Positions 1 to 64,000 of a stretch of 64,000 nucleotides of DNA are shown one piece after another. Position numbers and translations under genes: made by a program. The notes beneath the pieces are model-generated. The model made no database searches. It was not told where the DNA came from and saw only the letters and a list, made by a program, of their open reading frames with translations. Each line of letters starts with the position of its first letter. Position 1 is the stretch's first letter. Source of the stretch: Carboxydocella thermautotrophica. GTDB lineage: Bacteria; Bacillota; GCA-003054495; Carboxydocellales; Carboxydocellaceae. The DNA lies in NCBI GenBank assembly GCA_003054495.1, contig CP028514.1, positions 2,062,001 to 2,126,000 on the forward strand, read 5' to 3'.

Positions 1-592
1 CCAGCAGATTTTCCAGTTCTGCCAGGTTGGGCTTGACCGCAAAGGGTTGAGCGGCAAGACCAGCGCGCAGGGCCTCTCCATCGGCATCCAGGACTACTTT
101 CACCCCCTTTGCTTTTGCTCTGCTGATCAGTTCCCGATAAGTATCAGCAGCAGCTCCCTGGGGTAAACTACCGCCCAGAATCAGGTAAGCCGTCTGTTCC
201 AGAACTGAATCAAGCAGCTGGTAAAACGTTTGCATACGAGCAGAATCCACTACAAATCCAGGTTCATTGATTTCCGTAGTTTGTCTGGTGGCAAGATCAA
301 CCACTTTCAGGTTGGTGCGGGTTTCCCCCGGTACGCTGACAAAAGCAGTCGTTATCCCCTCATCCTCCAGAGCCTTTAACAGCAGTTTACCCTGCATTCC
401 AGCAATGAACCCGGTAGCCAGTACGCTTACCCCGAAATTTTTCAGTACCCTGGCCACATTTACCCCTTTGCCCCCGGGGTCCAGCCGTACCTCCTGAACC
501 CGGTTTAAGCTTCCTGCGGTAAAGCCTTCGACAGTTACCGTCTTATCCAGAGCCGGGTTTAAAGTTACCGTGACTACTGCAGCTGAATTCAT
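1..592 (-). CDS. fruK: 1-phosphofructokinase, partial (C-terminus beyond window)
   Basis: Phosphorylates fructose-1-phosphate to fructose-1,6-bisphosphate after PTS uptake (family knowledge). The reverse-strand frame opens with ATG at 592, eight bases after an AGGAGG, and reads MNSAAVVTVTLNPALDKTV, followed by the PfkB substrate/fold motif DPGGKGVNVARVL near residues 35-47 and LILGGSLPQG near residue 140. About 197 residues are present; the catalytic C-terminal GAGD-type motif lies off the left edge. It starts 11 bases after the fruR stop, so both are one transcript, and a PTS fructose permease is the expected next gene. A tagatose-6-phosphate kinase is the main alternative, made unlikely by the DeoR partner. 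Confidence 0.9.
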   Translation of the reverse strand, partial: MNSAAVVTVTLNPALDKTVTVEGFTAGSLNRVQEVRLDPGGKGVNVARVLKNFGVSVLATGFIAGMQGKLLLKALEDEGITTAFVSVPGETRTNLKVVDLATRQTTEINEPGFVVDSARMQTFYQLLDSVLEQTAYLILGGSLPQGAAADTYRELISRAKAKGVKVVLDADGEALRAGLAAQPFAVKPNLAELENLL

Positions 593-603
593 TTTGTTTC
601 CTC

Positions 604-1371
604 CTATGGCTGTGCAAGATGAACCTGAACTCCTTTTTTCTTCAAAGCCATCACCACCTCAACGGGAGCAGCAGCATCCATGATGCAGTGATCAATATCG
701 GCCAGACCGGCAAATCTGGCAAAAGAAATGCGACCGATTTTACTGTGGTCAGCCAGCAGAATTACCTGGGTAGCCGCTGCAATCATTTTGCTTTTTACTG
801 CCGCTTCCAGCAGATTGGGAGTGGTTAAACCTTTTTCTAAATCCAGCCCATTGGTAGCGATAAAAACCTTGTCCACCCGTACCTGCTCCAGGGCCCGTTC
901 GGTTATGGGCCCGACCAGGGCCAGCGTCTCCCGGCGCAGACTGCCTCCGGTCACCAGTACCTCGATACCGGGATTACCCTGTAATTCCTGGGCAAAGAGC
1001 AGGGAATTGGTGACCACTGTCAGGTGATTGAAGGTTTTAAGCTGCTGTACCAGATGAAAGGTGGTTGTGCCGGAATCCAGTAAAATGGTATCGCCATTTT
1101 CAATCAGCTTAACTGCTTCACGGGCAATGGCTTCTTTTTCACTTTTAAACCTGTCTTCTTTTTCCCAGTAAGTGGGTTCAAAATTAACTGCCTGCAACGA
1201 AATGGCTCCACCATGGGTCCGGTTTAACAGTTTGGCTTCTTCCAGTTCTTTCAAATCCCGGCGGATAGTGGACTCCGAAACCTGCAAAAAGTTACTGAGC
1301 TCCTGTACTGATGCACGACCATGCTTGTTGACATAGTCCAGAATCAGTTGTTTGCGTTCCTCCCCAAACAC
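604..1371 (-). CDS. fruR: DeoR-family repressor of the fructose operon
   Basis: A 255-residue DeoR regulator: N-terminal winged HTH (ELSNFLQVSESTIRRDLKEL, about residues 20-40) and a C-terminal sugar-phosphate sensor of the DeoR fold with GDTILLDSGTTTFHL and the lysine-containing KVFIATNGLD. An upstream ATG at 1407 has no Shine-Dalgarno and lies only three bases from an operator repeat; the GTG at 1371 has GGGGGG seven bases upstream and gives the usual DeoR start MFGEERKQ, so I choose it. Its promoter overlaps an operator array, so autoregulation is likely. The effector is probably fructose-1-phosphate (family inference). Confidence 0.9.
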   Translation of the reverse strand: MFGEERKQLILDYVNKHGRASVQELSNFLQVSESTIRRDLKELEEAKLLNRTHGGAISLQAVNFEPTYWEKEDRFKSEKEAIAREAVKLIENGDTILLDSGTTTFHLVQQLKTFNHLTVVTNSLLFAQELQGNPGIEVLVTGGSLRRETLALVGPITERALEQVRVDKVFIATNGLDLEKGLTTPNLLEAAVKSKMIAAATQVILLADHSKIGRISFARFAGLADIDHCIMDAAAPVEVVMALKKKGVQVHLAQP

Positions 1372-1410
1372 CTGCCAGCCCCCCAGTGATTGCCTGATTT
1401 TGCTCATTTG

Positions 1411-1472
1411 TTGATTGTTTTTGATTGTTTCTGCTTATTTTTGATTGTAATTGATTGTTCTGGTCTTGTCAA
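1411..1472 (-). promoter_or_regulatory. fruRK promoter with four phased TTGATTGT operator repeats
   Basis: Reverse strand: -35 TTGACA (1467-1472), exactly 17 bp spacer, -10 TACAAT (1444-1449). On the plus strand the octamer TTGATTGT occurs at 1411, 1421, 1441 and 1451, that is at spacings of 10, 20 and 10 bp. One copy overlaps the -10 and two lie downstream of the start point, a layout expected for repression by a DeoR protein. The link to FruR is inferred from position. Confidence 0.8.
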
Positions 1473-1477
1473 GAGCA

Positions 1478-1509
1478 GAAAAAAACTTCGGCCCGTTTTA
1501 GCCGAAGTT
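1478..1509 (-). terminator. Rho-independent terminator of the CopZ-like gene
   Basis: Inverted repeat AACTTCGGC / GCCGAAGTT (1484-1492 and 1501-1509) with an eight-base loop, followed on the reverse strand by a run of seven T. The stem includes the last codons of the upstream gene. It separates the metal island from the fru promoter. Confidence 0.85.
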
Positions 1510-1983
1510 AATATTTCCCTCCAGTTCCTGAAGATATGCCTGAATCGCCGAACTACAACAGCGTCCCGCCGGGTTTTCGTATTCACAGCGCCTGCCACCC
1601 ATGGCACCGGTGGCCTTGACTATTTCGGCAAAAGTTCTGGCTCCCTTTTCCCAGGCTTCCCGGATCTGTCCTCTGGTTACCCCCTTGCAATAACAGAGGG
1701 GAACATCCAGCCCCGGGTCCTTCCACCAGACCTTGACTGTCAGGGCATCGCGGCCAAAAATCTGACCCAGCTCCCGGTGAAAATAAACCACCTGGCATTC
1801 CGGATTCTGACAGAGATGATAGTCTTCCTCCACAATCTGTTCGATTAGTCCGGTTTTGAGCAGATTGCGTAAAGTACGGGGGCTTACGGGCTGCCCCTCA
1901 TTTCCACAGATAGGGCAGCGGGGAATTTGATTCTTTTCTCCGCAACCTTCCTGGCTACAACAGGCTTGTCCACATCCGGCCAT
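1498..1983 (-). CDS. CopZ N-terminal-domain-like [2Fe-2S]/zinc metallochaperone
   Basis: A 161-residue, cysteine-rich protein that matches the layout of the zinc and [2Fe-2S] domain found at the N-terminus of Archaeoglobus CopZ: CPICGNEG near residue 23, CQNPECQVVYF near residue 58, CYCKGVTRGQIREAW near 97 (a BFD-like 2Fe-2S motif) and NPAGRCC near 138. The copper-binding HMA domain of CopZ is absent. A further cysteine cluster, CGQACCSQEGC, sits at the extreme N-terminus and could bind soft metals. It lies on the same strand downstream of tnpB and the merT-like gene, so a role in mercury or copper handling is inferred, not shown. The ribosome site is weak. Confidence 0.8.
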   Translation of the reverse strand: MAGCGQACCSQEGCGEKNQIPRCPICGNEGQPVSPRTLRNLLKTGLIEQIVEEDYHLCQNPECQVVYFHRELGQIFGRDALTVKVWWKDPGLDVPLCYCKGVTRGQIREAWEKGARTFAEIVKATGAMGGRRCEYENPAGRCCSSAIQAYLQELEGNINFG

Positions 1984-1997
1984 GGCCTGACCTGGTT

Positions 1998-2031
1998 CAA
2001 AAAACTTGACTATTTTTATTTTCAGTCAAGT
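1998..2031 (-). terminator. Rho-independent terminator downstream of tnpB region
   Basis: Stem ACTTGACT / AGTCAAGT (2004-2011, 2024-2031) with a 12-base A/T loop, followed on the reverse strand by six T. It would end transcripts from tnpB and its 3' structured region, and lies only about 15 bases before the CopZ-like start, so read-through or a very close start site must feed that gene. Confidence 0.75.
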
Positions 2032-2235
2032 CGGCCCCCAGACCAGGATTTCGCCTCCTTTCCGAATACTTGATTTGCCCCCGCAGGGCAGGGCGACAGG
2101 GGACCTCGGCCCGGGAGTTCCACCCGGACGGGAGTACTGCACCGGTTTTTGCTGACCTCCCCGGTGGGAGTATAACTCCGCCTCCCGCGTCCTGTTAGGA
2201 CGCCTACCGGTTTCTCCGACACCGGCTAAACTGGG
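2032..2235 (-). ncRNA. Possible omega-RNA/right-end region of the TnpB element
   Basis: This 200-base stretch directly 3' of tnpB is GC-rich and, read on the reverse strand, folds by eye into several hairpins: GCGTCCT / AGGACGC, ACCGGT pairing with GCCGGT, and a stem around GGAACTCCCGGG. TnpB guide RNAs come from exactly this position. A 66-codon open frame here (2022-2222) has no recognisable protein features. I cannot define the scaffold-guide boundary or an insertion end, so the call is by position and structure only. Confidence 0.35.
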
Positions 2236-3726
2236 TCACCGTACGGACAGGGCCAATAACTTCAGGTCAGACCAGACGGAGTTATACGCCTCCTGCTCAC
2301 TCTGGGCAAGCCCGTTATGCACAGAAAGCCTCTCCTCCAGCCGCCTCAAGCAGGCCCTGACCCCACGGGTCATCCCTTTTCCTTCCCCAGGTCTATCAGG
2401 ATTAACCTTCCGGGTCAGGTTTTGCTTGATTTGCGATACCAGTTGCCTGAGTTCTTCAGTCACCCGTTCCCTGAACCCCATTGCCCGGCGTCCTATAACC
2501 AGTGCCGCCGCACAATGCACCGGAACGGCGTAACGTTTCATATACTTCCAGTAACCTATGGTTGAAGTATGCCGGGGTGATACTAACTTGAAAGGCACCC
2601 CTTCTTTTGTCGCTCTCCGATACATTGCTCCTACCATTTTCGCAAATGGAAAATTGGAGGCCATGCGGTTAAACTTTTTATTAGTGTCCAGTCTGTCTTT
2701 GCTAAAGTTCAGGTTTTCTAAAACAATGGGTTTGCCTGAAAAGAAAGCTATATCTACCATTACTCTGGCTAAAACGCCTATCAGGTAGCTACGCCGGAAG
2801 CTGGAAGCATGGGCTAAGTCTGGTATTCTGATATAAAGAAAACCGTTCGGGTAAGGGATAACCTGAAACTCTCCTTCGTACTTGCCCAGGTTGCCGGGAT
2901 AAGGAACGCTGAAACCCTCCGGCCACGGCTCCGGCTGGCCGGAAGCGCTAACGTTACACAGGGCTACCCCATCAGGGTTTGTGTCTATAGCCAGACAACC
3001 TTTAGCAAAGTCCGGTTCCTGCACCCTGACCACTTCAAATGTCAAATGTACCAAGTAGCGTCCTTCATAAAATATCTTAATGTTGGGGTTGCCTCCCTTG
3101 CTCTCGTCTCCCCGGGAGTAGAGGCGGTTCCTGCGGGCGTGCCGCCATTTTTCACGGGCGGCCCGGCCCTGGCAGACCTTTTCCCACAGCCTTCTGCCCC
3201 CAAAGACTACCTCTGGTATTGTACCCTTCTCCCGGTAATCCTTCAGTTCAGCCAGCCTTTTTGCCAGTGAAACCACCCGCTTGTTCCGCCCCTTGACTGC
3301 CAGGCGGAGCTTTTCAATAACTTCTGAAGCAGCCCCCTTTTCCTCTGCCTTCGCCAGTTTCCTCATAGCCAGGCTGAGCTTCTTTCTGGCCCGGCCCAGT
3401 TTCTTTTCTGTTTCTTCATTTTCTAACTTCAGCAGTTCTGTTTGGGAGTCCAGCAGGGCCTGTGCTTTAAGTCTGGCATCATCCGCATAGCGGGAGTTCA
3501 GCCCGAAAAGTTCTTGTCCTGCCTTCTTGATTTCATGGCGGGAAGCACCTTCCAGGAGCCGGTTAAAGGCCCACCGCATACAGGCACAGAAGAGACGCAT
3601 CTCCGTAGTCAGCGGGTCTTCTTCACCCCTGCTCCACTTCGAAGACCGGTGAGCCGGGTAAATCTCTGGAAAAAACTCCCTGCACACAGTTATGCTAAAT
3701 TTGTTCTTCTCGTGTTTCATTGACAT
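2236..3726 (-). CDS. TnpB-like (IS200/IS605 OrfB-type) protein with variant RuvC
   Basis: A 496-residue protein with a basic coiled-coil-like N-terminal half (about 85-165) and a C-terminal RuvC-type region. RuvC-I is GCLAIDTNPDGVALCNV (Asp present, near 245) and RuvC-II is PIVLENLNFSKDR (Glu present, near 345). At RuvC-III, where TnpB normally has D-x-N-A-A, this protein reads VPVHCAAALVIGRR, so His stands at the acidic position; the usual CxxC zinc ribbon is also absent. I recall similar TnpB-related proteins with H-x-AAA in Firmicutes, so this may be a subfamily trait. No tnpA is adjacent. It sits between the merT-like and CopZ-like genes, as if inserted in a metal operon. Start: ATG at 3726 with GGGGAG upstream; a second ATG two codons in is possible. 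Confidence 0.75.
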   Translation of the reverse strand: MSMKHEKNKFSITVCREFFPEIYPAHRSSKWSRGEEDPLTTEMRLFCACMRWAFNRLLEGASRHEIKKAGQELFGLNSRYADDARLKAQALLDSQTELLKLENEETEKKLGRARKKLSLAMRKLAKAEEKGAASEVIEKLRLAVKGRNKRVVSLAKRLAELKDYREKGTIPEVVFGGRRLWEKVCQGRAAREKWRHARRNRLYSRGDESKGGNPNIKIFYEGRYLVHLTFEVVRVQEPDFAKGCLAIDTNPDGVALCNVSASGQPEPWPEGFSVPYPGNLGKYEGEFQVIPYPNGFLYIRIPDLAHASSFRRSYLIGVLARVMVDIAFFSGKPIVLENLNFSKDRLDTNKKFNRMASNFPFAKMVGAMYRRATKEGVPFKLVSPRHTSTIGYWKYMKRYAVPVHCAAALVIGRRAMGFRERVTEELRQLVSQIKQNLTRKVNPDRPGEGKGMTRGVRACLRRLEERLSVHNGLAQSEQEAYNSVWSDLKLLALSVR

Positions 3727-3871
3727 TCCTGATCAGCTCCCCGAAACCCTGCCGGACTTTGCTGCTTCTCCAATGGATAATAGTTCCATTTTTTTATTGT
3801 AACAAAACAGTTAAATACAATCAATTATAGTCTAGTTTTCTGAAGCTGCTGCATACCTCCTTATTAACTCC

Positions 3872-4168
3872 TTATAGAGTTCGAACTGTAGTATAAAGCA
3901 AAATTCCCACAGCCATTAAAGTAGAAACCCATAAGATAACTTTATTATACTTATTATCGCTAGGATTTTTCGAGGCCCAATAATGAGACATACCCAACAG
4001 TATGATAGTTAAAATAAAAAAGAGTGTCCGATACCTGGACAGGGAAGCTGCTAAAATACTACTGAGGCCACTTAGACCAAGTGGTACCAATATAACTGGC
4101 CCCAGTCAGCAAATAGATGCGAAGAAAGCGGAGAATACTGAACCGATGCTGGCTATTTTCTCTTTCAT
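3872..4168 (-). CDS. merT: MerT-like mercuric transport protein, probable selenoprotein (UGA codon 21)
   Basis: Inner-membrane carrier of Hg(II) by family. Starting at ATG 4168 (AGGAGG upstream) the frame reads MKEKIASIGSVFSAFFASIC, then TGA at 4106-4108, then LGPVILVPLGLSG and two more hydrophobic segments, ending at 3872. In MerT the conserved pair in the first helix is Cys-Cys followed by a G-P motif; here the second Cys is the UGA. A stem-loop with an E. coli-like GGUCU apical loop follows (separate entry), so selenocysteine is the favoured reading (98 residues in total, a little shorter than MerT at about 116). A nonsense mutation is the alternative. Downstream of merR on the same strand. 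Confidence 0.8.
4068..4105 (-). promoter_or_regulatory. Putative bacterial SECIS element of merT
   Basis: Immediately 3' of the UGA, the reverse-strand RNA can form CCACUUGGUCUAAGUGG (4068-4084): a six-pair stem with loop GGUCU, 28-32 bases after the UGA. The E. coli fdhF SECIS loop recognised by SelB also contains GGUCU. An alternative, longer outer stem (CUGGGGCCA with UGGCCUCAG) starts right at the UGA. No selB, selC or selA is in this window. Confidence 0.6.
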
Positions 4169-4213
4169 ATATTTTTTTCCTCCTCTATCTACAATAAAAT
4201 GGGCAGTTTTAGG

Positions 4214-4303
4214 TCATGCCCAGGACCTTAAGCCCAGGACCTTAAGTCAGCAGCCACCTTTACAGTGAGCTACCGGCCGCAACATATACCGTTTCCTCAG
4301 CAT
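4214..4303 (-). CDS. Tiny cysteine peptide ORF in the mer locus, possibly read through UGA
   Basis: ATG at 4303 is seven bases after a strong AAAGGGAGGG. It encodes 18 residues ending ...RPVAHCKGGC, then TGA (4247-4249). Read as selenocysteine the frame continues for ten more codons to a second TGA at 4214, giving a CKGGCU motif. The bases after the first TGA are two tandem copies of a 14-mer. Unlike merT there is no convincing SECIS loop, so an 18-residue metal-binding peptide, a leader peptide, or a decayed gene are equally possible. Confidence 0.35.
4218..4245 (-). repeat. Tandem duplication of a 14-bp unit
   Basis: GCCCAGGACCTTAA occurs twice head-to-tail (4218-4231 and 4232-4245) between the cysteine-peptide stop/UGA and merT. 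Each unit includes part of CTTAAG, so the two copies can pair with each other in RNA. Confidence 0.85.
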
Positions 4304-4380
4304 GTTTCTACCCTCCCTTTCCCGTATACGTAATTTCTTGGAAAGATCAAAATCAGTTGTCATCCTCAACAGCTTTAAGT

Positions 4381-4779
4381 TCAATCATCTTTTAAAGTTT
4401 CAAGGATTGGACATTCTTGTAGCTCTTCCTTATTGGGACAGCGTTCTTTCAATTCGTTCAATATTTTTTCAATCCGTCTTAAATCTTTTATTCGTTGTTG
4501 AACTTCATCTATTTTTTGAGAAATAAAATTATACATATCCTTACATCGAATTTCACCTTCATCTATAACCTTTAGTAAGTTATGAATTTCACCCAGAGAA
4601 AACCCTAGTTCCTGCATGCGTTTAATAAAAAATATACGCTTTACAGTCTCTTCCGAGTACATTCGATACCCAGAATCTGTTCGTAAAGTTTCTTTGATTA
4701 ATCCTTTTCTCTCATAATACCTGATAGTTTCTTTATTGACATTACATTTAACAGCCAGTTCACTAATACGATATTTCAT
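4381..4779 (-). CDS. merR: MerR mercury-responsive regulator
   Basis: Activator/repressor of mercury genes; 132 residues. Winged HTH at the N-terminus (YRISELAVKCNVNKETIRYY, residues 3-22) and a dimer coiled coil. The three mercury-ligand cysteines of Tn501 MerR (82, 117, 126) have spacings of 35 and 9; this protein has IRC, ERC and QEC with exactly those spacings, which makes a mercury sensor much more likely than ZntR or CueR. Start is ATG 4779 with AGGGGGTGAT upstream; a longer frame to 4839 would run into the operator. It is the first gene of the reverse-strand mer transcript, as in Gram-positive mer operons. Confidence 0.93.
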   Translation of the reverse strand: MKYRISELAVKCNVNKETIRYYERKGLIKETLRTDSGYRMYSEETVKRIFFIKRMQELGFSLGEIHNLLKVIDEGEIRCKDMYNFISQKIDEVQQRIKDLRRIEKILNELKERCPNKEELQECPILETLKDD

Positions 4780-4801
4780 CTTATTATCACCCCCTGGATA
4801 A

Positions 4802-4833
4802 AGTATAAACCCTGTACTACGGTACAGGGTCAA
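4802..4833 (-). promoter_or_regulatory. MerR-type promoter/operator
   Basis: Reverse strand: -35 TTGACC (4828-4833), a 20 bp spacer, -10 TATACT (4802-4807). Inside the spacer is a perfect 8-4-8 dyad CCCTGTAC-TACG-GTACAGGG (4810-4829). The over-long spacer with a central dyad is the hallmark of promoters twisted open by MerR-family activators. It drives merR and, on the same strand, the peptide and merT. Confidence 0.92.
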
Positions 4834-4908
4834 TAACATTTTTTAACGCGTTTTTTTCAGTTCAAAGGGGATAAACTAATAACAAACCGGCAAAGGAGGT
4901 TAAAAACT

Positions 4909-5043
4909 ATGCACCTTTTGTTTGGTCGCCGCCGTGAAAAAGATACCTTCGATTTTCCCAATGCCGGCTTCTGGGCCCTGCATCTGGCCACTATTCCCCT
5001 GGTTTACATGCTGGGTAAAATGGCCGGAAGGGACCGGGAATAG
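4909..5043 (+). CDS. 44-residue small membrane-associated protein
   Basis: ATG 4909 follows a strong AAAGGAGGT by eight bases and the frame ends at TAG 5043. The sequence MHLLFGRRREKDTFDFPNAG begins a peptide with a basic N-terminal patch and one hydrophobic stretch (FWALHLATIPLVYMLG). I do not recognise the family. It is divergent from merR and ends four bases before the mutS2 stop, on the opposite strand. Coding is supported by the ribosome site and codon pattern only. Confidence 0.6.
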   Translation: MHLLFGRRREKDTFDFPNAGFWALHLATIPLVYMLGKMAGRDRE

Positions 5044-5047
5044 GAAA

Positions 5048-7411
5048 TTATAACTCGACTACCGTCACGCCGATGCCGCCCTCATTGGCTGCACCGTGAC
5101 GGTAATTTTTTACCCGTGGATGTTCTTTTAACGCCTGGGTGATGGCTTTGCGCAAAGCCCCTGTCCCTTTGCCATGGATGACATAGACCTGGTTCAGTCC
5201 GGCCACCAGGGCGTTATCCAGATATTTTTCCAGTTCATAAAGAGCCTCATCGACCGTCATGCCCCTTAAATCCAGTTCCCGCTTGATAGCAGCGGTTTTG
5301 GCCGACATGAGGCTGCCTGCCCCCTGCACTTGCCCCGCTTCCGGATCAGAACCGGCCCGCAAGCGCAGATCCTCCCAGCGTACCGTCATTTTCAGGGCTC
5401 CTACCTGAACTACGGCACTAACACCGGGTTTTATCCCACCGACCACAGTGCCTTCCTGGTTTAAACTCAAGACCTTGACCCGGTCCCCCACTTCCAGCTC
5501 CCGCGGTGGTCTGCCTCCGGTAGCAACAGACGGGGTTGTCGGGGTGACAGCCTTGTCCGCTTGCAATTTGCGTAAACGGGAACGGGCATCATAGGCTGCT
5601 TGCAAGGTCTGGGCCGAAGGCGCCTCTGCCAGTCGGGCCTTCAACTCTGCCACGATATTTTCCGCCTCCTGGCGGGCCTTTTTCACCTCCGCCCAGGCCT
5701 CTTCCCGGGCTCTGGCCAGAATCCGTTCCCGCTGAGCCTCCAGTTTTTCCTTGAGCTGCGCATACTCCTGCCGCAGGCGCTCGCTTTCCCGGCGCAACCG
5801 CTCGGCTTCCTGGCGTTCCGCTTCTGCTGCCCGCTGGCTGGCCTCCAGGCTCTGGATCAGATCGGCCATTTCCGTTTCCGCCTTGCTCATAAAGGAACGG
5901 GCCCGTTCCACCAGCTCCGGAGCCAGCCCCAGCCGGGCGGCAATTTGCAGGGCATTGGAACTCCCCGGCTGACCGATGAGCAAACGGTAAGTAGGCTGCA
6001 GGGTATTGACATCAAACTCCACACTGGCATTTTCAATCCCTGGCTGGCTGAAGGCAAAGGTTTTGAGCTGGCTGTAGTGGGTAGTAGCGATGGTTTTGGC
6101 TCCCCGCCGATGCAGCTCTTCCAGAATGGCCTGGGCCAGAGCCGCTCCTTCCGCTGGATCGGTACCTGCCCCCAGCTCATCCAGCAAAACCAAACTATCC
6201 CGGTCAGCCTCGGCCAGAATGGAGATGATATTGGTCATATGGGAAGAAAATGTGGAGAGGGATTGTTCGATGCTTTGCTCATCCCCGATATCGCAAAAAA
6301 TCTGCTGATAGAGGCCAATTTCCGTTCCCAGCTCAGCGGGCAGATGCAAGCCCGCCTGAGCCAGAATCACAAACAGGCCTACTGTCTTTAGAGTCACAGT
6401 TTTACCGCCGGTATTGGGCCCGGTGATAATCAGGGTGGTGAAATCCCGGCCCAGCCAGATGGTAACCGGCACTACCCGGCCTTTGATTAAAGGATGGCGC
6501 CCGCCTTTAATGTAAATATAGCCATCCCGGTTCAGTTTTGGCCCTACGCCATCCCAGCGCTGGCTCAAAGTCCCTTTGGCCAGGGCAAAATCCAGATGGG
6601 CCAGGGCCTCCACCGCCAGTTCCAGCTGGTCAATTTCCGCCACCACCCGGGCCGTCAGTTCCTGCAGAATGCGTTCAATTTCCTCTTCCTCTTCCGCCTT
6701 CAGCCTTTTCAGATCATTATTGATTTCCACCACGGCCATGGGTTCAATAAACAGGGTCGCCCCGCTGCCTGACTGGTCATGGATCAGACCGGGGAACTGG
6801 CCGCGATATTCATTTTTCACCGGCACCACATAGCGGTCCCCCCGCTGGGTGACAATGGGGTCCTGCAGCATTTTCTGCCATTCCGGGGAACGGATAATCT
6901 GTTCCAGTTTTTCCTTCACCCGGACACTATGGCTGCGAATCTGCCGCCGCAGGGCAGCCAGCCGGGGAGAAGCTTCATCAGCCACTTCCCCGCCCGGTAA
7001 AATCGCGCGGTAAATGGCATCCTCGACCGGTTTAAAGCTGGCCAGGTTAGCGGCATATTCCTGGAGCAGCGGATAATGTTCCTTCAGTTCTGCAAAAAAG
7101 CGCTTCAAGCGGCGGCTGGCCCGCATGCTGTCTGCAACAGCCAGCAGTTCCTCCGGAGCCAGCACCGCGCCCCGTTTGGCCCGGCCCACAGCCTGACGCG
7201 GGTCTTTTAAACCGGACCAGGGCAGATCGGGATACACGCGCAACAATTCCCGGGCTTCCTGAGTCTCCTGCTGGCGGCGGCGAATTTCCGCCTCCTCGGT
7301 AGTGGGTAACAGGTTTTCCGCCAGCTCCCGGCCCAGGTTGCTCATGGTGCAATCGGCCAACTGGGCGATGATTTTGCTGTATTCCAGTTTTTCCAGAGCG
7401 CGATTGTTCAT
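5048..7411 (-). CDS. mutS2: Endonuclease MutS2
   Basis: 787 residues, full family length. Domains: MutS-like core (about 1-300), ABC ATPase with Walker A ITGPNTGGKTVTLKT near 334 and Walker B/D-loop LVLLDELGAGTDPAEG near 410, a charged coiled coil (about 520-630), a KOW-like segment (VGDRVKVLSLNQEGTVVG), and a C-terminal Smr endonuclease domain with LDLRG and VIHGKGTGALRKAI (about 710-787). MutS2 acts in suppression of recombination and in rescue of collided ribosomes in Firmicutes (family knowledge). It follows the U32 gene by four bases, an operon. Confidence 0.97.
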   Translation of the reverse strand: MNNRALEKLEYSKIIAQLADCTMSNLGRELAENLLPTTEEAEIRRRQQETQEARELLRVYPDLPWSGLKDPRQAVGRAKRGAVLAPEELLAVADSMRASRRLKRFFAELKEHYPLLQEYAANLASFKPVEDAIYRAILPGGEVADEASPRLAALRRQIRSHSVRVKEKLEQIIRSPEWQKMLQDPIVTQRGDRYVVPVKNEYRGQFPGLIHDQSGSGATLFIEPMAVVEINNDLKRLKAEEEEEIERILQELTARVVAEIDQLELAVEALAHLDFALAKGTLSQRWDGVGPKLNRDGYIYIKGGRHPLIKGRVVPVTIWLGRDFTTLIITGPNTGGKTVTLKTVGLFVILAQAGLHLPAELGTEIGLYQQIFCDIGDEQSIEQSLSTFSSHMTNIISILAEADRDSLVLLDELGAGTDPAEGAALAQAILEELHRRGAKTIATTHYSQLKTFAFSQPGIENASVEFDVNTLQPTYRLLIGQPGSSNALQIAARLGLAPELVERARSFMSKAETEMADLIQSLEASQRAAEAERQEAERLRRESERLRQEYAQLKEKLEAQRERILARAREEAWAEVKKARQEAENIVAELKARLAEAPSAQTLQAAYDARSRLRKLQADKAVTPTTPSVATGGRPPRELEVGDRVKVLSLNQEGTVVGGIKPGVSAVVQVGALKMTVRWEDLRLRAGSDPEAGQVQGAGSLMSAKTAAIKRELDLRGMTVDEALYELEKYLDNALVAGLNQVYVIHGKGTGALRKAITQALKEHPRVKNYRHGAANEGGIGVTVVEL

Positions 7412-7415
7412 TGTC

Positions 7416-9863
7416 TTAATCCTTTTCCTCCTCTTCCACCTGCAATACCCCCCGGTACCAGTGGCCTTTGGTCAAACCGCCCGGACTGAGTTTTTGCAGG
7501 AATTCCCGGGCCTGAGGCAGCACCTTTCCGGCCAGAGCCTGCCGGTAAACCGCCACCACCTGCCGGATTTTCTCGGAATCTGCTAAACGCAAATCCAGCC
7601 GCAGGGCTTTGAGCCCGGACAGGCCGGGAAGGGGCAATTCATCCAGCAAAGCCAGTTCCCTGGGATTAAAAACATGCATGTGACAGAACTGGTCCATGCG
7701 CAAGGGGAACACCAGATTGAGGCGGTCTTTCAGCCCGTAAGTTCCCTGGCGACAGGGCTGGGAACACTTTTTGCCGGGCCGCCGTCCCCCCAGCAAACTG
7801 CCCACTGCACAATATTCGGAAACCATCATGGTAATATGGCCGTGAACCAGGACCTCCAGCGGCAAGCCCGTGGCCGCCAGCTCCATTACCTGTTCCCCCG
7901 TCAGTTCCGGGGAAAGGGTGATGCGGCTGGCTCCCAGCTGCTGCAAGATCTGGACTGTGACTTGATTAAAGGCATTTAAGGGCCAGTCTGCTACTAATTC
8001 GCCCTGGTAGCCCTGGGCCCGCAACCAGTGCAGCAAACCCAGATTGCTGACCAGCAAACCGGCAGGGGGCTGTTGCTGCAAGATCTGCTCCAGCCAGGGA
8101 ATATACCCCTGCCATTCTTCCTCCTGCAGAATGCGGGGAGTAGCCAGCCAGAGCCGCTCCGTTCCGGGCAGTTGCGCCCAATCTGTTTTCTCCCGCTGGT
8201 GCCGCCACCATTCTGCACCCAGATAGACCAGGTCCGCCCCGGCGGCCAGGGCCGCTTCCGCTCCTGACCAGCTGGCTACCTGGACGGTGAGCAGTGGTCT
8301 GCCCTGATTGCGGCTTTCTTGCCGGGGTAAAGGTTGCCAGTGTACTGCCGGTGCTGCCGGTCTGGCCCAGGGTTTAAGCCGGGCGGCCGTCAAGCGGGAT
8401 ATAGCCTGGCGGCGAGCCTCATTGAGCAAACTGAGGGGCACCATAATCTCCCCTTGCAGCCGGGCCTCCAGCCCTATCAGCTGATAGGGGGTATTGCCCA
8501 GGCGTCCCAGCTGCTGCCACAGTACCTCCTCGGTCAGGGGACGCTTCTGGGCCTGCTGGGCTGGTTCCGCTGTCCAGGCTTCCCCCCGGTTCCCCTGTTC
8601 ATCCAGATAGACCAGGTGTAACGGCTGTCCCACTGACCCCTCTACCTGTACCGTTACCGGCAGGGGTTTAACTTCCCTGCGGGCCCGTTCCATCAAATCT
8701 ATATCCAGGGTCTTGAAGACCCGGTCACCTACACTGACCTGGCCTGGACTGGGTAACCAGACCTTTTCTCCGGCAGCTGCCGCCACCGGACTGGTCAGCC
8801 CCAGCCGTCCGCCTATTTTGACCCAGATTTCCAGACCGTCCCCTACCCGCAGGAGTTCCTCCAGGACCAGCTCAAACCGGCGTTTGGCCCGATCCACCCG
8901 GGACACCCGGCCGATTTTCAGGCCCCGGTTATTGGGCCGTTTATAACTCATCAGTTCTGCCCCGGGATTGCCGGCAAAATAGCCGCGGGTGAAATCCCGG
9001 TTAAAAATCTGGGCCAGATCTTTTTTCTCCTCAGCTGTTACCTGGAAGGCCCCGGCCGCCAGGCGGTCCAGAGCCTGGCGATAAACCCGCACTACAGTAG
9101 CGACATATTCCGGCCGTTTCATTCGACCTTCAATTTTGAGAGAAGTAATCCCTGCTTCGACTAAACGGGGCAAATCTTCCACCAGATTCAAATCCCGGGG
9201 ACTGAGCAGATGTTTACCCACTTCCTCAGCGGTTAGCTCCCGTCCCTGCTGATCCACGAGGGTATATTGCAAGCGGCAGGGCTGGGCACAGCGGCCCCGA
9301 TTGCCACTGCGGCCGCCAATCAGGGAAGACATCAAACACTGGCCGGAATAGCAAATACACAGGGCACCATGGACAAAAACTTCCAGTTCGGCCCTGGTCC
9401 GGGCCCGAATCCGTTTCATATTTTCCCAGCTGACTTCCCGGGCCAGCACCACCCGCTGAAAGCCCAGTTCTTCCAGCTGCCTGACTCCTGCTGCATTGTG
9501 AATAGTCATCTGGGTAGAAGCATGCAACTCCAGATCAGGGAGATATTTACGGGCCAGGGCCGCCAGCCCCAGGTCCTGCAGTATAACCGCATCTGCTCCT
9601 CGCTCATAGAGAAAACCCAGGTAATCCAGAGCTTCCGGCAGCTCCTGGTCTGCTACCAGGGTATTAACGGCAACAAATACCTTCACTCCGCGCAAGTGGG
9701 CAAAATCCAGCGCTTCCCCCAGTTCCTGGCGGTCAAAATTGGCGGCATACTGGCGGGCACTGAAGTTTTTGCCCCCCAGGTAAACGGCATCAGCCCCATT
9801 GGCCACCGCCGCTTCCAGTGCCTCCCAGGAACCTACCGGGGCCAGCAATTCGGGTAGTTTCAC
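7416..9863 (-). CDS. U32-family protein with DUF3656 (RlhA/TrhP-type RNA hydroxylation)
   Basis: 815 residues from GTG 9863 (GGAGG seven bases upstream; an ATG five codons earlier overlaps the SD). N-terminal U32 domain: LPELLAPVGSWEALEAAV, GADAVYLGGK, and the cysteine cluster CICYSGQCLMSS with CAQPC (about 165-195) that binds Fe-S in E. coli RlhA and TrhP. A DUF3656-like middle is followed by a second, degenerate U32-like half (about 525-815) with its own CSQPC. These enzymes use prephenate to hydroxylate rRNA or tRNA pyrimidines; which RNA is modified here is not clear. Old annotation as collagenase-like peptidase is probably misleading. Confidence 0.9.
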   Translation of the reverse strand: MKLPELLAPVGSWEALEAAVANGADAVYLGGKNFSARQYAANFDRQELGEALDFAHLRGVKVFVAVNTLVADQELPEALDYLGFLYERGADAVILQDLGLAALARKYLPDLELHASTQMTIHNAAGVRQLEELGFQRVVLAREVSWENMKRIRARTRAELEVFVHGALCICYSGQCLMSSLIGGRSGNRGRCAQPCRLQYTLVDQQGRELTAEEVGKHLLSPRDLNLVEDLPRLVEAGITSLKIEGRMKRPEYVATVVRVYRQALDRLAAGAFQVTAEEKKDLAQIFNRDFTRGYFAGNPGAELMSYKRPNNRGLKIGRVSRVDRAKRRFELVLEELLRVGDGLEIWVKIGGRLGLTSPVAAAAGEKVWLPSPGQVSVGDRVFKTLDIDLMERARREVKPLPVTVQVEGSVGQPLHLVYLDEQGNRGEAWTAEPAQQAQKRPLTEEVLWQQLGRLGNTPYQLIGLEARLQGEIMVPLSLLNEARRQAISRLTAARLKPWARPAAPAVHWQPLPRQESRNQGRPLLTVQVASWSGAEAALAAGADLVYLGAEWWRHQREKTDWAQLPGTERLWLATPRILQEEEWQGYIPWLEQILQQQPPAGLLVSNLGLLHWLRAQGYQGELVADWPLNAFNQVTVQILQQLGASRITLSPELTGEQVMELAATGLPLEVLVHGHITMMVSEYCAVGSLLGGRRPGKKCSQPCRQGTYGLKDRLNLVFPLRMDQFCHMHVFNPRELALLDELPLPGLSGLKALRLDLRLADSEKIRQVVAVYRQALAGKVLPQAREFLQKLSPGGLTKGHWYRGVLQVEEEEKD

Positions 9864-9940
9864 AGCAATTACCTCCACCTTATCACTTAAACAATTCTAT
9901 TCTATCCTAATGGCCAGCTGGCTTCAACTTGGTTTCCATA

Positions 9941-9975
9941 AAAATACACCTCCAGCCATAGTATGGCTGAAGGTG
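9941..9975 (-). terminator. Rho-independent terminator of the NIF3-like gene
   Basis: Near-perfect 13-bp stem (9947-9959 with 9963-9975, one mismatch) around a three-base loop, followed on the reverse strand by ATTTTT-like bases. It ends the NIF3-like transcript 15 bases after its stop. Confidence 0.8.
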
Positions 9976-9990
9976 TCCTGTCCTAAACGG

Positions 9991-10941
9991 TTAGCGCTTG
10001 ACCCGAATCAGGCCAGAGCAGGGAATGATTTCAATCCCCGCCGCTTCCAGCCGGTCCAGGAAAAGGTTCATGCCCAGGGAGTCACTGGCAATGTGGCCGG
10101 CGATCACTACATTGACACGGGCTTTTTCTGCCCGCTCCCGGTGTTTTTCGCTGATATGCATGCCCACCAGAGTGCCTACTCCTGCTTTAGCCCATTCATC
10201 ATAGGCATCCTCAGAACCGCCAGTGCCACCGGTCATGTCCACGAAAATCCTACCACAGCGGCGGGATTCATCCCCGACAAAAATGGTGGGGCCTGCCCCC
10301 TGCCGGGCTGCTTCGGCATATTCGGGGATGGTTTTCAGTTCTTTCAGCAAATCGGCAATGGTTTCCGGCTGTTTCTCGTCCAGATATTTTTGCAGCCAGG
10401 AAGTTACCAGGTTATCCGAAGGAGTATGACAGCACATCAGGGGGATTTCCAGCAAACGGGCCACATCCACCGGCCGCTGGTGGTTATAGGGCATGATATT
10501 GCGCATGACTTCCTTGATGCGTCCAGCCATAATGCTTTCAGCGATATTAACCGGCACCCCCCACTGATAGAGGAGGTCGGACTGGATATGCATGACCTGA
10601 TGCAGGGCCGCAAAAGCCCGCCCCTCCGGATGGTGGGCCAGCACCAGGTCGATTTCCTTGCCTTTTTCCCGCAGCCGGTCAGCCAGCAATAATTCACCGG
10701 CTTCGATATCGATGCCCACCAGAATCCGCTTGACTTCCTTCTCCGGGTCCCCCCAGAGAATCCTGGTGTCACTGTAAGGATTGGTCAGGGACTCGGTATC
10801 GAAAAAAGCCTTATCTTCCGCTTCCAGTTTTTCGTAGCTTTTCCGGGTCAGGCGCAAATCCCTTTCTACTGCCTGTTTCCCCCGCGGGTCAGCTTCCATT
10901 CCCATTTCTACCGCCAGCTGATAGATCTCTTTCAGTTTCAT
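9991..10941 (-). CDS. NIF3-family (DUF34) protein
   Basis: 316 residues. The Nif3/DUF34 metal-binding motif appears as LVLAHHPEGRAF (about 98-109), with VGIDIEAGELLLADRL just before it and a C-terminal GTLVGMHISEKHRE and VVIAGHIASDSLGM carrying further histidines. Nif3-like proteins form dinuclear-metal toroids; their reaction is unsettled. The N-terminal 60 residues are unlike the short YqfO/YbgI form. Start ATG 10941 has GAGGAGGAC upstream. Monocistronic between a terminator and a divergent promoter. Confidence 0.8.
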   Translation of the reverse strand: MKLKEIYQLAVEMGMEADPRGKQAVERDLRLTRKSYEKLEAEDKAFFDTESLTNPYSDTRILWGDPEKEVKRILVGIDIEAGELLLADRLREKGKEIDLVLAHHPEGRAFAALHQVMHIQSDLLYQWGVPVNIAESIMAGRIKEVMRNIMPYNHQRPVDVARLLEIPLMCCHTPSDNLVTSWLQKYLDEKQPETIADLLKELKTIPEYAEAARQGAGPTIFVGDESRRCGRIFVDMTGGTGGSEDAYDEWAKAGVGTLVGMHISEKHRERAEKARVNVVIAGHIASDSLGMNLFLDRLEAAGIEIIPCSGLIRVKR

Positions 10942-11006
10942 TAAATAGTCCTCCTCTGTCTACGGTATCCTGAAATATTTTACCACAGTATGTCGTAAAG
11001 GGCAAA

Positions 11007-11035
11007 TTGACTTGCCAGGGTATGTATATTATGAT
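11007..11035 (+). promoter_or_regulatory. Sigma-A-type promoter of the 90-residue ORF
   Basis: -35 TTGACT (11007-11012), 17 bp spacer, -10 TATGAT (11030-11035), about 30 bases before the ATG at 11070. Confidence 0.65.
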
Positions 11036-11069
11036 GAAATTAACCTCTGGGCTGTAAAGGAGAATGGAG

Positions 11070-11342
11070 ATGGCAAGCAAAATTCTTGGCCTGACTGCGG
11101 AAGAAATACAGGTGGAATTGAAACGTATTGGTCAGCACTGTCACTGGACGCTACTGGAAGAAAAAAACAATTCGCTGATCTTCCGGACGGAGTTCGGAAA
11201 CCTGACCTTGACCTGGTCTAGCTTGCCTCCTGAGCAACTGGGCAGTTTCTTTTTGCCAAGAACGCAATTGTTTATGGAAGGGGAACCCACTGCTCTGGTA
11301 CGGCTGGATGAGGCCCTGCGCTGCCTGCGGGCGGGGGGGTAG
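11070..11342 (+). CDS. 90-residue protein of unknown function
   Basis: ATG 11070 is preferred over ATG 11064, because AGGAG is seven bases before the former but only one before the latter. The product starts MASKILGLTAEEIQVELKRI and is mixed alpha/beta with one cysteine pair-less HCHW; no motif I recognise. It has its own promoter and is followed by a 119-base gap before the toxin-antitoxin pair. Confidence 0.6.
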   Translation: MASKILGLTAEEIQVELKRIGQHCHWTLLEEKNNSLIFRTEFGNLTLTWSSLPPEQLGSFFLPRTQLFMEGEPTALVRLDEALRCLRAGG

Positions 11343-11461
11343 GGTTGTTAATTCTATTGTAGTTTCACGCTATTCAACTTATAGCAATTATAATTACGTG
11401 GTATAATTATATTAAGATAGTGATTGTCTTGAAGTATAATACAACCAGAGGGTGATAAACC
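11343..11461 (+). promoter_or_regulatory. AT-rich control region of the DUF6922/AbiEii pair
   Basis: Contains two TATAAT boxes (about 11402 and 11435) and an inverted repeat AATTATA / TATAATT with a nine-base centre (about 11388-11408) overlapping the first. AbiE antitoxins autorepress through inverted repeats in this position, so an operator is plausible but unproven. Confidence 0.4.
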
Positions 11462-11758
11462 ATGCTACCCGTGGAATTGCATCAATTTTTTTGGGAATAT
11501 GATGTGCAAACATTAGACCAAACCGCCCATTGGTTTCAAATTATAGAACGGATCCTGGAATACGGAGATCTGGAAGCCAACCGCTGGCTTTACCGAACCT
11601 ATACCAGGGAACAGATTGCAGAAGTAGTCAGGAACAGCCGGAATATATCCAGGAGGACGGCTATTCTGTGGCAAAACCTATTGGGTATACCAAAGGAGGA
11701 AGTGGTTTGTTTGAACACATCATGTCAAAGGAACGATATATCCTTCTTGAGCAATTAG
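11462..11758 (+). CDS. DUF6922-type protein, presumed antitoxin of an AbiE-like pair
   Basis: 98 residues. The FFWEYDVQTLD start, the LEYGDLEANRWLYRTYTREQ middle and the SRRTAILWQNLLGI end match the DUF6922 pattern that is often encoded just before AbiEii-type nucleotidyltransferases. It overlaps the downstream gene by 52 bases in another frame, tight coupling typical of toxin-antitoxin modules. Ribosome site AGAGGGTGATAA precedes ATG 11462. Antitoxin function is inferred from the pairing. Confidence 0.7.
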   Translation: MLPVELHQFFWEYDVQTLDQTAHWFQIIERILEYGDLEANRWLYRTYTREQIAEVVRNSRNISRRTAILWQNLLGIPKEEVVCLNTSCQRNDISFLSN

Positions 11759-12360
11759 CAAGACACTCCCTGGTACAAACCTTTTATTTAGCAGGAGGGA
11801 CCGGGGCAGCTCTTTATCTGGGCCACCGTTGGTCAGAAGACCTGGATTTTTTCTCAGAGCAAGAATTTGACCCTTTTCAACTTGCCGGAAAACTGGCCAA
11901 TTTTGAGGGGTTTCTTTTAACCAGCCAGGGACCGGGAACTCTCCACTGTTTTATTTACGGCGTAAAAGTAAGTTTTCTCTATTATCCCTATCCCCGCCTC
12001 GAAACCGGGCTTACCTACAAAAACATTCAATTAGCATCATTAAAGGATATTGCCTTAATGAAACTGGTTGCTTTAGTGCAACGGGGGACAAAAAAAGATT
12101 TTGTGGACTTATTCTTTTTGGACAAGGAACAGATTAAGTTCGAAGATATTTTTAAAGCTTATCCGGATAAATACCCGGTTAAAACCTTTCAGCCACTGGT
12201 TTTTTTAAAATCCCTCGGATATTTTGATGATGCAGAATTAGAGCCAATGCCCAGGCTGTTTCGGGAGGTATCCTGGTCAGAGATCAAAAAATATTTTTTA
12301 CAACGCCAAAAAGAATTAACAGATTATTTTATATGTAAAGACACTAATTTAGAAAAATAG
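11707..12360 (+). CDS. AbiEii/AbiGii-type nucleotidyltransferase toxin
   Basis: 217 residues from TTG 11707, which lies seven bases after AAAGGAGG; ATG 11722 is an alternative. The nucleotidyltransferase motif FYLAGGTGAALYLGHRWSEDLDFF (shown here in parts: GGTGAALYL then SEDLDFF, about residues 24-43) supplies the GG(S/T) and D-x-D residues; DIALMKLVALVQRGTKKDFVDLFFL is the second conserved block. AbiEii-like toxins transfer nucleotides to tRNA or other targets in abortive infection (family knowledge). A long same-frame extension to 11530 is an overlap with the antitoxin gene, not real N-terminus. Confidence 0.8.
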   Translation: MFEHIMSKERYILLEQLARHSLVQTFYLAGGTGAALYLGHRWSEDLDFFSEQEFDPFQLAGKLANFEGFLLTSQGPGTLHCFIYGVKVSFLYYPYPRLETGLTYKNIQLASLKDIALMKLVALVQRGTKKDFVDLFFLDKEQIKFEDIFKAYPDKYPVKTFQPLVFLKSLGYFDDAELEPMPRLFREVSWSEIKKYFLQRQKELTDYFICKDTNLEK

Positions 12361-12376
12361 TAAGAGCAATAAGTCT

Positions 12377-12817
12377 CTAGCGACACCGTACTTCTACCGC
12401 CTGCCGCTCCTTCTTGGCATTCCAGTAATATTTAATACTGATCCGGCTACCCTTGCGGAAATTGAGCTTACCCTGGTAACGAAAAACCAGCACTTTCCCC
12501 TGCACCCGGGCCTTGAAAGCCATAGCTCCCTGCCGTCCCAGATACTGCCCCTGTACGGTATAATAGACCGGCGGGGCTTTTATTTCTTGCAGCAGCTTGA
12601 ATTCAACCCCACTTTCAGACACTATCCGCCAGCGCCAGCCTGCCAGAGGTTTAACCCGGATTATCAGCTGCGGATAGGTAAGCACAGCGGCTGTCACAGC
12701 ATCAGGAGGCGGTACCTTTTCCCGCACCCGTACCGTGACCACTCCTTCGATTTCTTCCACCCCTGCTACCTCCAGCCCGTAACCAGCCGAGGGCTTTTGC
12801 CCCAGATTAATCACCAC
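12377..12817 (-). CDS. PrcB C-terminal-domain protein, coupled to zapA
   Basis: 146 residues. The opening VINLGQKPSAGYGLEVAGVE matches the PrcB_C pattern (protease complex subunit PrcB, whose usual form has G-x-x-T-G-G-Y), followed by beta-rich sequence ending KYYWNAKKERQAVEVRC. There is no signal peptide and no ATG: two GTG codons lie at 12815 and 12812, three bases after the zapA stop, with GAGGGG made by the stop region, so translation is probably coupled to zapA. Function unknown; possibly protein-protein contact. Convergent with the toxin gene. Confidence 0.65.
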   Translation of the reverse strand: MVINLGQKPSAGYGLEVAGVEEIEGVVTVRVREKVPPPDAVTAAVLTYPQLIIRVKPLAGWRWRIVSESGVEFKLLQEIKAPPVYYTVQGQYLGRQGAMAFKARVQGKVLVFRYQGKLNFRKGSRISIKYYWNAKKERQAVEVRCR

Positions 12818-12820
12818 CCC

Positions 12821-13054
12821 TCAGGGCAGCATTTTCACCAGACTCTCATATTCTTCCTTTAATGTCAGGTAATCATTGGCCAGATTCAAGGCAGCCAGCA
12901 CAGCCACCTGGTGTAAAGGCAGAGAAGGATTGCCCGCCAGAATCGAACGCATCATTTCATCCAGCAGGGCAGCTGCCTTTTCAATCTGCTCCGGACTGGC
13001 CTCCCCTTTTATGCGATATTTTTCTCTGACAATCGTCACTTCTACCGTGTTCAT
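12821..13054 (-). CDS. zapA: Cell division protein ZapA
   Basis: 77 residues with the ZapA pattern: EVTIVREKYRIKGEASPEQI at the N-terminus, then a long C-terminal helix (HQVAVLAALNLANDYLTLKE) for tetramer coiled coil. ZapA cross-links FtsZ filaments at midcell. In many Clostridia zapA lies between pheT and the U32/mutS2 genes; here that block has been separated from pheT. Confidence 0.88.
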   Translation of the reverse strand: MNTVEVTIVREKYRIKGEASPEQIEKAAALLDEMMRSILAGNPSLPLHQVAVLAALNLANDYLTLKEEYESLVKMLP

Positions 13055-13299
13055 ACCTGATCCCTCCGCCCTGTTTAATTATACCATTCGCCAGTAAATG
13101 TTGAACTCCTTTTTTTGTGATAATTATCAAAATTACAACTTTTAGTCCTGGTCTTGTCTCAAGGCCAGCTAATATGTAAAATTAGTTTGTGAAAGTGAAG
13201 CTGCGAACAATCCTTTTTATTTTACCATTCTAGGGACCAACATTGTCCCTCCGGGACAAAAATTGTACTAACACAATCACGGAAAGAGAGGGATATGCT
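13055..13299 (+). promoter_or_regulatory. zapA-hyd divergent control region with two palindromes
   Basis: 245 bases without a gene. A perfect 12-bp palindrome TGATAATTATCA (13118-13129) resembles both an FNR-type site (TTGAT-N4-ATCAA) and a Fur-type core. A perfect 7-3-7 inverted repeat TTGTCCC-TCC-GGGACAA (13243-13259) lies about 40 bases before hydC; TTGTCC could itself be a -35 with TACTAA 17 bp on as a poor -10. A single TTTGTGAAAG half-site (near 13187) recalls Rex. Which of these act is unknown. Confidence 0.5.
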
Positions 13300-13830
13300 A
13301 TGACTGAATGCACATGTAAGTGTGGCAGCAAAAGCGCCGACCCCAGATTCAAGGAACTGGATGCTATTATCGCCAAACACCGGGAGGAAGCAGGGGCCCT
13401 GATTCCGGTACTGCATGCCGCCCAGCAGCTGTTTGGCTATTTGCCCCGGGAGGTCATGGAATATATCGCCAGAGAACTGAATGTCCCGGCCAGTGAAGTC
13501 TACGGCGTTGTTACTTTCTATTCCTATTTCTCCACCCAGCCTATTGGCAAATACAAAATCGGTGTCTGCCTGGGCACAGCCTGTTATGTCAAAGGTTCCG
13601 GCCTGCTCCTGGAAGATCTGAAAAAGCAACTGGGCATTGACGTCGGTCAGACCACCCCTGACGGTTTGTTTACCCTGGAAGCCACCCGCTGTATCGGTGC
13701 CTGCGGTCTGGCTCCTGTTATCGCTATCAATGACCAGGTCTATGGCCGTCTGACCAGTAAAGACCTGGCTGCTATCCTGGAAGAATATCGCCAGCGGGAA
13801 GGTCAGGTTTCTCCCGCTATTGCAGGTTAA
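13300..13830 (+). CDS. hydC: [FeFe] hydrogenase NuoE-like subunit
   Basis: 176 residues, thioredoxin-like [2Fe-2S] protein of the NuoE/HydC/HndA type. Cluster ligands follow the expected C-x4-C ... C-x3-C layout: GVCLGTACYVKG (about 88-99) and RCIGACGLAPV (about 130-140). In electron-bifurcating hydrogenases this subunit joins HydB and HydA in the cytoplasmic complex. ATG 13300 with GAGAGGG upstream; a longer frame to 13243 runs into the operator. An N-terminal CTCKCG is unusual. First gene of hydCBAGEF. Confidence 0.93.
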   Translation: MTECTCKCGSKSADPRFKELDAIIAKHREEAGALIPVLHAAQQLFGYLPREVMEYIARELNVPASEVYGVVTFYSYFSTQPIGKYKIGVCLGTACYVKGSGLLLEDLKKQLGIDVGQTTPDGLFTLEATRCIGACGLAPVIAINDQVYGRLTSKDLAAILEEYRQREGQVSPAIAG

Positions 13831-13846
13831 GCGGAGGTGCAAATTC

Positions 13847-15718
13847 ATGCTAAGTATTAACCAGCTGAATGAACTCAAGGAAGCTGCCCTGGCCCAGCTG
13901 GCTTTGCGCCAGGGTCAGGCTGCTGCTGATGGTTATCGCTGGCACATCCTGGTCTGTGCCGGTACCGGTTGTACCTCATCTGGCAGCCTTAAAGTTGCGG
14001 AAGCCCTGGAAAGCAGTCTGGCTGAGGCCGGTCTCAGTCAACAGGCCAAAGTGGTTAAAACCGGTTGTTTCGGTTTCTGTCGCTTAGGACCTATTGTAGT
14101 AATCTATCCCGACGAAACTTTCTACACCTCTGTCTCTCCAGCTGATGCCGCTGAAATCGTCAATTCCCATCTCCTGCAGGACCGACCGGTAAAACGTTTG
14201 CTTTATCACGGGCCTGAGGCAGAGGAAGTGATCGAGAAATTCCGGGACATCGATTTCTTCCGCTATCAAAAGCGGATTGCCCTGCGCAACTGCGGGCAAA
14301 TTGACCCGGAAAATATCCATGAATACATTGCCCGTGATGGCTACCAGGCCCTGGCCAAAGCATTGACCAGCCTGACTCCTGCTGAGGTTATTGCTACTGT
14401 CAAGGCCTCAGGCCTGAGAGGCAGGGGTGGTGGTGGTTTTCCCACCGGTCTGAAGTGGGAATTTACCGCGAATGCACCAGGTGAAATCAAGTATGTCGTC
14501 TGCAATGCCGATGAAGGCGACCCCGGGGCCTTTATGGACCGTTCCATCCTGGAAGGGGATCCGCACAGTGTGCTGGAAGCCATGGCCATTGCCGGTTATG
14601 CCATCGGGGCCCAGCAGGGTTATATCTATGTCCGGGCCGAATATCCCATTGCCGTGGAACGGCTGAAAATTGCCATTGCTCAGGCCCGGGCCCTGGGTGT
14701 GCTGGGCAAAAACATCTTCAACAGCGGTTTTAATTTTGATGTAGATATTCGTTTAGGGGCTGGTGCCTTTGTCTGTGGTGAGGAAACCGCGCTGCTCACC
14801 TCCATTGAAGGTCACCGCGGCGAACCCCGGCCCCGGCCGCCTTTCCCGGCAGTCAAGGGTTTGTGGGGCAAGCCTACCCTCATCAATAACGTAGAAACCT
14901 ATGCCAATATCCCGATGATTATCCTCAATGGTGCTGACTGGTATGCCGCCATGGGGACAGAAAAAAGCAAGGGCACCAAGGTCTTTGCTATCGCCGGCAA
15001 AATCAACAATACCGGTTTGATCGAAGTGCCCATGGGCACTACCCTGCGCCAGGTTATCTTCGAAATCGGGGGCGGAATTCCCAATGGTAAGGCTTTCAAA
15101 GCCGCCCAGACCGGGGGACCTTCCGGCGGGTGTTTGCCTGCCAGCCATCTGGATACCCCCATTGAATACGATTCCCTGCTGGCAGCCGGTTCGATGATGG
15201 GCTCCGGTGGCTTGATTATCATGGATGAAACTGACTGTATGGTGGACATTGCCCGCTTCTACCTGGAATTCACTGTCGATGAATCCTGTGGCAAATGTAC
15301 CCCCTGCCGGATTGGTACCAAACGCATGCTGGAAATTCTGGAGCGGATCACTTCCGGTCAGGGCACCATGGCAGATCTGGACAAGCTGGAAACCCTGGCC
15401 CGCAATATCAAGAACAGTTCCCTTTGCGGCCTGGGCCAGTCCGCTCCCAACCCGGTACTCAGTACTCTTAAACATTTCCGGGATGAGTACCTGGCCCATA
15501 TCCAGGAAAAGAGATGCCCGGCCGGAGTCTGTCAGGCCTTACTGAACTATGTGATTGATCCTACCCTCTGCAAAGGCTGCAGTCTCTGTGCCAAAGCCTG
15601 TCCCGCCGGGGCGATCAGCGGTGTGGTTAAGTCACCCTTTGTAATTGACCAGGAAAAATGCCTCAAATGCGGCGCCTGTGTCAGCAAATGCAAATTCGGA
15701 GCCATCAGCAAGAAGTAA
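13847..15718 (+). CDS. hydB: [FeFe] hydrogenase NADH-binding (NuoF-like) subunit
   Basis: 623 residues from ATG 13847 (GCGGAGGTGC upstream). Domains: an N-terminal thioredoxin-like [2Fe-2S] domain (CAGTGCTSSG and CFGFCRLGP, about 35-85), the NADH/FMN domain with GLRGRGGGGFPTGLKW near 189, a SLBB-like part, CGKCTPCRIG near 481 for a [4Fe-4S], and a C-terminal 2[4Fe-4S] ferredoxin (CKGCSLCAKACPAGA and CLKCGACVSKC). This is the full HydB layout of bifurcating NAD-dependent hydrogenases. The FMN site is where bifurcation is thought to occur. Sixteen bases after hydC. Confidence 0.95.
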   Translation: MLSINQLNELKEAALAQLALRQGQAAADGYRWHILVCAGTGCTSSGSLKVAEALESSLAEAGLSQQAKVVKTGCFGFCRLGPIVVIYPDETFYTSVSPADAAEIVNSHLLQDRPVKRLLYHGPEAEEVIEKFRDIDFFRYQKRIALRNCGQIDPENIHEYIARDGYQALAKALTSLTPAEVIATVKASGLRGRGGGGFPTGLKWEFTANAPGEIKYVVCNADEGDPGAFMDRSILEGDPHSVLEAMAIAGYAIGAQQGYIYVRAEYPIAVERLKIAIAQARALGVLGKNIFNSGFNFDVDIRLGAGAFVCGEETALLTSIEGHRGEPRPRPPFPAVKGLWGKPTLINNVETYANIPMIILNGADWYAAMGTEKSKGTKVFAIAGKINNTGLIEVPMGTTLRQVIFEIGGGIPNGKAFKAAQTGGPSGGCLPASHLDTPIEYDSLLAAGSMMGSGGLIIMDETDCMVDIARFYLEFTVDESCGKCTPCRIGTKRMLEILERITSGQGTMADLDKLETLARNIKNSSLCGLGQSAPNPVLSTLKHFRDEYLAHIQEKRCPAGVCQALLNYVIDPTLCKGCSLCAKACPAGAISGVVKSPFVIDQEKCLKCGACVSKCKFGAISKK

Positions 15719-15731
15719 TGAGGTGAAGATA

Positions 15732-17453
15732 ATGACTGAAATGGTGCAATTGACCATAGATGGACAAACGGTAGAAGTACCAGCAGGCACCACCGTGCTG
15801 GAGGCGGCCCGCCAGCTGGGCATCAAAATCCCTACCCTCTGCTATATGAAAGAACTCAATGAAATCGGGGCCTGCCGGGTTTGTCTGGTAGAGGTACAGG
15901 GGGCCCGTACTTTGCAGGCTGCCTGTGTCCTGCCCGTTAGCCCCGGCATGGTGGTCAATACCAAAAGTCCGGCAGTACGGGAAGCCCGGCGAACGGCAGT
16001 GGAGCTGATTATTTCCGACCACCCCCAGGAATGCCTGACCTGTGCCCGCAACCGTACCTGTGAATTGCGGGTACTGGCCGAGGAAGTGGGAGTACGGCAG
16101 ATTCCCTATACCGGAGCTACTACTCAGCTGCCTGTTGATGCCAGCTCCCCCTCTATCGTCCGCGATCCCCGCAAGTGTGTCCTCTGTCGCCGCTGTGTGG
16201 CAGTATGCCAGCAGGTGCAGCAGGTAGGCTGTCTGCAGGCAGCCGAGCGGGGCTTCGACACCAATATCACTCCGGCCTTTGGGGATAACCTCAATGAGGC
16301 AGTTTGCACCTTCTGCGGCCAGTGTGTGCTGGTCTGCCCCACCGGGGCCCTGACCGAGAAAAATGAAACTGCCCGTGTCTGGTCCGTCCTGGCCAATCCC
16401 GAAAAGCACGTAGTGGTTCAGGTGGCTCCTGCCGTGCGGGTTTCCATCGGGGAAGAGCTGGGCTATGAACCCGGCACTGTCCTGACCGGTAAACTGGTGG
16501 CCGCTCTGCGCCGCCTTGGTTTTGACCGCGTTTTTGATACCAATTTTGCTGCTGACCTGACCATCATGGAAGAAGGTCACGAACTGCTAGAACGGCTGGA
16601 AGAGGGCGGCTCCCTGCCGCTGATCACTTCCTGCTGTCCCGGCTGGGTCAAATATATAGAGCATTTCTTCCCCGATTTGCTAAAACATCTGTCCAGCTGC
16701 AAATCCCCGCACCAGATGTTCGGGGCGGTGGCCAAAACCTATTATGCCAGCAAACACGGGATTGACCCGGCCAGCATAGTGGTGGTATCCATTATGCCCT
16801 GTACCGCCAAGAAGTTTGAAATCCAGCGGCCGGAAATGCAGGCCTCCAGCTACCAGGATGTGGACATCGTCCTCACCACCCGGGAACTGGGCGCCATGCT
16901 GCGGGAAGCCGGTCTGGATCTCAGGAATCTGCCTGACGAAGATTTTGATCAGCCTCTGGGCCAATCCACCGGTGCCGGTGTCATTTTCGGCACCACCGGC
17001 GGGGTAATGGAAGCGGCCCTCAGAACAGTGGCAGAAGTGACCAGCGGCCAGCCCCTGGCTGAGATTGAATTCCAGCAAGTGCGGGGCTTCAATGGCATTA
17101 AGGAAGCGGAAGTAGAACTAAAAGGGCGCAGGCTGAAACTGGCGGTAGCCCACGGCCTGGCCAATGCCAAACAGCTGCTGACCGCCCTGCAAAAAGGCGA
17201 AGCGGAATACCATTTTATCGAAATTATGGCCTGTCACGGCGGCTGTATCGGTGGTGGCGGCCAGCCGATTCCTACCACCTGGGAAGTGCGGCAAAAGCGG
17301 GCCCAGGGTATTTACCAGTGCGACTCCCAGGCCCGGTTCCGCAAGTCCCACGAAAACCCGGCTATCAAGGAGCTGTATGCCGAGTTTCTGGGCCATCCTT
17401 TGAGTCACAAGAGCCACCAGCTTTTGCATACCAGGTACCAACCACGCCGCTAA
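15732..17453 (+). CDS. hydA: [FeFe] hydrogenase catalytic subunit
   Basis: 573 residues from ATG 15732 (GAGGTGA upstream). N-terminal [2Fe-2S] domain (CYMKELNEIGACRVC, about 35-50), a His-liganded cluster region (CARNRTCELR), two ferredoxin [4Fe-4S] motifs (CVLCRRCVAVC and CTFCGQCVLVC), then the H-cluster domain: TSCCPGW near 298, MPCTAKKFE near 354, and MACHGGCIGGGGQP near 499. All H-cluster cysteines are present. With HydB and HydC it should reduce protons with electrons from both NADH and ferredoxin, or the reverse. Cytoplasmic: no signal peptide. Confidence 0.96.
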   Translation: MTEMVQLTIDGQTVEVPAGTTVLEAARQLGIKIPTLCYMKELNEIGACRVCLVEVQGARTLQAACVLPVSPGMVVNTKSPAVREARRTAVELIISDHPQECLTCARNRTCELRVLAEEVGVRQIPYTGATTQLPVDASSPSIVRDPRKCVLCRRCVAVCQQVQQVGCLQAAERGFDTNITPAFGDNLNEAVCTFCGQCVLVCPTGALTEKNETARVWSVLANPEKHVVVQVAPAVRVSIGEELGYEPGTVLTGKLVAALRRLGFDRVFDTNFAADLTIMEEGHELLERLEEGGSLPLITSCCPGWVKYIEHFFPDLLKHLSSCKSPHQMFGAVAKTYYASKHGIDPASIVVVSIMPCTAKKFEIQRPEMQASSYQDVDIVLTTRELGAMLREAGLDLRNLPDEDFDQPLGQSTGAGVIFGTTGGVMEAALRTVAEVTSGQPLAEIEFQQVRGFNGIKEAEVELKGRRLKLAVAHGLANAKQLLTALQKGEAEYHFIEIMACHGGCIGGGGQPIPTTWEVRQKRAQGIYQCDSQARFRKSHENPAIKELYAEFLGHPLSHKSHQLLHTRYQPRR

Positions 17454-17501
17454 TGTGTTAAAATATTAGACAGAGGTAAATCAGAATCGGAGGTAATGAT
17501 T

Positions 17502-18884
17502 ATGCAAATTCCAACCTGGCTGGCGGAAGCTGATCTGGAAAATCTGCTCAGGGAAGCGGCTAAGCCTTCTGCTCCCCGGGTGCGGGAGATTCTGGCCAAA
17601 GCAGCAACTGCGCAGGGCCTGACTCTGGCCGAAGCGGCTCAGCTTCTGCAAATCGAAGATGAAGAACTGCTGACCGAGCTGTTCCAGGCCGCCGGTCAGG
17701 TGAAGGAACGGATTTACGGGCGAAGGGTGGTCATCTTCGCCCCCCTTTATCTAACCAATGAGTGCCACAATAATTGCCTCTACTGCGGCTTTCGGGCAGC
17801 CAACCGCAGTTTGGCCCGCCGCACCCTGACTGTGGAAGAGGCCGTGGCTGAAGCGAAAGCCCTGGAAAGCCAGGGCCACAAGCGCTTGCTGCTGGTAGCC
17901 GGTGAAAATGGCCGCCAGGCCGCTGTAGACTATATCGTTCAGGTGATTGAAGCCATTTATCAGCAGGCGGATATTCGCCGCCTCAATGTCAATATCGCCC
18001 CACTGGATGGGGAGGGCTTCCGCCGCCTGAAAGCGGCCGGAATCGGCACCTATCAACTTTTCCAGGAAACCTATCATCTCGACACTTACAGGCAGATGCA
18101 CCCTGCGGGAGCGAAAGCCGATTATCACTGGCGGGTCAGCGCCCCGGAACGGGCCCTGCAGGCCGGTATCGATGATATCGGGATGGGCGTCCTCTATGGT
18201 CTCTATGACCACAGGTACGACACCCTGGCGCTGCTGGCCCATGCCCATTATCTGGATCGCACTTATGGGGTTGGCCCCCATACCCTGTCTGTACCCCGGC
18301 TGCGTCCGGCTCCGGGATCACAGCTCCAGGCTGCGCCCTATCCCGTTTCCGACCGGGATTTCAAGAAAATCGTGGCCGTTCTGCGCCTGGCTGTTCCTTA
18401 CACCGGCCTGATTCTTTCGACCCGGGAGACGCCAGCCTTCAGGGATGAACTCTTGCATCTGGGTATTAGCCAGATTTCCGCCGGTTCGGCTACTTCCCCC
18501 GGCGGTTACCGGGAACGGGCCCGGACTGCCGACCCGACAGAACAGTTCGCTATCGAGGATCATCGCACTCTGGATGAAGTGATTACCTGTGTCCTCCAGG
18601 CGGGGTTCATCCCCAGTTTTTGCACCGCCTGCTATCGCAGCGGCCGCACCGGGGAACGCTTTATGCAACTGGCCAAGAGCGGTAATATCCAGAATGTCTG
18701 CCAGCCCAATGCCCTGCTGACTTTACAGGAATATCTCCTCCACTTTGGCAGTGAGGCTGCCCGCAACGCAGCTGCCCCTGTCCTGGCTAAAGAGCAGGAA
18801 GCCATCCGGCGGGAGGATATTCGCCGTCTCACCGCTGACCGCTTGCGCCGTCTGGAGCAGGGCGAAAAAGATCTGTACCTGTAA
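17502..18884 (+). CDS. hydG: [FeFe] hydrogenase maturase HydG (tyrosine lyase)
   Basis: Radical SAM enzyme that cleaves tyrosine to give the CO and CN ligands of the H-cluster. 460 residues; CHNNCLYCGF near 86 binds the SAM cluster, and the C-terminal CTACYRSGRTGERFM near 373 binds the second cluster that carries the dangler iron. ATG 17502 is favoured because GGAGG lies eight bases upstream; ATG 17496 is too close. Forty-eight bases after hydA, with no terminator between, so probably the same transcript. Confidence 0.95.
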   Translation: MQIPTWLAEADLENLLREAAKPSAPRVREILAKAATAQGLTLAEAAQLLQIEDEELLTELFQAAGQVKERIYGRRVVIFAPLYLTNECHNNCLYCGFRAANRSLARRTLTVEEAVAEAKALESQGHKRLLLVAGENGRQAAVDYIVQVIEAIYQQADIRRLNVNIAPLDGEGFRRLKAAGIGTYQLFQETYHLDTYRQMHPAGAKADYHWRVSAPERALQAGIDDIGMGVLYGLYDHRYDTLALLAHAHYLDRTYGVGPHTLSVPRLRPAPGSQLQAAPYPVSDRDFKKIVAVLRLAVPYTGLILSTRETPAFRDELLHLGISQISAGSATSPGGYRERARTADPTEQFAIEDHRTLDEVITCVLQAGFIPSFCTACYRSGRTGERFMQLAKSGNIQNVCQPNALLTLQEYLLHFGSEAARNAAAPVLAKEQEAIRREDIRRLTADRLRRLEQGEKDLYL

Positions 18885-18896
18885 GGCGGTGAAGTC

Positions 18897-20219
18897 ATGA
18901 GTCTCCTGCAAAAATTCATGGCTAAGGCCAGAACAGAGCCATCATTGCTGCTGGTCTGTGCCTCCACCCAGCATATGTTGAAAGCAGACCACGCCTTGCG
19001 GGAAGCGGGAATTGCAACGGAACTGCTGCCTACTCCCCGGGGCATAGGTTCAGCCTGTACCACTGTCATCCGCTTTGCTGCCAGCCACCGGACCGAAGTG
19101 GAAAAAATCCTGGCCGCTGAAGCCATTGAGTGGGAAGGCATCTATCCTTATTCCACCCAGCCCCGGCGCATCGACTGGTCACCAGTCTATGCCTACCCCC
19201 TGGCCGCTGATTACCGGGAATTGCTGCAGCGTCTGGAGCGGGAAGAACCCTTGAGTCAGGAGGAGCTGGCCCGTTTACTGGCTGTGCAGGATGAAGCGGA
19301 AGAACAGGCTTTGCTTACCGCCGGTGATCTGGTCCGCCAGGAATGTGTAGGCGACATGGTGGATATCCGGGGTGCCATCGAGTTTTCCAACTACTGCCGT
19401 AAAAACTGTTACTACTGTGGCCTGCGCCGGGATAATACAGTTCTGCCCCGCTATCGCATGAGCGAAGAGGAAATTCTGGCCACAGTGGATGAAATCTACC
19501 GTCTGGGCTTGCGCACCGTGATCCTGCAATCGGGCGAAGACCCCTATTATACTACGGAAAAAATCCTGCGTCTCATCCGGACCATCAAGGAAAGATACGG
19601 CCTGCGCATCACCCTCAGTCTGGGAGAACGCAGGGCGGAAGAATACCGGCTACTTCGGGAAGCAGGGGCCAACAACTATCTGCTCAAACTGGAAAGCGGC
19701 TCCCCCTGTCTGTTTGCAGCCGCCCATCCTGATGATGATTACGGGGAACGGCGGCGACATCTGCAGTTAATCAAACAGGCCGGACTTTTAAGCGGATCCG
19801 GCAATATCGTGGGCCTTCCCGGGCAGACAGTAATGGACCTGGCCGCCGATATTCTCCATTTTAAAGATGATGGCATTCACATGATCGGTATCGGCCCCTT
19901 TTTACCGGCAGCCAATACCCCCTGGGCCGATCAGCCGCCAGGGGATTTGCACCTCTGTCTGCGGGTAGTGGCCCTGACCCGGATAGTCTGCCAGAATGTT
20001 TTCCTGCCCGCCACTACCGCTATGGCTACCCTGCATCCCCGCGGCCAGGAACTGGCTCTGCGCGCCGGTGCCAATACCATTATGTTGATTATGACCCCAC
20101 CCCAGTACCGGGGTAATTACCAGATCTACAGCAACAAAAATCCCGTCAATCTCAACTATGCACTGGAGCAGATCGCCCGGGCCGGCCGCCGGCCCCCCCG
20201 GTATCTGCGCCAGGGATGA
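18897..20219 (+). CDS. hydE: HydE radical SAM maturase with N-terminal DUF3343 domain
   Basis: 440 residues. Residues about 15-80 (SLLLVCASTQHMLKADHALR, then LLPTPRGIGSACTTVIRF) match DUF3343, a small thiol-carrier-like domain related to putative Se/S carriers. Residues about 95-440 are HydE: SNYCRKNCYYCGLR near 163 binds the SAM cluster, with VGLPGQT and a C-terminal barrel end. HydE processes the synthon that gives the H-cluster precursor. Stand-alone HydE is about 350 residues, so the extra domain is a true fusion. It follows hydG by 12 bases. Confidence 0.93.
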   Translation: MSLLQKFMAKARTEPSLLLVCASTQHMLKADHALREAGIATELLPTPRGIGSACTTVIRFAASHRTEVEKILAAEAIEWEGIYPYSTQPRRIDWSPVYAYPLAADYRELLQRLEREEPLSQEELARLLAVQDEAEEQALLTAGDLVRQECVGDMVDIRGAIEFSNYCRKNCYYCGLRRDNTVLPRYRMSEEEILATVDEIYRLGLRTVILQSGEDPYYTTEKILRLIRTIKERYGLRITLSLGERRAEEYRLLREAGANNYLLKLESGSPCLFAAAHPDDDYGERRRHLQLIKQAGLLSGSGNIVGLPGQTVMDLAADILHFKDDGIHMIGIGPFLPAANTPWADQPPGDLHLCLRVVALTRIVCQNVFLPATTAMATLHPRGQELALRAGANTIMLIMTPPQYRGNYQIYSNKNPVNLNYALEQIARAGRRPPRYLRQG

Positions 20220-20234
20220 ACAGGAGGAACACTG

Positions 20235-21428
20235 ATGCTGGAAACCCCTCGTGCCAATCGCCTGCATATTGCCCTTTTCGGTCGCCGCAATGCCGGTAAA
20301 TCCAGTCTGATCAATGCCCTGACCAACCAGGACATCGCCCTGGTCTCCCCTATCCCCGGCACCACCACAGATCCAGTCTACAAAGCCATGGAAATCCTGC
20401 CCCTGGGCCCGGTAGTGCTGATCGATACCGCCGGTCTGGATGATGAAGGGGAACTGGGCCAGCTGCGGGTACAAAAAACCCGGGAAGTGCTGCCCAAAGC
20501 CGATCTGGCCCTGCTGGTGGTGGATGCTACTACCGGGATAACCAGCTTTGACCGGGAGATCGCCGCCCTCTGCCGGCAGCACAACCTGCCCCTGGTCGGC
20601 GTGCTAAACAAGAGCGACCTGGCTGACCCCGATCTGGCTGCTGCCCGGGCCGTCCTCGACCTCCCCTGGGTAAAGGTTAGCAGCCGTACCGGCGCCGGAA
20701 TCGAAGAACTGAAACAGGCGATGATCGAGCAGGCCCCGCAAAACTGGGAGCCGGAAACTATCCTGGGCGACCTGGTCAAGCCCGGTGATACAGTGGTACT
20801 GGTCGTCCCCATTGACTCCGCTGCTCCCAAAGGCCGCTTGATACTGCCGCAAGTTCAGGTACTGCGGGATTGCCTGGATCATGGGGTAATGGCCTATGTT
20901 TGCCGGGAATTCGAACTGGAACAAACCCTGGCCAATCTCCAGCAGCCCCCGGCCCTGGTGGTCACCGATTCCCAGGCCTTTGGCCTGGTCTCCCGGCTGG
21001 TGCCAGAAAATGTACCATTGACCAGCTTTTCCATCCTCTATGCCCGCTACAAAGGAGATCTGGCCACCCTGGCCGCAGGTGCACGAGCGATCTCAGCGTT
21101 AAAACCCGGGGACCGGGTGCTGATCGCTGAAGCCTGTACCCATCACCGGCAACCCGATGATATCGGCAGGGCCAAAATTCCCCGCTGGCTCAATCAGCTG
21201 GCAGGCGGAGAACTGCAGTACACCTGGTCATCCGGGCAGGGCTATCCCGATAACCTGGAGGATTTTAAATTAATCGTCCATTGTGGTGCCTGTATGTTAA
21301 ACCGGCGTTCCATGCTACACCGCCTGCAACAGGCCCGCAGTCGCCAGGTGCCCATTGTCAACTACGGGGTACTGATTGCTGCCGTCCATGGCATTCTGGA
21401 ACGGGTTCTGAAGCCTTTTGGGGTGTAA
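20235..21428 (+). CDS. hydF: [FeFe] hydrogenase maturation GTPase HydF
   Basis: 397 residues. GTPase domain at the N-terminus: GRRNAGKSSLINAL (about 16-29), DTAGLDDEGELG and NKSDL. The C-terminal scaffold domain carries the [4Fe-4S] ligands ACTHHRQ near 300 and HCGACMLNRR near 348. HydF assembles the 2Fe subcluster delivered by HydE and HydG and hands it to HydA. Last gene of the hyd operon, 15 bases after hydE, followed by a hairpin terminator. Confidence 0.95.
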   Translation: MLETPRANRLHIALFGRRNAGKSSLINALTNQDIALVSPIPGTTTDPVYKAMEILPLGPVVLIDTAGLDDEGELGQLRVQKTREVLPKADLALLVVDATTGITSFDREIAALCRQHNLPLVGVLNKSDLADPDLAAARAVLDLPWVKVSSRTGAGIEELKQAMIEQAPQNWEPETILGDLVKPGDTVVLVVPIDSAAPKGRLILPQVQVLRDCLDHGVMAYVCREFELEQTLANLQQPPALVVTDSQAFGLVSRLVPENVPLTSFSILYARYKGDLATLAAGARAISALKPGDRVLIAEACTHHRQPDDIGRAKIPRWLNQLAGGELQYTWSSGQGYPDNLEDFKLIVHCGACMLNRRSMLHRLQQARSRQVPIVNYGVLIAAVHGILERVLKPFGV

Positions 21429-21442
21429 AACAGAAAATTTAA

Positions 21443-21480
21443 GACCCTTTGTCAATATATCTGGCAAAGGGTCTCTTATT
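21443..21480. terminator. Hairpin between hydF and the amidohydrolase remnant
   Basis: GACCCTTTG / CAAAGGGTC (21443-21451, 21465-21473) with a 13-base loop. Short T-rich runs follow on both strands, so it may serve hydF and the convergent remnant. Confidence 0.6.
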
Positions 21481-21628
21481 CGTCTTCCAGCAATTGTCTG
21501 GCATTTTCACGAATATACAATTCAATGTACTTTCCGATAGTCCCAAAGTTAACAAGGTCTGGAGTCCTGCTTGCGGTGCATACTCCATAATGGGAAAATC
21601 GCTGCCATACAAGAAACTAAAATTATTA
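21476..21628 (-). pseudogene. Frameshifted 3' remnant of an amidohydrolase-2 family gene
   Basis: The reverse strand encodes, in one frame, FSFLYGSDFPIMEYAP and on to TLLTLGLSE, and then in the next frame YIELYIRENARQLLEDE before TAA at 21476-21478. YGSDFP and ENARQLL are the closing motifs of COG2159-type amidohydrolases (metal-ligand Asp in GSD/GTD, and the final N-A-R-x-L). No 5' part exists: manA lies directly upstream. So only about 50 codons of a broken gene remain. Confidence 0.7.
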
Positions 21629-21635
21629 TATTATA

Positions 21636-22445
21636 TCAAATATTTCCATTCAAGATTAAAACCTCTATCTTGCCTCCTAACCAAACCGGTGTTGAATCCA
21701 GCCAATACACTGTTCCCGGTTTCACCTGATAGAGCCACCGGCCACTGCTAAGCTGCCCCTCCCCCTTTAGACCGACCAGGAAAAACCAGGAACCGCCGGG
21801 GGATAGTTGCATCTGCCCTTGCAAATTGAGTTTCTGTAATCTGAAAGCCGGACAATGCAATTCCGTCAGCTGCCGTTCCAGGGTAGACACCACGATATTT
21901 TCTTCTACAGCAGCAGTGTTAAGCAGCGCCAGTCCTTTCTCTATCTGCAGTTTCCTGCCCCGTCCCCAGTCGTACAGCCGGTAGGTCAGGTCTACCGCAG
22001 TTTGTACTTCCACCAATCTTACCCCGGCGCCAATGGCATGGATAGTCCCGGGAGGCACAAAGATCATATCCCCGGCCCGCACTTTCACTTTTTTCACCAG
22101 TTTTTCCAGCTGGCCCGCGCGAATAGCCGCTTCCACCTCTTTTTTTTCCACTGGACGCTGAAACCCATAATAGATATACGCTCCTGGTTCAGTGGACCAG
22201 ATATACCAGGCCTCCGTTTTACCCCTTTTGCCCTCACTCTGCCAGGCCTGGGCATCGCCCGGATGGACCTGCAGGGAAAGGGGTGCCGCTGCATCGATAA
22301 ATTTCACCATCAGGGGCATACCCGGTACCGTATACCACATTTCCCCTATCCGTCTTCTCCCCTCCTGGTGCAGTCCCTGGCGCCAGAACCAGGTACCGCC
22401 CCACAGGGTTTCCTTTAACTCAGGCTGGACTGGAAGAATGCTCAT
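21636..22445 (-). CDS. manA: Mannose-6-phosphate isomerase, short type I
   Basis: 269 residues, cupin fold; converts mannose-6-phosphate and fructose-6-phosphate. Opens KETLWGGTWF, has zinc-site motifs LSLQVHPGD (about 55-63) and EAWYI, then FVPPGTIHAIG and VEVQTAVDLTYRLYDWGR, the last matching the conserved EvQq.sD.tYRlyDy block. It is shorter than E. coli ManA (391), like the usual Firmicutes enzyme of 310 or so minus about 40 residues at the end. Two GATTGT half-sites (22459, 22474) lie in its upstream region. Confidence 0.88.
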   Translation of the reverse strand: MSILPVQPELKETLWGGTWFWRQGLHQEGRRRIGEMWYTVPGMPLMVKFIDAAAPLSLQVHPGDAQAWQSEGKRGKTEAWYIWSTEPGAYIYYGFQRPVEKKEVEAAIRAGQLEKLVKKVKVRAGDMIFVPPGTIHAIGAGVRLVEVQTAVDLTYRLYDWGRGRKLQIEKGLALLNTAAVEENIVVSTLERQLTELHCPAFRLQKLNLQGQMQLSPGGSWFFLVGLKGEGQLSSGRWLYQVKPGTVYWLDSTPVWLGGKIEVLILNGNI

Positions 22446-22521
22446 TCACTGTCCCCTCGATTGTGCTGTGTGTGATTGTGTAATATACTATCGGGGACCA
22501 GGAATCCGGGTGCCAGTCCCA

Positions 22522-22550
22522 TTGCTTTTGCCCGGTTAATCAGTCATAAT
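22522..22550 (+). promoter_or_regulatory. Promoter of the 81-residue membrane protein gene
   Basis: -35 TTGCTT (22522-22527), 17 bp spacer, -10 CATAAT (22545-22550), followed by AAAGGAAGGAG and ATG at 22587. Confidence 0.55.
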
Positions 22551-22586
22551 AGAAGTGTGAAGAAGTCCCAAAGGAAGGAGACGCTC

Positions 22587-22832
22587 ATGAGAGAAAAAGC
22601 TAAAAAGCTGTTGCGCCTCAGCCTGGGCCTGATTTTTCTAATCCTGGGCATCGCCGGTCTCTTTTTACCAGTTCTGCAGGGAATTCTGTTTTTGCTGCTG
22701 GCCCTCTATTTGCTGGCCCCCGATTGGCCCTGGGCCCGGAAATGGCAAAAAAAATTACAGGCCAGATATCCCGGCCTGGCTAATAGATTGCGTTTCTGGA
22801 AGGGACCGCTGAAAGGCATTTACGGCAAGTAA
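22587..22832 (+). CDS. Small two-helix membrane protein (DUF454/PGPGW-like)
   Basis: 81 residues from ATG 22587 with GGAAGGAG upstream. A basic N-terminus MREKAKKLLRLSL leads into two hydrophobic segments (GLIFLILGIAGLFLP and GILFLLLALYLLAP) joined by a turn, then an amphipathic basic tail. The G-x-x-G-L-F-L-P turn resembles DUF454/YbaN and PGPGW membrane proteins; no function is known. Its last 13 bases overlap the convergent yigZ gene. Confidence 0.7.
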   Translation: MREKAKKLLRLSLGLIFLILGIAGLFLPVLQGILFLLLALYLLAPDWPWARKWQKKLQARYPGLANRLRFWKGPLKGIYGK

Positions 22833-23440
22833 CAGCTTTCCCCCCATTCCACCTGCAGCTGTCCCTGCCCCAGTTCCGCCACTTCCTTTTCCAGCTTGTT
22901 TTGCAGCTCAGGGAGTAACCAACCCCTTACCTGGACTTCTGCTCCATAAAGCGGTTCTTCCAGTTTACCCTCCAACTTTTCCAGCAGATGGAGGATGGAG
23001 CCCAAAAGCGGGTAAGGAACTATAATGGTAAATCGCCGATAAAGGTGATAGGTAACAATCCCGGCTGCCTCCAGCCCCTTAACGGCACTTTCCGTATAAG
23101 CCCGCACCAGGCCCCCTGCTCCCAGCAAAGTGCCGCCAAAATAGCGGGTCACTACCAGTACGCAGTTGGTTACCTCCTGTTTGCGCAATACCTCCAGTAC
23201 CGGCATGCCGGCTGTTCCCGCCGGTTCGCCATCATCACTGAACCTTTCTGCCGGTACCGGCATTCCCACCCGCCAGGCTGGAACATTGTGAGTAGCATCC
23301 CAGTGTTTTTTGCGAATAGCCTCGACAAATTCCTGGGCTGCCTCGGCAGTTTCCACAGGCTTTACATAACAGATAAACCGGGATTTTTTGATCACAATTT
23401 CCGCCACCGCTTCCCGGCCTACCGAACGATAGCTGTCCAT
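22820..23440 (-). CDS. YigZ/IMPACT family protein
   Basis: 206 residues. The N-terminal UPF0029 domain has KKSRFICYVKPVE, ATHNVPAWRVG, FSDDGEPAGTAGMPVLEVL and VVTRYFGGTLLGAGGLVRAY, the diagnostic IMPACT blocks; the C-terminal DUF1949 domain follows (about 135-206). Eukaryotic IMPACT modulates Gcn1/Gcn2; bacterial YigZ/YvyE function is unresolved. ATG 23440 with GAAAGGAAGG upstream. Confidence 0.93.
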   Translation of the reverse strand: MDSYRSVGREAVAEIVIKKSRFICYVKPVETAEAAQEFVEAIRKKHWDATHNVPAWRVGMPVPAERFSDDGEPAGTAGMPVLEVLRKQEVTNCVLVVTRYFGGTLLGAGGLVRAYTESAVKGLEAAGIVTYHLYRRFTIIVPYPLLGSILHLLEKLEGKLEEPLYGAEVQVRGWLLPELQNKLEKEVAELGQGQLQVEWGESCYLP

Positions 23441-23470
23441 CCCTTGTCCTTCCTTTCTCTTTCTGTTTTC

Positions 23471-24187
23471 CTATGGCCAGAGACTGAGAAAATAACGTCC
23501 TTCCCGCAACAGATGTTCCGGCCAGTCAGCCGGAAAAACCGCCAGCAACTGACACCGTCTGGCCCGCCGCGCTACTTTTTGTTTGTATTTCAACACCGCC
23601 AGCACCGTTTCCCGGCTATCCGCCAATGCCTGGCCCAGGGTGAGGGGGAAATCTCTATCCTGCCCCACCAGAGACTCCCAGTTACTCAGAGTCAGGCGAC
23701 ATCGTTCCAGTCGCCGCAACAACAGGGCTGCTTCAGCCTGAAGTAACTGTTCCGTAGGATCCAGCTGCTGGCTGAGCAGTTGCAGGTGTTCAGCAAAAAT
23801 ACGTAACCAGAATAAACTCTCCCTTAACTGTCCCAGGCGGGCATGGGGGTTACCGGTGGCACTCAACCGCAATAACTGACAGAAAAAGCGGGTCTCCCGG
23901 GCCCAGTGGTCCACCAGCAGGGGATACAGGCTGGCCTGCACCTGACAGCGCAACATGCGATAAAGCAAACGCCGCAGCCAGCGGCAGGTTTCCCGGGCCA
24001 GGGCCAGAATATCTGCCTTGCTGACAAAATAGCCTCCCCGCAGCTGGTCCTGCACGGCCTGGAGGCGTTGTTGAATTTGTTCCGCCTCCTGCCGCCAGGC
24101 TTTTTCCCCTTCCGCCAGCCGGTTTTTCGCTGTCTGCAGATGTTCCTGTAATATTCCCAGCCAGAAGATTAGTTCTTCCTGTGGCAT
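23471..24187 (-). CDS. DUF2935-type helical protein
   Basis: 238 residues from ATG 24187, which follows GGGGGGAGGAAA; a longer frame to 24229 has no ribosome site. Two repeats of a helical unit carry E-x-x-FW motifs: EELIFWLGILQEHLQ (residues 4-18) and RESLFWLRIFAEHLQL (about 122-137), with RETRFF between. The acid/His spacing in a four-helix bundle recalls ferritin-like metal sites and DUF2935 proteins. No function is established. It is divergent from, and immediately next to, the manganese riboswitch. Confidence 0.7.
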   Translation of the reverse strand: MPQEELIFWLGILQEHLQTAKNRLAEGEKAWRQEAEQIQQRLQAVQDQLRGGYFVSKADILALARETCRWLRRLLYRMLRCQVQASLYPLLVDHWARETRFFCQLLRLSATGNPHARLGQLRESLFWLRIFAEHLQLLSQQLDPTEQLLQAEAALLLRRLERCRLTLSNWESLVGQDRDFPLTLGQALADSRETVLAVLKYKQKVARRARRCQLLAVFPADWPEHLLREGRYFLSLWP

Positions 24188-24260
24188 TTTCCTCCCCCCA
24201 GTACCTGTCTTCTGCTTCAATGTATGCACCCCTGGGCAGGATAGTGCATATATTGCCAGT

Positions 24261-24372
24261 GTAAAGGGGAGTAGTTGGTGGTATTAACCTGCCACAGGCA
24301 GAATCGACATACTGGTAGCAATACCCGGTTCTGCCACCGTCCAAACCCGGGGACGGGCAACGAGACCTTTAC
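24261..24372 (+). promoter_or_regulatory. yybP-ykoY manganese riboswitch aptamer
   Basis: On the plus strand: GTAAAGGGGAGTAG at the 5' side (24261-24274), CATACTGG and CCCGGTTCTGCC in the middle, a CCGTCC / GGACGG hairpin, and ACGGGCAACGAGACC with CCTTTAC (24366-24372) at the 3' side. P1 pairs GTAAAGG with CCTTTAC. These conserved blocks are those of RF00080, which binds Mn2+. P1's 3' strand also belongs to the following terminator, so Mn2+ should turn transcription on. No plus-strand gene lies downstream for over 2 kb; the RNA would run antisense through mntH. Confidence 0.85.
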
Positions 24373-24404
24373 CTCGACTGCAGGTCGGGGTAAAGGTCTT
24401 TTTT
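24363..24404 (+). terminator. Riboswitch-controlled terminator
   Basis: AGACCTTTACC (24363-24373) pairs with GGTAAAGGTCT (24389-24399), followed by TTTTTT. The 5' arm overlaps aptamer P1 (24366-24372), so aptamer folding and terminator are mutually exclusive. On the reverse strand the same hairpin is not followed by a T-run. Confidence 0.9.
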
Positions 24405-24428
24405 CTGTGAAAAGGGGAAATGGGGGGC

Positions 24429-25667
24429 TCACCCCCCAAAACCGCTCAATAATAGTATGCCGTTAAAAGCCAGCACCACAGTCACCACACTCCAGCCCAG
24501 CAGCTGTTCCCAGGGCCGGTCCGCCAGTTCCCCCAGTAAATCCCGGCGCCGGGTCAGCAGAAGCAGCGGCACAATCGCCCCTGGCAGGGCAAAACTCAAG
24601 ACCGCCTGGCTGAACACCAGGGCCTGCAGGGGATCGGCTGCCCAGAGCAAAACCGCCAGAGCCGGGCCCATGACCAGAAGCCGTCGCCAGGTCACAGGCA
24701 GGTCAAGGCCGATAAAGCCTTTTAGCACCAGCTGGCCACTCATCGTCCCCACCACAGAGGAGGAAAGGCCGGAAGCCAGCAGGGCAATGCCAAACACCAG
24801 CTGGGCCAGACTGCCCAGCATTGGCTGTAAACTGTGGTAAGCACCGGTCAGACTGTTTACTGCAATCTCCTGCCGGTGGAAAACTGCCGCTGCCACCACC
24901 ACCATGGCCCAGTTGATGAAAAAGGCGGTATTCATGGCCAGGGCAATATCCCGGCATTCCCAGCGAAACAGCTGGCGTAAAAAATCTGCAGATGCTCCCT
25001 GGGGGCGCCGGTCCAGCACCAGCTGAGAATGCAAAAACACTACATGGGGCATTACCGTTGCCCCCAGCATAGCCACCGCTACCAGAATCGAGCCGGCAGG
25101 CAAACGGGGAATTACTGTATGGGCCAGCACCTGCGGCCAATCAGGTTTGGCCAGAAACAATTCTATCACATAACAGAACCCAATTAAAGCTACAATGGTG
25201 CCTATCACTATTTCCAGCAGTCTTTGCCCATAGCGTTCCAGGGCCAGAATGGAAACAGTCACCACCGCTGTCAATAGCCCGGCCAGCCAGAGGGGAACCC
25301 CAAGCAGCAAATAAAACCCCAGGGCCGCTCCCAGAAATTCAGCCAGATCAGTAGCCATAGCGGCGATTACCGCCAGTAACCATAACAGGCGATTGACTCC
25401 TGGCCGAAACTGTTCCCCGCACAGTGTGGCCAGGTCTTTCCCGGCGCCAATCCCCAGTTTGGCTGACTGGCGCTGCAGAAAAATTGCCATTAAATTGCTG
25501 AGCAGCAGTACCCAGAGCAGGCTGTAGCCGAAACGGGCTCCCCCTTCCAGGTTGGCAGCAAAATTGCCTGGATCGACATAGGCCACCGCTACCACCACGG
25601 CCGGGCCCAGGCTGGATAGCCAGCTGCGGCGGGCAGGTACAGCTGCCAGATATGTCGCTGTCTTCAA
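24429..25667 (-). CDS. mntH: NRAMP-family Mn2+/divalent metal transporter
   Basis: 412 residues, about 11 hydrophobic segments. The metal-site motifs are present: helix 1 VAYVDPGNFAANLEGG (about 28-43) and helix 6 AMLGATVMPHVVFLHSQL (about 198-215). Proton-coupled Mn2+/Fe2+ uptake by family. Start TTG 25667 with GGGG nine bases upstream. In the 5' UTR CTGTCA and TGACAG (25686-25691, 25710-25715) form an inverted repeat. Its 3' end has GGGGGG-CTCA-CCCCCC at the stop codon, and beyond it lies the convergent manganese riboswitch. Confidence 0.93.
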   Translation of the reverse strand: MKTATYLAAVPARRSWLSSLGPAVVVAVAYVDPGNFAANLEGGARFGYSLLWVLLLSNLMAIFLQRQSAKLGIGAGKDLATLCGEQFRPGVNRLLWLLAVIAAMATDLAEFLGAALGFYLLLGVPLWLAGLLTAVVTVSILALERYGQRLLEIVIGTIVALIGFCYVIELFLAKPDWPQVLAHTVIPRLPAGSILVAVAMLGATVMPHVVFLHSQLVLDRRPQGASADFLRQLFRWECRDIALAMNTAFFINWAMVVVAAAVFHRQEIAVNSLTGAYHSLQPMLGSLAQLVFGIALLASGLSSSVVGTMSGQLVLKGFIGLDLPVTWRRLLVMGPALAVLLWAADPLQALVFSQAVLSFALPGAIVPLLLLTRRRDLLGELADRPWEQLLGWSVVTVVLAFNGILLLSGFGG

Positions 25668-25738
25668 CCGGCATCACCCCCCGTTCTGTCAGGACTTCAT
25701 TTCAGCCTATGACAGAGGGGGTAAAAGGGTGCTATTGC

Positions 25739-26083
25739 CTACAAAATAACAATCGTTATTCCCGGATTACCCCGGTCCAGGTCCCGGTCCCCTTTCAGTT
25801 CCGGCACCAGTTCCAGAGCCCTCCGCCCTTCCGGCGTAAAGATGGACCATTTATCACCGGAAACAAAGTGACGAATTAAGCCTGAGCGGCGGTGAGCAGC
25901 CAGGGCTTTTTGCATTTCCCCCCGCAAAGTGCCACCCACCCCACTGGAACCGTAGCCGTGGATTACTTTTACTGCCTTGGCCCGCCGGGCTTTGGCACCC
26001 CGCAGGGCCTGCAGCAAGCGCAGCCGGGCCTGCTCCACCGTGGGCATGCCTTGCTCAATATTGGCTGTTTCCAGAATCGCCAT
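25739..26083 (-). CDS. Small Smr-domain protein
   Basis: 114 residues: an Smr domain without MutS. ARLRLLQALRGAKARRAKAV leads into the core VKVIHGYGSSGVGGTLRGEM (about 42-61), the H-G-x-G nuclease loop, then HFVSGDKWSIFTPEGRRAL. The LDLHG motif that usually opens the domain is replaced by ANIEQGM. May nick DNA or RNA like other Smr proteins. ATG 26083 with GAGGTGACC upstream; 71 bases before mntH on the same strand, so possibly co-transcribed. Confidence 0.75.
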   Translation of the reverse strand: MAILETANIEQGMPTVEQARLRLLQALRGAKARRAKAVKVIHGYGSSGVGGTLRGEMQKALAAHRRSGLIRHFVSGDKWSIFTPEGRRALELVPELKGDRDLDRGNPGITIVIL

Positions 26084-26273
26084 CAGTGGTCACCTCGTGT
26101 CATAATATCTCCCCTAACATTATTTTAACTCTAAAGAGTCGTAGTGTCTTCTTTTTTTTGCAATATCATACCTAAGAACTTTGAACCTTAGCAAACATTA
26201 AAAAGTGTTAGTTATCTAAAATAGAAGACTTCTCAAAAACTTCATGCTTCAGCGCTGACTTTTCAATAAATGA

Positions 26274-26332
26274 TTGACAAAGCGAATTTAGTGAATTATA
26301 ATAATAAAAGAATACATATACGGGGTATATGT
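26274..26332 (+). promoter_or_regulatory. Promoter and operator of the sulfur operon
   Basis: -35 TTGACA (26274-26279), exactly 17 bp, -10 TATAAT (26297-26302). Twelve bases on is a perfect dyad ACATATAC-GGG-GTATATGT (26314-26332), at the expected start point, as for a repressor site. The half GGGGTAT recalls CsoR/CstR-family operators, which control persulfide genes, but the resemblance is partial. The leader before the first ATG is about 250 bases. Confidence 0.8.
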
Positions 26333-26558
26333 AATAACTTAAAATACGGATTAAGTAGTATGATAAAGTTTTCCCTGCGTCAAATAATTTATAAAAAACA
26401 AAAATATAAAGTGACGGGGGAAATTTATTAAAACTTACATAATACCAATCTAAGATGTATCAAGGTGGTGAGAATCTCAAAAAGGTAAGAAAATTTGTCA
26501 AATAAAAAAGCGGTTGAAAAGATTCACAAAACTAAACTAAAAAAGGAGAGAAGATAAA
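26333..26558 (+). other. Long AT-rich 5' leader of the sulfur operon
   Basis: About 225 bases between the operator and the dsrE-like start. I see no ORF with a ribosome site, no strong terminator and no riboswitch class that I recognise. Purine-rich AAGGTGGTGAGAATCTC (26463-26479) resembles a Shine-Dalgarno without an obvious ORF. The gap from the Smr gene to the promoter (26084-26273) is also AT-rich and empty. Confidence 0.4.
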
Positions 26559-26954
26559 ATGGAACAACCAAAATTAACTGTTATCCTTATTTCCGGAGAA
26601 ATGGAAAAATTACATGCAGGTTGCTTGGTGAGCTCAGTAGCTGCCGTATCCGGCATGGAAGTAAACATTTTTGTAACAATGGATGCACTTAAAGCTTTCC
26701 GCAAAGATGTAATTGAATCCAAAAACTTCAAAACCGGTGAAATTGGCCAAGAGATGCTCAATAAGAACGTTGAACTTTTTTATCAGTTGTTAGAAAATGC
26801 AAGAGATATGGGCACCTGTAATGTATACGGTTGCGCAATGGCAATGGACTTAATGGAATGGAAGAAAGAAGATTTAGTAGACGTATTTGATGATATTATC
26901 GGTGTCACTGCTTTCCTTGGTAAAGCTGTAGGCAGTCAAATTATTGTAATGTAA
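26559..26954 (+). CDS. DsrE2/3-like sulfur carrier protein
   Basis: 131 residues. LTVILISGEMEKLHAGCLVS at the start and NVYGCAMAMDLMEWKKEDLV near 88-107 match DsrE2/DsrE3-type proteins, in which the Cys before MSMD-like residues carries a persulfide. A second Cys (GTCNVYGC) lies four residues upstream. With TusA next door it likely relays sulfane sulfur in the cytoplasm. Strong AAAGGAGAG upstream of ATG 26559. The AT-rich codon use differs from the surrounding chromosome. Confidence 0.82.
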   Translation: MEQPKLTVILISGEMEKLHAGCLVSSVAAVSGMEVNIFVTMDALKAFRKDVIESKNFKTGEIGQEMLNKNVELFYQLLENARDMGTCNVYGCAMAMDLMEWKKEDLVDVFDDIIGVTAFLGKAVGSQIIVM

Positions 26955-26973
26955 ATTAAAGGAGGGTAATAAT

Positions 26974-27213
26974 ATGTCTGAAGTACAAATTACAAAAACT
27001 ATTGATGCTCGTGGTGCATTTTGTCCAGGACCATTGATGGAGTTAGTAAAAACAATTAAAAGAGGTAACGTTGGCGAAGTATACGAATTGTTATCCAGTG
27101 ACAGTGGTTCGGCTAAAGATGTTCCGGAATGGGTTAGCAAGATGGGACATGAGCTTGTTTACAGTAAGCAAGACGGGAATTTTTGGCGTATAGCTGTTAA
27201 AAAATTGAAGTAA
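26974..27213 (+). CDS. tusA: TusA-family sulfurtransferase
   Basis: 79 residues. The TusA signature is present as DARGAFCPGPLMELVKTIK (about 11-29), with the persulfide Cys in C-P-G-P rather than the commoner C-P-x-P with Pro after Met. It ends VYSKQDGNFWRIAVKKLK, the usual last strand. Persulfide transfer in the cytoplasm; the partner is presumably the DsrE-like protein encoded 20 bases upstream. AAAGGAGGG precedes ATG 26974. Confidence 0.9.
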   Translation: MSEVQITKTIDARGAFCPGPLMELVKTIKRGNVGEVYELLSSDSGSAKDVPEWVSKMGHELVYSKQDGNFWRIAVKKLK

Positions 27214-27248
27214 TTTATTTTTTATTTTCGCACAGGGAGGTGAACCTG

Positions 27249-28388
27249 ATGGCCAAACGCATTATCGTTTTAGGGAGTGGCGTGGCTGGTAGCATGGTGG
27301 CCAACCGCTTGGCAAAATCCATGCAAAAGGAAATATATAGTGGCGAAGTAGAAGTGTTGGTTATTGGGAACAAAAAACAGCACCTTTATCAACCTGGTTT
27401 TTTATTTATGTCCTTTAACGAAGGCACATTAGAGCAATTTTCCAGGGAACAAAAACATCTTTTACATCCAAAGGTTAAGTTTATACTTGAAGAAGCAACA
27501 AAAATTGATACAGCCAACAACACTGTAACCACTACTAAGCAATCCTATAATTATGATTTTCTGGTGATTGCAACGGGGTCGTACCCGGATTTCAATTCAG
27601 TTCCCGGGCTGGCTGAGGCTTCACATAATTTCTATACGCCTGAAGGTGCTGCGAAGTTACGTGATGAACTCTTCAAATTTAAAGGTGGTACAATCTTAAT
27701 GACCATAGATGTTCCACACAAGTGTCCTGTTGCTCCGCTTGAGTGGATTTTTATGGCAGATGAACTGTTCAGAGATTTAGGAATTCGCGATAAAGTAACA
27801 CTTAAGTATACTTATCCTATTGGCCGTATTCATTCTCTGGAACCTGTTGCCGAATGGGCAGAGGCGGAATTTGAAAAACGCGGCATCGAGTATGAAGTTT
27901 TCTTTAATCTTGAAGAAGTTGATCCAAACAAAAAACTGGCATACAACATGGACGGAACCGCGCATCCTTATGATTTGCTTATCTCCGTACCGGCGCATGT
28001 CGGAGCAAAAGTGGTTAGGGATTCCAATATTGGAGATGAAGACGGATTTATTCCCACTGACCGTTACAGTTTAAAAATGATTGGTCAAGACAATGTTTAT
28101 GTTTTAGGTGATGCAACCAATCTTCCAGTAAGTAAAGCTGGTTCTACTGCCCATTATCAGGCGGATGTAGTTGTTAAAAATATTATTAGCCAGATAAAAG
28201 GACTCCCTGCTTCTCATCGTTACAGCGGTAAAGCGTTTTGCTTTATTGAGTCAGGTTTGAATGAGGCAACCTATATTTGGTTTGATTATAAGACACCACC
28301 TCAACCTATGCCATCTTCTGAAATGTTGCACTGGTTTAAGCTTGCTTACAATGAATTGTACTGGTTATCCGTTCGTGGGATCATGTAA
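27249..28388 (+). CDS. Sulfide:quinone oxidoreductase-like flavoprotein
   Basis: 379 residues. FAD-binding IIVLGSGVAGSMVANRLA at residues 4-21, the second dinucleotide motif FLVIATGSYPDF near 102, and a FAD site NVYVLGDATNLPVSKAGSTA near 280. The redox Cys of SQR appears as PHKCPVAPLEW (about 156-166); another in FCFIESG near 330 is at the place of the third SQR cysteine. The C-terminal amphipathic stretch could touch the membrane. Start ATG 27249 (GGGAGG nine bases upstream) over GTG 27240. Oxidises sulfide to polysulfide with quinone or another acceptor; acceptor unknown in an anaerobe. Confidence 0.85.
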   Translation: MAKRIIVLGSGVAGSMVANRLAKSMQKEIYSGEVEVLVIGNKKQHLYQPGFLFMSFNEGTLEQFSREQKHLLHPKVKFILEEATKIDTANNTVTTTKQSYNYDFLVIATGSYPDFNSVPGLAEASHNFYTPEGAAKLRDELFKFKGGTILMTIDVPHKCPVAPLEWIFMADELFRDLGIRDKVTLKYTYPIGRIHSLEPVAEWAEAEFEKRGIEYEVFFNLEEVDPNKKLAYNMDGTAHPYDLLISVPAHVGAKVVRDSNIGDEDGFIPTDRYSLKMIGQDNVYVLGDATNLPVSKAGSTAHYQADVVVKNIISQIKGLPASHRYSGKAFCFIESGLNEATYIWFDYKTPPQPMPSSEMLHWFKLAYNELYWLSVRGIM

Positions 28389-28403
28389 AGGGGGTGGTGA
28401 ACC

Positions 28404-29000
28404 ATGTCCCAACCCGCACAAAATGTTGTACACACCGTTCAAAATGACTCTGAAGCAGCAGGAAAAACCAATCAGCTGTTAGGCCTTATCAATGCCGCCA
28501 TTGATTCAATGGATGCTTCGGTAGTGCAAAACCTGGTCAGTACCGTGGTTCAAATCGGTGAAGTTGCCGATGAATTAAATACGCCGGAAATGATTGAGCT
28601 TTTGCGAGAGGTTCAAAAGGCCGGTAAAAACCTCCAGTCTTTAATTGCTGAAGTAAATAAACTGCAGGAATCAGGCGCATTTGATGTTTTAATTGAACTA
28701 GTAGGAATAGTAAAATCTGTAAAAGATTCTTCTACAGCAGGGGTTGTTACTGATATTCTGAAACAAGTAGTGGAATTAGTTTCGATGCTGGACCAAGTAC
28801 TGGCTTTAGGTGGCGGCGAGCTTTTACTGGGTATGATAAATTCTTTGAATGAAGCCATAGAAGAAAACAAAAACAAACAACCCAAAAGCATGTTTGCTAT
28901 AATACGGCAGTTGAATTCAGATCCTGATATCAAGAAGAGTGTGAATGTGCTGGTTTCATTCCTGAAAAAGTTTTCAGCTCATTTGAATCTGGAAAGGTAA
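28404..29000 (+). CDS. DUF1641 protein of the sulfide oxidoreductase operon
   Basis: 198 residues, almost wholly helical with heptad-like leucine/valine repeats (VVQNLVSTVVQIGEVADEL, TDILKQVVELVSMLDQVL). DUF1641 proteins are regularly encoded beside SQR-like or formate dehydrogenase genes and may help membrane attachment or assembly; function is unproven. GGGGGTGGTG precedes ATG 28404. Last gene of dsrE-tusA-sqr-DUF1641. Confidence 0.8.
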   Translation: MSQPAQNVVHTVQNDSEAAGKTNQLLGLINAAIDSMDASVVQNLVSTVVQIGEVADELNTPEMIELLREVQKAGKNLQSLIAEVNKLQESGAFDVLIELVGIVKSVKDSSTAGVVTDILKQVVELVSMLDQVLALGGGELLLGMINSLNEAIEENKNKQPKSMFAIIRQLNSDPDIKKSVNVLVSFLKKFSAHLNLER

Positions 29001-29066
29001 GATAAAAATAAAACGTGTAATTGACCTTACCATAATTTTGCGGACCCTTATAACAGACAAAATACT

Positions 29067-29104
29067 AAAAACCCCCACCGGTCCAGTAAACCGATGGGGG
29101 TTTT
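29067..29104. terminator. Bidirectional terminator between sulfur operon and hcp
   Basis: AAAACCCCCACCGGT pairs with ACCGATGGGGGTTTT (one mismatch), seven-base loop. A runs on one side and T runs on the other allow termination in both directions. Confidence 0.9.
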
Positions 29105-29109
29105 CCTGC

Positions 29110-30393
29110 TTAGCCAAGAATCGCTTTCAGGTCTTCTTCCGGAGTTGTGATCAGCTGCAGGTTGTAGTTTTCCTGCAAGACCTTGAATACATTCGGAGTC
29201 ACAAAAGCCGGAGGAGTAGGACCTAAGCGCATATTCTTGATACCCAGGTAGAGCAGGGTGGTCAGGATAGCAACGGCCTTCTGTTCAAACCAGGACAGCA
29301 CCAGGCTCAGAGGCAGGTCGTTGACTCCGCAGTTAAAGGCATTGGCCAGGGCCAGAGCGATCTGGATCGCAGAGTAGGCGTTATTGCACTGGCCGATATC
29401 GATCAGGCGGGGAATACCATCGATATCCCCCAGATCCAGGTGGTTGAAGCGATATTTACCACAGGCCAGGGTGAGGATAACGGTGTCCTTAGGAGCCTTT
29501 TCCACGAATTCAGTGTAGTAGTTACGTCCCGGCCTGGCACCATCGCAGCCGCCTACCAGGAAGAAGTGCTTGATTTTGCCTGCTTTCACCGCTTCAATGA
29601 TCTTATCGGCCAGGCTCAGTACCGGCACATGATGGAAGCCGGTGGAAAGAGTGCCTTTAGGCGCTTCCGGCAAGGGCGGCAGGGATTTGGCTTTTTCAAT
29701 TACCTGAGAGAAATCCCGGTTCTGAATATGGGGTACACCGGGCAGCTTCGCTACACCACAGGTGAAAATCCGGTCTTTATAGGCTTCAGCTGGCAATAGC
29801 ACACAGTTGGTGGTTACCAGGATAGCGCCAGGGAACTCGGACCATTCTTTTTTCTGGTTCTGCCAGGCAGTGCCCCAGTTGCCCACCAGGTGGGGGAATT
29901 TCTTCAGTTCCGGATAAGCATGGGCCGGCAGCATTTCACCATGGGTATAGATATTGATCCCGGTGCCTTCAGTTTGCTTCAACAGCTCATACAGATCCAG
30001 CAGGTCATGGCCGGTGACCAGGATACCAGGGCCAGGCTTGCTGCCGGTTTCAACAGTGGTAGGTACGGGAGTACCAAACCGTTCGGTATTGGCCTTATCC
30101 AGCAGCTCCATAGCCTTCAGGTTAATACGACCAGCTTCCAGTACCATTTCGATATGATGGTTCAGGTCAAAGTCCACGTTGGTAAGAGTAGTGAACATTG
30201 CTTTTTCCATAAAAGCATCAATTTCTTCATCGACATAACCTAATTCCCGGGCATGATAGGCATAGGCAGCAATTCCTTTGAGGGCAAAGACCAGCAGGTC
30301 CTGCAGAGCCGCAATATCTTCGTTCTTGCCACAGACCCCTACAGTGGTGCAGCCTTTGCCGCCAGCGGTTTGTTCACACTGGTAACAGAACAT
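29110..30393 (-). CDS. hcp: Hydroxylamine reductase / hybrid cluster protein, short class
   Basis: 427 residues. N-terminal cluster [20 protein letters not shown] (residues 3-22, C-x2-C-x11-C-x6-C in outline). Hybrid-cluster ligands follow: [33 protein letters not shown] and CGKYRF ... CNNAYSAI. The length fits class III Hcp, which lacks about 110 residues of the second helix bundle found in E. coli Hcp (550). Proposed to reduce hydroxylamine or NO and to relieve nitrosative stress; cytoplasmic. GAGGAGGATG precedes ATG 30393. Confidence 0.95.
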
Positions 30394-30460
30394 GTTTCCA
30401 TCATCCTCCTCTTATCTTTTCTTGTAGTGGTAAGCTCTGGCTAAATTGTAACACAGTCCA

Positions 30461-30491
30461 AATAAAAAAAGTGTGACCGTAGCCACACTTT
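30461..30491 (-). terminator. Terminator of the 148-residue stress-like gene
   Basis: AAAGTGTG / CACACTTT (30484-30491 with 30468-30475), eight-base loop, followed on the reverse strand by seven T. Confidence 0.88.
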
Positions 30492-30507
30492 GAAATGTTT
30501 TTTCGCA

Positions 30508-30954
30508 CTAGATGTTTTTACTGATATTATCGATCACAGCATCCAGGAGATCTGCATCATCGATAATTCGCGGCCGGGCGATATTTGGATCCTTCAACTC
30601 GCCACCTTCCTGGCGTAGCAGCTGGCGCGCCTCTTCTGCTTTGCCCTCTTCTACCTCCACAATTACCTTGCAGTTAACATCAGCTATTTCCTCGAACCGC
30701 CCATAACCACTGGCCATGGGGCTGGCCGCTGCCAGGGGAGATTTGCTCATATCCACCGCATGAGCGGCAGAGCGCAAAGTCAGGCCAGCCAGACTGGGTG
30801 CTCCCTCAGCACCGGCCAGATTGGTGTCCACATTCAGGTCTTCATTGTAATGGTCATTGATATCCATATAAACTTTGTTAAAGCCAGCAGCTTTCAAGCG
30901 GGCTACCGTTTCACTGGCCCGTTTGAGATTGCCAAAATAGGCCTCAATTTGCAT
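30508..30954 (-). CDS. Protein of unknown function, YflT/general-stress-like
   Basis: 148 residues from ATG 30954 (GGAGG seven bases upstream; a GTG two codons earlier is less well placed). Two ferredoxin-like halves: IEAYFGNLKRASETVARLKA at the N-terminus and KVIVEVEEGKAEEARQLLRQ near 95, with GGELKD. This beta-alpha-beta pattern and the small Gly/Ala-rich middle recall YflT-like stress proteins, but sequence identity is too weak to name it. Shares the strand with hcp, separated by a terminator. Confidence 0.6.
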   Translation of the reverse strand: MQIEAYFGNLKRASETVARLKAAGFNKVYMDINDHYNEDLNVDTNLAGAEGAPSLAGLTLRSAAHAVDMSKSPLAAASPMASGYGRFEEIADVNCKVIVEVEEGKAEEARQLLRQEGGELKDPNIARPRIIDDADLLDAVIDNISKNI

Positions 30955-31074
30955 ACACACCCCTCCAGCATTGCTGTTTAATGATAGTGTGGCCGGAGGG
31001 GTGTAGAAAGATACTAAAGGGAAATTTTTTCCTCGGTCATTATATCTGACCCCCCATCGCGGAACAAAATCCGC

Positions 31075-33501
31075 CTAGCGCAGCTTGCCACCAAACTCCG
31101 CAGCTACAGCAGTCAGGATCCGCTCCTGCCGGGCATTTACTTCTTCATCGGTCAAGGTACGGTCAGCCGCCTGGTAATAGAGGCTGAGAGCCATGCTCTT
31201 CCAGCCCGCCGGCACCTGGGTCCCCTGGTAGACATCGAAGATTTCCACCCGCTCCAGGATTTCACCGCCCTGTTCCCACACTACCCGCAACAGTTCTTGC
31301 GCCGGGGTTTCCACCGGTACCAGCAGGGCCAAATCCCGGGCAATGCCGGGGAAGCGGGCCAGGGGCTGGTATTGTTTCACTCCACCTGCAACAGCAAAGA
31401 GATTTTCCAGGTACATTTCGCCAGTTACAATCTCCCCGCTCAATTCATAGTTTTCCACCACATCAGGGTGAAGCTGCCCGATCAAGGCCAGTTCCCGGCC
31501 GCCAGCTACTGCCCGTGCCGTACGGCCCGGATGGAAGGTGGGCAGGAAATCCACCGGCTGCCAGCGTACATCAGTAATACCTAGCAGCTGAAATAATCCC
31601 TCGGCAATGCCTTTGGCCCAGTAGAAATCATAGGGCTGGCCTGCCCCCAGCCAGCTGCGAGGGCTGCTGCCCAGGCCCAGGAAGGCCAGCTCCAGGCTTT
31701 CCCGTGGCAATTCTCCTTCCCCCAGGGGCAGGAAAACATGACCCTGTTCAAAAATGGCCATTTCCCTGAGCCGCCGGTTATAATTGCGTCGCGCTGTCTC
31801 CAGCAGGCCCGGCAGGAGAGTGGTCCGCATTTGTGATGCTTCCTCACTGAGAGGATTCTGGATTACTACCGCCCGGGCCAGGGGACTGCCCTGGGGCAGG
31901 TTCAACTTCTCCAGCTGGCCGGGATTGGCAAAGCTGAGATTGATCACTTCCGTCAGGCCCGCTCCTACCAGATAGTCCCGCACCCGGGCCGCCAGGGCCT
32001 GTTCCCGCTTCAAGCGTCCCTGGGTGGTAGCCATTACCGGCAAATCAGTAGGAATGCGGTCGTAGCCATAGAGCCGGGCTACTTCCTCAATCAGATCAGC
32101 TTCAATGCTCAGGTCCTGGCGCCGGCTGGGAACTGTTACTACCAGTACGCCCGGTTCCGCTTCGTTCACGGTCAAACCCAGGCGTTCCAGCAGCTCAGCA
32201 ATTTCTGCAGAGGTCAGCTGCAGCCCCAGATAGGAATTAACCCGCTGGGTTTTCAGCCTGATCACCGGTGCCTGCCACTTTACCACCTGTACATCTACCA
32301 TACCGGCTGCCACTTGCCCGCCAGCCAGCCGTTCCAGCAAATGGGCCGCCCGCCGGGCAGCTAATGGTGCCAGCTCAGGATCCAGTCCCTTTTCAAAGCG
32401 CAGGGATGCTTCTGACCTCAGCCCCAGTTTGCGGGAGGTCCGGCGCACAGTGGCTCCGGCAAACCAGGCCGATTCCAGCAGAATATGGCTGGTAGCCGCT
32501 GTTACCTCAGTATCCAGTCCACCCATGACCCCGGCCAGAGCCACGGCCCGCTGGCTGTCGGCAATGACCAGGTCATCATTGCTCAGCGTCCGCTCTTGCC
32601 CGTCCAGAGTGGTCAGCTCTTCGCCCTCTGCTGCCCGCCGCACCACAATCCGCTGTCCCTGCAAGGTATCATAATCGAAAGCATGCAGGGGTTGGCCCAG
32701 TTCCAGCATAACATAGTTGGTAATATCCACCACATTGTTGATGGGACGTACTCCCGCTGCTTGCAAACGATTTTGCAGCCATAGGGGTGAAGGCCCCAGC
32801 TTGACTTCCCGAATAACCGTTGCTGTGTAGCGTTTACATAGATCAGCAGCAACGATTTCCACCTGGACCTGTTCCGCTGCCCCCGGCTGGTATTCCCGGT
32901 ACTCCAGGGCCGGCAGACGCACTTCCCGGCCCAGTAAAGCCGCCACCTCATAGGCTACTCCCAGCATGGACAGGCAATCCGACCGGTTGGGGGTGAGTTC
33001 CAGCTCCAGAACCACATCATTTAAGCCCAGAATTTCCTTGATATCTGCTCCCAGGGGGATGTCCGGAGGCAGAATCAGGATCCCGTCCTGTTGTCCTTCC
33101 GGCAGCAATCGTTTTTCAATCCCCAGTTCTTCTCCGGAACAGAGCATGCCATTGGACTCTATCCCTCTGAGTTTGCCCCGCTTGATTTTGATATCCCCCG
33201 GCAGCCGCGCTCCCACCAGGGCCACGGGCACCACATCCCCGGCCTGGACATTGGTGGCACCGGTAACGATTTGCAGCCACTCAGCTTCCCCGACATTGAC
33301 CTGGCAAATCCGCAGCTTATCGGCATTGGGATGGGCTTCAATTTTTTCCACCCGGCCCACGACTACCTTTTCTATCCCTTCCCCCCGGTAGTGCAGGTTT
33401 TCCACTGCTACCCCGGAACGGGTCATTTTTTCTGCCAGTTCCTCGGGGGTAATCCCCGTCAAATCCACATATTCCTGTAACCAGTTAAAGGAAACACGCA
33501 C
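31075..33501 (-). CDS. pheT: Phenylalanyl-tRNA synthetase beta subunit
   Basis: 808 residues, full length. N-terminal tRNA-binding EMAP-like domain (VVVGRVEKIEAHPNADKLR, about 46-64), B3/B4 editing domain (about 210-390), B5 (RVNSYLGLQL...), catalytic-like core, and a C-terminal FDX-ACB domain (ARFPGIARDLALLVP then FDVYQGTQVPAGWKSMALSL). Start GTG 33501 with GGAGGG upstream. Forms the alpha2beta2 enzyme with PheS, 17 bases upstream. Controlled by the Phe T-box at the head of aroF. Confidence 0.97.
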   Translation of the reverse strand: MRVSFNWLQEYVDLTGITPEELAEKMTRSGVAVENLHYRGEGIEKVVVGRVEKIEAHPNADKLRICQVNVGEAEWLQIVTGATNVQAGDVVPVALVGARLPGDIKIKRGKLRGIESNGMLCSGEELGIEKRLLPEGQQDGILILPPDIPLGADIKEILGLNDVVLELELTPNRSDCLSMLGVAYEVAALLGREVRLPALEYREYQPGAAEQVQVEIVAADLCKRYTATVIREVKLGPSPLWLQNRLQAAGVRPINNVVDITNYVMLELGQPLHAFDYDTLQGQRIVVRRAAEGEELTTLDGQERTLSNDDLVIADSQRAVALAGVMGGLDTEVTAATSHILLESAWFAGATVRRTSRKLGLRSEASLRFEKGLDPELAPLAARRAAHLLERLAGGQVAAGMVDVQVVKWQAPVIRLKTQRVNSYLGLQLTSAEIAELLERLGLTVNEAEPGVLVVTVPSRRQDLSIEADLIEEVARLYGYDRIPTDLPVMATTQGRLKREQALAARVRDYLVGAGLTEVINLSFANPGQLEKLNLPQGSPLARAVVIQNPLSEEASQMRTTLLPGLLETARRNYNRRLREMAIFEQGHVFLPLGEGELPRESLELAFLGLGSSPRSWLGAGQPYDFYWAKGIAEGLFQLLGITDVRWQPVDFLPTFHPGRTARAVAGGRELALIGQLHPDVVENYELSGEIVTGEMYLENLFAVAGGVKQYQPLARFPGIARDLALLVPVETPAQELLRVVWEQGGEILERVEIFDVYQGTQVPAGWKSMALSLYYQAADRTLTDEEVNARQERILTAVAAEFGGKLR

Positions 33502-33518
33502 TCTCTCTTCCCTCCAGT

Positions 33519-35365
<1,847 letters not shown>

Positions 35366-35389
35366 CCCATGACCCTCCTTTTGCTTTAG

Positions 35390-35688
35390 AAATAAAATAA
35401 GCTTCGTCCCAAAATAATGGGACGAAGCCTGTGCTCCGCGGTACCACCCAGTTTCCGGCTGATAGCCGGCACTCATTAAGCATACGGGACCGTAAGTCCG
35501 ATATGCCCCCCGGGATAACGGTCAGGGTGACCGGCCGCACCTACTGGCCGAAATGGCGTTCAGCTGGCTGCTCAGGAGGGAACTTCGCTACGGCTAACCT
35601 GGCAGGGCTTCCAGTCGCCGACCCCGCCTCCCTGGGAGGTATGACCCGTGCTACTTTTCTCCGTCATCGCTTTTTATTACTTTGTTTG
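35390..35688 (-). promoter_or_regulatory. T-box leader, specifier UUC (Phe)
   Basis: Reverse strand: stem I begins GATGACGGAGAAAAGTAGCA; the T-box GGGTGGTACCGCGG lies at 35436-35450; the terminator GCTTCGTCCC / GGGACGAAGC (35401-35428) is followed by a T-rich run. Aligning stem I with the thrS leader of this window (both have GCCCTGCCAG then 16-17 bases) puts the specifier at complement 35580-35582, which reads UUC. Uncharged tRNA-Phe should thus switch on aroF-pheS-pheT. Confidence 0.92.
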
Positions 35689-35694
35689 CTAAGT

Positions 35695-35724
35695 ATTATA
35701 TACAGTTTATGCGGTCAATGTCAA
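35695..35724 (-). promoter_or_regulatory. Promoter of the aroF-pheST T-box transcript
   Basis: Reverse strand: -35 TTGACA (35719-35724), 18 bp spacer, -10 TATAAT (35695-35700). Confidence 0.75.
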
Positions 35725-35841
35725 TGTTATAAGCAAAATTTATCACCAGCTCAATCTGATAAAAAACTTTAATTGGACGAAAAAAAGTAATTTATGCTAT
35801 AGTAACCATGAAACAAGATTAGCTTGAAGGAGATGAGGGTT

Positions 35842-36723
35842 GTGATTAGAAAAGCACTCACCCTGTTGATCATACTGGTGGCCTTGCTGTCCGCAGCTTG
35901 CAGCCAGCAAACAGCCACTACCAGTGAGAAGAAAGAGCAGCCCAAGGTATTACGGGTCGGCCTCATACCCAACCAGGCCCCGGAGAAAATTAAAGCCAAA
36001 TATGAGCCTTTCCGCAAATATCTCGAGGAAAAGCTGGGCATGCCGGTAGAGCTGTTTGTTGCCACCAACTATGCCGGTGTAGTAGAAGCAATGGCTGCAG
36101 ATAAACTGGATATGGCCTATTTCGGCGGTCTCACCTATGTACAGGCCAAACAAAAAGCGAAAATTCATCCTATCGTCACGGAGATTGACAGTGAAACCAA
36201 AACTACCAAATACTACAGCCTGATTATTACCCCGGCCAATAGCCCTATTAAAACCCTGCAGGATTTGAAAGGCAAAACCTTCGCCTTCGGGGATATTAAC
36301 TCCACCTCCGGTTCCCTGTATCCACGGATTATGCTCGACCGGGCCGGGCTGAAGGTACCGGATGATTTCGCCAATATCATCTATACCGGCAAACATGATG
36401 CCACTGCTCTGGCTGTTCAGAATGGCAAAGTGGATGCCGGTGGCCTGGAGGGCCGAATTTTGAACAAGCTAATTGAAGATGGCAAAATCGACAAAAACAA
36501 AATCCGCATTCTGGCCAAATCTGACCCCATTGAAGGGTATCCCTGGTGTGTCCAGGACAGCATGGACCCTCAGCTGGAAGCAAAAATAGTGGACGCTTTT
36601 CTCAGCATCAAAGATCCGGAGTTGCTCAAGCTTTTACGGGCTGAAGGCTTTGCCAGGGTTAAAGCCGAAGACTACGCCTATGTAGAACAGGAAGCCAGAC
36701 GACTGGGGTTGTTAAAACAATGA
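35842..36723 (+). CDS. phnD: Phosphonate/phosphite ABC transporter binding lipoprotein
   Basis: 293 residues from GTG 35842 (AAGGAG nine bases upstream). Lipoprotein signal MIRKALTLLIILVALLSAAC with the lipid Cys at 20. The PhnD/PtxB fold shows VLRVGLIPNQAPEKIKAKYE, LGMPVELFVATNYAGVVEAM, DMAYFGGLTYVQA, and LKGKTFAFGDINSTSGSLYP, the S-T-S-G ligand loop. Forms an uptake system with the next two genes. Phosphonate, phosphite or methylphosphonate cannot be told apart by eye. Confidence 0.93.
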   Translation: MIRKALTLLIILVALLSAACSQQTATTSEKKEQPKVLRVGLIPNQAPEKIKAKYEPFRKYLEEKLGMPVELFVATNYAGVVEAMAADKLDMAYFGGLTYVQAKQKAKIHPIVTEIDSETKTTKYYSLIITPANSPIKTLQDLKGKTFAFGDINSTSGSLYPRIMLDRAGLKVPDDFANIIYTGKHDATALAVQNGKVDAGGLEGRILNKLIEDGKIDKNKIRILAKSDPIEGYPWCVQDSMDPQLEAKIVDAFLSIKDPELLKLLRAEGFARVKAEDYAYVEQEARRLGLLKQ

Positions 36724-37463
36724 AGCCGATCATACAGGTAGAGAATGTCAGTAAGGTCTATGGCAATGGTACCAAGGCCCTCAAAGAAGTGTCTTTTTCA
36801 ATCAAGGCGGGAGAACGGGTGGGAATTCTCGGGGCCAGCGGCTCAGGGAAAACCACCCTTTTCCGCCTTTTAAACGGCTCGCTTTTACCCACTTCCGGCA
36901 GGGTCTCGGTGCTGGGTCAGGACCTGGCAGAACTCAGCCACCGCCAGCTGCGCCAGCTCCGCACCCGCATCTCCCTGGTCTATCAAAACTATAATCTGAT
37001 TCCGGGACTCAGTGTTGCCCACAATGTCTATATGGGCCGCCTGGGCAGTATCTCTCCCTGGCAGGTTATGCGCTCCCTCGGCTGGCTAACCGTTCGGGAA
37101 CGGGAGGAGATCCAGGCAGTACTGGCCAGTGTCGGCCTGGCCAATAAACTGGAAGTGAAGGCCAGTGAACTTTCCGGAGGTCAGCAGCAACGGGTAGCTA
37201 TTGCCCGTACCATCCTGGCCCGGCCGGAGATCATCCTGGCCGACGAGCCCATTGCCTCGGTGGATGTCCATACCGCCCATCTCCTGCTCAATATCTTTAA
37301 GGAACTGAATGAAAAACAGGGAATAACTTTAGTGTGCAATTTACACCAGGTGGATTTTGCTCTAACTTACTGTCAACGTTTACTGGTGCTACAGAAGGGG
37401 CAACTGATCTATGATGGCCCACCGGAGGCTTTCCCCGGACCGGGGAGGTGGGCTGATGCTTAA
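36720..37463 (+). CDS. phnC: Phosphonate-type ABC transporter ATPase
   Basis: 247 residues. Walker A GASGSGKTTLFRLL (about 37-50), Q-loop VYQNYNLIPGLSV, signature ELSGGQQQRVAIARTI and Walker B IILADEPIASVD, with the PhnC-type insertion VYMGRLGSISPWQVMRSLGW between. ATG overlaps the phnD stop by four bases (ATGA), so translation is coupled. Confidence 0.95.
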   Translation: MKPIIQVENVSKVYGNGTKALKEVSFSIKAGERVGILGASGSGKTTLFRLLNGSLLPTSGRVSVLGQDLAELSHRQLRQLRTRISLVYQNYNLIPGLSVAHNVYMGRLGSISPWQVMRSLGWLTVREREEIQAVLASVGLANKLEVKASELSGGQQQRVAIARTILARPEIILADEPIASVDVHTAHLLLNIFKELNEKQGITLVCNLHQVDFALTYCQRLLVLQKGQLIYDGPPEAFPGPGRWADA

Positions 37464-38298
37464 GCGAATGATCCGCCATCTGACTCTGATCCTCTTTCTG
37501 CTGCTGCTGGTCAGCTGGAGTTTCAGCTATACTAAATTCCAGCCCGCTGCTTTCCGGGAAGCCGGTAACCTGAAGAACATGCAGGCCTTTCTGCTGGGCC
37601 TCTGGCCCCCGGATTTCAGCCCGGAATTTCTCAGAACTGTGGGCAAACTTCTGCTGGAAACCCTGGCTATTTCCACTGCCGGTACCGCCCTGGCAATCAT
37701 GGGAGCCATTCCCCTGACTATCCTGGCTACCCCGCCCCGGGGTGAAGAGCTCTCCCGGGTCGCGCAGGGAACCCTGCCCTGGCTGCTGCGCTGGGAATTG
37801 TATTATCTCAGCCGCTCGCTTTTGAATCTCTGCCGGGCCGTCCCCGAGCTGCTCTGGGCCCTGATCTTTATCACCGCTGTCGGTCTGGGCCCTTTTCCGG
37901 GTGTACTGGCTCTGGCTACCCACAGTCTGGGCATTCTGGGCAAACTCTATGCCGAAATTCTTGAGGCGACTGACCAGCGGCTGGTAGATACGGTGCGGGC
38001 TACTGGCGCCTCTGAGCTGGCGGTGCTGCTTTATGCCCGTATTCCTGTAAATCTGCCGGTACTGCTCTCCTATACCCTCTTTCGCTGGGAATGCAACATG
38101 CGAGCTGCTACCGTCCTGGGTTTTGTGGGAGCCGGCGGGATCGGTACCCAGCTAACCCTCAGCATGCAGTTGTTTGCCTATCACGAAGTAGCTACTCTGG
38201 TGCTGGTTATTCTCCTCCTGGTTCTGGGGCTGGATTTACTGGGACAATTTATCCGCAACAGCCTGCTAAACCAGCCAGCCAATCACCTGCAAAGATGA
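37456..38298 (+). CDS. phnE: Phosphonate-type ABC transporter permease
   Basis: 280 residues from ATG 37456 (GGGGAGG seven bases upstream), overlapping phnC by eight bases. Six or so hydrophobic segments; the EAA loop reads VDTVRATGASELAVLLYARIP, typical of PhnE. N-terminal FQPAAFREAGNLKNMQAFL is the usual periplasmic opening. No C-P lyase or phosphite dehydrogenase gene is adjacent, so the fate of the substrate is not shown here. Confidence 0.93.
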   Translation: MLKRMIRHLTLILFLLLLVSWSFSYTKFQPAAFREAGNLKNMQAFLLGLWPPDFSPEFLRTVGKLLLETLAISTAGTALAIMGAIPLTILATPPRGEELSRVAQGTLPWLLRWELYYLSRSLLNLCRAVPELLWALIFITAVGLGPFPGVLALATHSLGILGKLYAEILEATDQRLVDTVRATGASELAVLLYARIPVNLPVLLSYTLFRWECNMRAATVLGFVGAGGIGTQLTLSMQLFAYHEVATLVLVILLLVLGLDLLGQFIRNSLLNQPANHLQR

Positions 38299-38369
38299 AC
38301 TGGAATAGAATAATGTTTTTCGCCTCTAGAAAAACTAATGCTGATCAAGGAGACAGGAGGCGAGAAACT

Positions 38370-40085
38370 TTGCAGTACCAGCAACAAAAAACCCTGCCCA
38401 GGGTAGCATATTTTTGTATGGAATATGGTCTTCACCCCCAGCTCCCTATTTATGCCGGTGGACTGGGAATTTTAGCCGGTGATTATCTCAAGGCGGCCCG
38501 GGACATGGGCTTGCCGGTAGTAGGTATCGGTATCCTCTGGGCTCAGGATTATACTGAACAATACATCGGGGCCGATGGTCGTCCCTATGATGTTTTCCCG
38601 ACTTATGACTACAGTTTCCTGCAGGACACAGGTGTAACGGTTACCGTGAATGTGCGGGGCGAGGAAGTGGTTTGCCGCATCAAAAAAGTGGACCAGTATG
38701 GCAATGCTCCCCTATACCTGCTGGACACCAACTATCCCGGCAGCCGTCACGGCTGGATTACCTCCAAACTCTACGGCGGCAGCAACCAGGACCGGGTGGC
38801 CCAGGAAATTGTGCTGGGTATCGGCGGAGTGCGGGCTCTGAGGGCCCTGGGCATAGAAGTGGATATTTATCATTTCAATGAAGGCCACGCCGTTTTTGCC
38901 GGGCTGGAACTGGTCCGGGAAAAAATGGCCCAGGGCCTCTCTTTTCAGGAAGCCTGGCGGGCCGCCCGGCGGCAGATAGTGTTTACCACCCATACTCCGG
39001 TGCCGGCAGGCAATGAAATCCATGATCACGGCCTGTTACAATATATGGGCGCATATAATGGCCTGACTTATGAGCAAATGAAAATGATTGGTGGCGATCC
39101 CTTCGGGATGACGGTAGCCGGTTTGCGGCTCTCCTGTATTGCTAACGGAGTCTCCCGTATCCACGGGGAAGTAGCCCGCCGGATGTGGAAGGAGGTAAGC
39201 AATTCTGCCCCCATCATTTCCGTCACCAATGGAGTACATGATCGCACCTGGCAGGATCCGGCCATCTGGGATGCCTATCAGAAGGGACAAAGTCTCTGGC
39301 CGGCCCACCAGGCAGCCAAACAGCGCTTAATCGATTTCATCCGCCAGCGTACCGGTACGCCTTTAAATCCCAGTGCCCTGCTGGTAGGATTTGCCCGGCG
39401 GGCTGCCCCGTATAAACGCTCGGACCTGATTTTTCGCAATACTTCCCTGATCGAGCCCCTGCTGCTGAACGGCAAATTGCAGCTGGTCTTTTCCGGTAAA
39501 GCTCATCCTGCTGATGAACATGGCAAAAATATTATCGCCGACCTGGTCAAAATGGACCGCCGCTTTGGCGATGCCGTCGTCTTCCTGGAAAACTACAACA
39601 TGGAAGTGGCCAAATACCTGGTTCAGGGCTGTGATGTCTGGCTCAATAACCCCAGGCGGCCCTTAGAAGCCAGCGGTACTTCGGGCATGAAGGCTGCCAT
39701 GAATGGAGTGCTGAACCTGAGTGTCGTGGATGGCTGGGTAGCCGAAGGTCCCCAGCATGGTATCAGCGGCTGGCTGCTGGACCATGTAATTGAGAAAAAT
39801 GCCGCCCACTGGGATCAGGACGCCGAGGATCTGAAGGCCCTCTATCATATTCTGGTCAATGAAGTAATCCCCACCTACTATGAAGACAAGGACCGCTGGG
39901 GCCGGATGATGCGGGCCAGTATCGAAATGTCCCGGGAAAAATTCTCCGCCCATCGTATGATCCGGGAATATTATGAACAGCTCTACAGCAAAGGGGGGCG
40001 TGACCCTGAACGACGCACCTTTATCCATATCACTCCCGAAGGTATGGATATTTTTCAGTCTGTGCTGCCGGAAGCCGCCCATTAA
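38370..40085 (+). CDS. glgP: Alpha-glucan phosphorylase, short GT35 type
   Basis: 571 residues from TTG 38370, which has AGGAGG nine bases upstream; ATGs at 38295 and 38313 are in frame but lack a ribosome site. Opening PRVAYFCMEYGLHPQLPIYA with GGLGILAGDYLKAARDMG, then VFTTHTPVPAGNEIHD, ARRAAPYKRSDLI and the PLP lysine motif EASGTSGMKAAMNGVLNLS (about 455-473). Phosphorolysis of alpha-1,4-glucan to glucose-1-phosphate. About 550-600 residues is the length of the thermophile-type (TIGR02094) enzymes. Function unrelated to phnCDE, though on the same strand 71 bases on. Confidence 0.94.
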   Translation: MQYQQQKTLPRVAYFCMEYGLHPQLPIYAGGLGILAGDYLKAARDMGLPVVGIGILWAQDYTEQYIGADGRPYDVFPTYDYSFLQDTGVTVTVNVRGEEVVCRIKKVDQYGNAPLYLLDTNYPGSRHGWITSKLYGGSNQDRVAQEIVLGIGGVRALRALGIEVDIYHFNEGHAVFAGLELVREKMAQGLSFQEAWRAARRQIVFTTHTPVPAGNEIHDHGLLQYMGAYNGLTYEQMKMIGGDPFGMTVAGLRLSCIANGVSRIHGEVARRMWKEVSNSAPIISVTNGVHDRTWQDPAIWDAYQKGQSLWPAHQAAKQRLIDFIRQRTGTPLNPSALLVGFARRAAPYKRSDLIFRNTSLIEPLLLNGKLQLVFSGKAHPADEHGKNIIADLVKMDRRFGDAVVFLENYNMEVAKYLVQGCDVWLNNPRRPLEASGTSGMKAAMNGVLNLSVVDGWVAEGPQHGISGWLLDHVIEKNAAHWDQDAEDLKALYHILVNEVIPTYYEDKDRWGRMMRASIEMSREKFSAHRMIREYYEQLYSKGGRDPERRTFIHITPEGMDIFQSVLPEAAH

Positions 40086-40113
40086 AAAAGAGCCCATCTC
40101 CGGGCTCTTTTTT
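40084..40113. terminator. Bidirectional terminator after glgP
   Basis: AAAAAAGAGCCC / GGGCTCTTTTTT around a six-base loop, starting in the glgP stop codon. Confidence 0.93.
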
Positions 40114-40184
40114 ACAGTCCTTTACCTTTTTCCCTGGCTATGCGCAGCATTTCACCCACCGAGGCCCGACAGGCAAACCCCCGC

Positions 40185-40982
40185 CTAAACGGCGGAGTTC
40201 TGACGAATGGTTTCATACATCAGGATACCGGCAGCCACAGCCACATTCAGGGATTCGGCCCCTCCCGGCATGGGAATGGTTACCCGCTCCCGGGCCAGAG
40301 CCAGCAATTCAGGACTCAACCCCCGGCCTTCATTGCCCAGCAAAAGCAAGCGGGGCTGTCGCCAGTCTAACCGGTAATAGGGCACTGCTCCTTCCAGGGC
40401 AGTAGCTGTTACCCACCAGCCCAGTTCTGCTGCTGCCCGAACAGCGGCCAGGCTGTCGGTCAACTCCCGGCAGGGCAGGTGAAAGATGGCACCCATGGTG
40501 GCCCGTACCGTTTTAGGATTATACAGGTCGCAGCTGTCCGGGGTGGTCCAAACCTCCCTGATACCGGCGGCAAAGGCAGTGCGAATGATGGTCCCCAGAT
40601 TACCTGGATCCTGAATCCCATCCAGCACCAGTATTATTCCCCGCCCAGGCCGGGGGAGGGTAAAATCCTGCTGCCGTACCGGCACCACCGCCACCAGACC
40701 CTGCGGCGTCTCAGTGGCACTGAGTTTGGCCAGCACCCCTTCACTAACCTCCTGGCAAGGAATGGCTCGTTCCTTTAACTGCCGAAACAAGGCCTGTCCC
40801 CGCTCTTTACCAATCCCGACAGCGGTATAATAAACTTTAGTAACCGGATAATCGGCTTTCAGGACTTCTTCCAGCAAGCGCACTCCTTCCACCAGAAAAG
40901 CTTGCTGTTCGCGGCGCCCTCTGGCTGTCAGCAGGCGAGCCCGCTCCTTGATTTCCGGATTGGCTGTGGAGGTAATTATCAC
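40185..40982 (-). CDS. SpoU/TrmH-family RNA 2'-O-methyltransferase
   Basis: 265 residues. N-terminal substrate-binding domain (KERARLLTARGRREQQAFLVEG-like start) then the SPOUT knot: ILVLDGIQDPGNLGTIIRTA (about 112-131), LLLLGNEGRGLSPELL and IPMPGGAESLNVAVAAGILMYE. This resembles YsgA/RlmB; the exact rRNA or tRNA site is unknown. Start GTG 40982, two bases after the ktrA stop. A hairpin CCGCC-TAAA-CGGCGG lies just after its stop. Confidence 0.92.
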   Translation of the reverse strand: MIITSTANPEIKERARLLTARGRREQQAFLVEGVRLLEEVLKADYPVTKVYYTAVGIGKERGQALFRQLKERAIPCQEVSEGVLAKLSATETPQGLVAVVPVRQQDFTLPRPGRGIILVLDGIQDPGNLGTIIRTAFAAGIREVWTTPDSCDLYNPKTVRATMGAIFHLPCRELTDSLAAVRAAAELGWWVTATALEGAVPYYRLDWRQPRLLLLGNEGRGLSPELLALARERVTIPMPGGAESLNVAVAAGILMYETIRQNSAV

Positions 40983-40984
40983 TT

Positions 40985-41635
40985 TTAGCCCTCCATCCGC
41001 AGTTTTTTCAGGGATTTGTTATCTCCGATCACTACCAGGATATCATTATTCATAATCATGGTCTGACCGCCGGGAGCGACGATGATTTCCTCCCCGCGCT
41101 TAATAGCCATGATGTTAACCTTGTACTTGTTACGAATATTGGACTGCGCCAGTGTCTTCCCCACCAGGTCATCGGGGGCAATGATTTCCAGGATACTGTA
41201 ATCCCGGGAAAGTTCAATATGATCCAGCACATTGCAGGAAACCAGGTTTTGCGCTACCCTGACGGCCATATCCCGTTCCGGATATACCACCTGGTCAGCT
41301 CCTACCCTGGCCAGCACCTTGCCATGCAGTTCATTCTGGGCTTTGGCGATTACTTTTTTTACTCCCATTTCTTTCAGCATGACAGTAACCAGAATGCTGG
41401 CCTGCACATCGGCCCCGATCGCCACGATAACCTTGTCGAAGTTGGTCAGGCCCAGTTCCCGCAAGACAGCTTCATCCAGTACGTCCGCTTCCACAGCATG
41501 GGTAACAAAATCGCGGATTTCCTGCACCCGGTCTTCATCCTTGTCCACCGCCAGTACCTCATGCCCCATAGTCGTCAGGGTCTTAGCCATTGCGGTGCCG
41601 AAACGCCCCAAACCAATAACGGCAAATTGTTGCAT
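40985..41635 (-). CDS. ktrA: Potassium uptake regulator, TrkA/KtrA type
   Basis: 216 residues, one RCK_N and one RCK_C domain as in KtrA. Nucleotide-binding motif FAVIGLGRFGTAMAKTL (4-20) with acidic VDKDEDR at the strand-2 end; C-terminal VGKTLAQSNIRNKYKVNIMA. Binds ATP/ADP or NAD(H), perhaps c-di-AMP in RCK_C, and gates the KtrB channel subunit encoded just upstream (15 bases). Confidence 0.94.
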   Translation of the reverse strand: MQQFAVIGLGRFGTAMAKTLTTMGHEVLAVDKDEDRVQEIRDFVTHAVEADVLDEAVLRELGLTNFDKVIVAIGADVQASILVTVMLKEMGVKKVIAKAQNELHGKVLARVGADQVVYPERDMAVRVAQNLVSCNVLDHIELSRDYSILEIIAPDDLVGKTLAQSNIRNKYKVNIMAIKRGEEIIVAPGGQTMIMNNDILVVIGDNKSLKKLRMEG

Positions 41636-41650
41636 TTTGCCTGCCTCCTT

Positions 41651-42994
41651 TTAACCCACCAGAATCTTCTCTTCTGGATGTCTGATCAGATTCGGCTTTT
41701 CCATCTGGGCCAGAGCCATAAACATGGTCAGGGGCCCCAGCCGCCCGATAAACATAGTCATGGTGATCAGCAGTTTCCCGGCCAGAGATAGTTTAGGAGT
41801 AAGCCCCAGGGTTAACCCCACAGTGCCGAAAGCAGACACTGTCTCAAACAGGACAGTAAGATAATCCGCTTCCTCTGTGACGGTCAGAATCATGCTGACC
41901 AAACTGACTACACCAATGGCCAGGGCAGTGATGGCCATGGCCCGGTAGATTATTTCCTGGCCCAAACGGCGTTCAAACACTTCCACTTCCGTTTTGCCCC
42001 TTACCACAGACCAGACTGCCGCAGCCAGGGCTCCGAAGGTGGTGGTCTTGATCCCGCCCCCGGTCGACCCCGGGGAAGCCCCGATAAACATCAGCATAAT
42101 CAGGATGATAACCGTAGTCGGACGGATATGGGCCAGATCCAGGGTATTAAAACCGGCAGTACGCGGGGTAACTGCCTGAAAGAGACTGGCCAGAATTTTG
42201 GTATCCCAGGCCAGGGGCCGCAAAGTAAAGGGGTTACTGAATTCCAGAAAATATACGGCAACCGCACCAATGATCACCAGAGCCGAAGATATAGCAAAAA
42301 CCATTTTACTGTGCAGGGACAACTGTTTCCATTTCCGGTGTTTCCCCCGGTGAATTTCAGCAATAACAGCAAAGCCCAAACCGCCCATGGTAATCAGAGC
42401 CATCACCGTCAGATTGAGGCCCCAGTTACCAACTTCACTGGTAAGACTGGAAAAATTGCCGAACAGGTCAAACCCGGCATTGCAAAATGCGCTTATACCA
42501 TGAAAGATACCATACCAGAGAGCTTGTCCCCAGCCCAGGCGCTCATGCAGAAAATATGCAATCAAAAGGGCACCTGTGCCTTCAATGATAATTGTGGTAA
42601 CCAGCACATACCGGGCCAGCTTGACCATCCCCTGTAATGACCACTGGTTCAGAGATTCCCTGATCAGGATCCGTTCCTTTAACCCAATTTTCCGCCCCAG
42701 CAAAACAAAGATGTAGGCGGTCATGGTCATAAAGCCCAGTCCCCCTATTTGAATGAGGCTGAGCAACACAATCTGCCCAAACAGGGTAAAGGTGGTGGCT
42801 GTATCCACCACTACCAGTCCAGTTACGCAAACGGCTGAAGTGGCTTCAAACAGGGCATCCACAAAAGCTAAGCCCTGCCCGTTTTTAGTGGCAATGGGTA
42901 AGGTAAGCAGGAAAGCACCCAGCAAAATAACAGTTGCAAAACCAATTACCAGTACCCTGGCCGGAGCTGTCAGCCAGGTCCAAATCCTTCGCAT
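41651..42994 (-). CDS. ktrB: Potassium uptake channel subunit, TrkH/KtrB type
   Basis: 447 residues from ATG 42994 (GGGGAGG eight bases upstream; a frame to 43048 has no such site). Four repeated M-P-M units with selectivity glycines in FEATSAVCVTGLVVVD, GISAFCNAGFDLF, GASPGSTGGGIKTTT and FETVSAFGTVGLTLG. Membrane K+ (Na+-coupled) uptake with KtrA. Operon ktrB-ktrA-methyltransferase. Confidence 0.94.
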   Translation of the reverse strand: MRRIWTWLTAPARVLVIGFATVILLGAFLLTLPIATKNGQGLAFVDALFEATSAVCVTGLVVVDTATTFTLFGQIVLLSLIQIGGLGFMTMTAYIFVLLGRKIGLKERILIRESLNQWSLQGMVKLARYVLVTTIIIEGTGALLIAYFLHERLGWGQALWYGIFHGISAFCNAGFDLFGNFSSLTSEVGNWGLNLTVMALITMGGLGFAVIAEIHRGKHRKWKQLSLHSKMVFAISSALVIIGAVAVYFLEFSNPFTLRPLAWDTKILASLFQAVTPRTAGFNTLDLAHIRPTTVIILIMLMFIGASPGSTGGGIKTTTFGALAAAVWSVVRGKTEVEVFERRLGQEIIYRAMAITALAIGVVSLVSMILTVTEEADYLTVLFETVSAFGTVGLTLGLTPKLSLAGKLLITMTMFIGRLGPLTMFMALAQMEKPNLIRHPEEKILVG

Positions 42995-43095
42995 AAAATG
43001 CGCCTCCCCGGTTTTTTCAGGGTTTTTCGTCAAAGATGTAAAGGGCATGGCAATGCCATACCCTTTTCTATTCTTACCCGGTATTCAGCTTGCAA

Positions 43096-43449
43096 TTACA
43101 GGCTGGCCTTGGCTTTTTCCACCAGCTGGCTGAAAGCCTGCATATCATTGACAGCCAGGTCGGCCAGCATCTTCCGGTTGATTTCGATACCGGCCTTTTT
43201 CAGGCCATTGATCAAGCGGCTATAGGAGATGCCATTCATCCGGGCAGCAGCATTGATCCGGGCAATCCACAGTTTGCGGAATTCGCCCTTGCGATCCTTC
43301 CGGTCCCGGTAGGCATACATCAGGGACTTCATCACCTGCTGGTTAGCCATGCGGAATTTCTTGGACTTAGCACCCCAGTAGCCTTTGGCCAGTTTCAAAA
43401 TCTTTTTATGTCTTCTCCGTGTTACGGTACCACCTTTAACGCGCGGCAT
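43096..43449 (-). CDS. rplT: Ribosomal protein L20
   Basis: 117 residues, basic, opening [20 protein letters not shown] and ending with the globular RNA-binding domain ([20 protein letters not shown]). Binds 23S rRNA and, in Firmicutes, the infC leader to repress its own operon. Fifteen bases after rpmI. Confidence 0.98.
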
Positions 43450-43464
43450 TGACCTTTACCTCCT

Positions 43465-43662
43465 TTAGTAGGGCAACAAGACCCGCAGTTTTCTTTCATT
43501 GGTTTTGTCAACTACTGTAGCAGTGCGCAAACGGCGCTTGCGAGCCGGAGCTTTCTTCTCCAGAATATGGCTGTGGAAAGCTCTTCTTCTTTTGAACTTT
43601 CCAGTTCCGGTTTTCTTGAAACGTTTAGCTGCACCGCGGTGGGTTTTCATCTTCGGCATAGC
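43465..43662 (-). CDS. rpmI: Ribosomal protein L35
   Basis: 65 residues from ATG 43662 with GGAGGAGG upstream: [20 protein letters not shown] is the classic L35 start. A frame extending to 43698 crosses the infC stop and is not used. Between infC and rplT, the conserved order. Confidence 0.97.
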
Positions 43663-43675
43663 AGGATCCTCCTCC

Positions 43676-44194
43676 CTAGTCGTGTTGTTTTGGTGCAAGA
43701 ATCATTATCATATTCCTGCCTTCCACTTTGGGGGCCCGTTCCACAACGGCATAGTCCCGGACATAGTCGGCCAGCCGTTCCAGCAGCTGTTGGCCCAGCT
43801 CGGGGTGAGTGATTTCCCGGCCCCGGAACATGATGGTGGCCTTGACTTTGTCGCCATCCTTCAGAAAGCGCAGGACATGATTGGCTTTAACTTCAAAATC
43901 ATGCTGCTCAATACTGGGACGCAGCTTAATTTCCTTAACACTGATCACTTTCTGTTTTTTCCGAGCTTCCTTTTCCCGTTTAGACTGCTCATAACGGTAT
44001 TTGCCGTAATCCATAATCCGGCACACCGGCGGTTTGGCAGTAGGAGCCACCTCCACCAGGTCGAGATTACGCTCGGCCGCAATGCGCAGGGCATCCTTGA
44101 TAGGCATGATGCCCAGCTGTTCCCCGTTTTCGTCCACTACGCGGACTTCCTTGACCCGGATCTCCTCATTGATACGCAATTCCTTGCTAATAAT
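43676..44194 (-). CDS. infC: Translation initiation factor IF-3
   Basis: 172 residues if started at ATT 44194, which lies six bases after AGGAGG and gives [20 protein letters not shown], the family start. The first ATG/TTG-type codon is further in (TTG 44179), without its own ribosome site. A rare AUU start is the classic autocontrol device of infC. N-domain (INEEIR..., [10 protein letters not shown]) and C-domain ([37 protein letters not shown]) are complete. Confidence 0.95.
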
Positions 44195-44207
44195 CAGTCA
44201 CCTCCTG

Positions 44208-44350
44208 CTGAAATTACAAAAAGGCGGATGGATATCCATCCGCCTGAAAGTCCTCACTCTACGGCCAAGCCGTAATGTTCGACCCTATCAACCTCAGTGA
44301 CCCGCTGTCCTGAGGTGAGAAGCGGATGGCTTCTGCTTGGTTGTCTCACT
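44208..44350 (-). promoter_or_regulatory. L20-type leader with attenuator upstream of infC
   Basis: The reverse-strand leader holds several pairing segments (for example ACGGCTTGGCCGT and TCACCTCAGGAC / GTCACTGAGGTTGA) and ends in a perfect hairpin GGCGGATGGAT / ATCCATCCGCC (44223-44244) followed by TTTTTG, just 24 bases before the infC Shine-Dalgarno. Position and layout match the L20 leader of Firmicutes. Confidence 0.8.
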
Positions 44351-44356
44351 CAGCAT

Positions 44357-44385
44357 AGTATAACATCCAGACCGGGATTAGTCAA
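44357..44385 (-). promoter_or_regulatory. Promoter of infC-rpmI-rplT
   Basis: Reverse strand: -35 TTGACT (44380-44385), 17 bp spacer, -10 TATACT (44357-44362). The -35 overlaps the thrS stop codon. Confidence 0.82.
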
Positions 44386-46297
44386 GAGCTTTTTCCCGAA
44401 TTTCCAGCAAGACCCTTTCCTGCAGTTCTTCCGGAGTCATGCTGCCCAGATCTCCCTGGCCCCGACGCCGTACGGCAACGGTACCAGCTTCCACTTCCCT
44501 GTCCCCCAGTACCAGCATATAGGGGACTTTCTCCAGCTGGGCCTCCCGGATTTTGTAGCCAATCTTTTCATTGCGGTCATCCAGCTCTACCCGGATGCCA
44601 GCCCCCTGCAGCTGCTGATACAGTTTCACGGCGTAATCCCGGGCCCGGTCGGTTACAGTCAACAGCTTAACCTGAACCGGTGCCAGCCACACCGGGAAAG
44701 CCCCGGCAAAATGTTCGGTCAGAATGCCAATAAAACGCTCGATAGAGCCAAAGACCACCCGGTGAATCATTACCGGCCTGTGTTTTTGCCCATCTTCACC
44801 CACATAGGTCAGGTCAAATTTCTCCGGCATCTGGAAGTCCAGCTGAATGGTACCGCACTGCCAGGTCCGGCCCAGGCAATCCTTGAGGTGGAAGTCAATT
44901 TTAGGTCCGTAAAAGGCGCCATCCCCTTCATTGACCTTGTATTCCATCCCTCTGGCCTCCAGCGCCTCCCGCAGGGCACTGGTAGCCAGCTCCCAGATCT
45001 CATCTGACCCCATGGAGTCCTCCGGTCGGGTGGACAATTCCACTTTGTATTCGAAGCCGAAAGTGGAGTAAAATTTGTCGATTAGCTCGATTACTCCCAG
45101 AATTTCGTCCTTAATCTGCTCTGGCAACATGAAGATATGGGCATCATCCTGGGTAAAACAGCGCACCCGCATCAAGCCATGTAATACCCCCGATTTTTCA
45201 TGGCGATGGACCAGCCCCATTTCCCCATAGCGCAAGGGCAAATCCCGATAGGAATGGAGCTGGGACCGGTAGACCAGAATAGCTCCAGGACAGTTCATCG
45301 GTTTGACAGCATAATCTTCGTCATCGATTTTAGTAAAATACATATTTTCTTTGTAGTGGGCCCAGTGGCCAGAACGCTCCCAGAGCTGCCGGTTCAGGAT
45401 GATAGGAGTACGGATTTCCTGATAACCCGCCTTGCGATGCTCTTCCCGCCAGAAACTCTCCAGTTCATTGCGAATTATCATCCCTTTGGGGAAGAAGAAA
45501 GGAAAACCAGGGCCTTCATCCATAATATCAAACAGCTTCAATTCCTGGCCGATTTTGCGATGATCCCGGCGTTTGGCCTCTTCCAGCCGGAACAGATACT
45601 GTTCCAGGTCTTCCTTTTTGAAAAAGGCAGTAGCATAAAGGCGCTGCAGCATCTTGTTCTTTTCACTGCCCCGCCAGTAGGCTCCGGCAATGCTCATGAT
45701 CTTGAAAGCCTTGATCCGGCCACTGGAGGGCAAATGGGGCCCGGCACAGAGGTCAACAAAATCCCCCACCTGGTAAATGCTGATCACCGCATCTTCCGGC
45801 AGGTCATTGATGATCTCCACCTTGTAGATTTCTCCCCGTTTCCCGAACAGGGCCAGCGCCTCCTCCCGGCTGATTTCCTTACGGATAAAGGGCAAATCCT
45901 CTTTGACCAATCGGGCCATTTCCGCCTCGATAGCGGCAAAATCCTCGGGAGTAAAGGTATGGGGGCTGTCAAAGTCATAGTAAAAACCATCGGCGATGGC
46001 CGGACCAATCCCAAATTTAGTACCAGGGTAAAGTTTCTGCACGGCAGCCGCCATAATATGAGCGGCACTATGGCGCAGGATTTCCAGCGCTTCCGGGCTC
46101 TCAGCTGTGATAATCTCCAGCGCCCCCGAACCAGGTAAAGGCTGATGCAAATCGATAATCCTGTCATTCATTTTCCCCGCCAGAGCGGCTTTGGCCAAAC
46201 CCCGGCCGATACTGGCCGCTACCTCTGCTACTGTAGTTCCCTGCGGATACTCTCGCACTGAGCCATCTTTCAAAGTAATCTCTAACTGTTCAGCCAT
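44378..46297 (-). CDS. thrS: Threonyl-tRNA synthetase
   Basis: 639 residues, full length. TGS domain (1-63), editing domain with HSAAHIMAAAV (about 76-86) and CAGPHLPSSGRIKAF, class II core with AVKPMNCPGAILVYRSQLHS (zinc Cys) , HRHEKSGVLHGLMRVRCFTQ (zinc His region) and the C-terminal anticodon-binding domain (PVWLAPVQVKLLTVTD on). Controlled by its own Thr T-box. Confidence 0.98.
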   Translation of the reverse strand: MAEQLEITLKDGSVREYPQGTTVAEVAASIGRGLAKAALAGKMNDRIIDLHQPLPGSGALEIITAESPEALEILRHSAAHIMAAAVQKLYPGTKFGIGPAIADGFYYDFDSPHTFTPEDFAAIEAEMARLVKEDLPFIRKEISREEALALFGKRGEIYKVEIINDLPEDAVISIYQVGDFVDLCAGPHLPSSGRIKAFKIMSIAGAYWRGSEKNKMLQRLYATAFFKKEDLEQYLFRLEEAKRRDHRKIGQELKLFDIMDEGPGFPFFFPKGMIIRNELESFWREEHRKAGYQEIRTPIILNRQLWERSGHWAHYKENMYFTKIDDEDYAVKPMNCPGAILVYRSQLHSYRDLPLRYGEMGLVHRHEKSGVLHGLMRVRCFTQDDAHIFMLPEQIKDEILGVIELIDKFYSTFGFEYKVELSTRPEDSMGSDEIWELATSALREALEARGMEYKVNEGDGAFYGPKIDFHLKDCLGRTWQCGTIQLDFQMPEKFDLTYVGEDGQKHRPVMIHRVVFGSIERFIGILTEHFAGAFPVWLAPVQVKLLTVTDRARDYAVKLYQQLQGAGIRVELDDRNEKIGYKIREAQLEKVPYMLVLGDREVEAGTVAVRRRGQGDLGSMTPEELQERVLLEIREKALD

Positions 46298-46321
46298 TGA
46301 TTAAACCCCCTTTTTCTGCAA

Positions 46322-46590
46322 ACCAAAAATAAAAAGCTTTCATCCCTATGGGACGAAAGCTCTGCTTCCGCGGTTCCACCCAAATTGTTTTGCCAGCTGG
46401 CAAAACCTCTCCATCCCGATAACGGCGGGCGCCGTCCGTCACTACTCACCAACCGGTTTTGGCAACGGCACTCCGGGGTGGTTTCATCTGCTCCTCTCCC
46501 TGGCAGGGCTTGCAGCCGGTGACCCCGCCTCTCTGGAAGGAGGTAAGAGAGACTACTTATCCCCATCCTCGCTTTCACTTGATTATACAT
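46322..46590 (-). promoter_or_regulatory. T-box leader of thrS, specifier ACC (Thr)
   Basis: Reverse strand: T-box GGGTGGAACCGCGG (46369-46382), terminator GCTTTCGTCCC / GGGATGAAAGC (46336-46360, one mismatch) then T-rich, and stem I with GATGAAACCACC whose ACC at complement 46480-46482 is the specifier. A promoter with -10 TATAAT (46589-46594) and a weak -35 TTGCAG (46612-46617), spacer 17, sits at the end of the DUF445 gene. Uncharged tRNA-Thr would allow read-through. Confidence 0.93.
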
Positions 46591-46596
46591 TATATC

Positions 46597-47187
46597 CTAA
46601 ATAAACAGAATCTGCAAGAGCCCGATAAAAAATCCCAGCACTCCGCCCAGCACTTCAATATGCCGCAATTCCTGGGCGGCAATCTTCAGGATCAGCTGTT
46701 CCAGCTGGTCCAGGTCCAGGGCCAGCACTTTCTCCTCCACCAGCCGGGCCAGCTCCAGGTCCTGCACCACCTGGCCCTCCAGCTTGTCCAGGGTTTTGCC
46801 CAGTAAGGCCGGTATCTCTTTATCCACCAGCTCACCGATTAACTCCACCGCCACTGTCCGCATGGCTAAAGGCAAAAAGGAAGGCAATTTTTCCAGCGCC
46901 CTCTTTTTCACCCCCTGATTGATCGCCTGCAAAACCGAAGGTTTCAATATAACCTGACGCAATTCCTCCGCCAGTTTCTCCGCTGTCAGCAGCTCTTCCG
47001 CCACAATCTGGCCGATCACCCGGGCCAGTTCCGCCTGACGCTTGGGGATCAGTCCCTGCAGAGTAAAATTGATCAGGGGAAAATGCCAGGCCCGCCGTGG
47101 TCGGAATAACATGCGCACTGCAATGTAGTTAGTAGCATATCCGATCAGAGCCCCAATCAGGGGCAAAACTACCCATTTCGGTAACAA
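46597..47187 (-). CDS. DUF445-family membrane protein
   Basis: 196 residues from TTG 47187 (GGAGGG six bases upstream). N-terminal membrane segment WVVLPLIGALIGYATNYIAV with the conserved GYATN-x-x-A-V-x-M-LFRP of DUF445 (YheB-like), a helical middle with alternating E/L heptads, and a C-terminal hydrophobic anchor (VLGGVLGFFIGLLQILFI). YheB is linked to spores in Bacillus; here it sits directly after ytxC, so a sporulation role is a reasonable inference. Confidence 0.87.
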   Translation of the reverse strand: MLPKWVVLPLIGALIGYATNYIAVRMLFRPRRAWHFPLINFTLQGLIPKRQAELARVIGQIVAEELLTAEKLAEELRQVILKPSVLQAINQGVKKRALEKLPSFLPLAMRTVAVELIGELVDKEIPALLGKTLDKLEGQVVQDLELARLVEEKVLALDLDQLEQLILKIAAQELRHIEVLGGVLGFFIGLLQILFI

Positions 47188-47203
47188 GCCAAGCCCTCCT
47201 CGT

Positions 47204-48088
47204 TTAATGGACCAGACAGCGATGGCAGCCTGAGCACTCCTGCAAGCGGGTGCCGAAAATCTCCTTCAGCATCCCCCTGGTTTTGAGCCGGTTGGCCGGG
47301 GTTTTGTGGATAATTAGCCGTTCGGGAGCCAGTGTAATCAAGGCACTAACCAGGATGTCATCCAGGTTTATTTCACTGGGCGGCTGGTATTGCAACCAGT
47401 CATCCACGAAATCCTCCGCCAGGGCCCCTCCCTCCCTGTCTTCCAGGCGGAACTGGCGGTCGAGGGGAAAAAAAATATGGACTTCCGGGGTGCGCGGTTC
47501 CTGGATGTCGACAAAGTAGCGCAACAGGCGGATGAACTCCTGGTACTCCCGATCCAAAAGAAAGGCATCAACGGCATTTTCCACTGCCTGTTCCAGTTCC
47601 TGCAAATATTCCTGTAAACGAAAACGCAAAAAGCCATCTACTACCAGTTCTTGATTGGTAGCCAGATAATCCAGCACTTTGGCGGTAATCCGGTTCTTAC
47701 GTAACAGCTTGCGCACCACCAGCTGCTCCTGTCCTTCCCCATTCAGTTCCCGCCAGGCCAGGGCAAAGATGCGATGCTGTTCTTCCGGGGCAAAGTAATA
47801 GTAGTTGCTGTGAATATAGCCCCAGAGCAAATCCTCTTCCCAGCGGTCCACAATCAGGTCGGCCACGGCCCCGGCCACAAAATGGCGGATGATCTGGCGA
47901 ATTTCCTTGTCGGCATAACCTAACTGGCCAGTATCGTGGACCGATAAACCCAGGAAGGTATATTCTCCGGATGTAAATTCATTCAGGGCAAAGCGAAAGC
48001 CTTCTTCTTTCAGCCGGTCAAACTGCTGTAACAGGTGTTTTTTCAACAGGTTGGTATCACTGGCTGAGCCAATGGCATAAGGTTCCAC
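47204..48088 (-). CDS. ytxC: Sporulation-associated protein YtxC
   Basis: 294 residues from GTG 48088 (AGGAGGT upstream). The middle block IRHFVAGAVADLIVDRWEED and the C-terminal LVSALITLAPERLIIHKTPA match YtxC, which lies beside thrS in Bacillus too. It ends with a cysteine cluster LQECSGCHRCLVH not typical of Bacillus YtxC. Mechanism unknown. Presence supports a spore-forming host. Confidence 0.85.
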   Translation of the reverse strand: MEPYAIGSASDTNLLKKHLLQQFDRLKEEGFRFALNEFTSGEYTFLGLSVHDTGQLGYADKEIRQIIRHFVAGAVADLIVDRWEEDLLWGYIHSNYYYFAPEEQHRIFALAWRELNGEGQEQLVVRKLLRKNRITAKVLDYLATNQELVVDGFLRFRLQEYLQELEQAVENAVDAFLLDREYQEFIRLLRYFVDIQEPRTPEVHIFFPLDRQFRLEDREGGALAEDFVDDWLQYQPPSEINLDDILVSALITLAPERLIIHKTPANRLKTRGMLKEIFGTRLQECSGCHRCLVH

Positions 48089-48142
48089 GGTCGGCCACCT
48101 CCTTATGGATAGTGTCCGACGGGAAAGGTCCCCTTATGCAGA

Positions 48143-48181
48143 AAAGCTGAGTTTCGTAAATCTTACGAAAACTCAGCTTCA
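48143..48181 (-). terminator. Terminator after tRNA-Cys
   Basis: Long hairpin AAGCTGAGTTT / AAACTCAGCTT with CGTAA/TTACG pairing inside (48144-48179), followed on the reverse strand by TTTTC. Confidence 0.85.
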
Positions 48182-48190
48182 GCAGTCAGA

Positions 48191-48265
48191 TGGAGGCGGC
48201 GGTCGGAATCGAACCGACGCATCTCGGTTTTGCAGACCGCTGCGTTACCACTTCGCCACGCCGCC
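48191..48265 (-). tRNA. tRNA-Cys (anticodon GCA)
   Basis: Reverse strand: acceptor GGCGGCG pairs with CGCCGCC, T-arm GTCGG-TTCGATT-CCGAC, anticodon loop CTGCAAA giving GCA, discriminator T, and an encoded CCA (48191-48193). The top pair of the anticodon stem is a G-A mismatch. D-arm is short, as in Cys tRNAs. Confidence 0.95.
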
Positions 48266-48279
48266 GGATTGCATGTTCT

Positions 48280-48308
48280 ATGTTACACAAAAAGCGGGGT
48301 TTTGTCAA
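48280..48308 (-). promoter_or_regulatory. tRNA-Cys promoter
   Basis: Reverse strand: -35 TTGACA (48303-48308), 17 bp, -10 TAACAT (48280-48285), then 14 bases to the tRNA. Confidence 0.8.
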
Positions 48309-48384
48309 TAGTTAATTTGGTGATTGCGTAAAAGGAATGTCTCCATCTTTTTATATAATTATTATATCGAAAGGGTGAAATTCA

Positions 48385-48732
48385 ATGTCAAATGGTAAAT
48401 ATGGTCGTCATGTACCTGCATTCGTTTTATTGTTGTTAGCAGAAGAACCAGCCTATGGTTCAATGCTTTTAAATAAGATGAACGAAAGACTACCTTATAA
48501 CAATATTGATGGTGCGGCCTTGTATAGAGCTTTAAAAGACCTTTTAAAAATGAATGCAGTTACTGCCTATTGGGATACAACAGAACCAGGCCCTCCAAAG
48601 AAATGGTACAAAATAACTCCTCTGGGATTAGAAAAACTAGCAGAATACAACGAAGATATTCAGCAAAGAATTAAAAATTTACAGTTTTTTTTATCCCACT
48701 ATAAAAAAATGTTTGTTCAGGAGGAAAAATAA
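48385..48732 (+). CDS. PadR-family transcriptional regulator
   Basis: 115 residues. Winged HTH: HVPAFVLLLLAEEPAYGSML (8-27), the Y-R-A-L helix in DGAALYRALKDLLKMNAVTA, and the wing WDTTEPGPPKKWYKITPLGLEKL, ending in a short dimerisation helix. GAAAGGGTGAAA precedes ATG 48385; an AT-rich near-palindrome TATATAATTATTATATC just upstream is a plausible operator. Heads a three-gene AT-rich operon with two membrane proteins, and probably represses it. Confidence 0.9.
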   Translation: MSNGKYGRHVPAFVLLLLAEEPAYGSMLLNKMNERLPYNNIDGAALYRALKDLLKMNAVTAYWDTTEPGPPKKWYKITPLGLEKLAEYNEDIQQRIKNLQFFLSHYKKMFVQEEK

Positions 48733-49212
48733 ATGGATAATTTTATTCTTTATATAGCTTCTATAGGTTTACTTTTTTCGTTTATTAAAGATAAAAAGAA
48801 AACAAGACAAGCCTTAATTAAGGCAAAAAATTCTTTTTTAAATTTATTACCTGAAGTATTGTCTATTATGTTTTTTGTAGGAATATCCTTATCCATCATC
48901 AATCCTCCTACTGTTTCTAAAATCATTGGTAAACAGTCAGGAATACTAGGTGTTATCATTGCTTTGTCTATAGGCTCCATTACATTAATTCCAAGCTTTA
49001 TCGCCTTTCCCCTTGGGGCTACTTTATTAAGCAATGGTGCCGGTTACACTCAAGTTGCTGCCTTTGTATCAACCCTTATGGCGGTAGGAATTGCAACCCT
49101 TCCTGCCGAGATCAAATATTTTAATAAACCTACTGCAATACTGAGAAACGGGTTAGCCCTTATCATATGTATACTCTTTACTTTTTTGATAAGTCAGGTG
49201 ATGAATAAATGA
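48733..49212 (+). CDS. Half-size permease of the DUF318/YraQ type, first copy
   Basis: 159 residues with four or five hydrophobic segments. FVGISLSIINPPTVSKIIGKQSG (in parts: IINPPTVSKIIGKQSG near 56-71) followed by GVIIALSIGSITLIPSFIAFPLGATLL has the gate-like G-x-x-P arrangement of DUF318 (PF03773) permeases. Its start directly abuts the padR stop. Family members include the arsenic exporter ArsP, but no substrate can be read here. Codon use is very AT-rich. Confidence 0.65.
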   Translation: MDNFILYIASIGLLFSFIKDKKKTRQALIKAKNSFLNLLPEVLSIMFFVGISLSIINPPTVSKIIGKQSGILGVIIALSIGSITLIPSFIAFPLGATLLSNGAGYTQVAAFVSTLMAVGIATLPAEIKYFNKPTAILRNGLALIICILFTFLISQVMNK

Positions 49213-49739
49213 TTATAGTCAAAAAATACAAATGGGCCATCTTTTTATTTATTATTACAATTGCTATTTATTTTTATGATAAACCTACAGGAACAAAGGC
49301 CTTTAGCATTTTTCTTTCAAACATAATAACCATGCTCAAAATACTTCCTCCTACCTTTGTCCTCGTTGGACTATTAGATGTATGGACACCAAAAGAAACT
49401 ATGATAAAATACATGGGACAGCATTCAGGAATAAAAGGAATAGCCGTTGCATTTTTCTTAGGCACAGCAGCTGCTGGACCCTTATATGCAGCCTTCCCTA
49501 TTGCTGCCCTTTTATTAAAAAAAGGCGCTCGTCTAGCTTATGTATTATTTTTTTTAGGAGTATGGTCAAGCACAAAACTCCCTATTGTACTTTTTGAAAT
49601 TGCCTCTTTAGGCTACAAGTTCACTTTCCTACACATTGGCATAAGCCTCCCTGCTTATTTAGTTTCTTCATTCTTTATAGAGAAGATACTCTCTTCTAAT
49701 TCTAAAAACGAAATTTATAGAAAAGCAGTTACTCTTTAA
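49209..49739 (+). CDS. Half-size permease of the DUF318/YraQ type, second copy
   Basis: 176 residues, four or five hydrophobic segments. VWTPKETMIKYMGQHSGIKG (about 58-77) then AVAFFLGTAAAGPLYAAFPI repeats the pattern of the preceding protein (IIGKQSGILGVIIA ... LIPSFIAFPL). So the two genes are probably the two homologous halves of one DUF318 permease. ATG overlaps the upstream stop by four bases. A single fused protein of about 330 residues is the usual form. Confidence 0.65.
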   Translation: MIIVKKYKWAIFLFIITIAIYFYDKPTGTKAFSIFLSNIITMLKILPPTFVLVGLLDVWTPKETMIKYMGQHSGIKGIAVAFFLGTAAAGPLYAAFPIAALLLKKGARLAYVLFFLGVWSSTKLPIVLFEIASLGYKFTFLHIGISLPAYLVSSFFIEKILSSNSKNEIYRKAVTL

Positions 49740-49761
49740 ATAGATTATGACGAGGTAATTA

Positions 49762-49803
49762 AAAAAGCCAGGCCTGACCGGTTTACCGGCAAGGCCTGGT
49801 TTC
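49762..49803. terminator. Bidirectional terminator between permease and lipoprotein genes
   Basis: CCAGGCCTGACCGG / CCGGCAAGGCCTGG (one mismatch) with a four-base loop; AAAAAA on the left gives a T-run on the reverse strand. Confidence 0.88.
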
Positions 49804-50781
49804 TCATTTCTTCACCTGTTCCAGCTTCCCCGTAGCCAGGGACCATTTCCAGATTCCTTCTGCCCCCTGCTGGGGTACAGTCCCCTGAGCCGCCGTCACC
49901 CGGAAATAAAGCTCCGGACCAGTCGGCAGCCAGTAGAGAAAATTCAAATCATAGTTAGTCCAGGGAAACTGCTCATCAAAAGGGGTTTTCAACACCTTTT
50001 TCACTCCCGGCTCATAAATTACCAGACGCCGGGTCCCGGCAGGCGTATCCAGATTGGCTGCCAGATATTTGCCCTCCGGTGACCAGGCCAGAGCCGCCAC
50101 TCCTCCTTCAAAGTACAAATCCAGGGGCTTTAAGGCCGGCCTGGCAGCAGCTTCAGTCGGCAGCAGGGCAATAAAGGCATGGAGGCCGCGGGTGGACAGG
50201 GCCAGCTCCTTCCCATCCGGCCGCAGGGCCAGGGGGCCAAAGCCTTCCCGCCCAACACCGAATTCCGTCCCCGGCTCCGCCCCCAGGGGAGAAGCTACAT
50301 TGGGCAATTGTTCCAGGGACAGCAGGGTACGGGCCTGCCCGCCCTTTTGCTGCAATACCAGGGCAATATCCCGGGCGGTTACCAGCCAGTCGGGGGTCAG
50401 GTCCTCAATGCCATCTACCCGCCACTGGCCTTCCTCTTTTTTCAGTTTGAGCCGGCTTTGATAGACCCGGGTATAACTGCGGTCGGAGTAGGTTTCCTGC
50501 CAGCGGACAGTCACTGTTTTTTGCTCTGTATCCACTGCTCCGATTTGATAGCCGACCCAGTGGGGATTAAGGGGGCCTAAGATTTCCGCTACCTGACTCC
50601 GTCGGACCGTGGTCAGGGTATTGCGCAAACTCTGTTCCTCCCGGCTCAGGCGGGCTTCAGCAAACTGGCTTGCTGCTTTGCTCAAATCCTCGGCAGCTGG
50701 CCCCATACCGGGCAAGCTGCATCCGCCGAGCAGCAAGGAGAAAAACAGCAGCCAGCTCCAGCACTGCCGTTTTTTCATCAT
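49804..50781 (-). CDS. Lipoprotein with TolB/WD-like beta-propeller segment
   Basis: 325 residues. Signal with lipobox LLFFSLLLGGC (Cys 21). A middle NTF2-like or helical part (about 25-130) precedes repeats of the type LALRPDGKELALSTRG and ALAWSPEGKYLAANLDTPAG, which are TolB/WD40-type propeller strands. No enzyme motif. Overlaps the osmC stop by four bases, so the two are coupled. Unknown role at the outside of the cell membrane. Confidence 0.7.
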   Translation of the reverse strand: MMKKRQCWSWLLFFSLLLGGCSLPGMGPAAEDLSKAASQFAEARLSREEQSLRNTLTTVRRSQVAEILGPLNPHWVGYQIGAVDTEQKTVTVRWQETYSDRSYTRVYQSRLKLKKEEGQWRVDGIEDLTPDWLVTARDIALVLQQKGGQARTLLSLEQLPNVASPLGAEPGTEFGVGREGFGPLALRPDGKELALSTRGLHAFIALLPTEAAARPALKPLDLYFEGGVAALAWSPEGKYLAANLDTPAGTRRLVIYEPGVKKVLKTPFDEQFPWTNYDLNFLYWLPTGPELYFRVTAAQGTVPQQGAEGIWKWSLATGKLEQVKK

Positions 50782-51194
50782 ACCACCCCGTTAATTTCGT
50801 AGCGATAATTGATTTTAGCTACCCCTTTGACGGTGTTAGAAGCACTGCAGTATTTATCCAGGGACAGTTCAATGGCCTTGACCAGCTTCTCCTCTGGAAT
50901 TTCGCCCCAGACCCTGTAAACCAGGGTGATTTCAGTAAATACTTTGGGGTGATCAGCAGCCCGCTCCCCTTCAACCTCTACGACAAAATCCTGCAAATTG
51001 AGGCGCATTTTCTCCAGAATGGAGACAATATCAATGGCGGTACAGCCCGCAACCCCCATTAGCAATAACTCCATGGGCGAAGCGCCTTTGCCTTCACCAC
51101 CGGCAGCCGGAGCAGCATCGATGGGAATATCCACCTCCTGGGCCCCCCGCCCTAGAAAATGCATTTTCCCCTGCCATTTAATGTTTACCTTCAT
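50778..51194 (-). CDS. OsmC/Ohr-family protein
   Basis: 138 residues. The two redox cysteines appear in MGVAGCTAIDIVSILEKMRL (about 45-64) and LDKYCSASNTVKG (about 115-127), with PMELLLMG before the first. OsmC-like proteins reduce organic hydroperoxides or handle acylated/sulfur species. GGGAGGTAG precedes ATG 51194. Seventeen bases after uvrA. Confidence 0.92.
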   Translation of the reverse strand: MKVNIKWQGKMHFLGRGAQEVDIPIDAAPAAGGEGKGASPMELLLMGVAGCTAIDIVSILEKMRLNLQDFVVEVEGERAADHPKVFTEITLVYRVWGEIPEEKLVKAIELSLDKYCSASNTVKGVAKINYRYEINGVV

Positions 51195-51211
51195 GTTAAC
51201 TACCTCCCTCT

Positions 51212-54046
51212 TTATGCTAGCTGGCGCTCCCGGGCCAGCAGCCGGGCCAGGAACTGGCCGGTATAACTCTGAGGCTGGGCCGCCACTTCCTCGGGAGTGC
51301 CCTGGGCGATTATCTCTCCGCCCTTATTGCCTCCTTCCGGCCCCAGATCGATGATATAATCGGCGGTTTTAATTACATCCAGGTTGTGTTCGATCACCAC
51401 CACCGTGTCACCGTTTTCCACCAGCCGGTGTAGTACCTGTAATAGTTTGTCCACATCAGCCATATGCAAACCGGTGGTGGGCTCATCCAGAATATAAAGA
51501 GTGCGGCCGGTGCTGCGGCGGCTGAGCTCGGTAGCCAGCTTGACCCGCTGGGCTTCCCCGCCGGACAGGGTGGTGGCCGGCTGCCCCAGTTTGATATAGC
51601 CAAGGCCCACATCCTGCAGGGTCTTGAGTTTACGGTGGATTTTGGGGATATTCTGGAAAAATTCCACCGCCTCATCCACTACCATTTCCAGCACATCAGC
51701 GATGGTTTTGCCTTTGTACTTCACTTCCAGCGTCTCCCGATTATACCTCTTGCCTTTGCATACCTCACAGGGGACATAGACATCGGGCAGGAAATGCATC
51801 TCAATCTTGATAATCCCATCCCCGCTGCAGGCTTCACAGCGGCCCCCCTTAACATTGAAACTGAATCTTCCGGCCTTATAACCTCGCACCCGGGCTTCCG
51901 GAGTCTGGCTGAAAACCTCCCGAATAGCGTCAAAGACCCCGGTATAGGTAGCCGGATTGGAGCGGGGAGTACGGCCAATAGGGGACTGGTCGATATCGAT
52001 TACTTTGTCGATATGCTCCAGGCCCCGGATTTCCTGATGGGCACCGGGCTTATCCTTGGCCCGATAAAGATGGGCAGCAACTCCCTTGTAGAGTATTTCA
52101 TTGACCAGAGTGGATTTGCCGGAACCGGAAACCCCGGTGACACAGACAAATACCCCCAGGGGAATGCGGACATTCAGGTTTTTCAGGTTATTCTCCCGGG
52201 CCCCGATGATCTCCAGATATTTGCCATTGGGGGGCCGACGCAGGGCCGGCACCGGAATGCGTTTTTTGCCACTCAAATACTGACCGGTCAGGGAGCGGGG
52301 ATTGGCCATGATTTCCGCCACTGTCCCCTGGGCCACCACTTCCCCGCCATTGGCCCCGGCTCCAGGGCCGATATCGATGACATGGTCGGCGGCCAGAATG
52401 GTATCTTCATCGTGTTCCACCACCAGCAGGGTATTGCCCAGGTCCCGCAGCTGTTTCAGGGTAGCCAGCAGGCGGTCATTGTCCCGCTGGTGCAAGCCGA
52501 TGCTGGGTTCATCCAGAATATAGAGCACTCCTACCAGGCCGGAACCGATCTGGGTGGCCAGCCGGATGCGCTGGGCTTCACCTCCGGATAAGGTATGGGC
52601 CGCCCGGCTCAGGGTCAGGTAATCCAGACCCACATTATTGAGAAAACCCAGGCGCGCCTTGATTTCCTTGAGGATCTGACGGGCAATCAGCTGTTCCCGC
52701 TCAGTCAGCGCTAATTCCTCAAAGAAGCGCAGGGCCTCTTCCACCGAAAGGTCAGTCACTTCCCGGATGTTCTTGCCTCCCACCAGCACGGCCAGGGCTT
52801 CCGGCTTCAGGCGGGCTCCCTGACAGGCCGGACAGGGTTTGGTGGTCATGTATTCCTCAATTTCCGCCTTGACGCTCTCGGAAGTGGATTCCCGGTAACG
52901 CCGCTCCAGGTTGGGAATGATCCCCTCCCAGACCGAATCCATGGTATGTTTGCGACCATAACTGCTGTAAAAGGTCCAGTGGATTTTCTGCCCCGGAGCA
53001 CCATAAAGGAGGACCTTTTTTTGTTCAGGGGTAAAACGGCTGATGGGGGTATGGAGATCAAAACCAAAGTGTTTGCCCACCGCCGCCAGCAGTTGCCACA
53101 TCCACTGGTTAGTGCTGCTGCTATATGGGAGGATCGCCCCTTCAGCGATGCTTTTTTCCGGGTCCGGAATCACCAGCTCCGGATCGATTTCCATCTTCTG
53201 CCCCAGCCCCGTACATTCCGGACAGGCCCCAAAAGGGGAGTTGAAGGAAAACAGCCGGGGCGCAATTTCCTCGATACTGATACCGCAATCGATACAGGCG
53301 AAATTTTCACTGAAAGTTAGTTCTTCGCCGCCAATTACATCCACCACTGCAATCCCTTCCCCCAGCTTCAGGGCCACTTCCAGGGAATCGGCCAGGCGCT
53401 GGCGAATGCCTTCCTTCAGCACAATCCGGTCCACCACCACCTCAATGGTGTGCTTTTTATTCTTTTCCAGGCTGATGGGTTCATTCAGGTCATAAATCTG
53501 CCCATCTATCCGCACCCTGACATATCCCTGTTTGCGAATTTCCTCCAGCAGTTTGGCATGTTCCCCTTTACGCCCTCGTACCAGGGGAGCCAGGATCTGC
53601 AGGCGGCTGGCTGACGGCAGGCCCAGAATCTGGTCCAGCATCTGGTCCAGGCTTTGCTGTTGAATGGGCTGGCCGCAGCGGGGGCAATGGGGACGACCGA
53701 TGCGGGCAAACAACAGCCGCAGGTAGTCATAGATTTCCGTCACCGTACCCACCGTGGAACGGGGGTTGCGGCTGGTGGTTTTCTGGTCAATGGATATAGC
53801 CGGGGATAGTCCCTCAATGTAATCCACATCCGGCTTGTCCATCTGACCCAGAAACTGCCGGGCATAGGCGGAAAGGCTTTCCACATAACGGCGCTGGCCC
53901 TCGGCATAGATGGTATCAAAGGCCAGAGAGGACTTGCCGGAACCGGATAAACCGGTGAGCACCACCAGCTTGTCCCTGGGGATGGTAATATCTATATTCT
54001 TCAGATTATGAACTCTGGCACCTTTTACAACAATATCTTTAATCAA
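51212..54046 (-). CDS. uvrA: Excinuclease ABC subunit A
   Basis: 944 residues, full length. Two ABC modules: Walker [15 protein letters not shown] (32-45) and [16 protein letters not shown] near 640; signatures [15 protein letters not shown] and [16 protein letters not shown]. Zinc modules [23 protein letters not shown] and [19 protein letters not shown] ... CEVC. Damage recognition in nucleotide excision repair. Start TTG 54046 with AGGAGG nine bases upstream. Confidence 0.98.
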
Positions 54047-54063
54047 TGCTGTTAACCTCCTGT

Positions 54064-56049
54064 TTAGCTCAGGTATTCTGCGCGCAATTCCAGGATAGCA
54101 TCCCGCAATTCCGCTGCCCGCTCAAATTCCAGGCGCCGGGCAGCCTCTTTCATTTCTTTCTCCAGTTGCCGCAGCAGTTTGTCTACCTCTCTTTTGTTCA
54201 GCTTTTTCTTCTTGCCAGTGGATTCACCATATTTAGCCGCTGCTTCGGCTACCGCCTGGGTGGCCTCAATTACATCCCGGACCGCCTTGCGCACCGTCTG
54301 GGGCACAATGCCATGGGCCTGGTTGTAAGCCATCTGTTTACTGCGGCGGCGGTTGGTCTCCTGGATGGCTCTGGCCATGGAATCGGTAATACGGTCAGCA
54401 TACATGATCACCTGACCATTGGCATTGCGAGCCGCCCGGCCGATGGTCTGAATCAGGGACCGTTCAGAACGGAGATAACCTTCCTTGTCAGCATCCAGAA
54501 TGGCGACCAGGCTTACCTCCGGCAAATCCAGGCCTTCTCTGAGTAAGTTAATGCCAACCAGGACATCGAAGACCCCCAGGCGCAGATCGCGCAAAATCAA
54601 CATGCGCTCCAGGGTTTTAATATCCGAATGCAGGTAACGGACTTTGATGCCCAGTTCCCGCAAGTAATCAGTCAGGTCCTCCGCCATTTTCTTGGTCAGG
54701 GTAGTGACCAGCACCCGCTCATCCCGTTCCACTCGTTGCCGGATTTCCCCTACCAGGTCATCGATCTGCCCTTTAGTGGGACGAACATGAATTTCCGGAT
54801 CCAGCAATCCGGTGGGACGGATGATCTGTTCCACTATTTGCGCACTCTTTTCCAGTTCATAGGGACCGGGGGTAGCAGAAACGAAAATAATCTGATTGAT
54901 TTTCTGCTCAAACTCGCTAAACTTCAAGGGTCGGTTATCAAAGGCAGAGGGCAAACGGAAACCGTGATCCACCAGGGCCTGTTTGCGGGAGCGATCCCCT
55001 TCATACATGGCTCCGATCTGGGGAATAGTGACATGGGATTCGTCCACCATAATCAAAAAGTCATCCGGGAAATAGTCCAGCAAGGTATAAGGCGGTTCCC
55101 CCGGCGTCCGCCCTGTTAAATGCCGGGAATAGTTTTCAATCCCCTGGCAAAAGCCCATTTCCCTCAGCATCTCCAGGTCATGCCGGGTCCGCTGCTCCAG
55201 CCGCTGGGCTTCCAGCAGTTTATTCTGAGCCCGCAGTTCTTCCAGCCTTTCTTTCAGCTCTGCTTCAATGGAAGCCAGGGCCCGCTCCAATGTCTCACGA
55301 CCGGTCACATAGTGAGAGGCCGGAAAAAACACCACATGCCGGCGCTCCCCGAAAATTTCTCCGGTCAGGGGGTCGAACTCCACTATGCGCTCCAGTTCAT
55401 CCCCGAACAGTTCCAGCCGAATGGCCCGCTCACTGGAGGCGACCGGGAAAACTTCGACTACATCTCCCCGCACCCGGAATGTACCCCGGGTAAAATTGAG
55501 GTCATTGCGATTATACTGCATGTCTACCAGGCGGTGTAAAATCTGCTCCCTGTCCCAGATCTGCCCCGGCCGCAGGGAAAACATGTTTTCCCGGTATTCC
55601 TGGGGGGAACCCAGGCCGTAGATACAGGAAACACTGGCCACAATAATGACATCCCGCCGCTCAAACAGGGCTGCCGTGGCCGAATGGCGCAATTTGTCGA
55701 TTTCATCATTGATAGAGGCATCTTTTTCGATATAAGTATCAGTCTGAGGAATATAGGCCTCTGGCTGATAATAATCATAATAGCTGACAAAATACTCGAC
55801 CGCATTGTCCGGGAAAAATTCCTTGAACTCACTGGCCAGCTGGGCTGCCAGGGTTTTATTGTGAGCAATCACCAGGGTCGGCCGCTGTACCCGGGCGATT
55901 ACCTGGGCCATGGTATAGGTTTTGCCGGTGCCGGTAGCACCCAGCAGGGTCTGATAGCGATAACCTTTATTTAACCCCTCTACCAGCCGGGCTATAGCCT
56001 CCGGCTGGTCCCCTTTGGGGGTAAACTCGGATTTTAGCTTAAACTCCAT
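54064..56049 (-). CDS. uvrB: Excinuclease ABC subunit B
   Basis: 661 residues. Helicase motifs: [17 protein letters not shown] (35-51), beta-hairpin [20 protein letters not shown] (92-111), [11 protein letters not shown], and [20 protein letters not shown]-terminal UVR domain (about 620-655). Loads on damage with UvrA and recruits UvrC. Seventeen bases upstream of uvrA. Confidence 0.98.
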
Positions 56050-56115
56050 CTGCCTTCAACTCCGTATATTTGTTCTCACATAGTATATGATACAGCGAAA
56101 TTGTCTCCGAGTAAA

Positions 56116-56141
56116 CAAAAAGCCCGGCCAAAACCGGGTTA
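56116..56141 (-). terminator. Terminator of the propeller-lectin gene
   Basis: CCCGG / CCGGG (56134-56138 with 56123-56127) plus flanking pairs, followed by TTTTTG on the reverse strand, right after the stop at 56139. Confidence 0.65.
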
Positions 56142-57029
56142 AAAGACTTTGACATTAAAATATATGCTGTCATCCATCCCCCGCACCACCAGCCAGAGCA
56201 AGTTGCGGAAGTTTTCCGCTGCCGGTCCGGAAGGAGTACGACCCTGACCGGGGACTTCCGACCAGCCGCTCCCGAGGTCCCGACGCAGGATATTCTGGTA
56301 AATACCATTATCCGTGCCTCTGACAAATAGGTTCAATTCCGAGCGGAATACCACCGCCTCCGGTTCCGCCAGGGTCAAGCCGCCGCCGGGAACCTCTGAC
56401 CAGCCGCTCCAGATCCCCAGGGGTGACAGGCGGTTGAGATAAATGCGGTCATCAGTACCGCGAACAAACAGGTAGAGATAGCCGCGATAACTGGCTGCAC
56501 CGGGCCCGGACAAAGTACGGCCATTGCCAGGCACCTCCGACCAGCCGCTCCAGATTCCATCGCGGTTGAGCCGATTAGAGTAGATACGGTTGTCAGTTCC
56601 GCGGACAAACACCCAGAGGAAACCGCCATAGTTCACAGCCTCCGGGCTGCCCGTCGTGCGGCCACCGCCGGGCACTTCTATCCAACCGTCCCAGTCTTCA
56701 TCATCATCCATCCGGTTATACCAGATCCCATCATTTAAGCCCCTTACTACCAGGTAAAGGCGATTGCGATACACCGCCGCTCCTGGTCCACTGCGGGCCC
56801 TACCGCCTCCTGGCACTTCCCGCCAGCCGCTGAAAGGGCTGGGATTAAAGGGCCGCAGGCTATTTATCCAGAGGCCATCATTAAGCCCACGAACAAAGAA
56901 AAAAAGGCGATCATCAAATTCCACCAATTCCGGTTTATCCGGAGTTTTTCCTCCTCCGGGCATTAAGGTCCAGCCAGACCAGTTATTGACCATATGCCTG
57001 GCTACCAGGTCATAGGGATGGTAAAACAT
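56139..57029 (-). CDS. Repeat protein, PLL-lectin-like beta-propeller
   Basis: 296 residues made almost wholly of six repeats of about 47 residues with consensus W-S-G-W-x-E-V-P-G-G-G-R-T and then LYLFVRGTDxxIYxNRL (repeats begin near residues 16, 66, 113, 160, 207 and 253). Such repeats form fucose-binding six- or seven-bladed propellers (PLL/AAL-like, sialidase-like folds). No signal peptide or sortase motif, so either cytoplasmic or exported by an unseen route. It lies 38 bases after an extracellular binding-protein gene on the same strand, which hints at sugar recognition (inference). Spore-surface use is another possibility. Confidence 0.75.
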   Translation of the reverse strand: MFYHPYDLVARHMVNNWSGWTLMPGGGKTPDKPELVEFDDRLFFFVRGLNDGLWINSLRPFNPSPFSGWREVPGGGRARSGPGAAVYRNRLYLVVRGLNDGIWYNRMDDDEDWDGWIEVPGGGRTTGSPEAVNYGGFLWVFVRGTDNRIYSNRLNRDGIWSGWSEVPGNGRTLSGPGAASYRGYLYLFVRGTDDRIYLNRLSPLGIWSGWSEVPGGGLTLAEPEAVVFRSELNLFVRGTDNGIYQNILRRDLGSGWSEVPGQGRTPSGPAAENFRNLLWLVVRGMDDSIYFNVKVF

Positions 57030-57067
57030 GGCTCCTCCCCCGCTTTGCTTCGGGTTACTGCTTTATC

Positions 57068-58333
57068 TTATGTTCCCTGACCTGATTCTGTGCCTCCCTG
57101 CTGTCCTTCCTGTTCTTCTCCTTTCACCCGTTTCATGGCCTTGATTTCCCCATCTATCTCCAGCTCCAGGCTCTCCCCGGGTTTCAACTCCAGTTCCAGG
57201 GTTTTGCCTTCCTTGCCTTTTATCTTTATTTTACTGGGCGTGCTTTCCCCTGCACTTTGACCTTTCTTTTCGCTTTCTCCGGATTTAGAATCTCCCTGGC
57301 TACCGGAGCCGCTTTTGACGGCAAGGGGTTTAATCTTACCCCAGCGTTCTTCCAGCAGATAGAGATTATCCTTGCGAATCAGGCGTACCGGAATAACTTT
57401 GACCGGCACATCCGCCCCATCATTTTTGATTTTCTGATCATATTCCAGCATTTCCTTTTTGGCCAGTTTGCTGGCCCCCGCCAGAGCATAATAGGCCAGT
57501 AAATCGGGCCGGGTGTCTACGTCTGCTGTCAGCAGGTCGCCGGCGATAGCTGCCGCCCCTTCTTTGCTGGCCCCCAGGGCCACCGTCACTGGCAGAGTTT
57601 CCTGCTTTTCCTTTTTCTCCTTGAGGTATTTGATCAGTCCTGGGACCAGCAAACTATGCTGAACCACTATACCCTGAATGCCTGTCTGGCTTTTTAATGC
57701 CTCATATGCCCGTGTGGCTACATCTTCCGGCTTACCAGTTACATCCAGCGGGGCTTGTTTTACCTTTATTCCCGTTAGCCCCTGCAGGCTGCGTTGCAAG
57801 CCAGCAAACAGGGCTTCTTCCACCATGGAAGGCTGCGCTGCTGTCAAAACCAGGAGATTGCCTTTGAATTTTTGCTTTACTAACAGCTCCCCCTGCAATT
57901 CCCCTGCCCGCAACCAGTCTGGAGACAAAAAACCATCGGCATTGACGTCACGGGGCAAATTCTCCAGGATCAGAACCTTAACCTTTTTCTGCGCAGTTTT
58001 GCTGACTATATCTCTGGCAATGGCGGCATCCGCCGGCAGCAGAACCAGGGCCTTGATTTTTTTCTCTAATAGTTTTTCCACCTGTACTGCCTGAGTCGGA
58101 CCATCATTTTTGGCATCCTGCCAGAGCAGCTTGACTTTGGCAGGCTTTGCTCCTTTGTCCATCTCCTTTTTGAAAAAGGGATAGCCATCCCCCGCCATGT
58201 TAGCCATGGCGACTCCGATGGGAATTTCATTTTCTTTTTTGCTGAGTGGCTTTTTGGCCTTTTTCAACAAACCACAACCGCCCGTCAACACGACCAGGAG
58301 CACAAGCGAAAAAGCAACAATGCGACGGCCCAT
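57068..58333 (-). CDS. Periplasmic-binding-protein-like lipoprotein (LacI/RbsB fold), no ABC partner
   Basis: 421 residues from ATG 58333 (GGGGTGG six bases upstream); the earlier ATG at 58363 lies inside the upstream terminator. Lipobox VVLTGGC (Cys near 20). PIGVAMANMAGDGYPFFKKE opens a Peripla_BP_4 domain (about 35-330) with ALVLLPADAAIARDIVSKTA. The C-terminal 85 residues are a linker rich in Ser, Gly, Lys and Glu and a short beta-like KEGKTLELELKPGESLELEI, not usual for the family. No ATPase or permease gene is near, so it may sense rather than transport. Confidence 0.78.
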   Translation of the reverse strand: MGRRIVAFSLVLLVVLTGGCGLLKKAKKPLSKKENEIPIGVAMANMAGDGYPFFKKEMDKGAKPAKVKLLWQDAKNDGPTQAVQVEKLLEKKIKALVLLPADAAIARDIVSKTAQKKVKVLILENLPRDVNADGFLSPDWLRAGELQGELLVKQKFKGNLLVLTAAQPSMVEEALFAGLQRSLQGLTGIKVKQAPLDVTGKPEDVATRAYEALKSQTGIQGIVVQHSLLVPGLIKYLKEKKEKQETLPVTVALGASKEGAAAIAGDLLTADVDTRPDLLAYYALAGASKLAKKEMLEYDQKIKNDGADVPVKVIPVRLIRKDNLYLLEERWGKIKPLAVKSGSGSQGDSKSGESEKKGQSAGESTPSKIKIKGKEGKTLELELKPGESLELEIDGEIKAMKRVKGEEQEGQQGGTESGQGT

Positions 58334-58348
58334 GTTCATCCACCCCAT

Positions 58349-58388
58349 TAAAAAAGACTTCATCCTTAGTATGAATTAGGATGAAGTC
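58349..58388 (-). terminator. Terminator of udg
   Basis: GACTTCATCCT / AGGATGAAGTC (58356-58366, 58378-58388), then TTTTTTAA on the reverse strand. It overlaps the udg stop and the false start of the next gene. Confidence 0.93.
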
Positions 58389-58938
58389 CCATATACTCCA
58401 GGGCGGCCATCACCTGTTGTAAATCCTGCCAGCATTCTGCCTTTTTGGCCGGATCCCGCAGCAAAGCAGCCGGATGATAGGTGGGCATAACCCAGATACC
58501 GCGTTCATCAACAAACCAGCGCCCGCGATATTGAGTAATAGCCGCCCCGGGTTTGATCAGATTTTGCAGAGCTGTACTGCCCAGCAAGACGATAATTTTC
58601 GGCTGCACCAGGTCGATTTGTTGATATAGCCAGGGCAAACAGGCCCGGGCCTCTTCCGGTTTAGGGACGCGGTTGCCCGGCGGCCGACATTTGACGATAT
58701 TGGCGATATAGACCTGGTCCCGCCGCCAGCCCATGGCACTAATCATCCGGGTCAGCAGCTGACCCGCAGCCCCGACAAAGGGTCGCCCCTGCCGGTCTTC
58801 TTCCGCTCCCGGCCCTTCCCCGATAAACATCAGATCAGCCCGGGGATTGCCTTCCCCGAAAACCACCTGGGTAGCCTGTTGCCTCAACCCGCATTTATTG
58901 CATGCTAACGCCTGTTCCGCTAACCGGGTCAAATCCAT
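58366..58938 (-). CDS. Uracil-DNA glycosylase, family 4 (Fe-S type)
   Basis: 190 residues from ATG 58938 (AAAGGAGG seven bases upstream). Fe-S ligands CNKCGLR near 14 and a later [20 protein letters not shown]; active-site motif [20 protein letters not shown] (about 40-59) and the HPAALLRDP catalytic block near the C-terminus. Removes uracil from DNA; common in thermophiles. Start overlaps the end of the minJ-like gene by ten bases. Confidence 0.95.
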
Positions 58939-60086
58939 CGGGAGTCCTCCTTTTGCCGGAACAGTTTTTGCCACAACCTTTTCGCCAGTCCTTCAAAGGA
59001 AAGCCGCACTTCTGGCTGGTCTTCCGCCCGCGGGGAAAGAGTCATCCCCCACTGATGGTGCTGAGCCAGAAAGCCGATTTTGCGCTGCCATTGGCCCTGA
59101 GCGGTAATAAAGTCCACCGTCACCCAGCCCCTAACTGCTAGCAGATCTTCCCCCACCGGCTGCCCGTTGATATTCAACAACCAGTCACCCTGGCGCAGGC
59201 CCAGCCACTCGGCAAAACTGCCCGGCTGGGTGGCCAGTACCTGCCAGCCCCGTTCCGCAGTGGATTGCCAGCGCGGTTTGCCTGCCATTTCCTCCCGGGG
59301 ACTGGCGTGCACCACCAGTTCATGTCCCAGGGGACTGAACAGGGCTGCCAGCGGCAATAGCCCGGGATAAAAACTGGCCAGCCAGGTCAAACCGCCCAGC
59401 ACCAGACTGAAACCGGCTAACTGCCAGGCTGTACGCCGTGCCCGCTGCCAGGGCAGCCGGGTCAGAGCCAAATCGCTATAGCCAAGAGCAGCCAGCAATG
59501 GTAAAAGATAGAAATCAGCGCCGGATTGAACCCAGATCACCAGGGGAATGGGCCAGAAAGCCTGAAGATAAAAGCCTCCCACCGTACCCTGGCGGGGATG
59601 GGCCACAGTAATGGGCGCCGCATAACGGGCCCCGGTAAACCAGATCAGCACTGCCTCCAGCAGATGCAGGACAGCTACCAGGTACATCAACTGGACACCA
59701 TTGACTTCAGGCCAGCCCCAGAGCAGGTTGCTCAGAGTTAGTATCCCGGCAGCATAGGAAAAACATAAAAAGCGGTGATGGAATAACATCAGAATCAAAG
59801 CCAGGGGCCAGAGCCACTGTACTCCCAGACTATCAATATCAATGCCCAGGCCCAGCAGCAACCAGCTGCCCAGGATTCCGCCAGCCAAACCCCAGAGGGC
59901 CTGGCTGGCCAGGGCTTTGCTATAGGCCAGTAAACCGGCCCTATCCCCGAAATAGCGTTTAAATTGCTTTTTTTGGAGAAGAAAGAGGAGAACCAGGATA
60001 ATCAGTACTGAAGCGGGGGCTTCAAAAGGGATGAGCAAGACCTGTTTGGCAATAACCCACAGGTCAGATACATCAACCAGCATCAA
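58929..60086 (-). CDS. PDZ-domain polytopic membrane protein, MinJ-like
   Basis: 385 residues. Six or more hydrophobic segments over about 10-265 and a C-terminal PDZ domain ([20 protein letters not shown] with [20 protein letters not shown], about 285-320). Architecture and the ctpB-minJ-uvrB order match Bacillus MinJ, which links DivIVA to MinCD at the division site. Sequence identity looks low, so the call rests on layout and synteny. Twenty-three bases after ctpB. Confidence 0.7.
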
Positions 60087-60109
60087 AATGCCCCCTTTCC
60101 CCTCGTAAA

Positions 60110-61249
60110 TTAATACAGTTTAGCCCGGATTATTTCCTTGGCTTTGGCTAGCTGCAGGTCCTCCCCGTTTTCCGGCTGTTCTACAACTATATCAGGAGTG
60201 ATTCCCTTTTTGTGAATATCTCTGCCTTTGGGAGTAAAATATTTGGAAGTAGTCAATTTAAGACCAGTGGTGTTATCGATGGGATAAATAGTCTGAACAA
60301 CCCCTTTACCAAAGGTCCTGGTCCCAACCAGTACCCCAGCTTGATAATCCTGGATCGCACCAGCAACTATTTCCGAAGCACTGGCACTGTTGCCATTGAC
60401 CAGTACCACCAGAGGTAAATTGAGTTTGCCGGCATCGGATTCCTCGACCTGTACTACTCCCTTCCGGTCACGGATGGTTACCACCGGCCCCTTGCCAATA
60501 AACTGGTCAGCAACTTTGACAGCAGCGGTCAACTCACCCCCGGGGTTATCCCTGAGGTCGAGAATTATGCCTTTATAATCCCCTTCGGTTTTCAGATCAT
60601 TCAGGACCTTGACCAGCTCATCACCGGTATGCTCATTGAACATGCTGATGCTGATATAAGCCACCGGCAGGTCTGGCAATAATTTACCATCCACACTGGG
60701 AACATTGATAATCTCCCTGGTCAGAGTAAACTCCAGGGGTTTGCTTTCATTCTTGCGTACAACCGTGATTTTTACCGTTGTACCAGGCTTGCCCCTAAGC
60801 AGCTGCACAGCCCGCTCAATATCCATATCCAGGGCATCTTCTCCGTTAATTTTGGCAATCACATCCCCGGCCTTAATGCCAGCCCGGTAGGCAGGAGTCC
60901 CTTTAATGGGCGCAATTACTGTAATATGTTTGTCTTTTACGGCCACCTGGATACCGACCCCGCCAAATGCCCCGGAAATCTGTTCCTGCAAATGTTTAAA
61001 AGTTTTGCTATCCATGTAAACAGAATAGGGATCATCCAGCGCCTCAACAATGCCTTTGGCTGCTCCCTCCACCAGACGCCCGCTATTCACTGGTTCAATA
61101 TAATTTTCTTCTACCAGGTCAACTACCTGTAATAAATGGCGTACTTCTGTCCAATTCTGCACTATGGCAAATAGAAAGGGCAATGCCACCAGACCTACCA
61201 CACTGAGGAAGACCATGATAATCAGAATTATTCTTTTCAGCGCTTTCAA
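60110..61249 (-). CDS. ctpB: S41 carboxy-terminal processing protease
   Basis: 379 residues from TTG 61249 (GGAGGTG nine bases upstream; TTG 61267 is the alternative). One N-terminal membrane anchor (IILIIMVFLSVVGLVALPFL), a PDZ domain with GGVGIQVAVKDKHITVIAPI (about 90-110), and the Ser-Lys dyad in VNGNSASASEIVAGAIQDYQ (near 290) and GTRTFGKGVVQTIYP (near 312). CtpB cleaves SpoIVFA in the sporulation sigma-K checkpoint in Bacillus. Probable exported protease here. Confidence 0.93.
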   Translation of the reverse strand: MKALKRIILIIMVFLSVVGLVALPFLFAIVQNWTEVRHLLQVVDLVEENYIEPVNSGRLVEGAAKGIVEALDDPYSVYMDSKTFKHLQEQISGAFGGVGIQVAVKDKHITVIAPIKGTPAYRAGIKAGDVIAKINGEDALDMDIERAVQLLRGKPGTTVKITVVRKNESKPLEFTLTREIINVPSVDGKLLPDLPVAYISISMFNEHTGDELVKVLNDLKTEGDYKGIILDLRDNPGGELTAAVKVADQFIGKGPVVTIRDRKGVVQVEESDAGKLNLPLVVLVNGNSASASEIVAGAIQDYQAGVLVGTRTFGKGVVQTIYPIDNTTGLKLTTSKYFTPKGRDIHKKGITPDIVVEQPENGEDLQLAKAKEIIRAKLY

Positions 61250-61301
61250 GAACCAGTTCACCTCCAATACTTCACAACTACTATACTACAATACCGGGCA
61301 A

Positions 61302-61335
61302 GAAAAAACAAGAAAGGGCCAGATTTGACCCTTTC
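61302..61335 (-). terminator. Terminator of the ftsEX-envC operon
   Basis: GAAAGGG / CCCTTTC (61312-61318, 61329-61335) with extra G-T pairs inside, followed by TTGTTTTTTC on the reverse strand, nine bases after the envC stop. Confidence 0.82.
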
Positions 61336-61343
61336 GCAAATTC

Positions 61344-62504
61344 TTACACATATCCCAGCGGATTGACCGGTTCTCCATTTTTTCGCACTTCAAAATGCAG
61401 ATGGGGACCTGTGCTGCGGCCAGTACTGCCCACCAGACCAATGGTTTCGCCCTTACTAACCTGCTGCCCTACACTGACACTGCGGGCTGACATGTGGGCA
61501 TAAAGGGTGCTGATGCCACCCCCATGGTCGATGATCACCACATTGCCATATCCGCTCATCCAGCCTGAATAAATCACTTCCCCATCCTGGGCCGCTACAA
61601 TGGGTGTGCCCTGGGGAGCGCCGATGTCAATACCCCGGTGGAAACGGGCTTCCCCGTAAATGGGATGTACGCGCCAGCCGAAACCGCTGGTAATCCGCCC
61701 ATGCCCAGGCACCGGCCATTTCATTGCCCCTTCCCCGCGCGGGGTATTCTGCTGATTTTCCTGCCGCTTTCTTTCTTCCCGAATGCGGATAATTTCCGCT
61801 ACCTTGCGGCTTTCTTCCTCCTCCAGGCGCTCAATTTCCTCCTGGAACTTGTCCAAATTGGCTTCTGCCTGTTGTTTTAACTGTTCATGTTCCGCCTCTT
61901 TGGCCAGGCTTTCTTCTTTCTTAGCTTCTGTGGCCTGTTTTAATTCAGCCACTTTTTGTTTACGCTCCAGCAAACTCTTTTTCTTGGCCTTAATCTCATT
62001 TTGCTTGGCTTCAATCTGTTCCACCAGCTGCCCGTCCTGCTGGATAATGGCCTGCATGTAGTCAACTCTGGTTAAAAAGTCAGAGAAATCCTCAGCGGAT
62101 AGTAGCACTTCCAGATAGCTGACCGCCCCGTTTTCATAAAGGTCCCGCAAGCGGTTGTTAAGCTGTTCCACCTGTTCATTCAGTTCCTGGTTGGCCTGAG
62201 CCAGCTCCTCTTCCGCTGCCGCTATCTGCTCTTCCAACGTCCGGATAGTCTTCTCCTTGGCCTGAATATCTTCCTGGAGATTATCTATTTCCGATTTAAC
62301 CCGGTCGATAGCATCGGCCAGGCGTTTGATTTCTTCTTCAGTGGCATCCTTTCTCTTTTCTAATGTCTTTTTCTGGGCCCTGATTTTATTAAGTTCCTTG
62401 ATGGCCTTTTGCTCCCGACTGCGGCTGCTGTCAGCCCCAAAAGCACTGCTTACCGTAGTAAGAGTCAGTACGGATATTAGCAGTAACGAAACCAGACGAC
62501 GCAA
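61344..62504 (-). CDS. EnvC-like murein hydrolase activator / M23 peptidase
   Basis: 386 residues from TTG 62504 (GGGAGGG six bases upstream, giving the signal peptide [20 protein letters not shown]); ATG 62528 would place acidic residues before it. A long coiled coil (about 25-245) is followed by an M23/LytM domain: [32 protein letters not shown] and [15 protein letters not shown], so zinc ligands H-D, H and H-x-H look intact and the protein may cut peptidoglycan itself. Encoded eight bases into the end of ftsX, it is the expected FtsEX-regulated partner. Confidence 0.92.
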
Positions 62505-62520
62505 TTTAATCCCTCCCCCA

Positions 62521-63408
62521 TCAGACATGTAGATAGCGGCGAACAGCTATAAAGCTACCTGACACCCCCAGTAAAACCCCTGCTCCCAGCAGGCCCTCAA
62601 ACACCAGGGCCAGCTGCCGCCAGTCCCGGGTCAGGGGCAAGGTGGGCAGGGAAACAGTTACCGTTTCCAGCAAAGAGGTATAGGAAAAATAAAGAATTCC
62701 CACAGCTACTCCGGCCCCAATCAGCCCGATTACCAGCCCTTCCAGAACAAATGGCAATTTGATAAACCAGTTGGTTGCCCCCAGGTATTTCATGATATTG
62801 ATTTCCTTGCGGCGGGCGAAAACAGTCAACCGAATAGTAGTGTAAATCAGAAAGACTGACGCCAGGGACAGGAGTCCGATCAAGACTGAACCGGCCACTC
62901 GAACCCAGTTAGTAATAGCAAACAGCTTTTCTACTACACCCTGGCCATATTTAACCTTGTCCACTCCAAACATGGTCTCTATCTCCTGGGCCGCTGGCTT
63001 AACCTGCTCGGGTTTTTGCATCTTCACCCGATAAACATCAGGCAAAGGATTTTGTCCCTTGATCGCTTCCAGCACCCCGCGGCGATCGGAGAAATTTTCT
63101 TTAATCTTCTCCAGGGCCTGTTCCTTGGAAACAAAATCCACTTCCTTGACTCCCGCCAAATTTCGTAATCGCGTCCCCAGTTCTTCCACCTGTTCCCGGG
63201 GTAAATCTTTTTTGACAATTACCGAAATTTCCACCTGAGATTCCAGATGGGTGGCCACCGAATTGGTATTCAACACAACCAGCAGAGCCGCCCCTAAAAT
63301 CAGCAAAGCGATAGCAACCGTACCGGCAGAAGCCGCTGCCAGCCAGGCGTTACGGCGCAGGGAGACCATGGCTTCCCCGGCCAGGTAGCCCATGGTCCTA
63401 ATCTTCAT
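62521..63408 (-). CDS. ftsX: Cell division ABC transporter-like permease FtsX
   Basis: 295 residues from ATG 63408 (AAAGGAG nine bases upstream), overlapping the ftsE stop by 11 bases. Short cytoplasmic N-terminus ([20 protein letters not shown]), first membrane helix (about 25-45), extracellular PLD loop (about 50-165, [19 protein letters not shown] and on), and three further helices. Transmits FtsE ATPase cycles to the extracellular hydrolase activator encoded next. Confidence 0.95.
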
Positions 63409-64000
63409 AGCCATATACTCCTTTCTCCTCATCGCGGACAATCTGCCCGTTTTCCAGAGCCACCACCCGTTTTTGCATCATATTTACCATTTCTTTATCA
63501 TGGGTGGCCATGAGAATGGTTGTCCCCAGTTTGTTGATATCAGCCAGCAGTTTCATAATCCCCAGCGATGTATCGGGGTCCAGGTTACCGGTAGGCTCGT
63601 CTGCAATAACCATCAGGGGGTTGTTGACCATGGCCCGGGCAATAGCTACCCGTTGCTGTTCTCCACCGGACAATTCCCGGGGAAAGGAATTTTCTTTTCC
63701 CTTCAGGCCCACCAGTTCCAGCATGCCTGGTACCAGCCGCTTGATTTCTTTTCCGGACGCCTCCGCCACCCGCAAGGCAAAGGCCACATTTTCAAAAACC
63801 GTTTTATCCTGTAACAGGCGGAAATCCTGAAAAACCACCCCGATTTTCCGCCGCAAATAAGGCACCTCACTGTTTTTCATGCGCACAATGTTTTTACCAT
63901 TGATATAGATCTGGCCCCTGGTGGGATTTTCCTCTCTGGTCAACAGTTTCAGTAAAGTGGATTTCCCCGCCCCGCTGGGTCCGACCAGAAACACAAACTC
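63398..64000 (-). CDS. ftsE: Cell division ATP-binding protein FtsE, partial (N-terminus beyond window)
   Basis: The last 200 residues are present. The frame stays open to the window edge: EFVFLVGPSGAGKSTLLKLL carries Walker A, then VFQDFRLLQDKTVFENVAFA (Q-loop), ELSGGEQQRVAIARAMV and LMVIADEPTGNLDPDTS. About 25-30 N-terminal residues are missing. The start of the operon lies beyond 64000. Confidence 0.96.
   Translation of the reverse strand, partial: EFVFLVGPSGAGKSTLLKLLTREENPTRGQIYINGKNIVRMKNSEVPYLRRKIGVVFQDFRLLQDKTVFENVAFALRVAEASGKEIKRLVPGMLELVGLKGKENSFPRELSGGEQQRVAIARAMVNNPLMVIADEPTGNLDPDTSLGIMKLLADINKLGTTILMATHDKEMVNMMQKRVVALENGQIVRDEEKGVYGYED

Follow-up and report, generated by a model that had tools for sequence, protein, structure and literature searches.

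A MerT-family gene with a conserved in-frame UGA, very probably a selenocysteine codon, in Carboxydocella thermautotrophica, and the small reading frame and pseudoknot of its leader

The 64,000-nucleotide stretch of Carboxydocella thermautotrophica DNA analysed here, called the window throughout, carries a short gene of the mercury-transporter family MerT in which the second cysteine of the characteristic Cys-Cys pair is encoded by UGA. On the sequence evidence laid out below, this codon, the 21st of the frame, is very probably decoded as selenocysteine and the gene is a genuine selenoprotein gene, hereafter merT(Sec). Sec-containing MerT proteins are a kind already known, and the window gene is a well-supported further example of it. 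The features discussed are collected in Table 1.

Table 1. Location of the features of the merT(Sec) region and of the clusters of two MAG relatives
Feature	Position	Strand	Basis or content
merT(Sec), 98-residue MerT-family membrane protein with a Cys20-Sec21 pair	3872..4168	-	PF02411, NCBIfam, alignments
In-frame UGA, very probably read as selenocysteine, residue 21	4106..4108	-	same alignment column in homologues
Bacterial SECIS hairpin CCACUUGGUCUAAGUGG, 6-bp stem, GGUCU loop	4068..4084	-	pair counts, codon-recoding control, published rules
Shine-Dalgarno of merT, AGAGGAGG	4179..4186	-	sequence; 10 nt 5′ of ATG
Conserved H-type pseudoknot	4197..4230	-	covarying pairs; 3′ end 29 nt before merT ATG
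14-bp tandem duplication, TTAAGGTCCTGGGC twice, of the pseudoknot 5′ half	4218..4245	-	sequence; also in the species' second genome
18-codon ORF MLRKRYMLRPVAHCKGGC plus stop, unnamed conserved peptide family	4247..4303 (coding 4303-4250)	-	homologue searches
merR, Hg(II)-responsive regulator	4381..4779	-	TIGR02051, 170.6 bits, above cut-off 150.85
MerR-type operator/promoter: TTGACC, 20 bp with dyad CCCTGTAC-CGTA-GTACAGGG, TATACT	4800..4833	-	sequence
TnpB-like gene, between merT and CopZ-type gene	2236..3726	-	NF040570, 105.3 bits, above cut-off 100
CopZ-type zinc/2Fe-2S metallochaperone, Cys form NPAGRCC	1498..1983	-	family matches
Cluster of MAG relative L031	610-3389 of L031		merT(Sec), HMA lipoprotein, CopZ-type protein
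Cluster of MAG relative L034	3109-4524 of L034		merT(Sec), HMA lipoprotein, CopZ-type protein

The merT frame reads MKEKIASIGSVFSAFFASIC-U-LGPVILVPLGLSG..., with the residues ...FASIC immediately 5′ of the UGA, which is the only one in the whole frame, and with 77 residues following it before a TAA. When the UGA is read as a residue, the product scores 35.0 bits against the PF02411 (MerT) profile, above the gathering cut-off of 32.9, and in a six-frame search of the genome, where UGA is seen as a stop, the same profile yields 27.6 bits, below that cut-off. The NCBIfam model merT_RC607 (NF033560) is matched at 3.9e-25 and 88.1 bits, under its curated cut-off of 130; the MerT of a Cytobacillus plasmid is likewise low on this model, with 82.5 bits. 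The fusion model MerT_CopZ_Se (NF045683) gives 29.2 bits, below its curated cut-off of 375. The classical MerT model aligns without gaps, its positions 12-66 matching residues 8-62 and its columns 24-25 matching Cys20 and U21, so that the vicinal Cys pair of the MerT first helix is present if Sec is counted as Cys. The sequence-only reading of this DNA had described a MerT-like frame with a TGA at the second Cys of the pair, a good Shine-Dalgarno and 77 open codons past the TGA, and all of this is borne out by the profile matches, the ungapped alignment and the frame itself. Its expectation that standard gene callers would report just a truncated tail of 72 codons also held, as ORF calling returned only a 72-aa piece started at TTG; in other words, the protein is overlooked by gene callers that cut at UGA. 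A sequence search of the PDB found no relative of the protein, and AlphaFold predicts its structure poorly, with a mean pLDDT of 56.

An open frame past a stop is not rare, and the case against chance therefore rests on comparison with homologues. Among 399 genomes of the phylum, 33 MerT-like frames were found in 26 genomes, and 31 of the 33 hold exactly one in-frame TGA. This TGA occupies one and the same column in all 27 distinct TGA-bearing sequences that were aligned, which is the outcome of the comparison at the TGA that the sequence-only reading had proposed. At the level of the order, each of the eight MerT genes sampled from four genomes has a single TGA. In this MerT subfamily, as sampled across the phylum, a UGA is therefore the usual state and not exceptional. 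The source genome itself encodes a second MerT with 44% identity to the first, one TGA being present in each. This second Sec-MerT paralogue, located at C1:2468522-2468812 (-) and followed by a rhodanese-like gene, has the motif CIA-U-LGP, in which the residue preceding U is Ala and not Cys. A search of genome contigs, run with a single pattern, returned only the MAG relatives and one Cys form, the MerT of a Phycisphaerae bacterium MAG, where Cys-Cys stands at the UGA position; in viral contigs no MerT was found.

The 20-residue peptide before the UGA and the 72-residue tail after it would be all that is made if an old merT had been struck by a nonsense mutation, and the finding of the tail alone by standard ORF calling is what a pseudogene would give. 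This explanation is scarcely credible, given that in all the aligned stop-bearing homologues the stop is always TGA, never TAA or TAG, and always at the same codon, that the frame past the TGA is intact in them, and that the stem of the hairpin described below is kept through synonymous choice. A different stop, or neither Cys nor TGA at this codon, in close relatives, which the sequence-only reading had named as signs of a pseudogene, is not what the relatives show: they keep the UGA codon without decay.

The same reading had also made its claim of a probable selenoprotein depend on selB and selC, and the source genome (2.74 Mb, 99.6% complete) contains selA, selB, selC and selD. Specifically, a tRNA-Sec with anticodon UCA scores 69.7 bits, selA (620 bits) adjoins selB (389 bits), and selD (400 bits) itself has an in-frame UGA at AACAG-U. 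The claim is now supported by this machinery, by the conserved UGA codon, by the hairpin pairing and by the context of a mercury regulator. UGA is an ordinary stop as well in this genome: among the 42 window ORFs of at least 250 aa, 10 end in TGA, and in most of these another stop follows soon after. A second window frame that is open across a TGA, at 20217, was considered and set aside, as it reads, in our own reading of the sequence, as a hydG/hydF junction.

In addition to its tRNA-Sec, the genome encodes a tRNA-Cys with a GCA anticodon (C1:913706-913801), to which the tRNA-Sec model also gives 51.8 bits and which is characterized by a long variable arm and U73. It looks like a selC*-type tRNA-Cys, and related tRNAs with a UCA anticodon have been reported elsewhere (PMC7609411). 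A tRNA of this tRNA-Sec-shaped kind could in principle insert Cys at the merT UGA, or the codon could be read as Trp. Such decoding is very improbable here, however, since the anticodon GCA cannot read UGA, the UCA tRNA of the genome is the tRNA-Sec, and UGA terminates a good share of the long window ORFs, as counted above.

A further line of evidence for selenocysteine comes from the RNA just downstream of the UGA. The rules for bacterial SECIS elements foresee a loop of 3-9 nt with a G in its first two positions, a stem of 4-16 bp and a spacing of 16-37 nt (PMC13188914), and the merT hairpin agrees with them in its 5-nt loop GGUCU, its 6 bp and its 27 nt from UGA to loop. The sequence-only reading had placed the hairpin 28-32 bases after the UGA; this is right for the loop, which occupies nt 28-32, and not for the stem, which begins at nt 22. 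Across 27 ungapped sequences, 142 of 162 possible stem pairs are formed, against 89.6 ± 6.2 (maximum 114) when these six codons were replaced by randomly chosen synonyms in 2000 trials, a control that ignores the relatedness of the 27 sequences. Third codon position is paired to third codon position in two of the six stem pairs, and the innermost pair occurs as CG, AU, GC, UA and GU, with 22 double-change cells compared to 7.2 in shuffles. Controls slid along the sequence reach at most 61% paired cells, versus 88% for the hairpin. These aligned sequences indicate that the stem is maintained by synonymous codon choice, far above what random synonymous codons give. Taken alone, the 22-nt hairpin has a folding energy of -6.8 kcal/mol, a little short of the -7.5 that the published model sets, and when a 51-nt piece of this particular merT mRNA is folded by energy, a different structure is preferred, which has a lower stem of 10 bp and reaches -21.5 kcal/mol. 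With an energy that is marginal and a competing fold, the support for the hairpin is its covariation and not energy alone.

Sec-containing Mer transporters, which the sequence-only reading attributed to selenoproteome surveys, are indeed on record: among the Sec proteins listed in reviews is a 'putative mercuric transport protein' of PF02411, ABB16073.1 (PMC9312934, PMC13188914). This protein is, like the window MerT, a MerT-family member with Sec; its motif is given as C/SxxU (PMC13188914), as against CU in the window protein, a comparison of the motif as printed. MerT_CopZ_Se (NF045683) also has a MerT part with Sec and links MerT to CopZ-type proteins, whereas the window MerT stands alone. 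With classical MerT (NF010314) the window protein shares the N-terminal half, including the CC-L-G-P motif, and differs from it in having UGA for the second Cys, no other Cys, and 98 instead of 116 residues.

Plasmid-borne MerT proteins, expected to be Cys forms, turned out to carry UGA as well: a tblastn search against plasmids gave no match at E 1e-3, and at E 10 it found them. UGA-bearing merT genes are present on Enterococcus and Bacillaceae plasmids (L180, L181, L182 and 16 plasmid records), and 13 Enterococcus plasmid records contain it with an identity of 99.7-100%. RefSeq plasmid proteins of Cytobacillus firmus, Alkalihalophilus pseudofirmus and Enterococcus faecalis (WP_250634606.1, WP_250634608.1, WP_252100557.1) have the same UGA codon and 43-47% protein identity to the window MerT, their genes being annotated through the UGA with a codirectional merR upstream. 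The hairpin of the E. faecalis plasmid gene is identical to that of the window. The plasmid operons, of the order merR-merF-merT-...-merA, differ from the window in that they include merF and merA and have no small ORF and pseudoknot annotated. E. faecalis has been reported to possess SelD and to lack SelABC (SelA, SelB, tRNA-Sec) and YbbB (PMC2432076), so that the UGA merT is presumably not readable in full in that host.

Two MAG relatives, L031 and L034, carry what look like selenoprotein-rich mer clusters, in which merT(Sec) is followed by genes for a MerP-like HMA lipoprotein, whose motif is GIT-U-xx-C, and for a CopZ-type protein, whose motif is NP[AT]GR-U-C; in L031 only, a MerB-family lyase gene with an in-frame UGA is also present (Pfam MerB, 3.2e-28). 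The CopZ-type proteins near the merT of the relatives thus read NPAGR-U-C or NPTGR-U-C where that of the window has NPAGRCC.

In the window, merR lies upstream of merT on the same strand, and merR with its operator shows 73% DNA identity to the plasmid merR. Beside merT there is neither merP nor merA in the window, and no bona fide merA is found in the source genome, where the best candidate reaches 356 bits and the MerA cut-off is 454, so that the textbook role, Hg import coupled to reduction, is at most a possible one here. From this context and from the protein family, we infer the following course of events. Following exposure to mercury, MerR would sense Hg(II) and activate the promoter upstream of it. 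A ribosome translating merT would then insert selenocysteine at UGA 21 by means of SelB, Sec-tRNA-Sec and the SECIS hairpin, giving a short MerT whose first membrane helix bears the Cys20-Sec21 pair. This pair would bind Hg(II) as a thiolate-selenolate and pass the metal across the membrane. Selenolates bind Hg(II) more tightly than thiolates do. For this reason, the selenium of a Cys-Sec transporter would serve to hold the metal and not to catalyse redox chemistry; moreover, because the protein has no Cys besides Cys20, the Cys-Sec pair would be its sole soft-metal site.

Mercury is probably the main substrate, as judged from the sequence context. The protein might instead serve mainly another soft metal or an organometal, or act as an exporter and not an importer, as could be suggested by the want of a clear merA, by the CopZ-type neighbour, by the ArsR-like and ArsA-like genes (named from sequence only) beside merT in L034, and by the rhodanese-like gene adjoining the second paralogue. 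We regard this as rather unlikely, since the window merR scores above the cut-off of the MerR equivalog and is accompanied by a mer-type operator, and since a MerB-family gene is part of the cluster of a relative.

The leader of merT holds a second finding, which is less expected than the Sec-MerT and merits a study of its own. Between merR and merT lies an 18-codon ORF with homologues at E 0.1 or better in 56 of the 399 phylum genomes, the weakest of them being doubtful. The consensus of the peptide is M[LF][RT]K-x-[YWF]-x-L-R-x-[VT]-A-H-C-x-x-G-[CH]. Over 57 distinct copies, variation is greatest at the third position of the codons (1.41 bits, compared to 0.72 and 0.55), and synonymous differences are far more numerous in the frame of the ORF than in the other two; in the first 21 copies, the residues R3, R9, A12, H13, C14 and G17 are constant and their codons vary. 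The ORF was also considered as a second Sec peptide (GGC-UGA), and this was rejected: position 19 is UGA, UAG or varied sense codons among the homologues, so that the UGA of the 18-codon ORF is a plain stop.

In most copies, a pseudoknot follows the ORF at a fixed distance of 8 nt, regardless of codon 19. Its second stem covaries, one pair being seen as CG, UG, GC, AU, GU and UA; the first stem, GUC/GAC, is invariant, and its pairing is thus not proven. A covariance model finds the pseudoknot in 51 of the 399 phylum genomes, with one to three copies each, and neither it nor the ORF is matched by any family in Pfam, NCBIfam or Rfam. An exact pattern detects it, without the ORF, in 28 stretches of viral contigs (L183-L210), some contigs having several copies. 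In several of these (L186, L191, L201, L206, L208) it stands directly before tRNA genes, and in others a start codon with a Shine-Dalgarno follows at 23-41 nt. The idea of a regulator specific to merT was discarded, as the neighbours vary by genome and some copies have no downstream gene on that strand.

The core of the pseudoknot, GUCC...GAC..UAAACU, resembles coremin, an exonuclease-resistant motif known in plant viruses (PMC5869530, PMC10520033). In particular, hairpin 1 of coremin, GUC/GAC, and its UUAAAC-type spacer (PMC10520033) have their match here, the GUC, GAC and AAAC columns being invariant in 46 sequences. The separate hairpin 2 of coremin, with the loop consensus YGAD/YGNNAD, is absent; instead, an 8-nt loop C-YGGGCA-D pairs with a 3′ segment. 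By this analogy, and tentatively, the merT leader may carry a member of an undescribed element composed of a translated ORF and a pseudoknot, the latter corresponding in bacteria and phages to coremin. It would block a 5′-3′ nuclease, possibly RNase J, so that the RNA that follows it, in this case merT, would have its 5′ end both set and protected, and it would be gated by translation of the metal-motif peptide. Owing to the 14-bp duplication, two alternative pairings of the pseudoknot could form. Leaders of another type are present elsewhere in the window, where two T-box leaders lie at 46346-46578 and 35415-35676 (-).

Follow-up and report, generated by a model that had tools for sequence, protein, structure and literature searches.

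The window, a 64,000-nt stretch of the Carboxydocella thermautotrophica genome (contig CP028514.1, positions 2,062,001 to 2,126,000), was found to carry a whole manganese riboswitch, aptamer plus terminator, at 24261-24404 of the plus strand, and a convergent mntH gene directly beyond it (Table 1). The mntH protein matched the NCBIfam model 'Mn(2+) uptake NRAMP transporter MntH' above the model cut-off. The gene ended 25 nt past the U-tract of the riboswitch terminator, and about 57 nt separated the end of the aptamer from the mntH stop codon on the opposite strand. Both the plus-strand aptamer with its overlapping terminator and the convergent mntH, with no plus-strand gene over the next 2 kb, had been described in a first-pass annotation of this DNA, and both were confirmed. 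A hidden plus-strand gene was considered and rejected, as neither the list of open reading frames nor the promoter and terminator scan gave a credible one between 24405 and 26559. The next credible gene, at 26559 (+), possessed a perfect promoter of its own (TTGACA-17-TATAAT, 26274-26302). The scan of positions 22500-27300 gave no plus-strand terminator-like site besides that of the riboswitch. Hence, the element lay on the opposite strand within 500 nt of the 3' end of its presumed target and served no sense gene, which are two of the marks of an antisense-acting riboswitch (PMC9943018); the third, a ligand-dependent antisense transcript by which the target is reduced, is predicted here.

Table 1. 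Features of the riboswitch-mntH locus (positions in the window)
Feature	Position	Strand	Basis or remark
Probable -10 box (TATATT) of a promoter proper to the riboswitch	24249-24254	+	Highest-scoring promoter-like sequence ahead of the element
yybP-ykoY Mn2+ aptamer	24261-24372	+	RF00080, own covariance model, fold, covariation
Intrinsic terminator (expression platform)	24362-24404	+	18-bp stem (24362-24400), 3-nt loop, T6
Predicted antisense read-through region with Mn2+ bound	24405-25667	+	Inferred: no further terminator-like site, no credible gene before 26559
Hairpin GGGGGG-TGAG-CCCCCC, with the stop codon of mntH inside	24422-24437	-	Sequence only
mntH, Nramp-family Mn2+ importer, presumed target	24429-25667	-	PF01566, E 1.6e-118; NCBIfam MntH

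The hairpin at the mntH stop codon is possibly a weak minus-strand terminator of mntH; it was not reported by the terminator scan. An inverted repeat, AATAAC-N4-GTTATT, was also noticed at 25745-25760, where it might be an operator; it precedes the start of mntH by some 80 nt and lies at the end of a Smr-domain gene.

The riboswitch was matched by the RF00080 (Manganese) model at 24254-24428 (+) with 35.8 bits and an E value of 3.2e-8. Since the curated gathering score of this family is 45 bits, the element was missing from a default Rfam scan. Two other RF00080 elements of the same genome also scored below 45 bits (31.0 and 25.4 bits) and preceded genes in the normal manner, namely a Na/Ca-exchanger-like gene and a LemA-like gene. 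A covariance model of our own, built from 13 relatives with the window element among them, gave the latter 84.5 bits, with an E value near 1e-18 in a search of 0.88 Mb. The fold of the full element had a z-score of -5, and none of 200 shuffled sequences was equally stable. A chance match or an overcalled riboswitch was ruled out by the model score, the fold z-score and the covariation described below. A second genome of the species (G341) was identical across 24003-25007.

Besides a P1 helix of 7 bp (24261-24267 paired with 24366-24372), the aptamer contained P2 and P3 as well as a fourth hairpin. The conserved L1 loop was present (GGGGAGUAG), and the L3 loop, AUCGACAUACUGG, belonged to a class of its own. 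The final 11 bases of the aptamer, which overlap the 3' strand of P1, were at the same time the opening bases of the terminator stem. When folding of the growing transcript was followed step by step, P1 was kept to about position 24384 and was wholly replaced by the terminator at 24401. The expression platform and P1 were therefore mutually exclusive, as is characteristic of the yybP-ykoY class. The -35 sequence of the candidate promoter was weak (TGCACC, with an 18-nt spacer). The promoter scores upstream of 18 antisense elements showed a modest excess, with a mean of 9.06 versus 8.17 in shuffles.

The L3 loops of 75 elements sorted by gene context were compared. Every antisense element, that of the window included, carried the signature AUCGACA[U/C/A][A/G]CUGG. 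The switches linked to UPF0016 genes had UCAACA in this loop (18 of 18), and most of those linked to TerC, Na/Ca-exchanger or P-ATPase genes had UCGUCA. The L3 of the window was nearest to the UPF0016-linked class, in which the element of locus L095, for instance, precedes a UPF0016 gene. The only UPF0016 (GDT1) exporter gene of the window's genome was located at G000:C1:1840450-1840962 (-), locus L097, overlapping the end of a radical-SAM gene; unlike in relatives, no riboswitch was detected there. In this genome, the Mn riboswitches L005 (C1:1232219) and L178 (C1:1494012) stood before a LemA-like/TPM pair and before a Zn-metalloprotease-like gene, respectively, neither of which belongs to the usual transporter targets.

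The conservation of the convergent layout was investigated by searching 80 mntH loci from GTDB genomes with our riboswitch model. In three of them (L026, L028 and L030, from one Bacillota MAG and two Selenomonadales MAGs), this riboswitch pointed at mntH from the opposite strand. When riboswitch-model matches were joined with Nramp matches in a 300-genome sample of that class, 14 convergent riboswitch-mntH pairs were recorded in 13 genomes among the matches listed, with 195-259 nt between the end of the aptamer and the end of the Nramp domain. Additional convergent pairs were observed in L122 (G141), in L125 (G045, where mntH was truncated) and in G446. In total, a convergent switch stood at the mntH 3' end of at least 15 genomes besides that of the window, all of them Negativicutes-like wherever a name was given. 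Among the matches listed for 398 genomes from the phylum to which the window belongs, this arrangement occurred only in G000 (the window's genome), G341 and G446. Based on these two surveys, the layout was rare in general but common within a single clade, outside of which, among the matches listed, it was present in Carboxydocella only. The genes past the riboswitch varied between the loci while the mntH-riboswitch pair stayed, which identifies mntH as the constant partner.

Within the 18 antisense elements, 98.6% of the aptamer cells paired and nine pairs showed two-sided changes (0 of 500 shuffles), the corresponding values for the terminator being 99.3% and three pairs (2 of 500 shuffles); the weight of these counts is limited by relatedness, because some of the two-sided changes set the window apart from the remaining members. 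Selection on aptamer and terminator alike is nonetheless the simplest reading of the alignment. In the mntH tree, the gene of the window formed a long branch, and a single clade with the other riboswitch-paired mntH genes was neither rejected nor established (AU p = 0.457).

The riboswitch was absent from three mntH genes within the same subfamily (L174, L175 and L176). On the 3' side of each of them, a convergent mntR gene took its place. The products of these mntR genes had the domains of the DtxR family, and their nearest NCBIfam model was MntR, with scores below the model cut-off. The three mntH genes nested inside the antisense clade of the tree with good branch support; a constraint making the antisense mntH genes a sole clade was not firmly rejected (AU p = 0.088). 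A search with the L174 protein as the query (at least 55% identity) detected MntR in 4 of the 18 antisense genomes (G042, G063, G157 and G169) versus all 4 genomes with mntH of the same subfamily and no switch seen, among them G094, in which the contig ends near the locus (Fisher p = 0.0096, the genomes not being independent and the absences of MntR or switch being soft because many members are draft genomes). A DtxR/MntR gene adjoined mntH in 21 of 30 clostridial loci versus one of the 18 antisense genomes (G169). The whole genome of the window contained no PF02742 protein at all, and a MntR overlooked by one model was discarded as an explanation, as a protein query from the related clade also found none. 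Most likely, the riboswitch does for mntH what MntR does elsewhere, so that Mn uptake would be reduced when Mn is plentiful.

It was proposed that transcription from the putative promoter just upstream of 24261 would produce a short leader from the plus strand, opposite to mntH. At little Mn2+ the terminator would form, transcription would stop, and mntH would be freely expressed. With ample Mn2+ the aptamer is expected to dock and P1 to be stabilised, so that the terminator could not form and the polymerase would cross the 3' end of mntH in the antisense direction. Such transcription would lower mntH output by polymerase collision, by sense-antisense RNA pairing, or by both, and the outcome would be a protein-free, Mn2+-dependent repression of uptake. 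The window element should be an ON switch because, in the yybP-ykoY riboswitch of Lactococcus lactis, Mn2+ stabilises the switch helix P1.1, which blocks the terminator and causes read-through (PMC11087558); the Lactococcus switch controls its downstream gene in sense, unlike the element described here. The binding of Mn2+, the promoter activity, the read-through and the decrease of mntH are what we infer from the layout. The anatomy fits the Mn-ON antisense feedback suggested in the first-pass annotation, and we consider it probable that the element is switched on by Mn2+ and that the resulting read-through represses mntH via antisense RNA or polymerase collision. The weak -35 sequence, the MntR of four antisense genomes, the limited spread of the layout and the lack of enrichment of antisense yybP-ykoY elements in a published survey (PMC9943018) speak against this proposal.

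Three other explanations were weighed against this proposal. The riboswitch might be a functionless relic, which once led an exporter gene since lost or moved, as the first-pass annotation had offered for an alternative. By the similarity of L3, in which the window is closest to the UPF0016-linked switches, the former exporter would probably have been UPF0016, and the only such gene of the genome does lie elsewhere without a detected riboswitch. However, the aptamer and the 18-bp terminator are intact, the antisense elements form an L3 class of their own, and at least 15 further genomes show the convergent arrangement at mntH, where the stems covary and the neighbours change. Its conservation in a second lineage argues against a relic, and we regard this origin as improbable. 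The nearest case to an element of this kind standing before an exporter gene in a relative, an arrangement which the first-pass annotation had taken to speak against antisense action, was found in L171 (G055:C3:174000-184000). There, an antisense-class riboswitch faces a decayed C-terminal fragment of mntH, and a MntP-like gene follows further on in sense. This locus is possibly a step from antisense to sense use, and its arrangement looks secondary.

The RNA itself could also be the product, with either the terminated transcript or a small protein made after read-through acting in trans. The terminated RNA would indeed be stable, structured and about 140 nt long. Against this, no plus-strand open reading frame was common to the antisense loci, many of which had no sense frame of at least 80 aa starting within 420 nt; those frames that did occur were located in the GC-rich sequence antisense to mntH, and mntH is the constant partner. 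A product acting in trans is accordingly thought unlikely. The convergent promoter and hairpin might instead serve mainly as a Mn-independent boundary, limiting read-through from mntH into its neighbour. Past the end of mntH, the minus strand of the window has its next gene from 24187 on, and the terminator-like hairpin of mntH is no more than weak. A conserved, covarying Mn aptamer and a terminator exclusive with P1 would be superfluous for a boundary, though, and in L026, L028 and L030 mntH seems, judging by sequence, to have its own terminator hairpin ahead of the riboswitch. We give this function very little credence.

The repression of mntH by antisense transcription is, as a prediction, already known for this locus. 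The first-pass annotation had regarded this use of the riboswitch as not previously described; however, Serrano-Gutierrez and Merino (2023) predicted an antisense-acting yybP-ykoY element at CFE_2050 of C. thermautotrophica 019 and proposed that it limits Mn uptake, thereby preventing Mn overload (PMC9943018). The species is the same, and, by the gene and the layout, so are the locus and the proposed role. As presented there, CFE_2050 is a computational call in a single genome, while here the arrangement is conserved elsewhere, has its own L3 signature and alternates with mntR. According to the same source, 292 antisense-acting riboswitches were proposed, only two having been experimentally described before, and the yybP-ykoY class comprised 5 antisense versus 1,907 sense elements without enrichment (P = 1.00). 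The two precedents, as summarised in that paper, are a SAM (S-box) riboswitch antisense to ubiG-mccBA of Clostridium acetobutylicum and a B12 riboswitch antisense to pocR of Listeria monocytogenes. The former likewise consists of a riboswitch and a terminator convergent at the 3' end of the target, but it is an OFF switch, in which the ligand stops the antisense RNA and raises the target, whereas in the window the ligand should start the antisense RNA and lower the target. The latter also controls an antisense RNA against a convergent gene, but its ligand terminates this RNA, and the target is a regulator rather than a transporter of the ligand.

In the literature searched, no experiment on the antisense Mn switch was found, nor was any account of the conserved subclass, its L3 signature or the alternation with mntR; some members of the subclass may be listed in the supplementary table of PMC9943018. 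What appears to be new here is the comparative evidence, with a layout conserved in a second bacterial group, which argues against a relic. On balance, we lean towards a broader reading, in which a dedicated and ancient L3 subclass, antisense only, acts as a Mn-responsive repressor of mntH that is interchangeable with MntR, having been replaced in place by a convergent mntR within one clade, and that is switched on by its ligand, opposite to the two experimentally described cases. If the antisense mechanism is true, bacteria without MntR can shut off Mn uptake by RNA alone, and the ligand and aptamer that turn exporters on have been reused from the other strand against an importer. The swap of antisense riboswitch and mntR at one position would be a natural experiment, making the role of an antisense-acting riboswitch directly testable.

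Some further arrangements of Mn riboswitches and Nramp genes were observed. A sandwich layout of about 2.5 kb was present in G042:C41, G043:C34, G097:C39 and G121:C14 (L107-L110, L123 and L124), in the order of an upstream sense Mn riboswitch, mntH, and an antisense Mn riboswitch facing back. Among the sandwich loci read, the sense switch preceded a gene of the UPF0016 exporter family in L109 and L110. A sense Mn riboswitch was also located 1.1-2.1 kb upstream of Nramp genes of another subgroup (L112, L113 and L140; G097:C8, G121:C3, G116:C122 and G161:C103), with a TerC-family gene lying between the two in the loci read. This suggests an Nramp protein that may be Mn-induced. Elsewhere in the window, two T-box leaders scored above the Rfam cut-off, at 35415-35676 (-) and 46346-46578 (-).
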